51,251 nt of DNA from the NCBI GenBank assembly GCA_021732845.1, contig JAKFUF010000052.1, forward strand, positions 1 to 51,251, in the 5' to 3' direction. The position numbers were made by a program, and so were the translations under genes. Below, in pieces: positions 1 to 51,251 of the stretch. Within the stretch, counting starts at the first letter, position 1. Each line of letters begins with the position of its first letter. This stretch comes from Planctomycetaceae bacterium. GTDB taxonomy: Bacteria > Planctomycetota > Planctomycetia > Planctomycetales > Planctomycetaceae. Under the pieces are notes generated by a model. That model did not search any database and was not told where the DNA came from. It saw only the letters and a list, made by a program, of their open reading frames with translations.

Positions 1-120
1 GATCGCTGGCGGTCTCCCGCCGAACGCCTCAACAAACATCGCTACCACGACAACTGGCTGCAAAACCTCTTGGTCTCGGCCTCAATGAACGGCTACCGAC
101 CCGCCCCCCAAAAAGCGTGA
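1..120 (+). CDS. C-terminal end of an unrecognised protein (5' partial)
   Basis: Frame 1 is open from the first base of the window to a TGA at 118-120, giving 39 residues that begin DRWRSPAERLNKHRY and end YRPAPQKA. The start lies outside the window. Composition is polar and basic with no membrane segment. I do not recognise the family. It is taken as coding because the frame is open without interruption, amino-acid use looks protein-like, and an AT-rich inverted repeat of the kind found between genes here follows directly. Confidence 0.5.
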   Translation, partial: DRWRSPAERLNKHRYHDNWLQNLLVSASMNGYRPAPQKA

Positions 121-126
121 CGGTCA

Positions 127-178
127 GGAAATTTGAGATTTGAAATTGGCTTTTGTCGGACACCTCAAATTTGAAATA
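127..178. repeat. AT-rich intergenic inverted repeat
   Basis: AAATTTGAG at 129-137 pairs with CTCAAATTT at 164-172 inside an AT-rich stretch that contrasts with the G+C-rich surroundings. It lies between the partial gene and the convergent ceramidase-like gene. Related AT-rich inverted repeats occur at 6277-6420 and 16784-16953 and, as a single arm, just before hisS. It could act as a bidirectional terminator or be a dispersed repeat. Confidence 0.5.
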
Positions 179-242
179 ACTTTGACATTACTGTACTGCC
201 ACTGCCCGAAACGCGGGCAAGTTACCTGTTGATGGGGCGGCC

Positions 243-1697
243 TCACTTCGCACCATCCTTCAGCAGCTCGTCGATCACCGCCTGAATCTTCACCGAGGCG
301 CCGACTTCCAAATAGCTGGAGCGGGCGCGCCAGGTTTCATAGCCGCCCAGGGCATGCTGCTCGGGCGTGGGCAGGTAGCCGTTGTAGCCATTGGCCAGTT
401 CGATGGTGAAGGTGGGGGCCGGAGCCCGGTGCTGCTTGATCGCCAGCCCGATCTCGGCGAAGACCTCGCAGGGGATGGCGGCAATGCCCAGCTTGCCAAT
501 CCGGATCGCCTGCAACCGCAGTTTGACCGTGTCGGGAAACTTATGAATCAGCACGGATTCGCGGGCATAGATCTGGGGAGCGGTCGTCAACTTGCCCCCG
601 GGCGCGGCGGCGATCAGTGCCTCGGCCTTTGTCAGCTCCTCCGGCGTGGGCTTGCGGACCTTCAGTTCCAGTTCCTGTTCACGTACGGAGAGCGGCACCC
701 AGTTGTGGAACTCCAGTTTTTCATAGACATCGAACGCCGTCCGCGCGACGCTGTCCGCCACCACCTTGTACTGGCCTTCAGCGGGAGGCATCGGCGACTT
801 GGGCAGGCTGTAGTTCACATTATTGATGTCACCGCTGGTCCCGTTGGACATGATGCCCACGAAGGCGGGTTTGACGTCCGTCGCATGTAGCAACTGCGTC
901 ATCCGGTCGGCAAAGGCGGCGAAGTAGTCGGCCGACAGGCTGTCGCCCGGCACGCCCGACCCGACATAGTGCAGGGAATAATTGGCCAGCACGGCGATCG
1001 GCTGGCCGGTCGTGGTTTGCACCGCGACGATGGAAACATCGGGATCGATTGGCCCGGCCGGCTCGGTGACGTCAGGGTTTCCATACCCTGGGTTCATCCG
1101 CGCGCGGTCGGTGACACCGCCGAAGGGGTCGTTGCCGACAGCCCCAGACTTCAGTTTCCAGCGGCGGTTGAAGACCTGCGTCGGGTTTTTCGCGGCACCC
1201 CAGCCGATACGGGCGGGAGCGAGTTGCTTGATGGCCTGAGCCACGCCCTCCGCCACGCGGTCGGAATAGAATTCGGCATAGCCGGGTGCGGGCTCGCTTA
1301 AGAAGACGCCGGCGAGTGACACCGCGGTATGCGTATGCGTGGCTGAGATCAGGATCTGGTTGACGGGAATTCCCGCCAGTTTTTCGATCTTCGCCTTGGT
1401 GGCGTCGATGACTTCCCGGGGGATCATGCAACTGTCGCTGACGATGATGGCAATCCGCGACTTTCCATCATCCAGCACCAGGCAGCGGGCATGCAGCGGG
1501 TCGTGAACGCGGCTCACCATCCGGTCCTGCATCTGGCCGTTGGACGAGACCGGAAACTTGAGCGGCGTGATGTCGGCCGCGTAGGCCGCGGCTGTGAGCA
1601 CCTTTTCTGCAGCGGTACAAAGGTTAGTGCCGAACACACTGCACACAAGCGCGGCCAGGAGGAATGGCATTGGGCGACGAAACAGGGTGGGCATCAT
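243..1697 (-). CDS. Secreted neutral/alkaline ceramidase-like protein
   Basis: 484 residues. The N-terminus (MMPTLFRRPMPFLLAALVC and onward) is a signal peptide ending near the TAAEK sequence, so export is expected. The body resembles the N-terminal domain of neutral/alkaline non-lysosomal ceramidases: an early ITP strand, a central ISATHTHTAVSL segment (about residues 117-128, likely metal-binding histidines), and later GNxNYSLHY-like and NGYNGYLPTPE segments. Planctomycetes have many such proteins, mostly without proven substrates, so true ceramidase activity is not assured. The ATG at 1697 is chosen because GGGAG lies about 8 bases upstream and it starts the signal peptide; the frame continues 28 codons further upstream without a signal-like start. 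No operon partner. Confidence 0.85.
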   Translation of the reverse strand: MMPTLFRRPMPFLLAALVCSVFGTNLCTAAEKVLTAAAYAADITPLKFPVSSNGQMQDRMVSRVHDPLHARCLVLDDGKSRIAIIVSDSCMIPREVIDATKAKIEKLAGIPVNQILISATHTHTAVSLAGVFLSEPAPGYAEFYSDRVAEGVAQAIKQLAPARIGWGAAKNPTQVFNRRWKLKSGAVGNDPFGGVTDRARMNPGYGNPDVTEPAGPIDPDVSIVAVQTTTGQPIAVLANYSLHYVGSGVPGDSLSADYFAAFADRMTQLLHATDVKPAFVGIMSNGTSGDINNVNYSLPKSPMPPAEGQYKVVADSVARTAFDVYEKLEFHNWVPLSVREQELELKVRKPTPEELTKAEALIAAAPGGKLTTAPQIYARESVLIHKFPDTVKLRLQAIRIGKLGIAAIPCEVFAEIGLAIKQHRAPAPTFTIELANGYNGYLPTPEQHALGGYETWRARSSYLEVGASVKIQAVIDELLKDGAK

Positions 1698-1885
1698 CAA
1701 CGGGCTCCCGGATTCAGCGTGAGGTTTCCATTCGCGCAGGCGTGGCTTTCGTTGGGACGCAGCCGTTCCAACGAATCGCATCCACCCAGCCCTGCGTATC
1801 GTCCCGGCCTCGGACCGGCTTGTCGAGTCTCTCGCCTCCCGCCATACTCGCGGGCTAAATCGAGCCCGCCTCCCTGGAGCACACC

Positions 1886-2173
1886 ATGTTCTACATCAAT
1901 GTCTGGCTGACCGTGAAAGACGCCGCGAACATCGCCACGGTCGAGGGGCTGTTGAAGCAGGCGGCGCAGGGTTCACAGGCCGAACCCGGTTGCCAGCGTT
2001 TCGAGGTCTACCACTCGGAAGCCACGCCCGGCAAGTTCCTGCTGTGCGAGCATTGGGCCACGAAAGCCGACTGGGAAGTGCATCGCACCGGCAAGGCCTA
2101 CACGGAAATCTACTTTCCGAAGGTGATCCCCCTCGTCGACCGTGAAGGGCACATTTGCGGAAAGATCGCGTAA
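1886..2173 (+). CDS. ABM-family putative monooxygenase
   Basis: 95 residues, the usual length for a single antibiotic biosynthesis monooxygenase (ABM) domain with a ferredoxin-like fold. Typical elements are the initial strand (FYINVWLTVKD), the E-P-G-C-Q-RFEVYHS turn and strand, and the FLLCEHWATKADWEVHR segment followed by a helix. Family members act as small dimeric quinol or polyketide oxygenases, heme degraders or dimerisation modules; the substrate cannot be inferred here. GGAG lies about 8 bases before the ATG. It is divergently placed from the ceramidase-like gene. Confidence 0.85.
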   Translation: MFYINVWLTVKDAANIATVEGLLKQAAQGSQAEPGCQRFEVYHSEATPGKFLLCEHWATKADWEVHRTGKAYTEIYFPKVIPLVDREGHICGKIA

Positions 2174-2387
2174 TGGAAAAGTAGAATGGCCTTCCCAGGC
2201 CGTTCTCTGGGTGGTTGACGCTCGCTCGCCGTAAAACTCGGATGGCGCGAAACAGCCGGCGGCTCACACGACAGGTGTCGCGGAATGATGTAATGTGGGG
2301 TGAGGTTCGGCCACCGAAGGCCCACCATGGCGACCGCGAACTCAGATGTCTGGATCGACAGAACACACCGAGATCAAAGAAATTTGA

Positions 2388-2481
2388 GCCACGGATGGAA
2401 CACTGATGAAACACGGATTTGGGATTTGGTAGAAGGTCGTAGACTCACAAAATCCGTGTTTTTCCGCGCTCAGTCCGTGGC
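2388..2481. repeat. Long intergenic hairpin repeat
   Basis: GCCACGGA (2388-2395) pairs with TCCGTGGC (2474-2481), and a perfect 12-base inverted repeat, AAACACGGATTT (2409-2420) with AAATCCGTGTTT (2450-2461), lies inside it. It occupies the 392-base gene-free stretch 2174-2565, in which I see no coding frame with family resemblance. It looks like a dispersed palindromic repeat rather than a terminator, since no T-run follows it. Confidence 0.65.
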
Positions 2482-2565
2482 TTGTTGTCTCTATTGAGGG
2501 CGAGGCATCGCCCGCCCGCCTCAGGATTCGCTTCAATGAGCAGGTAGGCAGCATCGGAGGTGAAG

Positions 2566-4101
2566 GTGCTACGCATTCTCGGATCGCGGCGGCCACTAAT
2601 AGGTTTTGCTCGCTCCGGAACCCCTGGCGCGGATGGGCGGCTTGCGCCGCCTTCTTCATCCGCTATCGGGGTTCCGCGCTCACTGGCGAATGGCGTCAGC
2701 CGGCGGGCTCTGTTGCAGACGGGAGCCTTGGGACTGTGCGGGCTGGGAACGGCAGGTCCGGCGCACGCTGCCGAACCAGCAAATACCGGCCTGCCGGGCT
2801 TTGGCCGGGCGAAACGCTGTCTGGTGCTCTACATTTATGGAGCCTGGAGCCAGCTCGACACGTTCGACCCCAAGCCGGATGCTCCGACAGAAATTCGCGG
2901 AGAATTCGGCACCATTGAGTCGTGTCTGCCCGGCGTGCGGGTCTGCGAACATCTGCCCCGCGCAGCGGGCGTGCTGGACCGCGGGACGCTGGTGCGGTCG
3001 ATGGCCCATCCGTGGAACGTTCATTCGGCGTCATACACGCTGACGGGGAACCCCGACACCGAGCGGATCGAAGGCCGGCAGCGGCATCCCGATCAGTGGC
3101 CCTACCTGGGCAGCGTGGTGAACTATCTGGCAGATGAGGGGCAGTTTGGAACGCAGCAGCGCGGGGTGCCGGTCAATGTCATGCTGCCGTGGCGGCAGAG
3201 CCTGCATGCCCGGCCCAACAAACGCTCCGGAACCTTTGGCGGCTTTCTGGGTGCGACCTACGACCCGCTGTGGACCGAGTTTCAGGGCGAAGCCCCGTCG
3301 GGCGACCCGTTTCGCGGGATCACGCCCACCAGCCGGCTGGCGTTCGGCGCGAAAAACACCGCTGCGATCACGCTGGATACCCTCGACCGCCGGCGTTCCT
3401 TGCTGTCCCAGTTTGAAGACCAGCGCGACGACTTGCTGACCGCCGCCGCCGTCCGTGGCTACGCCCATCAGCAGAATTTCGCCCTCGATTTCCTGGCAAC
3501 TCCCGCCGTTCGCGACGCGCTCGAAGTCGACCGCGAATCACCTGCTTTACGCGACGATTATGGCATGACGCTGTTCGGCCAGGCCTGCCTCGCGGCCCGC
3601 CGGCTCCTGGAAGCCAACGTCAAATTCGTGACCGTTGTGTGGGACGAGTACGGCCAGACTGACGAGAGTTGGGACACGCACTACGACCACCACTCGCGGC
3701 TCAAAGAGTTCCTGCTGCCGGCCTTCGACCGGGCCTATTCCGCCTTGCTGACAGATCTGGACCGGCGTGGCTTACTCGAAGACACGCTTGTGCTATGCCT
3801 GAGCGAGCACGGCCGGACTCCACGGTTCGACATCACCGCCGCTGGTGCTCCCGGTCGCGGACACTGGTCCCGCGCCTACAGCCAGTTGTTCGCCGGCGCG
3901 GGTGTGCCACGGGGCCAAGTGATTGGATCCAGTGATGCCACGGCAGCCGATGTGATCGACAAACCAATCGATCCGAAAGACATCTTATGCACCGCCTACC
4001 ACCTGCTCGGCGTGGATTCCAAACGCGAACTCATGATGGTCCCCGGCCGACCGGTGCCGCTGGTGGCTGGCGGCAGGGTTGTGCGGGAGTTGTTGGGGTG
4101 A
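2566..4101 (+). CDS. DUF1501 family protein with N-terminal palindromic insertion
   Basis: 511 residues from the GTG at 2566, which has GGAGG 5 bases upstream and gives the family's usual opening MLRILGS; a GTG two codons earlier has worse spacing. DUF1501 proteins have a sulfatase/alkaline-phosphatase-like fold and a Tat-type signal, seen here as NGVSRRALLQTGALGLCGLG. Further family segments are YIYGAWSQLDTFDPKP, WDTHYDHHSRLKEFLLPAFD, LCLSEHGRTPRF and GRGHWSRAYSQLFAGAGV. Members are commonly encoded with DUF1549/DUF1553 proteins, but this copy stands alone. About 30 residues separate MLRILGSRRPL from NGVSRR, where relatives as I remember them have only a few; this segment is encoded by a palindrome (separate entry). 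The enzymatic role is unknown. Confidence 0.92.
   Translation: MLRILGSRRPLIGFARSGTPGADGRLAPPSSSAIGVPRSLANGVSRRALLQTGALGLCGLGTAGPAHAAEPANTGLPGFGRAKRCLVLYIYGAWSQLDTFDPKPDAPTEIRGEFGTIESCLPGVRVCEHLPRAAGVLDRGTLVRSMAHPWNVHSASYTLTGNPDTERIEGRQRHPDQWPYLGSVVNYLADEGQFGTQQRGVPVNVMLPWRQSLHARPNKRSGTFGGFLGATYDPLWTEFQGEAPSGDPFRGITPTSRLAFGAKNTAAITLDTLDRRRSLLSQFEDQRDDLLTAAAVRGYAHQQNFALDFLATPAVRDALEVDRESPALRDDYGMTLFGQACLAARRLLEANVKFVTVVWDEYGQTDESWDTHYDHHSRLKEFLLPAFDRAYSALLTDLDRRGLLEDTLVLCLSEHGRTPRFDITAAGAPGRGHWSRAYSQLFAGAGVPRGQVIGSSDATAADVIDKPIDPKDILCTAYHLLGVDSKRELMMVPGRPVPLVAGGRVVRELLG
2616..2676. repeat. Palindromic element inside the DUF1501 coding sequence
   Basis: Three nested paired blocks form an imperfect hairpin: CGGAACCCC (2616-2624) with GGGGTTCCG (2668-2676), GCGGATG (2629-2635) with CATCCGC (2657-2663), and GGCGGC (2636-2641) with GCCGCC (2646-2651) around a TTGC loop. 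The right arm has a 5-base bulge. The element keeps the reading frame and encodes a Gly/Ala/Pro/Ser-rich segment between the family N-terminus and the twin-arginine motif. Confidence 0.75.
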
Positions 4102-4125
4102 GCGGATCTGTCAGTTTTTTTGGCA

Positions 4126-4533
4126 TCAATACTCGGCACCAATGATAGTGACGCACGTCAGTTTTCTAGACTTGTTGTCGACCGTGACGACCATCGCACC
4201 CCCGCCTTCCAATGTTGAGGGAATTGGACCGTCGAATCGAAGATAATAGACGGTTTTCAAATGGTCCTTGTCGATGCGCGTCGACTTCGCAAAGCAGTCT
4301 TGGAACATGTCTGCTGACTGCCCAACGAGCGACTTCTCTTCATCCGCTGAATGGAGCCTTTGCACACAGCGTGTGGATTGCTCAACCTCTTCTGCCGTGA
4401 GCTTTCGAAATTGGACGGTCGGTTGTTGCAGGACAGATTGCAGCCAGCTGAACGCACTGTGACCGGCGATCACCAGCAGCACGCAACCGAGAAATGAGAG
4501 CAGTGTTTTTTTAGATCTTTGGCCAGTTCTCAT
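4126..4533 (-). CDS. Hypothetical protein with one N-terminal membrane segment
   Basis: 135 residues. A basic start (MRTGQRSKK) is followed by a hydrophobic segment at about residues 10-26 (TLLSFLGCVLLVIAGHSAF), which is either an anchor or an uncleaved signal. The remainder is soluble with three cysteines and ends in predicted strands. I do not recognise the family. It starts 31 bases after the ATP-grasp gene on the same strand and is probably co-transcribed. GAGG lies 11 bases before the ATG. Its stop is 24 bases from that of the convergent DUF1501 gene. Confidence 0.65.
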   Translation of the reverse strand: MRTGQRSKKTLLSFLGCVLLVIAGHSAFSWLQSVLQQPTVQFRKLTAEEVEQSTRCVQRLHSADEEKSLVGQSADMFQDCFAKSTRIDKDHLKTVYYLRFDGPIPSTLEGGGAMVVTVDNKSRKLTCVTIIGAEY

Positions 4534-4564
4534 GCTTCAGTGCACCTCATCAAATTCCGTGCGG

Positions 4565-5344
4565 TCAGTCAGTGAGCCACTGAAGCACAAACGCAGCATA
4601 CGCCTCCCAGATTTCTGGAAAGCGGGTGACATTGGGGATGTGATTCACCTCCAGCAGATGCGGCCCATCTGCCGTGACGATGTAGTCGTTGGCGGCGATC
4701 TCCAGGCCAAAGCCCTTGGCCACATTTCGGGTGTCCGCCACCAACCGTTGATCTGGCTCCATGAGGCACGCGGTCGGGTGATGAATGGACTTCAGCCAGT
4801 CGTCCCCTTCCAGTTTGATTTGCCAGGCCTTGTCGCCGATAACCACGATGCGGATCGCCTCTCCAGGCAGGTACCGTTCAACGATCGCGGATTCCTTCGC
4901 CCGCCATGTGCGATCGAAGCGCTCTTTGTTTTCGCCACAATGCCAGTTGCCCCACTTGGCAATCCGTTCAATGTCTGTGGAGTATTCAATGCCCGGGGAG
5001 GCGAAGCCACGCGGCGGGTTGCCGAACTCCGTGAACCCCAACGCACGAACGAGGCAGGGAAGCTTCAGGCGGCAATCCATCATTGCCCGCGCATTGGGCA
5101 AACACGGTCCGCCCCACAAGGCCAGACCCGCGATTAGGTCGTGATCGTCCTCGAAGATGCCATGGAAGACGACTTTGGAGACCGGTATGAAGTCGAACCC
5201 ACTGACAGATTCGACAAGCAGTTCACGATCCCGTACAAGAATCCGTGGCAGGGTTTCGTAAACGACGAGCGGCCGTGCGAAACGTGCCCTCAGCACCTCG
5301 TTCTGTGGCTCATCGAGCCCAATGATGCATGCACGCTGAGTCAT
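4565..5344 (-). CDS. ATP-grasp-like protein
   Basis: 259 residues. The C-terminal half shows an ATP-grasp pattern: the strand EAIRIVVIGDKAWQIKLEGD, and near the end PHLLEVNHIPNVTRF, where the E-x-N pair matches the metal-binding Glu/Asn of RimK-type ATP-grasp ligases. The N-terminal third is a compact domain beginning MTQRACIIGLDEPQNEVL. The family joins carboxylates to amines or thiols using ATP; the substrate is unknown. It is followed by the 135-residue membrane protein. The minus-strand terminator at 5379-5415 isolates it from the upstream TatA genes, so a promoter should lie within about 35 bases of its start. No cysteine- or metal-rich addition is visible. Confidence 0.7.
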   Translation of the reverse strand: MTQRACIIGLDEPQNEVLRARFARPLVVYETLPRILVRDRELLVESVSGFDFIPVSKVVFHGIFEDDHDLIAGLALWGGPCLPNARAMMDCRLKLPCLVRALGFTEFGNPPRGFASPGIEYSTDIERIAKWGNWHCGENKERFDRTWRAKESAIVERYLPGEAIRIVVIGDKAWQIKLEGDDWLKSIHHPTACLMEPDQRLVADTRNVAKGFGLEIAANDYIVTADGPHLLEVNHIPNVTRFPEIWEAYAAFVLQWLTD

Positions 5345-5378
5345 GTGGGAAGCTCTCTTTCGAGAATGTTCTGTCCGC

Positions 5379-5415
5379 CAAAAAGAAAAACCCAGGCGGT
5401 TGTGAGCCTGGGTTT
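5379..5415 (-). terminator. Rho-independent terminator after the tatA pair
   Basis: On the minus strand AACCCAGGC pairs with GCCTGGGTT (plus-strand positions 5405-5413 and 5389-5397) around a 7-base loop, followed by a T-rich tract (TTTTTCTTTTT, complement of 5379-5389). This is the clearest intrinsic terminator in the first 10 kb. Confidence 0.88.
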
Positions 5416-5441
5416 GCGGTCGGGCGGGGTCGAGCCACGGT

Positions 5442-5708
5442 TCACGAGCCGGGCTCGAACTTTGGTGGCTCGAACTTCGGCGCGGTCAACTCGTCGCGAT
5501 CGTCCTGGGGGACCGGGCGGGAGGCGGGGGCCGGAGCCGGTTCGCGATAGACGTTGCTGTGCATTTCCGACTCAAAGCCGGCGATCCCCTTCTTGAACTC
5601 CATCATCCCCTTGCCGAGGCTGCGGGCCACCTCGGGCAGCCGCTTGCCGAACAGCAGCAATCCGATGATGGTGCAAAACATCATCTCCGTGGGACCGATT
5701 CCGAACAT
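5442..5708 (-). CDS. tatA: TatA/E-type twin-arginine translocase subunit
   Basis: 88 residues from the ATG at 5708. The layout is that of TatA: a short N-terminus (MFGIGPTEM), one membrane helix (about residues 8-20), the FG hinge (LLFGKRLPEVARSLGKG), an amphipathic helix (MMEFKKGIAGFESE) and a polar, proline-rich tail. TatA oligomers form the pore that moves folded proteins, cofactor-bearing ones included, across the inner membrane. It lies 104 bases downstream of a second tatA-type gene and ends at a strong terminator. No tatB or tatC is nearby. The frame continues upstream, but only this ATG gives the family N-terminus. Confidence 0.93.
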   Translation of the reverse strand: MFGIGPTEMMFCTIIGLLLFGKRLPEVARSLGKGMMEFKKGIAGFESEMHSNVYREPAPAPASRPVPQDDRDELTAPKFEPPKFEPGS

Positions 5709-5812
5709 GGCTGAACCTGCACGCATTTCGGGGTGACTGCAACGGATTGCGCCGGGCCACATTGGCAGGCGCGAAAATTCATCTGGGCCGGGAAGTGATC
5801 CACCGTCGGAAC

Positions 5813-5995
5813 TCAACTCTTGACGGTGGGTTCCTTGCTGGTCTCTTCTTCCGCAGGAATTCCCGCCGCGCCCTTCTTGAACTCGGTGATGCTCTGGCCG
5901 AGCGAGCGGGCGATGCTTGGGATCCGCGCACCGCCGAACAGCAGCACCGCAATACCCAGAACCGCCATCAGTTCATATGCGCCGATTCCAAACAT
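5813..5995 (-). CDS. tatA: TatA/E-type twin-arginine translocase subunit (short copy)
   Basis: 60 residues. It has the same architecture as its neighbour: MFGIGAYELMAVLGIAVLLF membrane helix, the FG hinge, and the amphipathic ARIPSIARSLGQSITEFKKG helix, but only a very short charged tail ending in EEETSKEPTVKS. The start ATG at 5995 is preceded by GGAG. It is the first gene of the tatA pair. Which of the two corresponds to TatA, TatB or TatE in function cannot be told from sequence; both lack the longer helix typical of TatB. Confidence 0.93.
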   Translation of the reverse strand: MFGIGAYELMAVLGIAVLLFGGARIPSIARSLGQSITEFKKGAAGIPAEEETSKEPTVKS

Positions 5996-6276
5996 GATCG
6001 ATCTCCGGGGTGGTGCTGCGGGGCAGCAGAAATTGAAGCTGACACAAAAGCCCGGAAATTGCATTGGGAGGCAATGGGGAGCTTTGTGACGGACAAACCA
6101 GCCTTTTTGGTGGGTGCCTCTGCCAGTGTTGAGCTTGGGTTGGACTTGGCGGTCCTTCACCAGCATCTATTGTGCAGCGGCCATGGGGGTTTGTCCACTC
6201 GGTTGGCCCGCAGGAGTGCAGGTGGGTGAGCGGATGAATTAAGGGTACGGGGCGCGGGGCGGGATGTCAACGACGG

Positions 6277-6420
6277 GATTTTCGATTTTCGATTTGTGAT
6301 TTTCGATTGGTGAATGACAGCATCGCAATGTCGACGCATGCCGTATATCAATCAAGTGCTTACGACAACTTGGCGACATCGCAGACATTCAATCGTAAAT
6401 CAAAAATCAAAAATCGAAAC
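6277..6420. repeat. AT-rich long inverted repeat
   Basis: The left arm (about 6277-6318, repeated GATTTTCGATTT units and then GAATGACAGC) is the imperfect reverse complement of the right arm (about 6382-6420, GCAGACATTCAATCG and then repeated AAATCAAAAATC units). The arms are about 40 bases long and about 65 bases apart. It occupies most of the 553-base gene-free stretch 5996-6548 between tatA and the secreted-protein gene; I see no gene in this stretch. It looks like a non-coding miniature element or dispersed repeat. Confidence 0.6.
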
Positions 6421-6548
6421 TTGCGAAGCTGTAACGGTTATTCCGCTTGTTGCGCAGACGCCGTTCTTCCCGGATCTTCGGGTTGTGACTCTCGGGAGCA
6501 GGATGATCGATTTTCCGGGAAGGACAGGCCGAAAATCAGGGGTAAGGC

Positions 6549-7373
6549 GTGTTGATCGCCGGGAATGGTTGTCTTCGCTCAAGGATGTCCGCTGTGAATC
6601 TGCGCTTAAGCTTGGTGCGTGTCTTCTCGGTGCGTGTCATCCCGCTGATGCGCGTGGCTGCCGTTGCCGCGGTGCTGGTTGGGACGCATGCCCTGGCAGA
6701 GGATCTCCCGAACGCGGAGATTCCACAGGTTGAAGTGGAGAGCGCGTTGCCGCCAGAAGATGATGCTCCGCAAGTGGTTCCAGAAACCCCGGCGCGGTTG
6801 ACAGCACAGCCGGAATTGGGAGCCACGACCGGGGCTGCCGGCGGCAGTTTCACACCGGAAGCTCGGATGACGCGGACGACGCACAAGATCCGCTACAAGC
6901 CGTTGTCAAAAGTTTCGCTGAGCATCACCCCCACCAAATCGGTGGAACGGGATGGTGCTACAGCGGAACCGGCGGCGGAATATCCGTCGGATCACGCCGC
7001 GCTGTACTTCGCCAACGCCACCACCGACATCGTGGGCGAGCATCGCCCATGGGTCAGCCGCGCCTACGCTTGGGATGGTGGCTGGGCCAAGCATGGAGAG
7101 CTGTACTTCGAAGATCCGAACCTCGAACGGTACGGCTGGAACTACGGCGGGGCTTTGCAGCCGTTCGTTTCGGGTGCCCACTTCTTCGCCCAGGTGCCGT
7201 TCATGCCCTACAAGTGGGCTCTGGGCCGCGACCCGTGGTGCAACCCGATCTACACGCTCGGCCACTACCGCCCCGGCAACTGCGTCCCCTACCAGATCCA
7301 CTATTACCCTTGGAGCTATCGCGCCGCCGCCGTGGAAGGGGCTTTCCTGACAGGCGTGTTCGCGATTCCGTAA
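6549..7373 (+). CDS. Secreted planctomycete-type conserved hypothetical protein
   Basis: 274 residues from a GTG with AGGGG 8 bases upstream; an in-frame ATG at 6585 is an alternative and would give a more compact signal peptide. The hydrophobic stretch RVAAVAAVLVGTHALA ends in an ALA-E cleavage site. A low-complexity Pro/Glu/Ala region follows. The C-terminal 110 residues are aromatic- and Gly/Pro-rich (ELYFEDPNLERYGWNYGG, QPFVSGAHFFAQVPFMPYKW, YTLGHYRPGNCVPYQ), a pattern I associate with secreted proteins of planctomycetes of unknown function. Two cysteines lie in this part. It stands alone and ends before a hairpin. Confidence 0.82.
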   Translation: MLIAGNGCLRSRMSAVNLRLSLVRVFSVRVIPLMRVAAVAAVLVGTHALAEDLPNAEIPQVEVESALPPEDDAPQVVPETPARLTAQPELGATTGAAGGSFTPEARMTRTTHKIRYKPLSKVSLSITPTKSVERDGATAEPAAEYPSDHAALYFANATTDIVGEHRPWVSRAYAWDGGWAKHGELYFEDPNLERYGWNYGGALQPFVSGAHFFAQVPFMPYKWALGRDPWCNPIYTLGHYRPGNCVPYQIHYYPWSYRAAAVEGAFLTGVFAIP

Positions 7374-7395
7374 GCCACGTCGTGATTCCACAAAA

Positions 7396-7440
7396 CACAA
7401 AAGCGGTTCTGCGGCAAATGGCCGTAGAATCGCTTTTGTG
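7396..7440. terminator. Bidirectional hairpin between convergent genes
   Basis: CACAAAAGCG at 7396-7405 is perfectly complementary to CGCTTTTGTG at 7431-7440, and the inner bases TTCT/AGAA and CGGC/GCCG extend the stem to about 18-20 pairs with an AAAT loop. The hairpin sits between the plus-strand gene ending at 7373 and the minus-strand gene ending at 7595 and carries TTTT at the base on both strands, suiting termination in both directions. The T-tract is short. Confidence 0.6.
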
Positions 7441-7594
7441 CATTTCGGCAGGTGCTTCAGTTCACCGCGACGATCGGCTACGGTCACTCTTGCTGCGTCC
7501 CCTGCGCGCTCCAGACCATCCAAAGCCCCAAGATTCTCGGAGCAGCAAACAAAGGAAACGAAGTCTGGGGGGCAGCGGTCTCTTTGTCCGGTCC

Positions 7595-9010
7595 TTAGCT
7601 GACCAGCTTGGAAATCATCGCCCCATCGTTGGCGAGGAACACGGGTCGGTGTTCGCGCGTGTAGACCGGTCGCTCCAGGTCGATGCCGAGCATGGTGTAG
7701 ATTGTGGCCGCGCAGTCGATGGGCGAAAACGCCTGATCGAGAATGTAGCCACCGTCGCGGTCCGTTTTGCCAATCACCTGGCCGCCGCGGACTCCGGCTC
7801 CGGCGAAGGCGATCGAGTAGGCATACGGCCAGTGGTCGCGGCCCTGGAACTGGTTGAGCTTCGGCGTCCGCCCGAACTCCGTGACGAAGCAGACCAGCGT
7901 CTCGTGCAACAGGCCGCGCTGGCTCATGTCGTCCAGAAGTGCGCCAAACGCCTGGTCGGTGCTGCCCATCATCTGCCAGGTGCCAATTCCGTAACGGCCC
8001 TCGCCGCCGGCCTTGTCGCGAATGGTCCCGCACGAGCCGGTGGAATAGATCAGGTCGTGATGGTCCCAGTTCATGTTGAAGCCGCCGGGCGTCTGCTTCG
8101 TTTCCGGCTCACGCACATCCAAGACGACCGTCCGCACGCCGGATTCGATCAGCTTCCGGCCGAGCAGGTAGCATTGTCCGCGGTGACCGCGTCCATAGGC
8201 GTCGCGCAGTGGCTCAGGCTCCGTCGAGAGATCGAAGGCCGCCTGGGTCCGCGGGTTGCCCAGCATGTCGAACGCCTGCTGGAACAGCTTTTCCATGGTC
8301 TGTGAATTGCCGACTCCGGACACGTCCGCCGCGGGTGTCAGTCCAACATCCAGGTTGCTGAGCAAATCCTGCCGATCGCGGAAGCGTCGGTTGTCGACGC
8401 CCGCCAGAAACCCGAGGTCGTTCACCTTCCAGCCGGGTGCCGAAAGATCGCGGCCGCCGGTCTTGAAGACCTTGAGGCCGGCTGACAGGAACCCGTTTGA
8501 GGTATTGTACGACTGCTCGCCATTGCCGGGGATCATCACATAGGGCGGGAGCTGCGGGTTGGGGCTGCCGGCGATGTGAGCCACGGCGGTGCCCATGTCC
8601 GGCATCTGCAACGGGCCACCGGGGATGGCACCCTGGAGCACAAATGCCGTGCCTTCCGGGTGTCCGCCGAGCTTGTGCGTCATCGACCGGACGACCGCCA
8701 GTTTGTCCGCGTGGCGTGATGTGTGGCGCATCAATTCGGTGAACTGCACGCCAGGTGCGCTGGTGTCGATCGGCTTGTAAGGGCTGCGATGTTCAGCGAC
8801 CGTCTCCGGCTTGGGATCCCAGGTGTCGACATGGGACACACCGCCTTGTTCCAGCACGATCAAGACCTGGCGGGCTCGTGCCACCGTCGGAGCCACGGGT
8901 GCCTGTGTCGCTCCCACAGTGGTGCCTGCCGTGGCCGAGCGCCACAGGCCGCCTGTGAGAGCCGCACCCATTCCCAGTCCGATGAAGCTTCGGCGCTGCC
9001 AGCTCCGCAT
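7595..9010 (-). CDS. DUF1501 family protein
   Basis: 471 residues, a full-length DUF1501 protein. The opening MRSWQRRSFIGLGMGAALTGG is a Tat-type signal with RR-S-F-I-G-L. Family segments are LEQGGVSHVDTWDPKPETV, VVRSMTHKLGGHPEG, MNWDHHD, CFVTEFGRTPKLN, GRDHWPYAYSIAFAGAGVRGGQ and the AATIYTMLGIDLER ending. The fold is related to sulfatases and alkaline phosphatases; the reaction is unknown. The divergent zinc-ribbon gene starts 181 bases away, and the DUF1549/DUF1553 gene with which the family usually travels lies beyond it on the other strand. No palindromic insertion is present, unlike the copy at 2566. Confidence 0.94.
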   Translation of the reverse strand: MRSWQRRSFIGLGMGAALTGGLWRSATAGTTVGATQAPVAPTVARARQVLIVLEQGGVSHVDTWDPKPETVAEHRSPYKPIDTSAPGVQFTELMRHTSRHADKLAVVRSMTHKLGGHPEGTAFVLQGAIPGGPLQMPDMGTAVAHIAGSPNPQLPPYVMIPGNGEQSYNTSNGFLSAGLKVFKTGGRDLSAPGWKVNDLGFLAGVDNRRFRDRQDLLSNLDVGLTPAADVSGVGNSQTMEKLFQQAFDMLGNPRTQAAFDLSTEPEPLRDAYGRGHRGQCYLLGRKLIESGVRTVVLDVREPETKQTPGGFNMNWDHHDLIYSTGSCGTIRDKAGGEGRYGIGTWQMMGSTDQAFGALLDDMSQRGLLHETLVCFVTEFGRTPKLNQFQGRDHWPYAYSIAFAGAGVRGGQVIGKTDRDGGYILDQAFSPIDCAATIYTMLGIDLERPVYTREHRPVFLANDGAMISKLVS

Positions 9011-9191
9011 GTCTGCCTCATGTGCCAGGGGGACGATCGCTTCGGTCTGGAATCAATGCATTTTCATTGATGCGAGCGTATCCGACACGTGGATCGGGGT
9101 CAACGTGCGCTGTATTGTGTTCGCCACAGCGTCAAATTCTGGGTTGCCAATTGTGCAGGACGAGCAAATCATGGTCATGTCCTAGTTCCCA

Positions 9192-9794
9192 ATGATCGAG
9201 CCGGTCATGCGCGACACGAACAACTACAGCACTTTCGTTGTCCATCCGCGATACGGCCAGTACCCCCATGAGACTGGCTTCAATCCGGACCGAAATTCCG
9301 GCGTTGATGTGCATCTGCACTGGCATTCCCCCATAAATTGCCGGGTTCCCGATACGGCAATTCGGGCCAATCTGGCTAAACAAACTCCGGCCACGGTTCC
9401 GGTGACGCATTACTACGACGTCGTTCGGCAATGTCGTGACTGTGGCCGGCCGTTCCTGTTCTTTGCACGAGAACAAAAGCACTGGTATGAGGAACTGGGT
9501 TTCGGCATTGATTCCGACTGCGTTCGCTGTCCGGAGTGCCGCAAGCAACAGCAGCGGGCCGGCCGGCTGCGCCGGCGCTACGAGGAACTGTTTCACGTTG
9601 CAAACCGTTCTACGGAGCAGAACCTGGAGATGGCCGAGGCTTGTCTGACACTGATCGAATGGTCTGCGTTTCACGAACGCCAGGTGAGTCGTGTCCGGAT
9701 GCTGCTCAACAGGGTCGCTGCCGTTGAAGGAACGGTGTCCACCAGGCACGCGGCAATCTTAGATCGCTTGAGCCGTTTTGAATCCCGAGGGTGA
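9192..9794 (+). CDS. Zinc-ribbon domain protein
   Basis: 200 residues. The centre holds a zinc ribbon of the probable zinc-ribbon (zf-trcl) type: CRDCG at 81-85, FLFFAREQKHWYEELGF, then CVRCPECRKQQQ with the second pair C113/C116. The spacing, phenylalanines and E-Q-x-W/F-Y-E pattern match that family. The N-terminal 75 residues are polar and His-rich, and the C-terminal 80 form charged helices. No signal peptide, so it is cytoplasmic. Function is unknown; a nucleic-acid or protein contact role is possible. The start is uncertain because no good ribosome site precedes the ATG at 9192, and an ATG at 9207 is possible. Confidence 0.75.
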   Translation: MIEPVMRDTNNYSTFVVHPRYGQYPHETGFNPDRNSGVDVHLHWHSPINCRVPDTAIRANLAKQTPATVPVTHYYDVVRQCRDCGRPFLFFAREQKHWYEELGFGIDSDCVRCPECRKQQQRAGRLRRRYEELFHVANRSTEQNLEMAEACLTLIEWSAFHERQVSRVRMLLNRVAAVEGTVSTRHAAILDRLSRFESRG

Positions 9795-9947
9795 CGCGCG
9801 CGGTGAGTGCGTTTACGCTGGCGGACTCAGTGAAGGGCTGGGCGACACTTCCCGAGTGCGGCGTGTGGGTCTATCCTAAACCGCAGTCTGCGTCACACCT
9901 GATTCCCAAACCGTTGAACTTTCGTCCCGCACTTTCAGAGGCTGCTC

Positions 9948-12900
9948 ATGCGCCGGGCTCTGTGTTCGCACCCAACAACAAGAATTTCGTGCGGGTGTCT
10001 AAGTTGGCCGGTCGTGCATGGGGTCCTTTTGGCGACAGTGTGTCTGTCACTGTTGGGTGCCGCCGCGCGGGCAGACGAGGCGACGGCGGAAGCGAAGCAA
10101 AAGCGGGGGTTGGAACTGTTTTCCGGTGGCGTACGGGCGGCTCTCATTCAACACTGCGGCAAGTGCCATACGGGTGAGCATGTCGAGGGGGAGTTTGATC
10201 TGGGGCAGCGCGACGGTCTGCTGGAGGGCGGGTCGTCCGGCGCGGCGGTGATCCCCGGAAATGCCAAGGACAGTCTACTGTTCAAGTTGATTTCCCACCA
10301 AAAAACTCCGCACATGCCTGCCAAGGCGGACAAACTGCCGGAGGAGTTGATTGGCAAGATTGGGGCGTGGATTGATCTGGAGGCACCGTACGACAAACCG
10401 CTCGTCGACACCGACGGCGTCCCAGCGTGGACGAAAAAGCGCGTGGCGGACGACGCCCGCGAGTTCTGGTCGTATCAGCGGTTGAAGCGGGTTGAGCCAC
10501 CGGCGGTTGCCGATCCGCAGTGGAATCAGACGACCATCGACCGCTTCTTGCGCGGTGCCCAGGAAGCCGCCGGTATGCAGCCCAACGCGCCGGCAACCCG
10601 GGCGCAGTTGATCCGCCGGATGTATTTTGATTTGCTCGGCCTCCCACCGTCGCCCGCCGAGATTGCCCAGTTCGTCAATGACAGTGCCCCGGATGCCACG
10701 TCGCGGTTGATCGACCGGCTGCTCGCAAACCCCCACTACGGCGAACGCGGGGCACGGCACTGGCTGGACCTGGCCCGGTTTGCGGAAAGCCACGGCTATG
10801 AGCACGACACCGACCGGCCGACGGCGTACCACTACCGCGACTTCGTCATTCAGGCCTTGAACCAAGATCTGCCGTACAACACGTTCGTCAAGTGGCAGCT
10901 CGCCGGAGACGAGTACGAGCCGGAGAACAATCTGGCGATGATGGCGACGGGCTTTCTGGCGGCTGGCGTCCACAGCACGCAGATCACGAAAAATGAGGTT
11001 GAGAAGCACCGTTACGACGAAATGGACGACATGCTGGCGACGATCGGCACGTCCATGCTGGGGCTCACGTTTGGCTGTGCCCGCTGTCACGACCACAAGT
11101 TCGATGCGATTCCCCAGGCCGATTACTACCGGATGCTGGCGACGTTCACGACCACTGTCCGCAGTGAAGTTGAATTGAACTTCGACAAGGCGGGCTATGA
11201 CCTGGCAAAAACTGCCTTCGACAAGGAACACGCCCCGCTGGTAGAAGCCGTAGCTCGCTTCGAAAAAGATGTACTTCCCACTCGTTTTGAGCAGTGGGAG
11301 TCGACGCGTCCGGCGGGAACAGCCGCCGAACCGTGGCTCGTGCTGGACTCGGTCAAACAAACGTCGACCGGAGGCGCAACACTGAGCAAGCTGGGCGATG
11401 GTTCCATCCGTGCGGCGGGGAAGAACCCGAAATTCGACACCTACGTCATCACCGCCCGCACGCACACACCGAACTTGAAGGGGCTGCGAATTGAAGCCCT
11501 GGCTGACGACGGGCTCGTGAAGCGCGGACCAGGCCGCGCGGCCAATGGCAACTTCGCCCTGTCGGACTTGAAGGTGACCATTGCTGCGGCGGACGGGTCC
11601 AATCCTCAGCCCGTCAAACTGACTGCACCGCGGGCCACCTTTGAGCAGCCCGGACTGCCGATCTCCGCGGTGCTGGATGACAACCCGACTTCCGCCTGGG
11701 CCGTTGACCCGGAGTTTGGCAAGGACCATGCGGCCGGGTTTGCCGTTGAAACTCCACTGCCCACCGATGGCGGTGCTTTGTGGACGTTCGCGCTCAAGTT
11801 CGAATGCAATGACGGGCACAACATTGGACGGGTGCGATTGTCGCTGACTGCACAACCAGAACCCGTCGACCTCAAGGCGGCGGGGCAATCTCAAATTCTC
11901 ACCGAAGCGTTGGCAACGGCCCGCGACAAGCGTTCTTCCGACCAGCAGACCGCGCTGCTCCGCTGGTATCGCACGCAAGATGCCGAGTGGCAGAAACTGG
12001 ACGCCGCAGTGCAGGCGCATCTGCAGCAAGAGCCCAAACCCAGCCTCTCCAAAGTGCTGATCTCGAGCGAAGGCCTGCCCGCCGTGCGTCTGCACACGCA
12101 GGGCGGCGACTTTCTGGAGCAGACGCATTTCCTGCGACGGGGAGACGTGGAGAATAAGGACGCCGTGGCTGCGCCGGGCTACCTGCAGGTTTTGATGGCC
12201 GCCCCGGAAGGAGAACGCCGCTGGGCCGTTCCGCCGCCGCAAGGCTGGCGGACCTCCTACCGCCGCCGCGACTTTGCCGAATGGATGACCGATGTCGACC
12301 ACGGTGCCGGGGCGCTCTTGGCACGGGTCATCGTCAACCGGCTGTGGCAGCAGCATTTCGGCCGCGGGCTGGTCGCCACACCGAGCGACTTCGGCACCCG
12401 TGGCTCAAAACCCTCGCACCCCGAGCTGCTCGACTGGCTGGCCACCGAACTGATCGCCCACAACTGGCAGCTCAAACCCCTGCACAAGCTGATGCTGCAG
12501 ACCGCCGCCTATCAACAGGGGTCTCAAACCGATCCCGTCCGCATGGCTGCAGACTCCGACGACCGGTGGCTGTGGCGGCACACGCGCCGCCGGCTGGAGG
12601 CCGAAGTCATTCGCGATTCGCTCCTGGCCTGCGGTGGCTTAATGGACCAAAAGCAATTCGGCCCAGGAACATTGGACCCCACCAGCCGCCGTCGCAGCAT
12701 CTACTTCACCGTGAAGCGCAGCCAGTTGATGCCGATGATGCAGGTCTTCGACTGCCCGGACGGACTCTCAGGCATTGGTGAACGGCCCACCACGACCATC
12801 GCTCCCCAGGCATTGCTGCTGATGAACAACGCGCTCGCCCGCGACACTGCCCACGGCGTGGCCCGCCGCGCGGCACACACTGCCGAGGCTGCCCCAGAAT

Positions 12901-13094
12901 CCGCCGTGCGGCAGGCCTACAACATCTGCCTCGGGCGAGACCCTGACGCGGTGGAAACCGCCGATGCCCTGGCGTTTATCGACAAACAGGCGGCCACATA
13001 CACTGCGGCCTCTCCCGCGGACTCGCGACACGCGGCACTGACGGACTTCTGCCAGGTGCTGATGTGCCTGAATGAGTTTGTGTACGTTGATTGA
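9948..13094 (+). CDS. Secreted PSCyt1 / DUF1549 / DUF1553 protein
   Basis: 1048 residues. The signal peptide has the hydrophobic core VVHGVLLATVCLSLLGAAARA. A planctomycete cytochrome C (PSCyt1) domain follows with the heme motif CGKCH at 70-74 and a likely axial Met at 123 (PHMPAK). DUF1549 covers about 195-400 and carries a second CxxCH-like motif, CARCHDHKFD at 377-386. An insert region of about 410-700 contains predicted beta-rich sequence, and DUF1553 covers about 760-1035, ending in the LCQVLMCLNEFVYVD-like tail (here FCQVLMCLNEFVYVD). The role is thought to be extracytoplasmic redox or polysaccharide handling but is unproven. AGAGG lies 8 bases before the ATG. Its usual DUF1501 partner is not directly downstream; the nearest one is divergent at 7595-9010. 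Confidence 0.95.
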   Translation: MRRALCSHPTTRISCGCLSWPVVHGVLLATVCLSLLGAAARADEATAEAKQKRGLELFSGGVRAALIQHCGKCHTGEHVEGEFDLGQRDGLLEGGSSGAAVIPGNAKDSLLFKLISHQKTPHMPAKADKLPEELIGKIGAWIDLEAPYDKPLVDTDGVPAWTKKRVADDAREFWSYQRLKRVEPPAVADPQWNQTTIDRFLRGAQEAAGMQPNAPATRAQLIRRMYFDLLGLPPSPAEIAQFVNDSAPDATSRLIDRLLANPHYGERGARHWLDLARFAESHGYEHDTDRPTAYHYRDFVIQALNQDLPYNTFVKWQLAGDEYEPENNLAMMATGFLAAGVHSTQITKNEVEKHRYDEMDDMLATIGTSMLGLTFGCARCHDHKFDAIPQADYYRMLATFTTTVRSEVELNFDKAGYDLAKTAFDKEHAPLVEAVARFEKDVLPTRFEQWESTRPAGTAAEPWLVLDSVKQTSTGGATLSKLGDGSIRAAGKNPKFDTYVITARTHTPNLKGLRIEALADDGLVKRGPGRAANGNFALSDLKVTIAAADGSNPQPVKLTAPRATFEQPGLPISAVLDDNPTSAWAVDPEFGKDHAAGFAVETPLPTDGGALWTFALKFECNDGHNIGRVRLSLTAQPEPVDLKAAGQSQILTEALATARDKRSSDQQTALLRWYRTQDAEWQKLDAAVQAHLQQEPKPSLSKVLISSEGLPAVRLHTQGGDFLEQTHFLRRGDVENKDAVAAPGYLQVLMAAPEGERRWAVPPPQGWRTSYRRRDFAEWMTDVDHGAGALLARVIVNRLWQQHFGRGLVATPSDFGTRGSKPSHPELLDWLATELIAHNWQLKPLHKLMLQTAAYQQGSQTDPVRMAADSDDRWLWRHTRRRLEAEVIRDSLLACGGLMDQKQFGPGTLDPTSRRRSIYFTVKRSQLMPMMQVFDCPDGLSGIGERPTTTIAPQALLLMNNALARDTAHGVARRAAHTAEAAPESAVRQAYNICLGRDPDAVETADALAFIDKQAATYTAASPADSRHAALTDFCQVLMCLNEFVYVD

Positions 13095-13146
13095 TGGATC
13101 AACCTTGCAGCAAAGACGGCATTGTGCCGACTATATCGTCCATCCC

Positions 13147-13247
13147 CCACTGAGCTTGCCTCAGTGGATTCGGGCCTCTGCACTAGGCCCTATGGCGGTA
13201 CGCGCGGCGTAGTGCAAAGGCCTGTTCACTACCGAGATGAACTCGGT
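13147..13247. other. Cluster of small hairpins between convergent genes
   Basis: CCACTGAG/CTCAGTGG (13147-13154 with 13160-13167), GGGCCT/AGGCCC (13172-13177 with 13185-13190) and ACCGAG/CTCGGT (13231-13236 with 13242-13247) lie in the 219-base gap between the DUF1549 gene and the convergent ABC exporter. None has a proper T-run. They may serve termination from both sides or form part of a small RNA; nothing else is visible in the gap. Confidence 0.4.
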
Positions 13248-13313
13248 GGGGTTGTGGAAAGTCGTACCTGTTGAGGAGCCCGCGTTTCGCTCTGACGGAC
13301 CGACTGAACCAGC

Positions 13314-15257
13314 CTACTCCGTCTCGAACTCATGCCGGAATTCGTTAAACTTGAGATATTCCCAGTGCCGGTAGAGCGGGGTCGAGGTGACAAGATCCGC
13401 GTGTGCACCGCGGGCGGCAAGGCGGCCCTTGTGGAGCATCAGGATCTCGTCACAGCGACGGATCGTGGTCAGCCGTTGCGGCAGGTAGATCACTGTCCGC
13501 TTGGAGGCGATCTTCTTGTACGCCTCGTCCAGCAGCGCCTTCGTTTCGTCGTCGATCACGTCGGTCGGTTCCTGCAACACCAGCAGGGCGGGCTTGCGGA
13601 GGATGGCCCGCGTGAGGCTCAGGCGGTAACTCTGCCCGGCGTCCAATTGTTCGCCGTGTTCACCGATGACCGTCTCGTACCCCTGAGTCAGCTTGGAGAT
13701 GAAGTGATGGGCCTGGGCGATTTTGGCCGCCTCCATCACCTCGGTCAAAGTGTACTTTCCACCAGCCGCGATGTTCTCGGCAATGGTCCCGGTGAGGAAC
13801 GGTTCGCGCCCGCTCACCAGAATCACATGCATCCGCAGCGACTCCAGCGTGACCCAGGTGATCTCTTCGCCATCGAACAGAATGCGACCAGAGTGCGGTT
13901 CGATGAACCGCGGCAGCAGCGAGGCGAACGCTTCGGCTTCGAGTGGGTCCGTGGAGACAATGGCATACTGTTTTCCGGCCGCCAGCTTGGCGGTGAAGCG
14001 ATCCAGCAGGGTGCGACGCCCGTGCAGGCTGTAGCCGACGGATTCCAGCTCGATCGCCCGCTCCAGCGGCGGCAGAAACTTCGCGCCGACGACCTGCTCC
14101 ACTTCCGGCGGGATGTCGAGCCACGTTTGCACCGTGGCAAACGCCTGGCGGGTTTGTCCATGATCCACGCTCAAATCCCACAGGCGTTGCAGCGGCGGCC
14201 AGGCGGCGGCGATCGTGCAGGCCATCAGCAGGGCGATTTGCGAGGGCACGGCTCCGAAGGTGAAGGCCGAAGTCACGCTCCGCCAGCCTGTCAGAAACAA
14301 TGCTCCAGCGATGCACACGGTCACCAGCAGATGGACGACCGCACGGTAGCGGGCTCCCGCACGCAGGCCACTGGCGGTGAGATCCTGGAACCGCTCGAGG
14401 TATTTTTCAAATTGGGCCTGGGCCTGCGCCTCCATCCCGAAGTTCTTGACCAGCTTGGTTTTGGTCAGGCTTTCAGAGAGCAGCCGCAGGTCCCGTTCAG
14501 CCAGCGCGACAGACAATTGCCGCGCGGTATCGGATTTTTCCCGCATGACCTGCGCGAGCCACCAGCAGCCACCCAGCGGCATGAGACAGATGATCGTCAG
14601 CAAAGGATCAATGCATAGGATCAACAGCAGGAGCAGCGTGAGCCGCAGGGGGTCGCGGCCGAGGACATCGAGCCACGTGTAGACGCCGGTGCGAATTCTC
14701 TCGGCTTCGGTGGTGAACAACTGGAACGCGAGAGGGCTGGCTTTGCCTTCGAGATCGGACGGCCCCAGGCGCAACACCTGCTTGTGGATGGACTGCCGCG
14801 TTTCGGTGGCGACTTCGAGCGCCCGCTTCAAGAATCCGCGCCTTGCCCGCGATTCCGCCAGGAGCCGCAACAATTGCAGGCCGGCCAGCAGCAGAACGAG
14901 CGTGCTCAGCGCTCCCGCGTTGTTGCGGAGCGGCGGAAAGCCTTTCCAGGCGGCGATCAAGGGCCGCGCCCACAGGTAATTGCGGTTGTCCCACAGGGCT
15001 CGCAGCAAGCCAGCGTCAGCCTGCGCGCCCGTCGGCACCGACTGGCCGAACAGTTGCTCGAACTTCGCCCCATCCGCCGGCGCGACCGTGACCGGGCCAT
15101 GGTCCAGGATCAACGCCAAAAGCACCGCCAGCAGGAGGAGCTGAGCCACCAGCAGCAGCGAGGCAAAGGCGTACCACAAGGTCGCCATCAGCGACCGGCG
15201 CTTGAAGAATTCGGAGAGGGGCAACTGGCGGTCGAAAGGATGGACCGTGGTAGACAT
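13314..15257 (-). CDS. ABC exporter half-transporter with degenerate nucleotide-binding domain
   Basis: 647 residues from the ATG at 15257 (a TTG 18 bases upstream is an alternative). The N-terminal part has six hydrophobic segments in the type IV ABC exporter arrangement (about 30-52, 115-134, 205-224, 224-240, 305-325, 340-355). The C-terminal part, from about 395, aligns in order with an ABC ATPase, yet every nucleotide-contacting motif is altered: Walker A is replaced by AIVSTDPLEAEAF with no GK[ST]; the Q-loop reads ILVSGREPFLTGTIAENI; the signature is LDAGQ instead of LSGGQ; Walker B is LLVLQEP with Gln for Asp; the H-loop is YLPQRLTT with Gln for His. No frameshift is present, so it is an intact, probably ATP-inactive protein. 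An ABC-2 permease gene lies upstream on the same strand. Confidence 0.88.
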   Translation of the reverse strand: MSTTVHPFDRQLPLSEFFKRRSLMATLWYAFASLLLVAQLLLLAVLLALILDHGPVTVAPADGAKFEQLFGQSVPTGAQADAGLLRALWDNRNYLWARPLIAAWKGFPPLRNNAGALSTLVLLLAGLQLLRLLAESRARRGFLKRALEVATETRQSIHKQVLRLGPSDLEGKASPLAFQLFTTEAERIRTGVYTWLDVLGRDPLRLTLLLLLILCIDPLLTIICLMPLGGCWWLAQVMREKSDTARQLSVALAERDLRLLSESLTKTKLVKNFGMEAQAQAQFEKYLERFQDLTASGLRAGARYRAVVHLLVTVCIAGALFLTGWRSVTSAFTFGAVPSQIALLMACTIAAAWPPLQRLWDLSVDHGQTRQAFATVQTWLDIPPEVEQVVGAKFLPPLERAIELESVGYSLHGRRTLLDRFTAKLAAGKQYAIVSTDPLEAEAFASLLPRFIEPHSGRILFDGEEITWVTLESLRMHVILVSGREPFLTGTIAENIAAGGKYTLTEVMEAAKIAQAHHFISKLTQGYETVIGEHGEQLDAGQSYRLSLTRAILRKPALLVLQEPTDVIDDETKALLDEAYKKIASKRTVIYLPQRLTTIRRCDEILMLHKGRLAARGAHADLVTSTPLYRHWEYLKFNEFRHEFETE

Positions 15258-15388
15258 GGGAGGTTCCGGTGACAACTGTCACAATGCCCCGATGACAAAC
15301 GCCCCCAGCGACCAGGCGGTCACCCCCATGGCACGATGTTCAATGGAACAGAACTCCGTCCGCTCCAACCCACTGGAAATCAAGCCCC

Positions 15389-15470
15389 AATGACCAATGT
15401 GACAGGGGCCAGATTCTTCGGTCAATCGGCGTCGCTCAATCTTCCATTGGTCATTGATTCATTGGTCATT
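15389..15470. repeat. Short inverted and direct repeat, AATGACCAATG family
   Basis: AATGACCAATG at 15389-15399 is the reverse complement of two direct copies of CATTGGTCATT at 15445-15455 and 15460-15470. It occupies the 228-base spacer between the ABC-2 permease and the ABC exporter-like gene. The second copy lets two alternative hairpins form. No coding frame is seen. Confidence 0.6.
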
Positions 15471-15485
15471 GCGTCATTTTTTGGT

Positions 15486-16463
15486 CTACGCCAGATCTCG
15501 GTCTTCGAACAGGATGAACGACAACAGCACGGCGAACGCGCAATAGCACACGCTATAGAGCGCTGCGTACGCCAGATAGTCGAGATTGACCTGCGTCCCG
15601 TTGGAGATTGAACCTTCAACGGTAAACGAACTCAGCGCGGGCAGCACCGCGGCGATGAGCCGCGCCATGAACTGCACGGGCTCCAGATTTTGCACGCTGA
15701 CACTGACCAGGTTCGGGGTCAGGCGGCCAACAATGAAGATGGCGAAACAGGAAACCATGTTGACAACCATCGGCGTGCGGGTCGAAATCGCCACGCTGAT
15801 GGACGAGAGCACGCTGATTTCCATGAACATCAGCATGATTGCCGGGATGATCAGGATGACTTCGTTACGGGCATCGATCGGAGTGACGGTGGTGGACGAT
15901 TCGCGGGCATCATAGCCCACCTTATAGAACACCATCACGAGGAAGATGAGCGCCAGGGGCACCATCAGCATCAACGAAGAGGTGAGCACCCCCAGGTATT
16001 TGCCCACGATGAACTGCCGCCGGTTGATCGGCTTGGAGAGCAGTGTCATCGCGGTCTTGCCTTCGATTTCGTCCGCCACGCTCGTGCTGGAGGTCCAGAT
16101 CGCCAGCAGCAGGCCGCAAAACAGGATCGTCGCCAGACCGCATTCCTTCGTCATCTTCACGTCTTCGCCGAACATGAAGAACGGCCAGACCGTGTTCAAC
16201 GCCAGGAGGAACAGCGCCGCCAGCATCGCCATCCAGAAGACCGGCTGCCGTGTGGCTTCTTTCACTGTTGCCCGGGCGATGACACCAGTGCGCGTCAGAT
16301 ACAAAACAGCGATCAGCAGCGCGGTCAGCAGCGAGCTGGCCGCGATCAGCGGAGCGATGTCTTTATGAGTCAGAATGAAGGGAATCTGCTTGAGCGCCGC
16401 CATCAACTGCTCGAAAGCAGTCTGGTCAGAGCCGGCGGCGGCAAACATCAACAACGAACTCAT
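15486..16463 (-). CDS. ABC-2 type transporter permease
   Basis: 325 residues from the ATG at 16463, which has AAGGGG 6 bases upstream; the longer open frame adds a non-hydrophobic 38-residue tail and is disfavoured. About six membrane segments are visible, beginning PLIAASSLLTALLIAVLYL and MLAALFLLALNTVWPFFMF. The segment SVADEIEGKTAMTLLSKPIN followed by RRQFIVGKYLGV is the characteristic cytoplasmic loop of ABC-2 permeases, which contacts the ATPase. Substrate unknown. No gene for a normal ABC ATPase is adjacent; the only ABC-like ATPase nearby is the degenerate one at 13314-15257. If this permease works as a transporter its ATPase must be encoded elsewhere. Confidence 0.88.
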   Translation of the reverse strand: MSSLLMFAAAGSDQTAFEQLMAALKQIPFILTHKDIAPLIAASSLLTALLIAVLYLTRTGVIARATVKEATRQPVFWMAMLAALFLLALNTVWPFFMFGEDVKMTKECGLATILFCGLLLAIWTSSTSVADEIEGKTAMTLLSKPINRRQFIVGKYLGVLTSSLMLMVPLALIFLVMVFYKVGYDARESSTTVTPIDARNEVILIIPAIMLMFMEISVLSSISVAISTRTPMVVNMVSCFAIFIVGRLTPNLVSVSVQNLEPVQFMARLIAAVLPALSSFTVEGSISNGTQVNLDYLAYAALYSVCYCAFAVLLSFILFEDRDLA

Positions 16464-16783
16464 CACAACCCCTTGTCGGACAAAGCGACGGCCAATGGTC
16501 GCGTGGCTGGGCCGGTCTGGGAGCCGCTGCGCGGTGTAATCCGGGGATTCCCCGCTGCGCGCAACCTCTCCTCTCACTGGAAGCTCAGTACGCTCGTTTC
16601 CACGGCGTCGTTGGATTTGAGTTTACCCCTCGACCCCGACCGCTGAAAAGTCGCCGCGCGCAAATCTCTGCATTTCTTGCGGACTGCGGGCGCAATCTGG
16701 CGGTTGCGCAAACTTCATCCTGCACCGGGCGACTGAACCCGATTAAACGGCAATTGATAAGTGAGGAATGCGAAACTGACGAT

Positions 16784-16953
16784 CAATTTCAAATTTCAGA
16801 TTTCAAATTTCGCAGTAAATTGCTCTTTTGCGGTAATCGCACAGCAGGGCGAGAGTTGCGTATCCACACCGCCCGGATCCTCCCGACAGTTCGATTTCGC
16901 TCAACAGACTGTGAAAATTGAAAATTGAAATTTGAGATTTGAGATTTGAAATT
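16784..16953. repeat. AT-rich long inverted repeat upstream of rpsL
   Basis: The left arm 16784-16812 (AATTTCAAATTTCAGATTTC and onward) is the imperfect reverse complement of the right arm 16913-16953 (GAAAATTGAAAATTGAAATT and onward). It lies in the 715-base gene-free stretch 16464-17178 between the permease and rpsL. The rest of that stretch shows no gene; it must hold the promoter of rpsL-rpsG, but I could not pick a convincing -35/-10 pair. Confidence 0.6.
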
Positions 16954-17178
16954 CACTGAATTTGCAACACCAGACTTCGGAGTCGCGATACCAATCAGCC
17001 CGATAACCTCCGTATATAAGCCACCGATGACGGCGACCACGGCGGCCATGGGCGGCACCCAAGAATCCGCGCGAAGAAGCTGGCCCGCAGTCTTGACCAT
17101 CCCTGCGGACGACGATAGAGTCATCCTTCCGCGCGTGCCGCGGCAGTTTTTTTGTATTGCAGGGACCAGGCCGACAGC

Positions 17179-17550
17179 ATGCCCACGATCAATCAACTCG
17201 TCCGAAAGCCGCGCGTCAAGCAGTCCGCCCGGACGAAAACCCCCGTGCTCGAGGGCTGCCCGCAGAAGCGTGGTGTGTGCCTGCAAGTCAAAACGATCAC
17301 CCCCAAGAAGCCGAACTCGGCTTTGCGAAAAGTGGCCCGCGTGCGGCTGTCGAACGGCAAGGAAATCACCGCGTACATCCCCGGCGAAGGCCACAACCTC
17401 CAGGAACACTCGATTGTTCTGGTGCGTGGTGGTCGTGTTCGCGACCTTCCCGGTGTGCGGTACAAAATCATCCGCGGTGTGCTCGATACGCTCGGCGTTT
17501 CCAAGCGTATGCAGGCTCGCAGCCGTTACGGTGCGAAGCGGCCCAAATAA
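17179..17550 (+). CDS. rpsL: 30S ribosomal protein S12
   Basis: 123 residues, normal length. The start [12 protein letters not shown] is the universal S12 N-terminus, so the ATG at 17179 is used. The conserved KKPNSALRK segment and the later [11 protein letters not shown] segment (regions where streptomycin-resistance changes occur in other bacteria) are both intact, with no visible resistance-type change. S12 sits at the decoding centre of the 30S subunit. It is first in the ribosomal cluster, 89 bases before rpsG, with AGGGA some 13 bases upstream. Confidence 0.99.
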
Positions 17551-17639
17551 GCCCGCCAGGGCAGTGGCCGGATCAATAGCGGCAGCAAGAGCGGACACAA
17601 AACCAGACACATTCATCAGTTTTCAGAAGACTCGGACCC

Positions 17640-18113
17640 ATGGCCGACAAGTTCACTGCCAGCGCGACTCAGCTCAAGCCGGACACTCGGTACCATTCCG
17701 TAATGGCATCGAAGTTCATCAATTGCCTGATGCGCGACGGGAAGAAGAGCGTCGCGATCGGCGTGTTCTACGATGCGCTGGATCATGTGAAGAAGAAACT
17801 GCCCGACCAAAACCCGATCGATGTCTTCCAGCAGGCGCTGGACAACATCCGCCCTTCCATTGAAGTTCGGTCCCGCCGCGTCGGTGGTGCCAACTATCAA
17901 GTCCCCACCCCGGTGAGCGACAAGCGACAGCGAACGCTGGCCATTCGCTGGCTGCTGGCGGCCTGCCGCGGCAAGAAGGGCAAGCCGATGCACCTGAAGC
18001 TGGCGGAGGAGTTGCTTCAGGCCTACAAGCGCGAAGGTGTGGCAATGACCCAGCGGGAAAACGTCCACCGCATGGCCGATGCCAACAAGGCGTTTGCCCA
18101 CTTCGCGTGGTAG
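17640..18113 (+). CDS. rpsG: 30S ribosomal protein S7
   Basis: 157 residues, normal length. S7 nucleates assembly of the 30S head and contacts E-site tRNA. Family segments are [48 protein letters not shown] and [16 protein letters not shown]. It is co-transcribed with rpsL and followed 28 bases later by an intrinsic terminator, so the rpsL-rpsG unit ends here rather than running into fusA. Confidence 0.99.
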
Positions 18114-18140
18114 CCGCAGTGGCTTGAATTCGAGCTTTCA

Positions 18141-18171
18141 AAGCCCGGTTTCCTTGGGAACCGGGCTTTTT
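18141..18171 (+). terminator. Rho-independent terminator after rpsG
   Basis: AAGCCCGGTTTCC pairs with GGGAACCGGGCTT (12 of 13 pairs plus a G-T) around a 2-base loop and runs into TTTTT. It is a strong intrinsic terminator separating rpsL-rpsG from fusA. Confidence 0.92.
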
Positions 18172-18205
18172 GCTACCAGTGGTGCATGGCTGTCAAAATA
18201 GGATT

Positions 18206-18283
18206 TTGAACCACGAAAGGCACGAAGAACACGAAAGACTTTTTGGACCAGCGTTCGTGTTCTTCGCGCCTTTCCATGATTCA
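18206..18283. repeat. Inverted repeat, CACGAAGAACACGAA family
   Basis: Two 30-base arms (18206-18235 and 18254-18283) are reverse complements at about 24 of 30 positions; the best-conserved core is CACGAAGAACACGAA against TTCGTGTTCTTCGCG. It lies between the rpsG terminator and fusA. It has the look of a dispersed repeat like that at 2388-2481. The fusA promoter must be in or next to it. Confidence 0.65.
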
Positions 18284-18358
18284 GGTCTTGAACCTCTCTT
18301 TCTGGCTTGACTCACCCCACAAACGTATTTGTGGCCCCCGGTTTCGTCGACGTGCATC

Positions 18359-20428
18359 ATGTCGTTTCCCATCGAAAACCTGCGCAACATTGGCATTATC
18401 GCCCACATTGATGCCGGGAAAACAACGACGACAGAGCGCATTCTGTACTATGCCGGTGCGTCGCACAGCATGGGGAATGTCGACGATGGCACGACCAACA
18501 CGGATTTCGACCCCGAAGAACAGCAGCGTGGCATCACCATCTACTCAGCAGCGGTGACCTGCGAGTGGAAGGGGATTTCCATCAATGTGATCGACACGCC
18601 CGGGCACGTTGACTTTACCGCAGAAGTGGAACGCAGTCTGCGAGTGCTGGATGGTGGGATCGTGATTTTCAGCGCCCGGGAGGGTGTTGAAGCGCAAAGC
18701 GAGACTGTCTGGCGGCAGGCCAACAAGTATCGCGTTCCGCGACTGTGCTTCATCAACAAGATGGACCGCATTGGGGCGGACTTCGAGCGAACCTTCAAGC
18801 AGATCACCGAGCGTCTTGCAGCCGCGCCGCTGGCGATTCAGATTCCAGTTGGGTCTTCCAATAGCTTCACCGGCGTTATCGACCTCATTGAAATGCAGTA
18901 CCTGCAGTTCAACGAAGCCACGCGCGGTGCCGATTTCACGTCAAGCCCCATTCCCGAAGACCAGTTGGAGCGAGCCACGCAGTGGCGGCGGCTGATGCTG
19001 GACCAGGTGGCGATGCTCGACGACGCCGTGTTTGCCAAGTACCTGGAAGAAGAGACGATTCCCGTTGATGACATTCACCGCCTGCTCCGCCTGGGCACGC
19101 TCCAGCTCCACTTTCAACCGGTGCTATGTGGCTCATCCCTCAAGTACGTCGGTGTCCAACCGCTGTTAGATGCCGTCACGCGATATCTGCCCAGCCCCAT
19201 CGACCGTCCGGCAGTGCAGGGCACGCGACACGGGGGACGAAGTGCCGGTGAGATGGAAAGCCGCAAGCCTTCCAGCAAAGAACCGTTTTGCGGACTGGTG
19301 TTCAAGATTCAAAGCGATGCGCACGGTGACCTGTGCTTCGTGCGAGTGTACTCCGGGGTCCTGAAGGGCAAGAGCCGCGCGATCAATCCTCGAACTGGCA
19401 AGAAAGAGCTGATCAGCCAGTTGTGGCACATCCAGGCGAACCGCCGCGAAAAAATTGAAACCGATCAGGTCGAGGCGGGTGACATCGTGGGCGTCACCGG
19501 CCCCAAGGAAGTGGTGACGGGTGACACGCTCTGCGATACCCAGCACCCCTTGCTGCTCGAAAGCATTGTGTTCCCTGAGCCGGTGATCTCGATGGCCGTC
19601 GAGCCGGAGTCGAGCGCGGATCGCAAGAAGCTCGCCGATACGCTGGTGACGCTGGGCCGCATGGACCCGACGTTTACCGCCAAGATCAATGAAGAGACGG
19701 GGCAGACACTGATCAGCGGGATGGGTGAGCTGCACTTGGAAGTGATCAAGCACCGGATGGAGCGTGACTTCAAGCTCAGCGTCCGGGTGCACAAGCCACG
19801 GGTGAGCTATCGAGAAACAATTCGCCAGCCAACCGAGGCCGAGGGGACCTTCAGCCGCAGCCTGGCCGGCGTTAACCAGTTTGCGCGCGTCAAGCTGAGA
19901 ATCGAGCCGTTTGTCGGCGATGAGCCGGTCACGCTGAAAAACACGCTGAAACCGAACACGCTCCCCAAGGAAATCATGCCCCTGGTGGAGCAAACCGTCG
20001 TTGACGAGGCCCGCAGCGGCGGCGTCCTGGGGTATCCGCTGATTCAGGTCAAGATTACCCTCTTGGATGCCGAAGCTCAAAACTTGGACGCCCCTGAAGC
20101 CGCCTTTCAGTCGGCGGCCATGCAGGCGGTCCGGCAGGGACTTGGCGACGCAGGGGTCAAATTGCTCGAACCAATCATGCGGCTCGAGGTAGTGACACCC
20201 GAAGAGTTCCTGGGAAACATTCACGAAAATCTGCGATCGCGGCGGGCCAATGTGACGGCCTCCGAACAGCGCTCGGGACTGCATGTCATTACGGCGGAAG
20301 TCCCGCTGTCGCAAATGTTTGGATACTCTTCGCAGGTGAAGAGCCTGTCCCAGGGGCGGGCCTCACACAGTATGGAACCGCTGCGCTACGACGAAGCTCC
20401 GCCGGATGTGCTGGAGTCCATGATGTAG
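18359..20428 (+). CDS. fusA: Elongation factor G (EF-G), probably of the divergent spd/EFG2-like type
   Basis: 689 residues. The GTPase motifs are complete: AHIDAGKTTTTE (G1), RGITI (G2), DTPGHVDF (G3) and NKMD (G4). Domains II-V follow, including ISGMGELHLEVIKHRME (domain III), VSYRETI (start of IV) and VPLSQMFGYSSQVKSLSQGR (V). The domain IV loop at about residues 499-511 reads SRSLAGVNQFARV where canonical translocases have a KQSGGRGQYGHV-like loop. That loop reaches the decoding centre, and its loss recalls mitochondrial EFG2 and the spdEFG2 paralogues described in spirochaetes, planctomycetes and deltaproteobacteria, which act in ribosome recycling. The ATG at 18359 gives MSFPIENLRN. tuf does not follow. 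Confidence 0.93.
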   Translation: MSFPIENLRNIGIIAHIDAGKTTTTERILYYAGASHSMGNVDDGTTNTDFDPEEQQRGITIYSAAVTCEWKGISINVIDTPGHVDFTAEVERSLRVLDGGIVIFSAREGVEAQSETVWRQANKYRVPRLCFINKMDRIGADFERTFKQITERLAAAPLAIQIPVGSSNSFTGVIDLIEMQYLQFNEATRGADFTSSPIPEDQLERATQWRRLMLDQVAMLDDAVFAKYLEEETIPVDDIHRLLRLGTLQLHFQPVLCGSSLKYVGVQPLLDAVTRYLPSPIDRPAVQGTRHGGRSAGEMESRKPSSKEPFCGLVFKIQSDAHGDLCFVRVYSGVLKGKSRAINPRTGKKELISQLWHIQANRREKIETDQVEAGDIVGVTGPKEVVTGDTLCDTQHPLLLESIVFPEPVISMAVEPESSADRKKLADTLVTLGRMDPTFTAKINEETGQTLISGMGELHLEVIKHRMERDFKLSVRVHKPRVSYRETIRQPTEAEGTFSRSLAGVNQFARVKLRIEPFVGDEPVTLKNTLKPNTLPKEIMPLVEQTVVDEARSGGVLGYPLIQVKITLLDAEAQNLDAPEAAFQSAAMQAVRQGLGDAGVKLLEPIMRLEVVTPEEFLGNIHENLRSRRANVTASEQRSGLHVITAEVPLSQMFGYSSQVKSLSQGRASHSMEPLRYDEAPPDVLESMM

Positions 20429-20456
20429 GTCCGCATGAAAATTTTGTGTGGACTGA

Positions 20457-20485
20457 TTGACATCTGCGAACCGCTGAACTAACAT
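20457..20485 (+). promoter_or_regulatory. Candidate sigma70-type promoter for the S10 operon
   Basis: A perfect -35 box TTGACA (20457-20462) is followed after 17 bases by TAACAT (20480-20485, 4 of 6 matches to TATAAT). It sits in the 136-base spacer between fusA and rpsJ and would give a leader of about 70 bases before the rpsJ GTG. Confidence 0.65.
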
Positions 20486-20564
20486 CTTCCGTTTTCCGCC
20501 CCACTTTCGACGCCTGAATTGGTGGACGGGACAGACGCAAACTATTCAGGTAAGGGGCATTGCG

Positions 20565-20897
20565 GTGGCTGCCAAAAAGCAGGAACGTATTCGCATTCGG
20601 ATGGAGGCTTACGACCATTCCGTGCTGGATCTGTCGGCGACAGAAATCGTCGACACGGCGAAGCGGACGGGAGCAATCGTGCACGGGCCGATTCCACTGC
20701 CCACGCGGATCGAGCGGTACACCGTTCTGCGGAGTCCGCATATCGACAAGAAGTCACGCGAGCAGTTTGAGATTCGGACACACAAGCGATTGATTGACAT
20801 TATTCAGCCAACCGGCAAAACGATCGACGCCCTCAACAAGCTCTCGTTGCCCGCTGGCGTGGACATCAAAATCAAGGCCTCTGCCGCCGGCAACTGA
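20565..20897 (+). CDS. rpsJ: 30S ribosomal protein S10
   Basis: 110 residues, slightly longer than the usual 102-105. It is a head protein of the 30S subunit and also the NusE partner in antitermination. Family segments are [33 protein letters not shown] and [15 protein letters not shown]. The start is a GTG with AAGGGG about 7 bases upstream. It is the first gene of the S10-spc-alpha series, preceded by its own candidate promoter. Confidence 0.98.
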
Positions 20898-21055
20898 CTG
20901 GTGCGGAAGTGTTGATTCACGTGGTTTGCGAGGCATGAACGCAGCAATCCGGCTGGTTGCTGCGTCGAACTTTTGAGTTCGCTGGTTCGCAACGCAGTTT
21001 TTCAGATAGAACTGGTCGCCATTAAATGGCGGCCGCATGAGGAGTTGGTGCCGTC

Positions 21056-21763
21056 ATGGCTGTGGGACTGCTGGGCCGCAAGGTTGGAATGACGCAAGTG
21101 ACCGATGAGACTGGCCGTTCGGTGCCGGTCACGGTCATTGAGGCTGGGCCATGTACGGTGTTGCAGATCCGCACGATGGCTCGTGACGGTTACGAAGCGG
21201 TTCAGATGGGTTTCCGCGACAAGCCACGCCGGCTGGCCATTCGGGCTGAACGCGGGCACGTGGCCGTGCTGAGCAGCAAGCGGTCAAAGGCCAAGGCGGA
21301 AGCGAAAATTGAACCTGTCGCGAAGGCGAACTGTGAGCCACAGAGGTATGTCCGTGAATTCCGGACTGACGCCAAGGATCAGCCAGTCGAGGTTGGGGCG
21401 AAGCTGACGGTTGAGTTGTTTAAAGACGTGCCAGCTCTCGATGTGATTGGGATGATCAAGGGGCGTGGGACCGCCGGTGCCATGAAGGCCCACGGTTTTC
21501 ACGGTTTGTCGGCGAGCCACGGCGTGCAGCGGGCACACCGGTCCCAGGGATCTGTCGGCTCACACGCTGCTGATCGCGGCCATAGCGGTAAGATCAAGAA
21601 GGGCAAGTTGATGTCGACTCGCTGGGGTAACGAGCGGGTCACCATTCGAAATCTGAAGCTCGTGCGGATCGACGCGGAGAACAATCTGCTGCTGGTCCGC
21701 GGCGCCATCCCGGGGCCAAATGGCGGGTACGTCATGGTCCGGAAGGCAAACAAGTTGAAGTAG
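21056..21763 (+). CDS. rplC: 50S ribosomal protein L3
   Basis: 235 residues. L3 is an early 50S assembly protein whose tip nears the peptidyl transferase centre. The start GLLGRKVGMTQVTDETG, the central DVIGMIKGRGTAGAMKAHGF, the GSVGSHAADRG loop and the ending GGYVMVRKA are typical. GAGGAG precedes the ATG by 12 bases. The gap to rpsJ is 158 bases, large for this operon in other bacteria. Confidence 0.98.
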   Translation: MAVGLLGRKVGMTQVTDETGRSVPVTVIEAGPCTVLQIRTMARDGYEAVQMGFRDKPRRLAIRAERGHVAVLSSKRSKAKAEAKIEPVAKANCEPQRYVREFRTDAKDQPVEVGAKLTVELFKDVPALDVIGMIKGRGTAGAMKAHGFHGLSASHGVQRAHRSQGSVGSHAADRGHSGKIKKGKLMSTRWGNERVTIRNLKLVRIDAENNLLLVRGAIPGPNGGYVMVRKANKLK

Positions 21764-21951
21764 GTGAGTCGGATCGGACTTGGCCACAAGTTGGTTCCGG
21801 TCTGTTGATGCTGGCCTGCTGCGGCCGTCCGATTTCGACGGCGGGTGCATCAGGCGTCAAGTGTGGCGGAATCGCCGCAATGCCTGCCGTGATGGTTGGC
21901 GATTTTTCGTGGGCGATTTGTTTCGACGTGTGAAACCTCGGAAGTGCTGTT

Positions 21952-22602
21952 ATGATTTCTCTCCCTATCGTCAACAAGGATGGCCAGCAGGTCGGAACCT
22001 ACGAGTTCGACCCGGCTGAGCTGGCTCCTGGCATTAACAAGCAGTTGATGCACGACGCTACGGTGATGTACGAAACGAATCGCCGGGTGGGCACGGTGCG
22101 AACCAAAGCCCGCGGCGAGGTCGTCGGCAGCACGAAGAAGATCTACAAGCAAAAAGGAACTGGCCGGGCGCGCATGGGACAGAAGCGCACCGGTATTCGT
22201 CGAGGCGGGGGACATATTCATGCCATTCGCCCCATCGATTATGTGTTCAGGATGCCAAAGAAGGCGGTCGCGCTGGCGACCCGCATGGCGCTCTTGAGCA
22301 AGTTTCAGGACAATCAGGTCGTCATTCTGGATGACTTGGTCATGCTGAAGCCCAGAACAAAAGATGTCGTTGCGCTGTTGAAAGCTGTCGGCATCAGCGA
22401 GACGTCGGTGCTGGTGGCGACGGCTCAACACGATGCGATCGTGTACAAGTCGGCTCGCAATATCCCCTCGGTTCAGGTTTTGCCGGCCAGTGATATCAAC
22501 ACCTATGTGTTGCTGCGGCAGCGGCGGCTGATGCTCACTCGGGCCGCGATGGATGGGCTGCGGGATAAGGCCAAGCGAACGCGCTCGGCGGTTGACGCCT
22601 GA
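21952..22602 (+). CDS. rplD: 50S ribosomal protein L4
   Basis: 216 residues. L4 lines the peptide exit tunnel; in Escherichia coli it also represses its own operon. The extended-loop segment KQKGTGRARMGQKRTG is intact, as are RRGGGHIHAIRP and the C-terminal NIPSVQVLPASDINTYVLL. The 188-base spacer before it contains complementary blocks GTCGGATCGGAC (21768-21779) and GTCCGA...CGAC (21827-21839) that could form a leader stem; whether this is regulatory is unknown. Confidence 0.98.
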   Translation: MISLPIVNKDGQQVGTYEFDPAELAPGINKQLMHDATVMYETNRRVGTVRTKARGEVVGSTKKIYKQKGTGRARMGQKRTGIRRGGGHIHAIRPIDYVFRMPKKAVALATRMALLSKFQDNQVVILDDLVMLKPRTKDVVALLKAVGISETSVLVATAQHDAIVYKSARNIPSVQVLPASDINTYVLLRQRRLMLTRAAMDGLRDKAKRTRSAVDA

Positions 22603-22700
22603 GTGGACTGAAGCCGGGCGGACGAAGCAGTGGATAGGCAGCGCTTGCCGAGAGGCGGGCGGGAAGATTGGCAGTGAGTGCGGGCGAGGCAAGGTGAATC

Positions 22701-23009
22701 ATGGCGATCGTAAAGCAGTCCGGCATTACCCTCGAACCTTATCAAGTGGTGCTGCGCCCCTTGGTGACGGAAAAGGGGACGCATCTCTCTGAGCGGTTCA
22801 ACTCGTACACCTTCGAGGTGACGCTTAATGCCACCAAGCAGGACATCCGCAAGGCGGTGGAAGAGCTTTGGGAAGTCCGCGTGAAGTCAGTGCGAACGCA
22901 AACCCGGGTCGGCAAGCCCAAGCGAACCAAGACAGTCGAAATTCAGTTGCAGCCTTGGAAGCGGGCGATCGTGACGCTGCACGAAGATGACCGGATTGCC
23001 TTCTACTAA
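22701..23009 (+). CDS. rplW: 50S ribosomal protein L23
   Basis: 102 residues, normal length. L23 borders the tunnel exit and is the docking site of trigger factor and SRP. Family features are VLRPLVTEKGTHLSERFNSY, the FEVTLNATKQDIRKAVEELW helix, and the basic GKPKRTKTVEIQ loop. AAGG lies 6 bases before the ATG. It sits between rplD and rplB in standard order. Confidence 0.98.
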   Translation: MAIVKQSGITLEPYQVVLRPLVTEKGTHLSERFNSYTFEVTLNATKQDIRKAVEELWEVRVKSVRTQTRVGKPKRTKTVEIQLQPWKRAIVTLHEDDRIAFY

Positions 23010-23092
23010 GCCAATCGCGTTCAGTTCCGCTTCCGCCTAAAAGACACGACACGCCAGCGCGATGTTCGCTGGAAAAACAGTGGAGAATAAAC

Positions 23093-23950
23093 ATGGGAAT
23101 TCGCGTTCACAAGCCGACGAGCAACGGTCGCCGTAACTCGTCCGTGAGCGATTTCGCCGAAATTACAGACAAGAAGAAGAAGCCCGAGAAATCGCTGATG
23201 GTTCGCATCACGCGAAAAGGCGGTCGCAACTTCCAGGGCAAGATCACCTGCCGTCATACCGGCGGCGGGCACCGGAAGATGTACCGGATCATCGATTTCA
23301 AGCGGATCAAGGATGGCATGGTCGCCAACGTGATCTCGATCGAATACGATCCGAATCGCTCCGCCCGCATCGCCCTGATTCAGTACGCCGACGGAACCAA
23401 GAACTACATCCTCGCCCCCAAGGGACTGACGGCGGGTATGAAAGTCGAGAGTGGACCGGGGGTGGAGCCGGTCGTCGGCAACTGCCTTCCGCTGGAGAAG
23501 ATTCCCCCCTCCACGACGATTCACAACATTGAACTGCAGCCGGGCCGGGGCGGCCAGCTTTGCCGCAGTGCCGGTGTCTCGGGTGTCATCAACGCCCGCG
23601 ATGGGGCGTGGGCGCAAATCACATTGCCGTCGGGTGAAGTCCGGCGTATCTCCAGCAAGTGCCGGGCGACCATCGGCGAGTTGAGCAACGGCGAGCATAG
23701 TTCGATTGTGATCGGCAAGGCCGGTCGCGTGCGACGCAAGGGGATTCGCCCCTACGTCCGTGGCTCGGCCATGAACCCGGTCTCGCACAAGATGGGCGGC
23801 GGCGAAGGCCGCCGCAACGGTGGTCGGCACCCTGCCAGCCGCAACGGCAAGCTGGCCAAAGGTGGCAAGACGAGAAAGCCTCGGAAGCCCTCGGGAGCAG
23901 CGATCATCCGTCGGCGGAAGTCGCGGCGGTATGGTCAACTTAAGCTGTAG
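23093..23950 (+). CDS. rplB: 50S ribosomal protein L2
   Basis: 285 residues, near the usual 275. L2 is one of the primary rRNA-binding proteins, needed for subunit joining and peptidyl transferase activity. Conserved segments are RITRKGGRNFQGKIT, RHTGGGHRKMYRIIDFKR, GVVMNPVSH-equivalent RGSAMNPVSHKMGGGEGR with its essential His region, and the basic tail RRRKSRRYGQLKL. TGGAG precedes the ATG. The N-terminus is slightly shortened relative to enterobacteria. Confidence 0.99.
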   Translation: MGIRVHKPTSNGRRNSSVSDFAEITDKKKKPEKSLMVRITRKGGRNFQGKITCRHTGGGHRKMYRIIDFKRIKDGMVANVISIEYDPNRSARIALIQYADGTKNYILAPKGLTAGMKVESGPGVEPVVGNCLPLEKIPPSTTIHNIELQPGRGGQLCRSAGVSGVINARDGAWAQITLPSGEVRRISSKCRATIGELSNGEHSSIVIGKAGRVRRKGIRPYVRGSAMNPVSHKMGGGEGRRNGGRHPASRNGKLAKGGKTRKPRKPSGAAIIRRRKSRRYGQLKL

Positions 23951-24041
23951 TGCGGGTTGGGCCACGGTTTTGCAGCGAGAATTCATACACGGTTTCAGCG
24001 ACGGCGAACGATCACAGGCTACCTGAAGGGCGAAGTGGACC

Positions 24042-24311
24042 ATGGGACGATCATTGAAGAAGGGTCCGTTTGTGGACGCGAAGCTGCTCAAGAAAGTTGA
24101 GAAGCTCGCGCTCGCCAACAAGAAAGAGCCAATCAAGACCTGGTGCCGTCGGTCCACGATCTCGCCCGAATTCATCGGCTACACATTCCTGGTCCACAAC
24201 GGCCGGGCACACATCAACGTGTATGTGACAGAAGACATGATCGGCCACAAACTCGGTGAATTCGCCCCCAGCCGGACGTTTCGCGGGCATGGCGGCAGGG
24301 CCAAGAAGTAG
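24042..24311 (+). CDS. rpsS: 30S ribosomal protein S19
   Basis: 89 residues, normal length. S19 forms part of the 30S head with S13. The start [18 protein letters not shown], the central [17 protein letters not shown] and the ending [14 protein letters not shown] are diagnostic. It is followed by a 153-base gap to rplV, which holds no gene. Confidence 0.99.
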
Positions 24312-24464
24312 GCTCGGTCAAATTAACGCGCCCTGGTTGAACCGGGTGCGTTGCGGACAATCGGCTTGGCGTCCAACCCATACACACGATCATGAAAGTT
24401 TGCTGCGAGCTGTCCTCAATGTGGGATAAGCCGGTGGACCTGAGAATTGCGGGAGCTGTTCGAA

Positions 24465-24827
24465 ATGTCATTCAAGGCGTCACACCAGTTCGCACGGATC
24501 GCCCCGTCGAAGGTCCGGGCCTTCGCCGATCTGATCCGCGGACAGGAGGCCCGCAAGGGACTTGAGCTGCTACGGTATGAACCGAACCGCGGCGCGCGGA
24601 TGATCGAAAAAGTGTTGAAGAGCGCCATGGCCAACGCCGAACACGGCGGGGCTCGTAATGTCGACCACATGAAGATCGTTGATGCTCACGTGAACATGGG
24701 GCCGATGCTGAAACGCGTCTCGCCCCGTGCCCGTGGCATGGCTTACACCATTCGCCGCCGGTTCGCTCACATTCATGTTTCGATTGACGCTGTTGCCCCC
24801 AAGGCCACCGTCGAAGCCGGCAAGTAA
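24465..24827 (+). CDS. rplV: 50S ribosomal protein L22
   Basis: 120 residues. L22 spans the 50S body, its hairpin lining the exit tunnel. Features are ARIAPSKVRAFADLIRG, the ANAEHGG helix, and the tunnel-hairpin sequence MLKRVSPRARGMAYTIRRR. The ATG at 24465 with GGGAG 9 bases upstream is chosen over a TTG at 24447 in the same frame, which would add six residues. Confidence 0.98.
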   Translation: MSFKASHQFARIAPSKVRAFADLIRGQEARKGLELLRYEPNRGARMIEKVLKSAMANAEHGGARNVDHMKIVDAHVNMGPMLKRVSPRARGMAYTIRRRFAHIHVSIDAVAPKATVEAGK

Positions 24828-24885
24828 ACAGTCACGAGCGCAGACAGACCAATCAATTCAGCGTTGAAGTCAGAGGGTGTGCAGC

Positions 24886-25587
24886 ATGGGTCAAAAAACG
24901 CGGCCAACTGGGTTTCGGATCGGCATCACCGAGCCATGGCGCAGCCGCTGGTATGCGGCGAAGCGTGAGTTTGGCGAGCTGCTGGTCGAAGACTTCAAGA
25001 TCCGCACCTTTGTCAAAAAGAAATACAAGCTCGCCGGCATTCCGAAGATCGAAATCGAACGCACCCGCGACAACGTGATTGTGCATTTGCACACGGCGCG
25101 TCCGGGTATCATCATCGGGAAGAAGGGGCAGGAGGTCGACCGGCTCAAGGCCGAACTCGAAGACCTGACCGGGCGCCGGATGGAGCTGAAGATCGTCGAA
25201 ATCGGCAATGCCAACCGCAGTGCCGTGCTCGTGGCGGAGGACATCGCCCAGCAACTGGAGAAGCGTGGCAGCTTCCGTCGGACGATCAAACGCTCACTCG
25301 ACCAAGTGATGGATTCGGGTGTATTTGGAATCAAGGTTCAGCTCTCGGGCCGCCTCGGCGGCGCGGAAATGTCGCGGTGCGAAAAAGCCAGCCGGGGTTC
25401 GATCCCCCTGTCCACGCTGCAGAAACATATCGACTACGGGTTGGCCACAGCCTTGACGGCGCAAGGCGTCATCGGGGTGAAGGTCTGGATCGATCTCGGG
25501 AACTATTCGGACGAGGAGGCCAACAGTGGCGCTAATGCCAAAGCGGGTCAAGCACCGCAAAGAACAAAGAAGGCGTATAAAAGGTAA
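24886..25587 (+). CDS. rpsC: 30S ribosomal protein S3
   Basis: 233 residues from the ATG at 24886 (MGQKTRPTGFRIG); the GTG three codons earlier is not needed. S3 is at the mRNA entry channel. The KH domain GIIIGKKGQEVDRLK, the SRGSIPLSTLQKHIDYG segment and GVIGVKVWI are present. The last 20 residues, basic and Gln/Ala-rich (ending APQRTKKAYKR), are encoded by DNA that also encodes the start of L16: the two genes overlap by 62 bases in different frames, an unusually long overlap for this gene pair. Confidence 0.98.
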   Translation: MGQKTRPTGFRIGITEPWRSRWYAAKREFGELLVEDFKIRTFVKKKYKLAGIPKIEIERTRDNVIVHLHTARPGIIIGKKGQEVDRLKAELEDLTGRRMELKIVEIGNANRSAVLVAEDIAQQLEKRGSFRRTIKRSLDQVMDSGVFGIKVQLSGRLGGAEMSRCEKASRGSIPLSTLQKHIDYGLATALTAQGVIGVKVWIDLGNYSDEEANSGANAKAGQAPQRTKKAYKR

Positions 25588-25945
25588 TGCGACACGCGGA
25601 AATCGCGTTTCTCTGGGTGATTTCGGCCTGCAGGTATTGCAGGGCGGTTACATTCGGGCAAACACGATTGAAGCCTGCCGTATCGCGGCCACGCAGTACA
25701 TCCGCGGCGACGGCAAACTGTACATCCGGATCTTCCCCAGCAAGCCAATGACCGCCCGACCGCTGGAAACGCGAATGGGTAAGGGAAAAGGCGAGCCGGC
25801 ATTCTGGGTCGCGGTGGTGAAGCCGGGAGCGGTGCTGTTTGAGATCGCTGGTGTTCCGGCAGACGCCGCCCGCGAGTGTCTGGCGCGTATTGCGTACAAG
25901 CTGCCGTTGCCGGTCCGGATGGTGGCCCGGCTGCCTGGCGAATAG
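25526..25945 (+). CDS. rplP: 50S ribosomal protein L16
   Basis: 139 residues. L16 organises the A-site region of the 50S subunit. The start MALMPKRVKHRK is a GTG with AGGAGG 6 bases upstream, ideal spacing; the ATG three codons later would be 15 bases from it and is disfavoured. Conserved segments are GDFGLQVLQGGYIRANTIEA, RIFPSKPMTARPLETRMGKG and GEPAFWVAVVKPGAVLFE. The ribosome site and first 21 codons lie inside rpsC, so translation of the two is likely coupled. Confidence 0.98.
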   Translation: MALMPKRVKHRKEQRRRIKGNATRGNRVSLGDFGLQVLQGGYIRANTIEACRIAATQYIRGDGKLYIRIFPSKPMTARPLETRMGKGKGEPAFWVAVVKPGAVLFEIAGVPADAARECLARIAYKLPLPVRMVARLPGE

Positions 25946-26040
25946 CATCGCTTGGCGATGATGGCCGCCTGACGAATTAACAGTGAAACCAACCGGCTGA
26001 GTCATGTCAGCCGGTTGACATTCAGAAACGCAGGTGGGAA

Positions 26041-26265
26041 ATGGCCAACGCCAAAGAACTCCGTGAGATGAGCAACGACCAGTTGGGCTTTACGCTCACT
26101 GAAACGAAACAGAAGCTGTTCAAGCTGCGGTTTCAGTCGTCGACCGAGAAGCTGGACGCACCCAGCATGATCCGCAAGAACCGGCGAGAGATCGCGCGGA
26201 TCCTGACGATCCTGCGGCAGCGCGAGATTGCAGCGGCGAAGACTGCTGCTCCCGTCGCGAGCTGA
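26041..26265 (+). CDS. rpmC: 50S ribosomal protein L29
   Basis: 74 residues, two-helix L29 that sits by the tunnel exit next to L23. Typical features are KELREMSNDQLGFTLTETKQ and KLRFQSSTEKLDAPSMIRKN, then RREIARILTILRQRE. The Ala-rich end is a slight extension. It lies 95 bases after rplP and 97 before rpsQ, in standard order. Confidence 0.97.
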   Translation: MANAKELREMSNDQLGFTLTETKQKLFKLRFQSSTEKLDAPSMIRKNRREIARILTILRQREIAAAKTAAPVAS

Positions 26266-26362
26266 GGTACCACCTGAGGTAGCAGTCGACCGAACGTAGC
26301 GATTGTTGAAACCGCATTGAGACCTGCCAACTGGCCGGGAAAAAGAGTCGAGGAAAGAAACG

Positions 26363-26668
26363 ATGCGCAAGCGCCTGACTGGTGAAGTGACCTCCGACAA
26401 AATGTCCAAGACGCGACGTGTGGAAGTCTCGCGCTTCTCAAGGCATCCGAAGTACGGGAAGACCATGAAGGCGCGCACGGTGTGCCACGTCCACGATGAA
26501 GAGAACGCCAGCAAGCTGGGCGACATTGTCGAGATCGAAGAGAGCCGTCCGCTGTCCAAGACCAAGCGCTGGACACTGGTGCAGATCGTTCGCCGACCGG
26601 TTGTGGCGGATGCGGTGGCCGTCGACACACCCGTGGCGGCGGAGCCGGCTCCGACGGCTGGCGCATAA
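26363..26668 (+). CDS. rpsQ: 30S ribosomal protein S17
   Basis: 101 residues: an OB-fold S17 (about residues 1-80) plus an Ala/Pro/Val-rich C-terminal tail of about 20 residues not needed by the fold. The core has LTGEVTSDKMSKTRRVEV, KYGKTMKARTVCHVHDEEN, GDIVEIEESRPLSKTKRW. S17 binds 16S rRNA in the 30S body. AGGAAAG precedes the ATG. Confidence 0.97.
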   Translation: MRKRLTGEVTSDKMSKTRRVEVSRFSRHPKYGKTMKARTVCHVHDEENASKLGDIVEIEESRPLSKTKRWTLVQIVRRPVVADAVAVDTPVAAEPAPTAGA

Positions 26669-26773
26669 GGATCAAGCAAAACCCCAAGCAGCAGATCGGG
26701 GCGACATGCCAGGGCAGCGTGGCTGTTTCAGCGGCGAGATTAGGCAGGCGGACGGAAGTCAGGGGAGCGAATC

Positions 26774-27142
26774 ATGATTCAGATGCAGACGCTGATGGAT
26801 GTGGCCGACAATACCGGTGCGAAGATCGCGTATTGCATCAAGGTTCTCGGTGGCACCAGCCGCCGGACCGCTGGCTTGGGCGACGTGATTGTCGTCAGCA
26901 TCAAGAAGGCCATCCCAGGCGGTGCGGTCAAGGCCGGCGACATTGCCAAGGCAGTGATCGTGCGAACCCGACGGGCCACCCGGCGGGCTGATGGAAGTTA
27001 CGTGCGTTTCGACCGAAACGCCGTCGTGTTGATTGACAACGAAATGAACCCTCGCGGCACACGCATCTTCGGCGCTGTGGCTCGCGAACTCCGTGACAAG
27101 CGATTCATGAAAATCGTCAGTCTGGCGAGCGAGGTGGTGTAG
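26774..27142 (+). CDS. rplN: 50S ribosomal protein L14
   Basis: 122 residues, exact family length. L14 forms intersubunit bridges. The start [17 protein letters not shown], the [15 protein letters not shown] segment, [20 protein letters not shown] and [16 protein letters not shown] are universal. AGGGGAG lies upstream of the ATG. Only 2 bases separate its stop from the rplX start. Confidence 0.99.
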
Positions 27143-27144
27143 TC

Positions 27145-27501
27145 ATGAAAATCCGCCGTGGCGATATGGTGCAGGTTCTCGTAGGCGATCAGGCCGGCAA
27201 AGAACCGCGTAAGGTTCTGGAAATTGTCCAGGACGGTGAAAAACTGGTGGTTGAAGGCGTCAATCGCGTCTTCAAGCATGTGAAGAAGGGGCACCCCAAG
27301 AGTCCCCAAGGCGGTCGGCTTTCCAAAGAAATGCCGATCAGCATGTCCAACGTGCAACTGTTCTGCCGCGCCTGCAACCGCGGTGTGCGCGTCGGCTTCA
27401 AGTACGCCGAAGATGGGAGCAAGTCCCGGGTGTGCAAGAAATGCGGTGCCGATCTGGGGCGGATCAGCCCACCGCGGCCACGCTATGCGAAAAAGGCGTA
27501 G
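27145..27501 (+). CDS. rplX: 50S ribosomal protein L24 with zinc-ribbon motif
   Basis: 118 residues. L24 is an assembly initiator at the tunnel exit. The KOW motif is MKIRRGDMVQVLVGDQAGKE. The C-terminal half bears CRAC (74-77) and CKKC (97-100), a four-cysteine zinc site absent from the Escherichia coli protein but found sporadically in other phyla. It starts 2 bases after rplN and is likely translationally coupled to it. Confidence 0.98.
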   Translation: MKIRRGDMVQVLVGDQAGKEPRKVLEIVQDGEKLVVEGVNRVFKHVKKGHPKSPQGGRLSKEMPISMSNVQLFCRACNRGVRVGFKYAEDGSKSRVCKKCGADLGRISPPRPRYAKKA

Positions 27502-27603
27502 TTCGCGGGTTTCAGTCGGCAGCCACGTGAGAATGTGAATTCCGCGGACCCGTGATCACGGTTCACCGCAGCAATGTGAGAGACAGCGACAGGATCGGCC
27601 GAC

Positions 27604-28146
27604 ATGGCACGCTTGCAGGAGAAGTTTCAGAACGAGTTGCGACTGAAGCTCGGTGAACAACTGGAGCGCAAAAACCCCCACTCGATTCCGAAGCTGGTGA
27701 AGATCGTCGTCAACATGGGTGTCGGCTCAGCCGTGGCTGACCGCAAGCGGATGGACGAGGCCTCCGGCCACCTGATGCAGATCACTGGCCAGAAGCCACT
27801 GATTACCAAGTCCAAGGCTGCCATCTCGGCGTTTCGGCTGCGTGAGAACATGGACATCGGCTGTAAGGTGACGCTCCGCGGCAAGCGGATGTACGAGTTC
27901 CTTGACCGGCTGATCAGTCTGGCGCTGCCTCGCGTTCGCGACTTCCGTGGCTTGAACTCCAAGGCGTTCGACGGCCACGGCAACTACAGCCTCGGTCTGA
28001 ACGAGCAGATGGTGTTTCCGGAAATCGACGGCGACAAGGTTCAGCACACCCAGGGGATGCATGTGACGCTGGTGACTTCGGCCAACACGAATGCCGAAGG
28101 GCTGGCGCTGCTGAAATGTCTGGGGATGCCGCTGGCCACTGCCTGA
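27604..28146 (+). CDS. rplE: 50S ribosomal protein L5
   Basis: 180 residues, normal length. L5 binds 5S rRNA and contacts P-site tRNA. Conserved features are NPHSIPKLVKIVVNMGVG, GQKPLITKSKAAISAFRLRE, KVTLRGKRMYEFLDRL, RVRDFRGLNSKAFDGHGNYS and the MHVTLVTSANT strand. Spacers of 102 and 141 bases flank it. Confidence 0.99.
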   Translation: MARLQEKFQNELRLKLGEQLERKNPHSIPKLVKIVVNMGVGSAVADRKRMDEASGHLMQITGQKPLITKSKAAISAFRLRENMDIGCKVTLRGKRMYEFLDRLISLALPRVRDFRGLNSKAFDGHGNYSLGLNEQMVFPEIDGDKVQHTQGMHVTLVTSANTNAEGLALLKCLGMPLATA

Positions 28147-28287
28147 AGTCCTGCGGGGCTGTATTTCTGGCGGCCTTTCGCTACAGTACTTCCCCTGTCG
28201 ATGTCAAAACGAGCATCCCACTACAAGCATTTTGCCGTTTACCGGTTGCAGCAACGGTGCTGAGCGGAAAACGCAACAGAGGTCAAG

Positions 28288-28473
28288 ATGGCAAGCAAGG
28301 CGAAGATCGAAAAGGCGAACCGCACGCCAAAATTCAGTTCGCGTCAGGAGCACCGTTGTGCCCTGTGCGGACGTCCGCGGGCGGTCTACCGCAAATTCAC
28401 GCTGTGCCGCATCTGCTTCCGCAACCTGGCGCTGGATGGTTTGATTCCCGGTGTGAAGAAGGCGAGCTGGTAA
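28288..28473 (+). CDS. rpsN: 30S ribosomal protein S14, zinc-binding (type Z)
   Basis: 61 residues, the short zinc-binding form. The four cysteines are C24/C27 (CALC) and C40/C43 (CRIC), followed by [18 protein letters not shown], the universal ending. S14 is in the 30S head. A zinc-free paralogue, made under zinc shortage in some bacteria, is not seen in this window. Its stop is 8 bases before rpsH. Confidence 0.98.
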
Positions 28474-28481
28474 CCCCTATC

Positions 28482-28877
28482 ATGATGACCGACCCGATTG
28501 CTGACATGCTGACCCGGATCCGCAACGCGCTGCGGATCGAACGCCCCTACGTCGACATCCCCATGTCGCTGGAGAAAAAGGGCATTGCCGAAGTGCTGCA
28601 GCGCGAAGGGTACATCTGGGACTTCGAAATCGTTCCCGGAACTCCAGCAGCGCACATCCGCGTCAACCTGAAATACGGTCCCAACGGCGAACGGGTGATC
28701 CAGCTCATTGAGCGGGTCAGCAAGCCTGGGTGCCGCGTGTACAAGAAGAAAGCCGAACTGCCAGAGATTCTGCAGGGGTTGGGGATCACCGTGGTCTCGA
28801 CGAGTCACGGGATCATGAGCGGTCGTGAAGCCAGCACCAAGGGTGTCGGCGGAGAGATCCTCGCCAAGGTCTGGTAG
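28482..28877 (+). CDS. rpsH: 30S ribosomal protein S8
   Basis: 131 residues, normal length. S8 binds the central domain of 16S rRNA and, in enterobacteria, represses the spc operon. The start MMTDPIADMLTRIRNAL and the C-terminal STSHGIMSGREASTKGVGGE are diagnostic. The open frame reaches far upstream through rpsN, but that part lacks family similarity. With only 8 bases to rpsN and no clear ribosome site, coupling to rpsN translation is likely. Confidence 0.98.
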   Translation: MMTDPIADMLTRIRNALRIERPYVDIPMSLEKKGIAEVLQREGYIWDFEIVPGTPAAHIRVNLKYGPNGERVIQLIERVSKPGCRVYKKKAELPEILQGLGITVVSTSHGIMSGREASTKGVGGEILAKVW

Positions 28878-29009
28878 GGTGGTCTCGCCGATCAGCAGAA
28901 CACCTCAAGAAGTTTGCCGGAAAGACCACGCAGCGGGCAGTCCCCGGCGGGTCGTCAGAATTCAAAACGCCGCGTCCACACGCCGCCGCCGGTTTCGGAA
29001 TCACGCACT

Positions 29010-29561
29010 ATGTCAAGAATCGGTAAAAAACCCGTTGTCATTCCTGATGGAGTGACCGTTCAGGTTGCCGAGCAGCTTGTGACGATCAAGGGAAAGCACG
29101 GCGAGCTGAAGCTGGAAGCCCATCCGGCCATCACCGTCACCCACGATGCCGCCGGCAAGCAACTCGTCGTCACCCGTCCCAATGACGAACGCCAGAACCG
29201 GGCTCTGCACGGTCTGACCCGCGCTCTGCTGAACAACATGGTCGCCGGAGTCGTGCAACCGTTTGAACGCAAGTTGGAGATCCAGGGCGTCGGTTATGGC
29301 GCACAGATCAAGGGCAAGACGATCGAGCTGACGGTGGGTTTCGCCAACACGATTGTTTTGCCGATTCCCGGCAGCGTGACCTGCAAACTCCCGGACTCGA
29401 CGCATATTCAATTGTCCAGCGTGGACAAGCAGGCCGTGGGGCAGTTCGCGGCCAGCATCCGCAGTGTTCGGCCACCAGAACCATACAAGGGCAAGGGGAT
29501 CCGCTATGAAGGCGAGCGGGTCCGCCGCAAGGCCGGCAAGGCGTTTGCCGGTGGTGGTTGA
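29010..29561 (+). CDS. rplF: 50S ribosomal protein L6
   Basis: 183 residues, near the usual 177. L6 lies near the sarcin-ricin loop where translation GTPases bind. The start MSRIGKKPVVIPDGV, the middle RALHGLTRALLNNMVAGV and the ending RSVRPPEPYKGKGIRYEGE are typical. The open frame extends 32 codons upstream without family similarity. A spacer of 146 bases follows before rplR. Confidence 0.98.
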   Translation: MSRIGKKPVVIPDGVTVQVAEQLVTIKGKHGELKLEAHPAITVTHDAAGKQLVVTRPNDERQNRALHGLTRALLNNMVAGVVQPFERKLEIQGVGYGAQIKGKTIELTVGFANTIVLPIPGSVTCKLPDSTHIQLSSVDKQAVGQFAASIRSVRPPEPYKGKGIRYEGERVRRKAGKAFAGGG

Positions 29562-29707
29562 TCTGGCGCCGGTTAATCGGGCACCGGTTGGTTGGTGTGA
29601 CAGGCTGCGGGACGATCCACAGCCACTGGAAGCCAATGAAAATCTGAAACCAGTCGCCGAACGCAGCCTCTGCCGAGCCGACAGCACTCATCCAGAAGCG
29701 TGGGATC

Positions 29708-30076
29708 ATGAAACTCCTCAGCAAAATCGCCAAACAACGCCGGAACCGGGCGTATCGCGTTCGCAACAAGATCCGTGGCACAACCACGCGGCCTCGGCTC
29801 ACTGTGTTCCGCAGCAACAAGCATATTTACGCCCAGATCATCAACGACCAGACCGGGATGACCCTCGTTTCCGCGAGTACCGCCGAGAAGGCGGTCTGTT
29901 CAGCGGACGAAAACGGCGGTAATGTTGCATCGGCTACGAAAGTCGGCAAGATTCTGGCAGAGCGGGCGAAGGAAAAAGGAATCGTGGACATCGCCTTCGA
30001 TCGCGGGTCCTACCGTTACCACGGTCGGATCGCGGCCCTGGCCAATGCGGCCCGGGCCGAGGGTTTGAATTTCTAA
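29708..30076 (+). CDS. rplR: 50S ribosomal protein L18
   Basis: 122 residues, normal length. L18 binds 5S rRNA with L5 and L25. Features are the basic start [39 protein letters not shown], the [13 protein letters not shown] helix and [20 protein letters not shown] with the ARAEGLNF end. Standard order between rplF and rpsE. Confidence 0.98.
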
Positions 30077-30224
30077 CAAGCGGCATCTGTGAAGCGACCA
30101 GCAGACACTCAGCGATCGCGCAGTCTCATCCACCCAGTTTTTCAGGGGTCTGAGGCGGGCCGGCTCAAACGTTGAGACAGCAATTTCAATCCAAGCCGGG
30201 CGATCACTCACCAGGGAGCAAGTT

Positions 30225-30713
30225 GTGGCAGGCGAACAAAGGCAGGAAGGGGAACGCTCCAACGAGAAGGTCGTCCAGATCCGTCGCTGTGCATGCGTGG
30301 TCAAGGGCGGTCGTCGATTCAGCTTCACGGCCTTGGTGGTGCTGGGCGACCAGCGCGGCAAGGTTGGTTGGGGATATGGCAAAGCGACAGAAGTTCCGCA
30401 AGCGGTGGAAAAGGCCGTCAAGGGAACGAACCGCAAGGCGCTTTCGTTGAAGCTGGACGGAACAACGATCTCGCACTCGGTCTCCGGCCGGTATGGTGCT
30501 GCTCAGGTGGTGCTCATCCCCGCTTTGCCAGGCACGGGTGTAATTGCAGGAAACACGGTCCGCGCCATTCTTGAACAGGCCGGCATCAAGGATATTTTGT
30601 CGAAGAGCCGCGGCTCGACGAACCCCATGAACCTGGTGCGGGCGACGATGGACGCCCTCAGCAAGTTGCGGAGTCGTGACGAGATCGCCCGTCTTCGGGG
30701 AGTTACGCTCTAA
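30225..30713 (+). CDS. rpsE: 30S ribosomal protein S5
   Basis: 162 residues, normal length. S5 helps decoding accuracy and mRNA unwinding. It opens with the double-stranded-RNA-like domain VVQIRRCACVVKGGRRFSF and GKVGWGYGKATEVPQAVEKA, and later has PALPGTGVIAGNTVRAILEQ and SRGSTNPMNLVRATMDAL. The start is GTG with GGGAG 7 bases upstream. Its TAA overlaps the ATG of rplO (TAATG), leaving no room for rpmD, which is usually between them. Confidence 0.99.
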   Translation: MAGEQRQEGERSNEKVVQIRRCACVVKGGRRFSFTALVVLGDQRGKVGWGYGKATEVPQAVEKAVKGTNRKALSLKLDGTTISHSVSGRYGAAQVVLIPALPGTGVIAGNTVRAILEQAGIKDILSKSRGSTNPMNLVRATMDALSKLRSRDEIARLRGVTL

Positions 30714-31162
30714 TGATTCTCAATGAAGTCCACCAGGGCATTCTGAAGCGGAAGAACCGCAAACGCGTGGGCCGCGGTGTTGGCTCAGGTCACGGCGAGA
30801 CCTCCGGTCGCGGTGTCAAGGGGCACTCCAGCCGCTCAGGTCACTCGTTCCGGATGGCGCATGAAGGCGGCCAGAAGCCATTGGCCCGGCGCGTCGCCAA
30901 GAGCGGCTTCAACAACAAGTTTCATGCCGCCAAAGTGCTGATCATCAACGTCGACGCGCTCAATGCGTTCGAGGACGGCACGGTGATCGAGCTGGACACC
31001 TACAAGCTGGCGGGTCTGGCGAATGGCGTGTTCGACGAGATCAAGATTCTAGGCAACGGCACCCTGGAACGGAAGCTCACGGTCAAGGCCAACCGCTTCT
31101 CCCAGTCGGCTCTCGACAAGATCGTGGCTGCCGGCGGGACTGCAGAAGTTGTCCACGCATAG
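30713..31162 (+). CDS. rplO: 50S ribosomal protein L15
   Basis: 149 residues, normal length. L15 is a late assembly protein with a long Gly-rich N-terminal extension: KNRKRVGRGVGSGHGETSGR, followed by KGHSSRSGHSFRMAHEGGQ, then the globular part with LINVDALNAFEDGTVIELD. The start overlaps the rpsE stop by one base, so translation is coupled. Confidence 0.98.
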   Translation: MILNEVHQGILKRKNRKRVGRGVGSGHGETSGRGVKGHSSRSGHSFRMAHEGGQKPLARRVAKSGFNNKFHAAKVLIINVDALNAFEDGTVIELDTYKLAGLANGVFDEIKILGNGTLERKLTVKANRFSQSALDKIVAAGGTAEVVHA

Positions 31163-31327
31163 GGACTGGCGGTTCGTGCCGATATTCGCCCGTCTGCGCC
31201 TCACAAAGAAATCACAAGTCCCAACGCCGACAACAGGCAGGGCTGCCTGTCCGGGATCAGAATGTGCGTCATGCACGTCCGGATCGCTCCGCGTGAATTT
31301 CCGGGCTCCCATGGTTGAGGAACGGCA

Positions 31328-32680
31328 ATGCTGACCAAACTGCTGGTCGTTTTCAGAATTCCCGAATTGCGGCAGAAGATTTTTCTGACCCTGGCGCTGC
31401 TGCTGGTCTACCGTCTCGGATTTTTCATCCCCCTCCCGATGATCAATCAGGAGGCGCTGAAAAAGCAGTTCGAAGATATGGCCAAGGAAGAAGGCGGTCT
31501 GGGGCAGATGCTCAAGATCGTTCAGACCTTCTCGGCTTCCGACTTCGGCATGAGCACGATCTTCGGGTTAGGGATCATGCCGTACATTTCGGCTTCGATC
31601 ATTCTGCAGCTCTTGACGACGGTTTATCCTCCGCTGGAGAAGCTCTCCAAGGAGGGTGAAACCGGGCGGAAGAAGATCAACGAATACACTCGCTACGCCA
31701 CCGTGGTGCTGTGCTTCTTCCAAAGTTACGCCTGGATTTCGTCGCTGGCCAGCGGCGCTATTACTGGCCAGGGGCTGCTGCTGTCCGGGTGGACCGGGTT
31801 TTACCCGATCTTTATCGCCGCGATGACAATGACTGCCGGAACAGTCCTGCTGATGTGGATCGGCGAACAGATCGACGAGTACGGCATCGGCAATGGCATC
31901 AGCTTGTTGATCATGTCGGGCATTCTCGCCCGGATGCCCAACGCCCTGTATCAATTGCTGGAACCTTACAAGAATGGGATCACCCTCGGCGGCAAAGACA
32001 ACGGCATTGAGAAGCTCGTCGTGCTGGCGGTGCTGTTTGTGCTGGTGATCGTGGGGGTGATTTTCATCACCCAGGGGCAGCGCAAGATTCTCACGCAAAG
32101 TGCAAAGCATGTCCGTGGCCGCCGGGTATGGGGCGGGCAGAAGCAGTATCTGCCGCTGCGGCTGAACCAATCGGGCGTGATGCCAATTATCTTCGCGTCC
32201 AGCCTGCTGATGATTCCGGGATTTCTGCTGAAATACATCGGGAACAGCACGGGAGTCCTCTGGGTTCAAAATTTGGCGGATGCGTTCGGAGTGGAGCGCG
32301 GATTTCTGTACAACGTGAGCTACGTGGCGCTGATCTACTTCTTCTGCTACTTCTGGACGGCAATCAGCTTCAACCCGAAGGACATGGCGAACAATCTGCG
32401 CGACTATGGGAGCTTCATCCCCGGACACCGGCCGGGCAAGCGAACTGCTGAGTATCTGGAAAAGGTGATGGTTCGGATCACGTATGTCGGGGCCGCCTTC
32501 CTCGCCATCGTGGCCGTGATTCCGCAGGTCGTTTCCAGCGTGCTGGGTGTGGATGTGTTTGTCGCCAGCTTCTTTGGCGGCACGGGACTGTTGATTGTCG
32601 TGTCGGTGGGGCTGGACTTGATCCAGAAAATCGACAGTCACCTGGTGATGCGGAACTACAGCGGATTGCTTGAGGCATGA
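31328..32680 (+). CDS. secY: Preprotein translocase channel subunit SecY
   Basis: 450 residues with ten membrane segments. SecY forms the channel for unfolded proteins in the inner membrane. Features are [20 protein letters not shown] (helix 1), the plug/helix 2 [21 protein letters not shown]-equivalent [37 protein letters not shown], and the C-terminal [19 protein letters not shown] loop that contacts SecA. It is 165 bases after rplO and 25 before map. Together with the Tat genes this supports the many exported proteins of the window. Confidence 0.99.
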
Positions 32681-32705
32681 TCCGGTTGCCAACAGGGAGG
32701 CCAGG

Positions 32706-33479
32706 GTGATCGTTCTCAAGCGCCCCAAAGAAATTGAGCAGATGCGGGCCGCTGGGCGGTTGGTGGCCGAAGCGCATCGATTGGTCAAGCAAATGGTGGC
32801 TCCCGGCGTGAGCACACTGGAGATTGACCAGGAAGTCGAAGCGTTGTTCGAGAAGCACGGTGCGACCCCGCTGTTCAAAGGCTACCCGGGCAAAGTTCCT
32901 TTTCCAGCAGTCTGCTGCATCTCCGTGAACGAGCAGGTGGTGCATGGAATCCCTGGGAATCGCAAACTGATTGCCGGCGATCTGCTGAAGGTTGACACGG
33001 GGTGCCGGTTGGAGGGTTGGTGCGGGGACTCCGCATGGAGCTACGCGGTCGGCGAGATTGATCCAGTCAAGAAGAAGCTGATGCAGATTGGCGAAGAGAA
33101 CCTGATGCTGGCCATTCGGTCATTGGCAACGGCGAGGAGTTGGTCAGACGTGGCTCGGGCCATGCAGACGCATGTCCGGGAGGCCGGATTCAGTGTCGTC
33201 GAGCAGTTCGTCGGCCACGGGATTGGCCGTGAGATGCATGAAGAGCCACAGGTGCCCAATTTTGTCAGTCAAGAAATGGCCAAGCACGATTTTCGATTGA
33301 CGCCGGGGATCGTCCTGGCCATCGAGCCGATGGTGAATGCCGGGAAGAAGGAAGTCCGGGTGCTGAACGACCACTGGACAGTTGAGACAAAGGATAAGAA
33401 GCCCAGCGTGCATTTCGAACATACGGTCGCCATTACCGAGAATGGGCCGTTGATTCTGACAACGCTGGACGCACAGTGA
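32706..33479 (+). CDS. map: Type I methionine aminopeptidase
   Basis: 257 residues from a GTG with GGGAGG 5 bases upstream. The enzyme removes the initiator methionine. The pita-bread fold is seen in order: [20 protein letters not shown], the [10 protein letters not shown] segment with the substrate-binding His, the [18 protein letters not shown] metal ligands (two Asp), [17 protein letters not shown] with the third metal ligand His, and IEPMVN and EHTVAIT with the two metal-binding Glu. It is the last gene before a candidate promoter for rpmJ. adk, often between secY and map, is absent. Confidence 0.98.
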
Positions 33480-33560
33480 GGTTGGTGGGTTGTGTGGGGA
33501 AGTTACTGCCCCCACGAAGACTGCCAAAAACAACAAATCTGGAAATGGCACGCGAGTCAC

Positions 33561-33590
33561 TTGCTGATTCGCGTGTTCTGTGATTATACT
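33561..33590 (+). promoter_or_regulatory. Candidate promoter for the rpmJ-rpsM-rpoA (alpha) operon
   Basis: TTGCTG (33561-33566) and TATACT (33585-33590, 5 of 6 matches to TATAAT) are 18 bases apart in the 220-base gap between map and rpmJ. A weak GTGGGG/CCCCAC hairpin (33494-33514) precedes it. The -35 box is only 3 of 6. Confidence 0.5.
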
Positions 33591-33699
33591 ACTCAATCCG
33601 CTTTTCGGAGATTTTGTCCCCCAGTCGACCTGACGGCATTTGAGCTGTCACTTTGGGCGGAAAACTTCAGCGGATACAGCGACGGGAACAGGCCGAACC

Positions 33700-33816
33700 A
33701 TGAAGATTCGATCCAGTGTGAAACGCATCTGTGAAGGATGCAAGATGGTCCGACGCAAGGGGCGGGTCTATGTCATCTGCTCGTTGAACCCGCGTCACAA
33801 ACAGCGTCAGGGTTGA
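33700..33816 (+). CDS. rpmJ: 50S ribosomal protein L36
   Basis: 38 residues ([20 protein letters not shown] through RHKQRQG). The zinc ligands C11, C14, C27 and H33 of the C-type L36 are all present. L36 stabilises the 23S rRNA core. It is in its usual place before rpsM. infA, which often precedes it, is missing: nothing similar to IF-1 is found in the 220 bases upstream. Confidence 0.97.
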
Positions 33817-33957
33817 TTGAAGCACTTCGCCCAAGCCGGCGAATCTTTGTGCGGCATGGGTGCGGTCGGGTCGATCAGTCGGGTGCGGTTCGGTTGAACA
33901 ATCTCGTCGAAGCAGTTGAGCGGACTTGATCCGCTCATCATTTTGGAGCACTGGTAC

Positions 33958-34341
33958 ATGCCGCGTATTACAGGTGTCGACATTCCGGCCGGCAAGCCGA
34001 CCTACATTTCCCTCACCTATCTCTATGGTGTGGGGCGGTCGCGGGCGATCGAAATCTGTCGGCAGTTGAATATCGACCTGCAGCGTCGGGCGTCCGAGTT
34101 GTCTGACGACGAGGTGGCGCGGATCGCCAATCTGCTGGACAAGGATTTTTTGGTCGAGGGCCAGTTGCGCCGCAAGATTCAGCAGGATATCGCGCGGTTG
34201 CGCGACATCGGCTGCTACCGGGGTCTGCGGCATCGCCGTGGCTTGCCGGTCCGCGGTCAGCGGACCCGCACGAATGCCCGCACCCGCAAGGGTGTTCGCA
34301 AGACGGTCGCCGGCAAGAAGGGTGTCAAGGAAATGCGCTGA
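33958..34341 (+). CDS. rpsM: 30S ribosomal protein S13
   Basis: 127 residues. S13 contacts the 50S subunit and P-site tRNA. The start MPRITGVDIPAGKP fixes the ATG at 33958; 14 upstream codons of the open frame are not conserved. YLYGVGRSRAIEICRQL, the DIGCYRGLRHRRGLPVRGQR stretch and TRTNARTRKGVRKTVAGKK are diagnostic. Confidence 0.98.
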   Translation: MPRITGVDIPAGKPTYISLTYLYGVGRSRAIEICRQLNIDLQRRASELSDDEVARIANLLDKDFLVEGQLRRKIQQDIARLRDIGCYRGLRHRRGLPVRGQRTRTNARTRKGVRKTVAGKKGVKEMR

Positions 34342-34443
34342 TCGGCGCGGCGTGGCTTCGTGCCTCGCCGGTGCTGCTTTGGTGAATCGCTGCGTCGTAA
34401 AATTCAGAGTGGCTCAGGCAATTGAGAATCGAGAGGGTGAAGC

Positions 34444-34824
34444 GTGGGCAAGGCTGGTCGTCGTAAGGTTCGCCGCAATGTGACGCGTGCTGTCGCGCAC
34501 ATCAAGGCGACATTCAACAACACCACGGTCACCATCACGGACGTCAATGGCGACGTGTTGTGCTGGGCGACTGCCGGTTCGAGCGGCTTCAAGGGCAGCC
34601 GCAAGAGCACTCCGTTCGCTGCTCAGCGGGCGGCGGAGACTTGTGCCGAGCGGGCTTCCAAGTTTGGTGTCAAGGAGCTGGAAATCAAGGTCAAGGGGCC
34701 AGGCTCGGGGCGCGAAAGCGCCATTACGGGTCTGCAGACTTCCGGCCTGTCCATCAAGGCGATTGAAGATGTGACGCCGCTGCCGCACAACGGCTGCCGG
34801 CCTCCCAAGCGTCGCCGCGTTTAA
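34444..34824 (+). CDS. rpsK: 30S ribosomal protein S11
   Basis: 126 residues. S11 forms the platform near the Shine-Dalgarno helix. Features are [37 protein letters not shown] and [11 protein letters not shown]. The start is GTG preceded by GAGAGG at about 8 bases. Standard order between rpsM and rpsD. Confidence 0.98.
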
Positions 34825-34922
34825 TGGAACGCAGTCGCCGCGTCGAGTTGAGTGCCGTCGAGAGCTGTCCGGAGTCGGTCGCGTCTTCATCGTCAGTGTG
34901 AAAACAAGAGGTCGGAAGTATC

Positions 34923-35549
34923 ATGGGACGTTACACGGGTCCGGTTTGCCGGTTGTGCCGCCGCGAAGGTGTCAAGCTGTTTCTGAAAAGCCTGCGGTGC
35001 GATTCACCGAAGTGCGCGATTGAGAAGCGGGATCAACCGCCGGGCATGCACACGGTCAAGCGCCGCAAGGCCACGGATTATGGCACCCGGCTCCGTGAGA
35101 AGCAGAAGGTCAAGCGGTTCTACGGCGTGTACGAGAAGCAGTTTCGCCGGTACATGGACATCGCCGGACGTTCCAAGGGCAACACCGGCAGCACGCTGAT
35201 GAGCCTTTTGGAGCGACGTTTGGACAACATCGTCCATCGCTTGGGCTTCGCCGGCTCGCGCCGTGCGTCGCGTCAGCTCGTCGGTCACGGCCACATCCGT
35301 GTCAATGGCGGCAAGGTGACGATCCCCAGCTATCAGGTGAAGGCCAACGACGTGATTACCGTCAAGTCCCGGCCACGCAGCCTGGGTTATGTCAGAAATT
35401 CGCTGGAATCTTTCCATGGGCGGGTGCCTGACTTCCTGAGTCTGGTGACTGGCGAGAACCCTGAGGGACGGGTGCTGCGGTTGCCGAGCATCGAAGATGC
35501 TTCGATTCCAGTCCAGCCTGCGTTGATCATCGAATTCATGTCGCGTTGA
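34923..35549 (+). CDS. rpsD: 30S ribosomal protein S4, zinc-binding form
   Basis: 208 residues. S4 nucleates 30S body assembly and holds the mRNA entry site. It starts MGRYTGPVCRLCRREG with cysteines C9, C12, C26 and C31, the C+ zinc form. The S4 RNA-binding domain has RLDNIVHRLGFAGSRRASRQ and GHIRVNGGKVTIPSYQVKA. In several bacteria S4 represses the alpha operon; no leader structure can be assigned here. Confidence 0.98.
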   Translation: MGRYTGPVCRLCRREGVKLFLKSLRCDSPKCAIEKRDQPPGMHTVKRRKATDYGTRLREKQKVKRFYGVYEKQFRRYMDIAGRSKGNTGSTLMSLLERRLDNIVHRLGFAGSRRASRQLVGHGHIRVNGGKVTIPSYQVKANDVITVKSRPRSLGYVRNSLESFHGRVPDFLSLVTGENPEGRVLRLPSIEDASIPVQPALIIEFMSR

Positions 35550-35687
35550 TGCAGGGTGGCAGTTGAAGATTGTGAAACCACTGGTTTCACGCACGGAAAC
35601 ACGAAGCAGGGGGCACGCAAAGCGCGTGTCGGTTTGCGTTGGCAGAGTGATTGGCCTGTTGACGCCTTCGGTATCGGAGATCTCAAG

Positions 35688-36695
35688 ATGCGCATTCGTT
35701 GGCGGGGCCTGGAGCTGCCGAGTCGGTTGGTGCCGGAGCAGGAAACTGCCACTCCCACCTACTGCAAATTCGTGGCTGAGCCATTTGAACGTGGCTTCGG
35801 GGCAACGATCGGCAACAGTCTGCGCCGGATCCTGCTGTCGAGTCTGGAAGGCAGTTCCCTTATCCGGGTGAAGATCCAGGGTGTGCAGCATGAATTCACC
35901 ACGGTCCCGGGTGTTGTGGAAGATGTCACGGACATCGTCCTGAACCTGAAATCGTTGATCGTTAAGAGCCACAGTTCCGAGCCACAGACGCTGCGGATTG
36001 AACGCCGCAAGAGCGGTGTGGTGACCGGTGCCGACATCCTGCCGAATCCGCAGGTCGATGTCTACAACAAAGATCTCGTCATCGCCACGATGACCGACGA
36101 CGTGCCGCTGATGATGGAAATGACCGTCCAGAACGGTCGGGGCTACGTTCCCGAAAGCGAAATGCCGAATGACCCGGAAGTTGGCGTCATTCCCCTCGAC
36201 GCGATCTATTCGCCTGTGACCCGTGTCCGTTACAAAATCGAAGACACCCGCGTCGGTCAGAAGACGAACTACGACAAGTTGACACTGGAGATTTGGACCA
36301 ACGGAACCATCAGCCCCGAAATGGCACTGGTGGAAGCGGCCAAGATTCTCCGCAAGCACCTGAACCCATTCGTGACCTATCGCGAGCCGGGGCCGGAAGT
36401 GTCGCCAGAGAGCGGCCTGCGGGGCATGGCCGAAGCCACGGGTTACACGCCGCTGGATGTGGAGCTGGAGGAGAAGCTGGCTCGCAGCCTGGCTGAACTG
36501 AACCTGTCGGTGCGGGCAACGAACTGTCTGGAGTCCGAGGGGATCAACACGGTCCGGGACCTGGTCAGCCGCACGGAGGATCAGTTGCTCCAAGTGCGCA
36601 ACTTTGGTGAGACGACGCTGCAGGAAGTACGTGACCGGCTGGGCGCGATCAACCTGCGGCTGGGGATGCGTGTGCCGAGTTCGCTGAAGGGATAA
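35688..36695 (+). CDS. rpoA: DNA-directed RNA polymerase subunit alpha
   Basis: 335 residues. The start [14 protein letters not shown] at ATG 35688 has GGAGA 8 bases upstream; 44 upstream codons of the frame are not conserved. The N-terminal domain (about 1-235) has [20 protein letters not shown] for dimer and polymerase assembly, then [14 protein letters not shown]. The C-terminal domain (about 260-330) carries [20 protein letters not shown] and [10 protein letters not shown], which bind UP-element DNA and activators. Followed 180 bases later by rplQ. Confidence 0.99.
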
Positions 36696-36875
36696 CTAAT
36701 AATCGCGATGTGACGCTTGTCGATCGGCCACGCGAAAAATGCCGACTTCGCAAAACAACGTCGCGAACAAAGGCATGCCGATAGCGGATCATGAAGGCGA
36801 CCTGTGGTCGCCGATCCGCGGCTGGCGTGCCGGGTTCGCCAAACAATACAGCTCTTTGGGAAGGTCGGAAGGACC

Positions 36876-37508
36876 ATGCGACACAGAATCAGCGGCCGGA
36901 CGCTGGGCCGGAATGCGTCTCACCGGAAGGCAATGTTCCGCAACATGGCGACCAGCCTGATTCGGACCGTGCGCATTGACGAGGAAGACAAGAAGAAGCC
37001 CAAGGTTGCGGGGCGGATTGTGACCACCGTCGCCAAGGCCAAGGAATTGCGGCCGTTCGTCGAAAAGCTGATCACACTGGCCAAGAAGGCGACCCAGCAT
37101 GAAGCGGACGCGGCGCAGTTCGCCACGTCTGCCGCCAAAAATTCCGAAGAGTGGAAGGCGTGGCGCAAGGGGGATGGCTGGAAAAAGTGGGTGGCTGCGA
37201 TCGCCCCCGCCGTCAATTATCGCCGCCGGGCCTACGCCGCCCTCCGTGACAAGCTGGCGGTCAACATCCTGTTTGAAGAGCTTTCGAAGCAGTTCCAAGA
37301 CCGCAACGGTGGCTACACCCGTGTCGTGCGGATTGCCCGGCTTCGGCTGGGCGATGCCGGCGAGCAGGCCCTGATCGAATTCGTCGGCAAGAACGACCGT
37401 GTTCGTCGCCGCAGCCGCAAGGGAGCTTCGATGCCGGTCGCTGCCGGATCAGAGTCGCCAGCCGCTGCTCCCACCGCAGCGACAACCGCAGAAGCTTCGG
37501 CAACCTGA
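36876..37508 (+). CDS. rplQ: 50S ribosomal protein L17, enlarged
   Basis: 210 residues, against about 115-130 for most bacteria. The conserved parts are MRHRISGRTLGRNASHRKAM (start), FRNMATSLIR, KAKELRPFVEKLITLAKKA and, after an insertion, RRRAYAALRDKLAVNILFEE with DRNGGYTRVVRIARLRLGD. The insertion at about 72-112 (QHEADAAQFATSAAKNSEEW and a Trp/Lys-rich part) adds about 38 residues, a shorter Lys-rich insert sits at 33-48, and the last 40 residues are a basic then Ala-rich tail. It ends the alpha operon. Confidence 0.95.
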   Translation: MRHRISGRTLGRNASHRKAMFRNMATSLIRTVRIDEEDKKKPKVAGRIVTTVAKAKELRPFVEKLITLAKKATQHEADAAQFATSAAKNSEEWKAWRKGDGWKKWVAAIAPAVNYRRRAYAALRDKLAVNILFEELSKQFQDRNGGYTRVVRIARLRLGDAGEQALIEFVGKNDRVRRRSRKGASMPVAAGSESPAAAPTAATTAEASAT

Positions 37509-37570
37509 GAGACAGGCAGCCTGAAGCGGAGACCCTGAAACGCTGATTGAGAAAGGATTCTCCCTCAGTC

Positions 37571-38179
37571 ATGTCACGCATCAGCCGGCCCCATTTTTCG
37601 CCTGAGCCGTTCGACTTCTCAGCCGCCATGCGGCGGCTGTGCAAAGACATTGTCGAACGGCTTCCGGTTTTTGGCCACATCCGCATGGAACATGTGGCTG
37701 TAACCTTCGCCCAGGCCCGCCGCAATGTCCAGCATGGCCTGCAGGCAAAGCTGACCCCCATGCGGTTTGAGGGAGGGACGCTGACCGCCATCCGGCAGCG
37801 GCGGCAGTGGACGATCCAGCGGCTGTTCCAAGAGGATCGTGAGATTCTGTATATTCTCACGTTCTATTTGCCGCGGTTTCAGGATCATGTTTTCCGCGAG
37901 AAGATGATCACCATCGTTCACGAACTGTACCACATCGGGGAGCGGTTCGACGGCGACATTCGTCGGCTGGAGGGACATTATCATGTGCATTCCCACAGTC
38001 AGAAGGAGTATGACCGGCACATGGACGCGCTGGTCGGCGATTACCTCAGGCAGCAGCCGCCCGAAGAGCTGCACGCCTTTTTGAGGTACCGTTTCAGCGA
38101 GTTGTGCGCCCGGCACGGCGGAGTGGTCGGGGTCCGTGTGCCGATTCCCAAGCTGCTGCCGGTGATCAAGTCGGCCTGA
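37571..38179 (+). CDS. Putative HExxH zinc metallopeptidase
   Basis: 202 residues. The helix FREKMITIVHELYHIGERFD carries H117-E-L-Y-H121, a zinc-peptidase motif, and a His-rich stretch (GHYHVHSHSQ, residues 135-144) may supply a third ligand. No signal peptide or membrane segment, so it is cytoplasmic. It starts 62 bases after rplQ on the same strand with AAGGA 11 bases upstream of ATG 37571. The C-terminal part ends VVGVRVPIPKLLPVIKSA. The substrate is unknown; similar small proteins are annotated as putative metallopeptidases. It could be co-transcribed with the alpha operon. Confidence 0.75.
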   Translation: MSRISRPHFSPEPFDFSAAMRRLCKDIVERLPVFGHIRMEHVAVTFAQARRNVQHGLQAKLTPMRFEGGTLTAIRQRRQWTIQRLFQEDREILYILTFYLPRFQDHVFREKMITIVHELYHIGERFDGDIRRLEGHYHVHSHSQKEYDRHMDALVGDYLRQQPPEELHAFLRYRFSELCARHGGVVGVRVPIPKLLPVIKSA

Positions 38180-38301
38180 GCATGAGCGGCGACATCCCGA
38201 AGCCCACAATTTGCATCCCAGTTAGACGAAATCGGTGCGGCCTCGTATCTTGTTGGCAGTGCAGGCCGTTGTGGCCTCCACAGCACCTGGAGAGCACGGC
38301 C

Positions 38302-39675
38302 ATGTTGCGATTTGTGACGAGGCGATCCGTTCTGATTATGGGGGCGGTTGTTCTGACCGCGGTGGCCGGCTGGGCGGGAACCCGATCCCGCCATACTCCG
38401 TCGCCACAAGTCCTCGCAACCGGCAGGGATCTGTTTGAACACGAATGGAAGCCCAACGATTTGCTGGCGAAGTCCGGCGATGGTCTGGGTCCGGTCTTCA
38501 ACGGACGGTCGTGTGTGGAATGCCATTTTGTGGGAGGTGTGGGCGGGGCGGGCCTGAACCGCAACAATGTGGCATCCTTTGAGCTGCGGCATGCTCCTGT
38601 CGGAACCACCGCCAGCGGGCGGAAGGCAGGTGTGATCCATGCCCAGGCGAACGCCCCGTGGGCGCTGGAATCGGTGGCGATGGTGCATGCGGTCTTCCCA
38701 GCCCAAGTCAAAGTCGGCGGCAGGCCCGTTGTGGGAAATGCCACCACACCGACCAGTGGAATCGCCACGCCGAACGACCTGCGTCCCGTGATTGTGCATT
38801 CCATCAACACGCCGGCACTGTTTGGCAACGGCGTGATGGATCGCATTAACGATCAGGACATCTTGAGCCTCCAGCGCGGCCGGCGGTATGCCGGAATGCT
38901 GCGCGAGGTGCAGGGTGATTTTGCCGGCGTGCCGGTGGGCCGCGCGCAGGTGCTGGCAAACGGCAGAATCGGCAAGTTTGGCTGGAAAGGGCAGTCGTCT
39001 TCGCTCAACGAATTCGTCGCCACGGCCTGCGCCGTCGAACTCGGGCTCTCGAACAGTGTCCGCAAGCAGGACCTGCCACAGAAGTTCACCCACGACACCA
39101 GCGCCGCGGACGACATGAGTGCGGAACAGATCACCGCGCTGGCCTCGTTTGTGGCGGCACTGCCCACTCCGGAGCAGCGGTTGCCGGAGTCCGAATCCGA
39201 CCGGAAGGCCGTGGCTCACGGCTCCCAATTGTTTCGCTCGACAGGTTGTGCCGAGTGTCACACGCCCACGGTTGGCAGTGCTGAAGGCGTCTACAGCGAC
39301 TTCCTGCTCTACCAGGTGGAAGACCCGCCGCCGGGCAACGGGGGCGGAGGCGGCGGCAGCTACGGTGGCGGTCCCGTCGAGCCAGAGCCGACTCCCTCTT
39401 CGGATCCGCTTCCCGAAGAATGGAAGACTCCACCGCTGTGGGGAGTCGCCGACACCGCTCCCTACATGCATGATGGCCGCGCGTTGACGCTGTCCGCGGC
39501 GATTGAAGCCCACGGCGGCCAGGCCCGTGATGTGCGTGAACGCTTCCGCAATCTGTCCGCAGACGACAAGCAGGCGGTCTTTGCCTTCCTGAACACGCTG
39601 CGGCTTCCCAAAGATGCCCGGCAGCCAGCGGCTCCGCCTGCTCCCGCGGGGCAGACTCTGGCGTTCAAACGCTGA
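38302..39675 (+). CDS. Di-heme oxidoreductase (DHOR family, secreted)
   Basis: 457 residues from ATG 38302 (GGAGAG 9 bases upstream). The N-terminus MLRFVTRRSVLIMGAVVLTA is a signal or anchor. Two heme motifs are present, CVECH at 71-75 and CAECH at 316-320, in the order and spacing of putative di-heme peroxidase-like thiol oxidoreductases; PLWGVADTAPYMHDGRA near 378-393 supplies the usual Met/His region. A glycine-rich loop at about 346-357 (GNGGGGGGSYGGG) is an insertion. It acts outside the cytoplasmic membrane and needs cytochrome c maturation. Electron donor and substrate are unknown. It is followed by a terminator and a convergent gene. Confidence 0.9.
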   Translation: MLRFVTRRSVLIMGAVVLTAVAGWAGTRSRHTPSPQVLATGRDLFEHEWKPNDLLAKSGDGLGPVFNGRSCVECHFVGGVGGAGLNRNNVASFELRHAPVGTTASGRKAGVIHAQANAPWALESVAMVHAVFPAQVKVGGRPVVGNATTPTSGIATPNDLRPVIVHSINTPALFGNGVMDRINDQDILSLQRGRRYAGMLREVQGDFAGVPVGRAQVLANGRIGKFGWKGQSSSLNEFVATACAVELGLSNSVRKQDLPQKFTHDTSAADDMSAEQITALASFVAALPTPEQRLPESESDRKAVAHGSQLFRSTGCAECHTPTVGSAEGVYSDFLLYQVEDPPPGNGGGGGGSYGGGPVEPEPTPSSDPLPEEWKTPPLWGVADTAPYMHDGRALTLSAAIEAHGGQARDVRERFRNLSADDKQAVFAFLNTLRLPKDARQPAAPPAPAGQTLAFKR

Positions 39676-39703
39676 AGGTCGCTCTGAATCCCCATCAGAC
39701 CAG

Positions 39704-39747
39704 CACCACGGCGGACAGCAACTCCTGGCCGTCGTGGTGTCTTTTTT
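39704..39747 (+). terminator. Rho-independent terminator after the di-heme oxidoreductase
   Basis: CACCACGGC (39704-39712) pairs with GCCGTCGTGGTG (39728-39739, one bulged base) and is followed by a T-run (39742-39747). The T-run overlaps the stop codon of the convergent thioesterase gene. Confidence 0.75.
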
Positions 39748-40264
39748 AGTTCGGATGACTGATTTCGAAGTGCCGCTTCTCCAACTGCTCGATGGCCGCA
39801 CGCAGGTCATCTGGAATTGCAATGGGACGCTGCGCCGCGTAGTCGAACAGCACGATGGTGGAGTCGCCTTCGGCGACGAGTGCCTCCAGGCTGTGGCCAA
39901 AGACGGAATGGGCCATCACGAGGCTGGTGCGGCCGATGCGGGTGATTTTCGCGCCAATCGTGATGGTGTCAGGGTAGGTCACCTGCTTGCGGTAGTTGCA
40001 GTGGATCGAAGCCAGGATCGGCCCGATGTGCCGCTTTTTGTAGAGTTCCGACAGGCCGCTCGCCGCGCCATAGGCGATGCGTGCCGATTCGAACCACCGC
40101 AGATAGATGGTGTTGTTCACATGCCCGAACAGGTCCTGGTCGCCCCATTGCACGGGAATGGTGAACCGGACGTGAAAGTCCGCGAGGACCATGTCCAACG
40201 GAGACATTGGTGTCTGGACGACGGTTTCCGCCAAGGATCCAGGGGCGGGTTGTGCCTCTTCCAA
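39746..40264 (-). CDS. Hotdog-fold acyl-CoA thioesterase (4HBT family)
   Basis: 172 residues with the TTG at 40264, 2 bases after the lepA stop; ATG at 40207 is a strong alternative that drops a low-conservation N-terminal stretch. The core FTIPVQWGDQDLFGHVNNTI carries the WxDxDxxGHVNN pattern of FadM/YbgC-type thioesterases, in which the Asp acts in catalysis. It would hydrolyse acyl-CoA thioesters, with the chain length unknown. It is the last gene of the ROK-AAA-lepA set and is translationally coupled if TTG is used. Confidence 0.88.
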   Translation of the reverse strand: MEEAQPAPGSLAETVVQTPMSPLDMVLADFHVRFTIPVQWGDQDLFGHVNNTIYLRWFESARIAYGAASGLSELYKKRHIGPILASIHCNYRKQVTYPDTITIGAKITRIGRTSLVMAHSVFGHSLEALVAEGDSTIVLFDYAAQRPIAIPDDLRAAIEQLEKRHFEISHPN

Positions 40265-40266
40265 GA

Positions 40267-42066
<1,800 letters not shown>

Positions 42067-42115
42067 GTGTGACCGTGATCTCTTCCGTTGGGAGGCTTGG
42101 GACTGGCCGCGTGGC

Positions 42116-42817
42116 TCAGTTCCGGCTTGGCAGCAGTGGATAGTCTGGGTTTCGGTCTGACCACTCGGTCATTGCTGAGTCGTCGGCGTACTCCTCGACG
42201 CTTTGCTCCGGTATTTCCGCAGTCAGCCGATGCCGCTTTCTTGTGACTGGGTTTGTCAGGCGGTTTGTCTGGATCAATGTTACCGGTGCTTCCGCCTTGA
42301 TTTCCAATAGCCAATTGGGGACTCGCGGCTTCAACTTGTCACATCCCATATCCTCCTCAGCACTCAACTGGTCCTGAAACAAGCGCACTTCGGCGCTGCC
42401 GCCAGCGAGGGCGAGCCAAGATTCCGCCCCAATTTGTTGGATTGCTGGGTGCCGATCCCGAAACGTCCGTTCCGCGGCATGGAGATACTTCTGGTAAGAG
42501 TGACGAGAGAATGGCCACTGCTGATCGCGGAAACTTAGAATGACAGTCTCGGAGTCTGGCGAGTTCTCATTCTCATAGACCAGATTCTCCGCAGTCAGTA
42601 TTGAACCGTCGTCAAAACGGACGCCAAATTCGAGAAACGGAATCTCAAACAGCGCGCTGAATCGAATGTTGAACAGCCCGTGCAAAAGCTTCAGGATCGC
42701 CGTCTTTCCGGTCCCATTCGGGCCATGAATGATCGTGATGCGGTCGTCGACACTCAGCGGCACTTCGTGATCGAAGTGGCCGAACAGGCCTTTGACGTAA
42801 AAGCTTTCAATCTGCAT
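42116..42817 (-). CDS. N-terminal half of an AAA/RecF-like ATPase, truncated
   Basis: 233 residues. The start MQIESFYVKGLFGHFDHEVP and the Walker A GPNGTGKT at 32-39 mark an SMC/RecF-type AAA ATPase. Later segments (VTLIQTNRL, then SVEEYADD) match the point at which relatives continue for another 200 or so residues that include the signature and Walker B; here the frame ends with YPLLPSRN and a TGA. So it cannot hydrolyse ATP in the usual way. It lies 17 bases after the ROK gene and 49 before lepA. No continuation of the ATPase is seen in the 49 bases. It could be a decaying gene or a reused binding module. Confidence 0.75.
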   Translation of the reverse strand: MQIESFYVKGLFGHFDHEVPLSVDDRITIIHGPNGTGKTAILKLLHGLFNIRFSALFEIPFLEFGVRFDDGSILTAENLVYENENSPDSETVILSFRDQQWPFSRHSYQKYLHAAERTFRDRHPAIQQIGAESWLALAGGSAEVRLFQDQLSAEEDMGCDKLKPRVPNWLLEIKAEAPVTLIQTNRLTNPVTRKRHRLTAEIPEQSVEEYADDSAMTEWSDRNPDYPLLPSRN

Positions 42818-42834
42818 GGACGTGGTCCGGGTGC

Positions 42835-43833
42835 TTAGTCCGCTCCGAATTTGAGCCGCGCGCAGCCGGCGGCTCCGATGTAGCCGGCGTCGCTGCCGAG
42901 ACTGGCGAAGTCGATTTTCGTCTTTTTCGCCAGAACCGGAAAGGTGCGTTTGTGGACCTCGCGCCGAATCTCCTCCAAAAACCGCTGCCCCAGTCTGCTG
43001 CCTGGGCCGCCAAAGGTCATTGCGCCACCAAACAGCACAACCGCGGGATCGATGGTGTGCATCAGGGTGACAGTGCCCACGGCGAGGATTCGCGCGGTCT
43101 CCAGCACCAGTTCCTCCGCCAGCAGGTCTCCCTCTTCAGCGGCTTCGGCGATCATCAGCGGCGTCAGCTCTTCGTTGGCGGCGCGGTCGCGGAGGCTGGA
43201 TGCACGGCCGGTCTCCAGGGCTTCCAGGCAACGCGAGACGAGAGCCCGGGCACCCGCATAGGCCTCCAGCGTCCCGTATTGTCCCGTGCCGCACAGCCGG
43301 CCGCCCTGCATTTCAATGATGATGTGGCCGCATTCGCCGCCGTGGGAATGCGCCCCTTCAATGATCATGTTGTTGACGATGATCCCACAGCCGACGCCGG
43401 TGCCCAGCGTCCAGAACACGAGGCTGCCAGCGGAGCGGGCGGCTCCAGCCCAATACTCGCCATAGGCCGCAGCGTTGGCGTCATTCTGCAGGACGGTGGG
43501 TCGTTGCATCCGCTCGGCCACGCGGGCTTCAATGTGAAAATCCGCCCAGGCGGGCAGATTGGCGGGTTGGATCAGCCGGCCTTCGGGGATGTCCATCGTG
43601 CCCGGTGTGGCCAGGCCAATCCCGCGAATGTCCGAGAGGTTCGTGCCGGCCTGCGTAATGGCAAGCTGGATCACGCGCTCGATATTCGCCAGGCCGGTCT
43701 CATGCCCGCGGCTCGCTTCGGTGGGGACGCTCGCGCGTGACAGCGAATGGCCGGTGTCGTCAACGACACCGGCTTTGATGTTCGTACCGCCAACATCCAC
43801 TCCAACAAAGAGCGTCCTGCGATCCTGAGCCAC
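42835..43833 (-). CDS. ROK-family sugar kinase (glucokinase-like)
   Basis: 332 residues from a GTG at 43833. The ROK pattern is clear: phosphate loop GVDVGGTNIKAG, LQNDANAAAYGE with the catalytic Asp, FWTLGTGVGCGIIVNN, and SHGGECGHIIIEMQGGRL. The zinc-binding CxCGxxGC segment of most ROK kinases and repressors is replaced by LCGTGQYGTLE, so the canonical zinc site is incomplete. It lacks the N-terminal DNA-binding domain of ROK repressors, so it is a kinase, probably phosphorylating glucose or another hexose in glycolysis. A good candidate promoter lies 56 bases upstream. It begins the lepA transcript. Confidence 0.9.
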   Translation of the reverse strand: MAQDRRTLFVGVDVGGTNIKAGVVDDTGHSLSRASVPTEASRGHETGLANIERVIQLAITQAGTNLSDIRGIGLATPGTMDIPEGRLIQPANLPAWADFHIEARVAERMQRPTVLQNDANAAAYGEYWAGAARSAGSLVFWTLGTGVGCGIIVNNMIIEGAHSHGGECGHIIIEMQGGRLCGTGQYGTLEAYAGARALVSRCLEALETGRASSLRDRAANEELTPLMIAEAAEEGDLLAEELVLETARILAVGTVTLMHTIDPAVVLFGGAMTFGGPGSRLGQRFLEEIRREVHKRTFPVLAKKTKIDFASLGSDAGYIGAAGCARLKFGAD

Positions 43834-43888
43834 GATCTTCCGGATTCATGTAAATGTGATTCGGATTTAACCCGTGTGAAGCGGCGGA

Positions 43889-43918
43889 ATTATAGTTCGC
43901 AGTGAGCACGGCATTCAA
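43889..43918 (-). promoter_or_regulatory. Candidate sigma70 promoter of the ROK-AAA-lepA-thioesterase set
   Basis: On the minus strand TTGAAT (complement of 43913-43918, 4 of 6 to TTGACA) and a perfect TATAAT (complement of 43889-43894) are 18 bases apart. The expected leader to the GTG at 43833 is about 50 bases. The -35 box overlaps the stop region of the aldo/keto reductase gene upstream. Confidence 0.68.
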
Positions 43919-44682
43919 TCCGCGATAGCCGCGATGTTTTCGCGGAAGTGCTCCAGGTTCAAGCCGCCAACGACCACGCTCGCCACATGCGAGTTCCCCA
44001 ACACGAACCGCAGAGCCGTGGCTGCCGGCAGTTTGCCAGATGCCAGACCTTTTTTGACGATCACCCCGACATCCGCCGCCGCTGCCTCACCCATCACCTC
44101 TGCGTGGCTCAAATCCTCGCTATGGTATTCCACCATCAGCACATCGGCCCATTCCAGTGACTGCCGTGCTCCCTCGACAGTCTTGCCCGAAAGGCCAATC
44201 GCGCGAATCAGCCCCCCTCGGCGGAGGTCGACCAGGGTCTGCACAGCGTCGGTGTCGTTCAGGATCCGCAGGTCGCCTCCCGGCGAGTGGAGGAACACCA
44301 AGTCCAGCGTGTCCGTCCGCAGTCGGTTCATACTCCGCTGCACACTGCCGACGATGGCCTCACGCGAAAAATCGTAGGTGGACCGGCCATTCTCAAAAGT
44401 TTCGCCGACCTTGGTCGATAGAACAAATTCCTCGCGGCGGTGCCAGATGGCCCTGCCGATCCGCTCCTCGCTGAGCCCGTAGGCCGGGGCGGTATCGAAG
44501 AATGTGATCCCCAAATCAAGCAGGCCATCCAACAACCGGCTTACGGAATAGTCATCCGGAAGGTCGTAGGGTTTGGAGTATTTGATCCCATGGTTCCGGC
44601 CAATCTTGAACGCACCGAAGCCCAGTTCGCTCACCGACAGGCCGGTTTTGCCGAGTGTCCGGGCTTTCACTGCTGTCCCCAT
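43915..44682 (-). CDS. Aldo/keto reductase
   Basis: 255 residues. The catalytic tetrad is present: D63 and Y68 (FFDTAPAYG), K91 (STKVG) and H132 (VFLHSP). It uses NADPH for carbonyl reduction; the AKR fold is slightly short, about 255 against 300 or more. Substrate unknown. Start [20 protein letters not shown] is typical. The first 16 bases overlap the end of the upstream membrane-protein gene, suggesting translational coupling and a shared transcript. Confidence 0.93.
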
Positions 44683-45488
44683 GCTGGCTTGTAATCTTGG
44701 GTCAGGCGCGGGATGGGACGTTTTTCAGGCGTGATGGGGGGATCGATGAACTCCATCACGGTGAGTTCACTTTCGGAGTCGGCTGGCAGTTCCGCCGCAT
44801 AAGCGTGGCTCAACTCCGGCCAGCATTCTTCCGGATACCGTGCCAGAGTCCCACGGCTGATAAGCCACAGCAGCAACCCTTCGGTGGCGATCAACAGGGC
44901 GACCGCCGGTGCGTTGGTCCGCCGGGCGACCGTCGCCGTCACCAGGGCGGGCAAGATCAGCGACGCCAGCAGCAGCCCCCGCGCGCTGTTGACGCCATGA
45001 CCGACCGGCGGCCAGTACTGATTGCGCCGGGCGTGGGTCAGCCCGCTGTTTACCCACACCCGCACGCCCGACCTGCGAGCCCGGATGGCTCCCAAGATGG
45101 GCACGAAGGTCAGCAACACCAATCCCATTCCGGCCGTCAGACTGCCCCCGCGCAGAATCTTGATGGCGGGCCTGGGAGCCCGCCGGGCGATGGCGAGGAT
45201 GCAGATCGAGAGCAGGATCGACACCACGGTGATCTTCCACAGCCCCAGGGCGATGCTGTACCAGAAGAGCGCCGCGCCACGATCGCGGTGAGGATCGCGC
45301 CCTCGAATCCAAAACGCGGTCCGAAAGTCGTTCCAGCCAAACTTGAAGGCGGCCAGAATCAGGGCCATCGCAGGCCGGGCGGTCAGCTCAAACAGGACGA
45401 ACGCCAAGCCGAACAACAGGGCCGATCCCAGATGTTCCTTCCAGCGCCCCCAAAAGGACCGTTGAGGAATCTCGGCCTCAGATGTCAT
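44667..45488 (-). CDS. Multi-pass membrane protein of unknown function
   Basis: 273 residues from ATG 45488, which has AAGG 8 bases upstream; the frame allows ATG 45548 with 20 more polar residues. At least five hydrophobic segments are visible (for example [85 protein letters not shown]). The C-terminal 50 residues are acidic then basic and probably cytoplasmic. Not recognised. It overlaps the aldo/keto reductase start by 16 bases. Confidence 0.75.
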
Positions 45489-45619
45489 CCCGTCAGCCTT
45501 TCGATTCGGCCTGGCACTGGCGGCTGCTCTTACCGCACTTTCCTCCATCGTATCGCACCCACCTTGCCCGAGAAACCAACTTTGGTTGAAAGGTTGAAAG
45601 CGGGCTCGCCAGTTTTTGT

Positions 45620-45730
45620 AGGTCCGAAATCAGCCGGAGGCCGTTAGGCCCCGGTTCGGACCTCCTGAAAACGGGCGATCTCCCTGGGATTCGAACCGGA
45701 CGCTAACGCGCTCCAGCTGATTTTTGAAAA
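45620..45730. repeat. Pair of inverted palindromic repeats
   Basis: The first palindrome (45620-45663) has AGGTCCGAA/TTCGGACCT ends and CCGGAGGCC/GGCCCCGG inner arms around GTTA. A second related unit (about 45689-45725, TTCGAACCGG then CGCTAACGCG then TCCAGCTGATT) is its inverted copy at about 80% identity. Both occupy the intergenic stretch between the membrane protein and alaC genes. The TTCGAACC string imitates a tRNA T-loop, but no tRNA can be folded. Confidence 0.65.
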
Positions 45731-45759
45731 TGGCGAGCCACAGCCGCGCTCCCATCCGA

Positions 45760-47004
45760 TCACTTTTCCTGAAGTTTCGCGGCATTTGGGTGCTTGAGAC
45801 AGCGGCCGATCTCGCGGACCGCCTGCCGCAGCCGTTGTTCATTTTCAACCAAGGCCAGCCGCAGGTAGCCTTCGCCTTCATCGCCGAAGCCACGGCCGGG
45901 GCTCACCGCCACACCGGCTTCCTCCAGCAGCTTCATGGAAAAGTCGATGGAGCCCATCTTGTCCCACGGTTCGGGAATCTTGGTCCAGACGAACATGCCA
46001 GCTTTGGGCCGTTCGGGTGCCCAGCCGATCCGGTCCAGGCTGTCGCACAGCACATCCCGGCGCTTTTGATACTCGGCGGCGAGGTCGAGGATGTACTGGT
46101 CGCCGTGGCGCATGGCGATGATCGCCGAGATCTGGATTGCCTGGAAGATCCCGTAGTCGTAGTAGCCCTTGATCGTGGCCAGGGCACGCACCATTTCCGA
46201 GTTGCCGCAGCAGAATCCGATGCGCCAGCCCGCCATGCTGTAACTTTTGCTCATCGTCGTGAACTCAACGCCCACATCGAGTGCGCCCGGAGTGCTCAGG
46301 AAGCTGGGAGCGAAGTAGCCGTCGTAGCAGATGTCCGCATAGGCGAAGTCGCTGATGACCAGAAACCCATACTTTTTGGCGAGCCGCACGAGGTCCACGA
46401 AAAAGTCTTTTTCAATGACCGTGGTGCTCGGGTTGTGCGGGAAGTTGGCGATCACCACTTTCGGACGTGGATAGAGGTGTTCGCAGGTGTAGGCGATGTT
46501 CCGCAGATATTCTTCCGGGTTGCGGACATCCAGGGCGATGACGTTGCCCGACGCCAGCACCACCGCGTAGACGTGAATTGGAAACGAAGGAGCCGGGACA
46601 ATCGCCGTGTCGCCGGGTCCCATCAGGGCCAGGCACATGTGGCTGAACCCCTCCTTCGACCCGATGGTGGCGATGACTTCTGTATTGTGATCGAGCGTGA
46701 CGTCGTAGCGCTTCTTGTAGCGCAGCGCCACTTCCTTGCGCAGGTTCGCGATCCCGTTGGACACCGAATAGCGGTGGTTCCGCGGATCCTGAATCGCCTC
46801 GGCCAGCTTCTCGCAGACGGACGGGTCCGTGGGGTCGGTCGGGTTGCCCATCCCCAGATCGATGACATCGATCCCGGCCACACGCTTCTCGTACTTCAGC
46901 TTGTTGATCTTCCCGAACAGGTACGGTGGCAGTCGACGCACGCGGCTGGCGACCGGAATCGTAAACGGGTTGTCCTGCTGCGGTTCTTCGGATTCACTGC
47001 GCAT
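45760..47004 (-). CDS. alaC: Alanine transaminase-type aminotransferase
   Basis: 414 residues, fold-type I PLP enzyme close in motif order to Escherichia coli Ala[82 protein letters not shown], and [13 protein letters not shown] with the PLP lysine K253. It interconverts pyruvate/glutamate and alanine/2-oxoglutarate. A weak TTCCGG-18-TACAAT promoter lies upstream at 47044-47073 on the minus strand. It is monocistronic, flanked by repeats. Confidence 0.92.
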
Positions 47005-47173
47005 GGCGGTCGCTACGGGTAGACGGGGGAAAGTTTGAGGGGGATTGTATCAGGCCGTCCCATGTTGCCGGAATGTCGGCTTTGGACGCTGTCTGGGCTG
47101 TCCAGTTTTTCAGGTTCAGCAACAGTGATCGAACGCCTGGTTGGGGGCGGGGCCGGTCATGTTGATGGAGGTG

Positions 47174-47265
47174 GGCAGGATGAAGAGGATGGTCGAGGAT
47201 CAGGAAAGGATCTGCTTGTGCCGGCGTTCCATGAAATCATTCTTGCTGATCCTCTCTCATCCTTC
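47174..47265. repeat. Imperfect inverted repeat, AGGATGAAGAGGATG family
   Basis: GGCAGGATGAAGAGGATG (about 47174-47192) is imperfectly complementary to TGATCCTCTCTCATCCTT (about 47247-47264). It lies in the 327-base gap 47005-47331 between alaC and the DUF58 gene. Apart from it and the weak alaC promoter I see nothing in this gap. Confidence 0.45.
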
Positions 47266-47331
47266 CAATTCTGTCCCAAATTTCTCATGTCAAACTCGCG
47301 CGGACGCCATCAGCAGACACCGGCTGACAGT

Positions 47332-48690
47332 TCAAAGTTCACCCGCGACCGCAGCGCGCAGGCTCAGCGTTTGTGTCACGCCACGCAGCGTCTCATCCAG
47401 TGGCTCACTGGTCTTGCCATCGCGCACAAGCAGAAGCCGGATGTGACATCCAGCATCTTTGGCCGCACGGACTAATTTTCGCCGGGGTTCGTCCCAGTCG
47501 AGCAGGACAAAAATTACGGCAGACAATCTGGAGAATTCCGGGACCAGGGGCAGATGCGCCATCTCAAACTTGGAACGACTCGGATCGACGGTCGCCAGGA
47601 TTTCCAGGAGGTGTTCAATTTGCGCCTGATGCTGAAAACGGTCGAAGACGTGCATCTGGGAACCCGTGACCAGAAGCTGAATTTGTGTCTCTTCGCGGAC
47701 AAGCATGTCGGCAATGGCCGCAGTCAGACTGATGGCGGCTTCGACTTCGGGAAGGCCCCCGCTGGCTGCAGGGGATCGGGACTTTGAACGAAAGGCGAAT
47801 CGCGGCCCTGCCGGGACGAACGTATCCAGCACGAGTCCCACACGACGGTTGAGTTCGTCGTGGTACTCTTTGACGACCGGCCGGGCCAGCCGCGCCCAGG
47901 ACCGGAAGTCGATCCTGCGCAGGGCATCGCCGGGCTGATACTCCCGGTTGCCAACGTATTCCGGCGACTCCCCCACCCGCGCGGTGAGCGACAGTCCGCC
48001 GGGTTGAAATCGATCGCCCATGTGCCAGGTCAGCCGCGGCAGTTCGGGAAAATCGGGCAGCACCAGGACCGGCTTGAGCAGCGTGCGGCCCACTTCGTTG
48101 CGAAACAAGTTGAAAGGGAAGGTACTGAAGACCCGCAGCGGCGGAAGTTGGTAAAGGCCACGCCGCCCGGCCACAAGCTGCACCACCAGTTCGACCGATT
48201 TGCCGGGCGGCAGCGACCGGCAAACGCTGTCATCTCGGATGGGTGCCCACGAACTTGGGGGCGAAAAGCACGCCGCGGAGACATCATAAATTGGGAGCCA
48301 ACTGACATTCCGAGCTGTCAGGACAATGCTCAGCATCTGGCCGGTGTGGATCCGATCCGGCAACCGCGCGGTGACTTCGACTTTTGCCCAGCGAAACACC
48401 GAGCCCATGCCGGAAACCATCAACACCACCGCCAGCAGCGTGACGGGGACCATGTACATCGGAACTTCGTCGGTGATCGCACCGGGGAGGCTGGAGAAGA
48501 AGAACGCGGCAATCATCAGTTTGCCGGGCCGTGTGAAGGGGTAGTCCCACACGTGGAACATCAGCGAGCGCCACAGCGGCGAATGCCGCAGCGAAAACAG
48601 GCTGAATTCCGGAACAGCCCCAGCAAACTGGGGATCGCGCCGCCGCCACGTCTCCACGACATACTGAAGGGCACGGGCAAGAAGTTTCAA
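47332..48690 (-). CDS. DUF58 domain protein
   Basis: 452 residues from a TTG with GGGAG about 7 bases upstream. Two hydrophobic segments (about 58-72 and 80-94) anchor it in the membrane. The DUF58 signature EYQPGDALRRIDFRSWARL is at about 250-268, followed by a von Willebrand-A-like part with VKEYHDELNRRVGLVLDTFV. DUF58 proteins often act with MoxR-type ATPases, but none is adjacent. Its TTG overlaps the stop of the upstream secreted-protein gene by 3 bases (TTGA), so translation is coupled. Confidence 0.9.
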   Translation of the reverse strand: MKLLARALQYVVETWRRRDPQFAGAVPEFSLFSLRHSPLWRSLMFHVWDYPFTRPGKLMIAAFFFSSLPGAITDEVPMYMVPVTLLAVVLMVSGMGSVFRWAKVEVTARLPDRIHTGQMLSIVLTARNVSWLPIYDVSAACFSPPSSWAPIRDDSVCRSLPPGKSVELVVQLVAGRRGLYQLPPLRVFSTFPFNLFRNEVGRTLLKPVLVLPDFPELPRLTWHMGDRFQPGGLSLTARVGESPEYVGNREYQPGDALRRIDFRSWARLARPVVKEYHDELNRRVGLVLDTFVPAGPRFAFRSKSRSPAASGGLPEVEAAISLTAAIADMLVREETQIQLLVTGSQMHVFDRFQHQAQIEHLLEILATVDPSRSKFEMAHLPLVPEFSRLSAVIFVLLDWDEPRRKLVRAAKDAGCHIRLLLVRDGKTSEPLDETLRGVTQTLSLRAAVAGEL

Positions 48691-49667
48691 CGTGACGCTC
48701 CCGCTGCTGCCCCCGCCTTGGCCGACCGGAATTCACCCATCACTCCCTGCAACGATGTTTGCACATCATCCCGCGTCCCCACTGCGACAAACATCTGGTA
48801 GGCGTACTTCCCCGGTTTGATTCTTCCTGCATCGCGTACGCGAAACACACAGTTCCATTTGACGACCTTTTCATTCTTGAAGCGGAACCGCCCATATCCG
48901 GCCCCTTCAAAGCCCGGCGACGGCTGATCCGGCGAGTAGATTCCCATCGCATGCCCGCCCTCACGGGTTGAAAAGACGACCGGAAGCCACTGTTCGCCCG
49001 GTCCGTCGTCAATGCTCTTCAGCCCGCCTTCGGGAGTCAGGACTTCAAATCGGGAAAAGTCCGGCGGCATGTAGCCGGTCAGCGCTTCGAACTGCGCGTA
49101 AGTGTGCGTTTCCCCCTCGGGCACTGTGAAAGTCACCCGGTAGTCGAGCAGGTGGGGCCAGGTTTTGTATCCAATCTGGACGCGCTTGGTCAGCAGGTGC
49201 TGTGAAAGCACCACCGAATTCGCGGCCGGGTGCCCGTCAGAACGCTCGCCCGGCTTGAGCCAGAACGCCATCTGAATCGTCGTCTCCAACACCGAACCGT
49301 CGGCGGAATAGGCCAGCAGGCGGCTGGACGAGCGCGGCCCCGCCCCGTCAGCCCGCGACCCGGCTTCGGTTGGATTGAACGTCTCCGGAAAAAACGGCTG
49401 CCCCAGATTCGAGGCCGACTGCAATTGCCGCCCATGATCGGCACTGTCGATGAATTCCCGTCCATCCCAGGTGAGGGAGTGTATTGCCCCTGCCAGCCGG
49501 GCCGTGGTGGTGATCACAATCTCCGATTTGCCCGCCGGGCCGTGGATCTTGCCGTCACCGGTTGGCTCCGCCCCCCGGCCCATGCTGGCAAGACACAGCA
49601 CAAGCGCCACGGACAGGGGTGGCCAGCACCGCTGTCGCTGAGTCTTTGAGCGGGTGATGAGGAGCAT
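48687..49667 (-). CDS. Secreted protein of unknown function
   Basis: 326 residues. The N-terminus MLLITRSKTQRQRCWPPLSV continues into a hydrophobic signal core ending near GRGAE. The body is beta-rich with ETFNPTEAGSRADG, MAFWLKPGERSDGHP, DYRVTFTVPEGETHTYAQFE and EGGHAMGIYSPDQPSPGFEG; it recalls secreted carbohydrate-related beta-sandwich proteins, but I do not recognise the family. It is the first gene of a two-gene unit with the DUF58 protein. Its upstream region faces the tandem repeat array. Confidence 0.8.
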   Translation of the reverse strand: MLLITRSKTQRQRCWPPLSVALVLCLASMGRGAEPTGDGKIHGPAGKSEIVITTTARLAGAIHSLTWDGREFIDSADHGRQLQSASNLGQPFFPETFNPTEAGSRADGAGPRSSSRLLAYSADGSVLETTIQMAFWLKPGERSDGHPAANSVVLSQHLLTKRVQIGYKTWPHLLDYRVTFTVPEGETHTYAQFEALTGYMPPDFSRFEVLTPEGGLKSIDDGPGEQWLPVVFSTREGGHAMGIYSPDQPSPGFEGAGYGRFRFKNEKVVKWNCVFRVRDAGRIKPGKYAYQMFVAVGTRDDVQTSLQGVMGEFRSAKAGAAAGASR

Positions 49668-49778
49668 GTGAGAAACTCACTGGAGATGAAATTCTGCCGG
49701 TGGATTGTGGCTTGATTGTGGTCGAAGTCAACGCCTGCGGCGTCAACTCAGCCGACCGGGTGACAACCGCCCCGACCC

Positions 49779-50432
49779 ATGGTGAACGATCAACGTCGTC
49801 CGGGTCGGCTGAAGCCGACGCTACGGGCATGGTGAACGATCAACGTCGTCCGGGTCGGCTGAAGCCGACGCTACGGGCATGGTGAACGATCAACGTCGTC
49901 CGGGTCGGCTGAAGCCGACGCTACGGGCATGGTCAACGATCGACATCGTCCGGGTCGGCTGAAGCCGACGCTACGGGGATGTTCAACGATCGACATCGTC
50001 CGGGTCGGCTGAAGCCGACGCTACGGGCATGGTGAACGATCAACGTCGTCCGGGTCGGCTGAAGCCGACGCTACGGGGATGGTCAACGATCGACATCGTC
50101 CGGGTCGGCTGAAGCCGACGCTACGGGGATGGTCAACGATCAACGTCGTCCGGGTCGGCTGAAGCCGACGCTACGGGCATGGTGAACGATCAACGTCGTC
50201 CGGGTCGGCTGAAGCCGACGCTACGGGGATGGTCAACGATCGACATCGTCCGGGTCGGCTGAAGCCGACGCTACGGGCATGGTCAACGATCAACATCGTC
50301 CGGGTCGGCTGAAGCCGACGCTACCTACGGGGATGGTGAACGATCAACGTCGTCCGGGTCGGCTGAAGCCGACGCTACGGGGATGGTGAACGATCGACGT
50401 CGTCCGGGTCGGCTGAAGCCGACGCTACGGGC
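49779..50432. repeat. Tandem array of 13 copies of a 50-bp repeat
   Basis: Copies begin with ATGGTSAACGATC at 49779, 49829, 49879, 49929, 49979, 50029, 50079, 50129, 50179, 50229, 50279, 50333 and 50383 (the copy at 49979 reads ATGTTC); the spacing is 50 bases except one of 54 caused by a duplicated CTAC. Every unit contains the palindrome GTCGGCTGAAGCCGAC followed by GCTACGGG. Variants alternate GTGAACGATCAACGTCG with GTCAACGATCGACATCG, and GGGCATG with GGGGATG. No spacers are present and 50 is not a multiple of 3, so it is neither a CRISPR nor a coding repeat. It fills most of the 864-base divergent gap before hisS. Confidence 0.95.
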
Positions 50433-50457
50433 GAACCTTGACTGTCACCCCCGCATC

Positions 50458-50483
50458 CGTTCTCTTTGCACAGAAAGAGAACG
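50458..50483 (+). promoter_or_regulatory. Perfect inverted repeat upstream of hisS
   Basis: CGTTCTCTTT (50458-50467) and AAAGAGAACG (50474-50483) are perfect complements around a 6-base loop, 48 bases before the hisS start. TTGACT at 50439-50444, a 5 of 6 match to -35, stands just upstream, although no good -10 follows. It may be an operator or a transcript-leader hairpin. Between it and hisS is another AT-rich repeat arm (AATCGAAAATCGAAAATC). Confidence 0.5.
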
Positions 50484-50531
50484 ACCACAGCGTCCAGTCG
50501 AAAACCACCAATCGAAAATCGAAAATCCCCC

Positions 50532-51251
50532 ATGTCTCTCATCAAACCCCAAACCCTCAAGGGCTTCCGCGACTTTCTCCCGTCGGCTGCCATGGCCCGC
50601 GAGAAATTGATGGAGACGGCGCGGCGGGTGTACCGCAGTTACGGGTTCAGTCCGATCGACACTCCCGCCCTCGAACTGACGGAAGTCCTGCTGGGAAAAG
50701 GCGGAGGCGAATCTGACAAGCAGTTGTTTCGGTTTGTGGACCAGGGGAAACGCGATGTCTCCATGCGGTTCGACCTGACGGTGCCGTTTGCCCGCTTTGC
50801 CGCGCAGTACTCCAACGAACTGGGAATGCCCTTCAAGCGGTACCACCTGGGAACGGTCTGGCGGGGCGAGAACACACAGCGCGGACGCTATCGGGAGTTC
50901 ATGCAATGCGACTTCGACACCATCGGGACAGACTCGAACGTGGCTGACATCGAAACCCTGCTGGTCATTTACGACCTGTTCGGGGCCATTGGCTTTGAAG
51001 GCCAGTTTGTCATTTGCGTCAACAACCGTCTGGTGCTGAACGGGTTGCTGGAAAACCTTGGGCTGACAGGGAAGACGGCTGAGGTGCTGCGATCCCTCGA
51101 CAAGCTGCCAAAAATCGGCCGGGATGCAGTGGTTCAGGAGATGCTGCAGTTTGCCGGAGCCACGGCGGAACAGGCCACACAGGTCCTGGACATGGCGGCC
51201 CTGAAGGGGACGCCCGACGAGATGCTGCGGCAGGTTGAGCCACGGCTGAAG
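50532..51251 (+). CDS. hisS: Histidyl-tRNA synthetase (3' partial)
   Basis: 240 residues to the window edge without a stop. A class II synthetase that charges tRNA-His. It starts MSLIKPQTLKGFRDFLPSAA (motif 1 region), with VSMRFDLTVPFARF and the motif 2 loop RGENTQRGRYREFMQCDFD. The rest of the catalytic core, including the histidine-binding and motif 3 regions, and the anticodon-binding domain lie outside the window. The array of 50-bp repeats ends 99 bases upstream. Confidence 0.97.
   Translation, partial: MSLIKPQTLKGFRDFLPSAAMAREKLMETARRVYRSYGFSPIDTPALELTEVLLGKGGGESDKQLFRFVDQGKRDVSMRFDLTVPFARFAAQYSNELGMPFKRYHLGTVWRGENTQRGRYREFMQCDFDTIGTDSNVADIETLLVIYDLFGAIGFEGQFVICVNNRLVLNGLLENLGLTGKTAEVLRSLDKLPKIGRDAVVQEMLQFAGATAEQATQVLDMAALKGTPDEMLRQVEPRLK

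Follow-up and report, generated by a model that had tools for sequence, protein, structure and literature searches.

An old, conserved pseudo-ATPase family of ABC exporters in planctomycetes with an ABC-2 permease as conserved gene partner

The window, which is the whole stretch of 51,251 nucleotides analysed from a Planctomycetaceae bacterium, contains two neighbouring genes of ABC transporter type in the same orientation (Table 1). One encodes half of a type IV ABC exporter with a transmembrane domain (TMD) and a degenerate nucleotide-binding domain (NBD), hereafter called the pseudo-exporter; the other one, directly upstream, encodes an ABC-2 permease. The copies of CATTGGTCATTG in the stretch between both genes are located at 15388-15471 in both orientations, and the same sequence was found nowhere else in the window and in 0 of 100 shuffles. 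Due to the 228-base gap with its repeats, co-transcription of the two genes is uncertain in the window. Promoter-like sites (2 vs 1.2 expected) and terminator-like sites (6 vs 3.6 expected) were uninformative, and searches of the window for tRNAs and Rfam families resulted in no matches.

Table 1. Positions of the pseudo-exporter, its altered ATP-site motifs and the neighbouring features. Locations without a prefix refer to the window; those with an L number refer to other loci.
Feature	Location	Strand	Remarks
Pseudo-exporter gene	13314..15257	-	647 aa; type IV ABC exporter half, TMD and degenerate NBD
Replaced Walker A, residues 435-442	13932..13955	-	Alignment with canonical exporters
Replaced Q-loop Gln, G483	13809..13811	-	Alignment
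Changed signature, residues 538-542	13632..13646	-	LDAGQ for LSGGQ; alignment
Walker B region, residues 559-564	13566..13583	-	Asp to Gln, Glu kept, then Pro
Replaced H-loop His, Q594	13476..13478	-	Alignment
Stretch between permease and pseudo-exporter genes, 228 bases	15258..15485	-	Holds CATTGGTCATTG three times
ABC-2 permease gene	15486..16463	-	325 aa, predicted NosY-like fold; PF12679; directly upstream, same direction
Acylphosphatase examples	L081:6458-6742, L064:4166-4429, L068:8917-9201 and others	Same as permease
HD_4 examples	L094:922-1596, L092:3634-4221, L082:7295-8023 and others	Same as pseudo-exporter

The reading frame of the pseudo-exporter is intact and runs on the minus strand from an ATG at 15257 to a stop codon ending at 13314. 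Pfam assigned both domains that characterize the type IV ABC exporter fold, ABC_membrane (PF00664, 39.2 bits, cut-off 28) for the TMD and ABC_tran (PF00005, 40.1 bits, cut-off 25) for the NBD; the latter match begins at profile position 29, leaving the Walker A portion of the profile unaligned. An AlphaFold2 model based on an alignment of 58 rows (pLDDT 90.3, pTM 0.82) contains six long TMD helices (residues 20-52, 113-167, 173-216, 218-265, 276-328 and 339-380). The model matched CmABCB1 (3wmg; Z 31.6, rmsd 3.9, 570 residues), TmrA (Z 31.2) and MsbA (7ph2; Z 30.5, rmsd 3.6, 566 residues), and the NBD matched 5eum_B (Z 29.8, rmsd 2.1, 246 residues). Domain order and the predicted fold of TMD and NBD are the same as in the type IV exporters MsbA, Sav1866 and P-glycoprotein. 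In contrast to these proteins, the pseudo-exporter lacks the motifs for ATP binding and hydrolysis with the exception of the Walker B glutamate.

The motif positions were read from an alignment with canonical exporters. Here, the Walker A consensus GxxGxGK[ST] is replaced by S435-T-D-P438-L-E440-A441-E442 and the A-loop tyrosine by L411. In the signature, L538-D-A-G-Q542, the serine is changed to D539 and the first glycine to A540, while the last two residues are kept. The Walker B aspartate is replaced by Q562 and the adjacent glutamate survives as E563, together with the D-loop aspartate (D569) and the arginine following the H-loop (R595). The set of motifs found in ATP-driven ABC transporters (Walker A, Walker B Asp, Q-loop, signature and H-loop) is therefore missing from the pseudo-exporter. 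In the model, the helix after strand 430-435, which normally begins at the Walker A lysine, is predicted to start at residue 438, three residues ahead of the lysine position, so that, judged by secondary structure, the helix appears to have taken up the phosphate loop. A preliminary description of this DNA had reported a full-length six-helix domain and an NBD scaffold without frameshift or stop, as well as changes in Walker A, Q-loop, signature, Walker B Asp and H-loop His. The intact frame, the Pfam matches and the AlphaFold2 model confirm the former and the alignment the latter; the observation is stronger than stated there, where the A-loop change was not listed.

Searches of open-licence papers in PubMed Central returned nothing on this pseudo-exporter family. 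Within a set of 59 relatives, 57 matched the pseudo-exporter at an E-value of 1e-30 or better, the weakest of these including two canonical exporters (G039 and G045). Extended to the order, the family alignment matched 168 of 170 genomes at 1e-60. According to our reading of the table, the scores split in two, with 158 of the 170 species at 1e-120 or better and 12 genomes with a weaker or absent match (G063, G064, G087, G091, G096, G117, G118, G125, G140, G178, G181 and G185). Two of the latter (G091 and G118) carry a truncated piece of the pseudo-exporter adjoining the permease at a contig end, and G117, which is 99% complete, is devoid of both the pseudo-exporter and the permease. All but one of the 80 named loci that were kept are planctomycete by record title (79/80), the remaining one being titled only 'bacterium'.

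Removal of rows with identical last 250 residues reduced their number from 163 to 114. Among 97 distinct orthologs of the same family, neither the Walker A lysine (0/97; Ala in 59, Pro in 17) nor the Q-loop glutamine (0/97; Gly in 68, Ala in 20) was found in a single case. The signature serine and the first glycine are each present in four orthologs, the Walker B aspartate in three (Glu in 71, Gln in 13) and the H-loop histidine in two. A loose signature pattern occurs somewhere in the C-terminal part of the G006 protein, in which the aligned signature reads LSSTQ. The same losses across 97 distinct orthologs exclude chance, and local decay in one genome was ruled out by the shared motif loss.

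Selection on the gene was analyzed by dN/dS (NG86) in 23 within-genus pairs, using stop-to-stop frames, several of which were saturated at synonymous sites; values ranged from 0.03 to 0.15 in 21 same-family pairs, with 0.08 for the f3 pair and 0.335 for the f2 pair. We count this last value against our best explanation. The NBD had a lower dN/dS than the TMD in 19 of the 21 pairs giving both values. The mean entropy over the 97 orthologs was 1.44 bits for the NBD and 2.44 bits for the TMD, and reached 2.33 bits at seven former ATP-contact positions. These seven positions had 2.52 bits in 27 degenerate rows compared to 0.28 bits in 24 canonical exporters of related genomes, at a similar mean for the whole NBD (1.65 vs 1.53 bits). 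No other part of the protein is as conserved as the NBD, and within this domain the former active site ranks with the least conserved regions. With an unconstrained ATP site inside the most conserved domain, this family parts the structural role of an NBD from its motor role. Normal motifs in close homologs or relaxed selection with dN/dS near 1, the two outcomes held in the preliminary description to speak against a pseudo-ATPase, were both absent, since the Walker A lysine is missing from all 97 same-family orthologs and the dN/dS values are far below 1. Judged from the sequences, the proposed pseudo-ATPase is almost certainly real, conserved and under purifying selection.

All phylogenetic trees were quick trees with SH-aLRT values, without bootstrap or AU test. 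In a tree of 51 rows (10 from f1, 17 further degenerate ones and 24 canonical ones), the 27 degenerate exporters were split from the 24 canonical ones on one branch (SH-aLRT 100), and the same one-branch split was obtained after masking 46 motif columns. The canonical set comprises 20 exporters picked among the matches in the 59 relatives and four others, not all exporters of these genomes, and is an imperfect control, with Asp in place of the catalytic Glu in 4 of 24 and no His in 3 of 24. In the first tree, which omitted three partial rows and drew on a subset of the f1 rows (42 used), the families f1, f2, f3, f4 and f14 each formed one clade, as expected under vertical descent. Family f2 was not monophyletic in the second tree, where G055 and G042 stood apart on long or open branches; f2_G055 and f6_G041 are both on long branches.

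The degree of motif loss differs between the families. The 17 rows from other families include the two canonical exporters G039 and G045; among the remaining 15 rows, eight still have the Lys, six the Gln and six the His. The catalytic Glu is kept in 27 of 27 degenerate rows, and in 24 of them the Walker B Asp has been exchanged for Glu too. From this pattern we infer an order of loss in which the Walker A glycines, the signature and the Walker B Asp apparently disappeared early, whereas some lines seem to have given up Lys, Gln and His at a later stage. The ATPase activity was most likely lost in an ancestor within the class. As relatives keeping Lys, Gln or His exist beside relatives without any of them, the order of loss is open to study.

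The model of the upstream permease matched NosY (Z 19.1, rmsd 4.1, 245 residues), which points to a NosY-like permease fold. A link between the two genes, already suspected in the preliminary description, is supported by the gene neighbourhood: the first set has the permease directly upstream at 41 of its 53 loci and the named loci, which share genomes with that set, at 67 of 80; all 41 and 67 of these permease genes are on the same strand as the pseudo-exporter. Carriers of this arrangement include Thalassoglobus neptunius KOR42 and Alienimonas chondri, two cultured, non-pathogenic relatives. It is the commonest neighbour of the pseudo-exporter, the next independent ones being found at 17 and 11 of the 53 loci. 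Five of the 13 named loci without adjoining permease have less than 400 bases upstream. The corresponding 12 loci of the first set include the two canonical exporters (G039 and G045) and four loci cut by an upstream contig end (G016, G035, G048 and G051), and in G048 the permease ortholog is located on another contig end. In five genomes (G002, G023, G030, G032 and G043), the ortholog is encoded away from the pseudo-exporter and the two genes are unlinked, and no ortholog was found in the drafts of G016, G019 and G035, which are at most 90% complete. Of the 248 genomes of the class, 240 were found to encode the permease, some of them from families without an adjoining pseudo-exporter, and hence the permease does not need the pseudo-exporter everywhere. 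The dependence looks one-way, as the pseudo-exporter goes with the permease and not the reverse.

In some families of the class with no adjoining pseudo-exporter, the permease frame is extended to about 490-630 codons (L239:8218-9828, L240:7220-8806, L299:5979-7448, L300:6992-8518 and L301:6225-7760). The first 240 or so residues showed no Pfam match in L239 and L240, the two frames that were scanned.

For alignment A2, 57 of the 80 named loci were used, L147 being omitted because the stretch held stops, and alignment A3 covers 45 of the 67 named permease loci. The permease contains a strongly conserved segment, EIEGKTAMTLLSKPINRRQF, which couples to an ATPase in relatives; its conservation, which we count against our best explanation, hints that the ATPase for the permease is supplied from elsewhere. 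Six query sequences, namely five soluble ATPases of this genome and a canonical NBD, were run by BLAST against the 41 + 67 = 108 permease-bearing loci, and no ATPase-like ORF was found less than 2.5 kb from the permease. Such ORFs are present in six of the 108 stretches at a distance of 2.5 to 7.5 kb (L079, L082, L107, L162, L165 and L191, with L107 and L165 from the same genome), and two more are located about 4 kb off in the separately fetched permease loci of G030 and G314. Near permease relatives of other classes, no ATPase was found in 12 loci. A home-made NBD profile scored true exporters poorly and was not relied on. The NosDFY system has a NosY subunit whose fold resembles the permease model; in contrast to the NosFY arrangement, with the ATPase subunit encoded beside the permease, no NosF-like gene adjoins the permease at the 108 loci searched by BLAST.

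Further genes recur at some of the loci. Upstream of the permease and on its strand, an acylphosphatase (PF00708) is encoded at 17 of the 41 first-set loci with the permease and at 24 of the 67 named ones. A gene for HD_4 (PF13328), an HD phosphohydrolase, comes immediately after the pseudo-exporter in the same orientation at 9 of the 53 first-set loci and at 19 of the 80 named ones. Both are absent from the window; elsewhere in the same genome, an HD_4 gene stands alone and the sole acylphosphatase match sits in a 782-codon frame. Because these genes recur, the permease may not be the sole partner. At four of the 12 loci from other classes of the phylum, the next gene scanned after the permease relative (L312:2287-3873, L313:5079-6640, L314:5008-6707 and L316:5022-6605) encodes a phosphoesterase, which is YfcE-like in L314 and of the Metallophos_2 type in the other three.

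The most economical reading is that an exporter scaffold was recruited as a permease subunit, following a logic similar to that of the sulfonylurea receptors. An exporter half would have lost its ATPase in an ancestor within the class and would then have been kept as a structural or regulatory subunit. The protein most likely forms a homodimer of the usual exporter shape; such a homodimer would contain no normal ATP site, and normal ATP binding by its NBDs has presumably been lost. It would work with the upstream NosY-like permease and could set its assembly, place or gating. Gene linkage makes a complex of this kind, with the pseudo-exporter as accessory subunit of the ABC-2 permease, reasonably probable. 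This explanation does not account for the invariant Glu563, which counts against it. SUR1 and SUR2 are exporter-fold proteins that regulate another membrane protein, and the comparison, based here on gene linkage, is meant as a works-like analogy without a claim of common ancestry of function. SUR binds nucleotides, whereas the site of the pseudo-exporter is lost and the proposed partner is a permease instead of a channel. A role of the pair in the envelope is a guess from the spread in the order. In any case, pseudo-exporter and permease constitute a concrete gene pair for tests in planctomycetes. It is conceivable, if rather doubtful, that the scaffold NBDs clamp or gate the NosY-like permease in a planctomycete-specific lipid or envelope machine, with a shared ATPase encoded in trans or with no need for ATP.

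The pseudo-exporter could also act alone as an ATP-independent homodimeric pore, scramblase or passive transporter, with the permease merely as a neighbour. A complete predicted TMD, an ATP site that is not maintained and the five genomes with unlinked genes fit such a pore, but the strong conservation of the NBD relative to the TMD would be odd for a free-running one and the permease is by far the commonest neighbour, which makes this option unlikely.

As a rule, ABC exporters can still bind ATP at a degenerate site. TM287/288, TmrAB and BmrCD likewise carry degenerate residues in an exporter NBD, and they keep ATP binding and one consensus site; in contrast, the pseudo-exporter has lost Walker A and signature too and has no adjoining partner half. 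A pairing with an active half, one of the options named in the preliminary description, would resemble TM287/288 or TmrAB, with the pseudo-exporter as the degenerate half of a heterodimer and the canonical exporter C43 or C22 as the other half. A single degenerate site is a common feature of exporters (PMC7756269), the genome encodes four ABC_membrane proteins at an E-value of 0.01, two of them canonical, and the model matches the fold of TmrA (Z 31.2). Nevertheless, no canonical exporter half was seen as conserved neighbour in the first-set and named loci, a place taken by the ABC-2 permease. Moreover, with the serine and the first glycine of the signature gone as well, the site of the partner would be damaged too, and from the ABC mechanism pairing with an active half would not restore an intact composite site. 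The proposed pairing was thus not borne out, and we consider it quite improbable.

A different nucleotide or ligand might bind at the remodelled site via Glu563, Pro564 and Arg595, which are invariant in 96 of the 97 ortholog rows (those with a residue there). Replacement residues with majorities of their own (P438 in 66, E440 in 62 and A441 in 59 of 97) would agree with such a site, but most other former contacts vary above the NBD average, so that this explanation is very unlikely. A decaying pseudogene, as the loss of nearly all catalytic motifs might suggest, has practically no probability and was rejected given dN/dS values of 0.03-0.15, an intact frame and the wide occurrence of the gene among the species of the order, most of which carry it.

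A second degenerate ABC exporter of 715 aa is encoded in the same genome (L347:141-2285; G000 contig C103). Its Walker A, Q-loop, signature Ser, Walker B Glu and H-loop His are changed, and the neighbouring genes in the same row are HlyD-like and outer-membrane-factor-like, names given by us without a family scan. It was matched at 1e-20 in 27 of the 40 genomes searched, its own included and with only a weak match in G012; several of its relatives keep Walker A.
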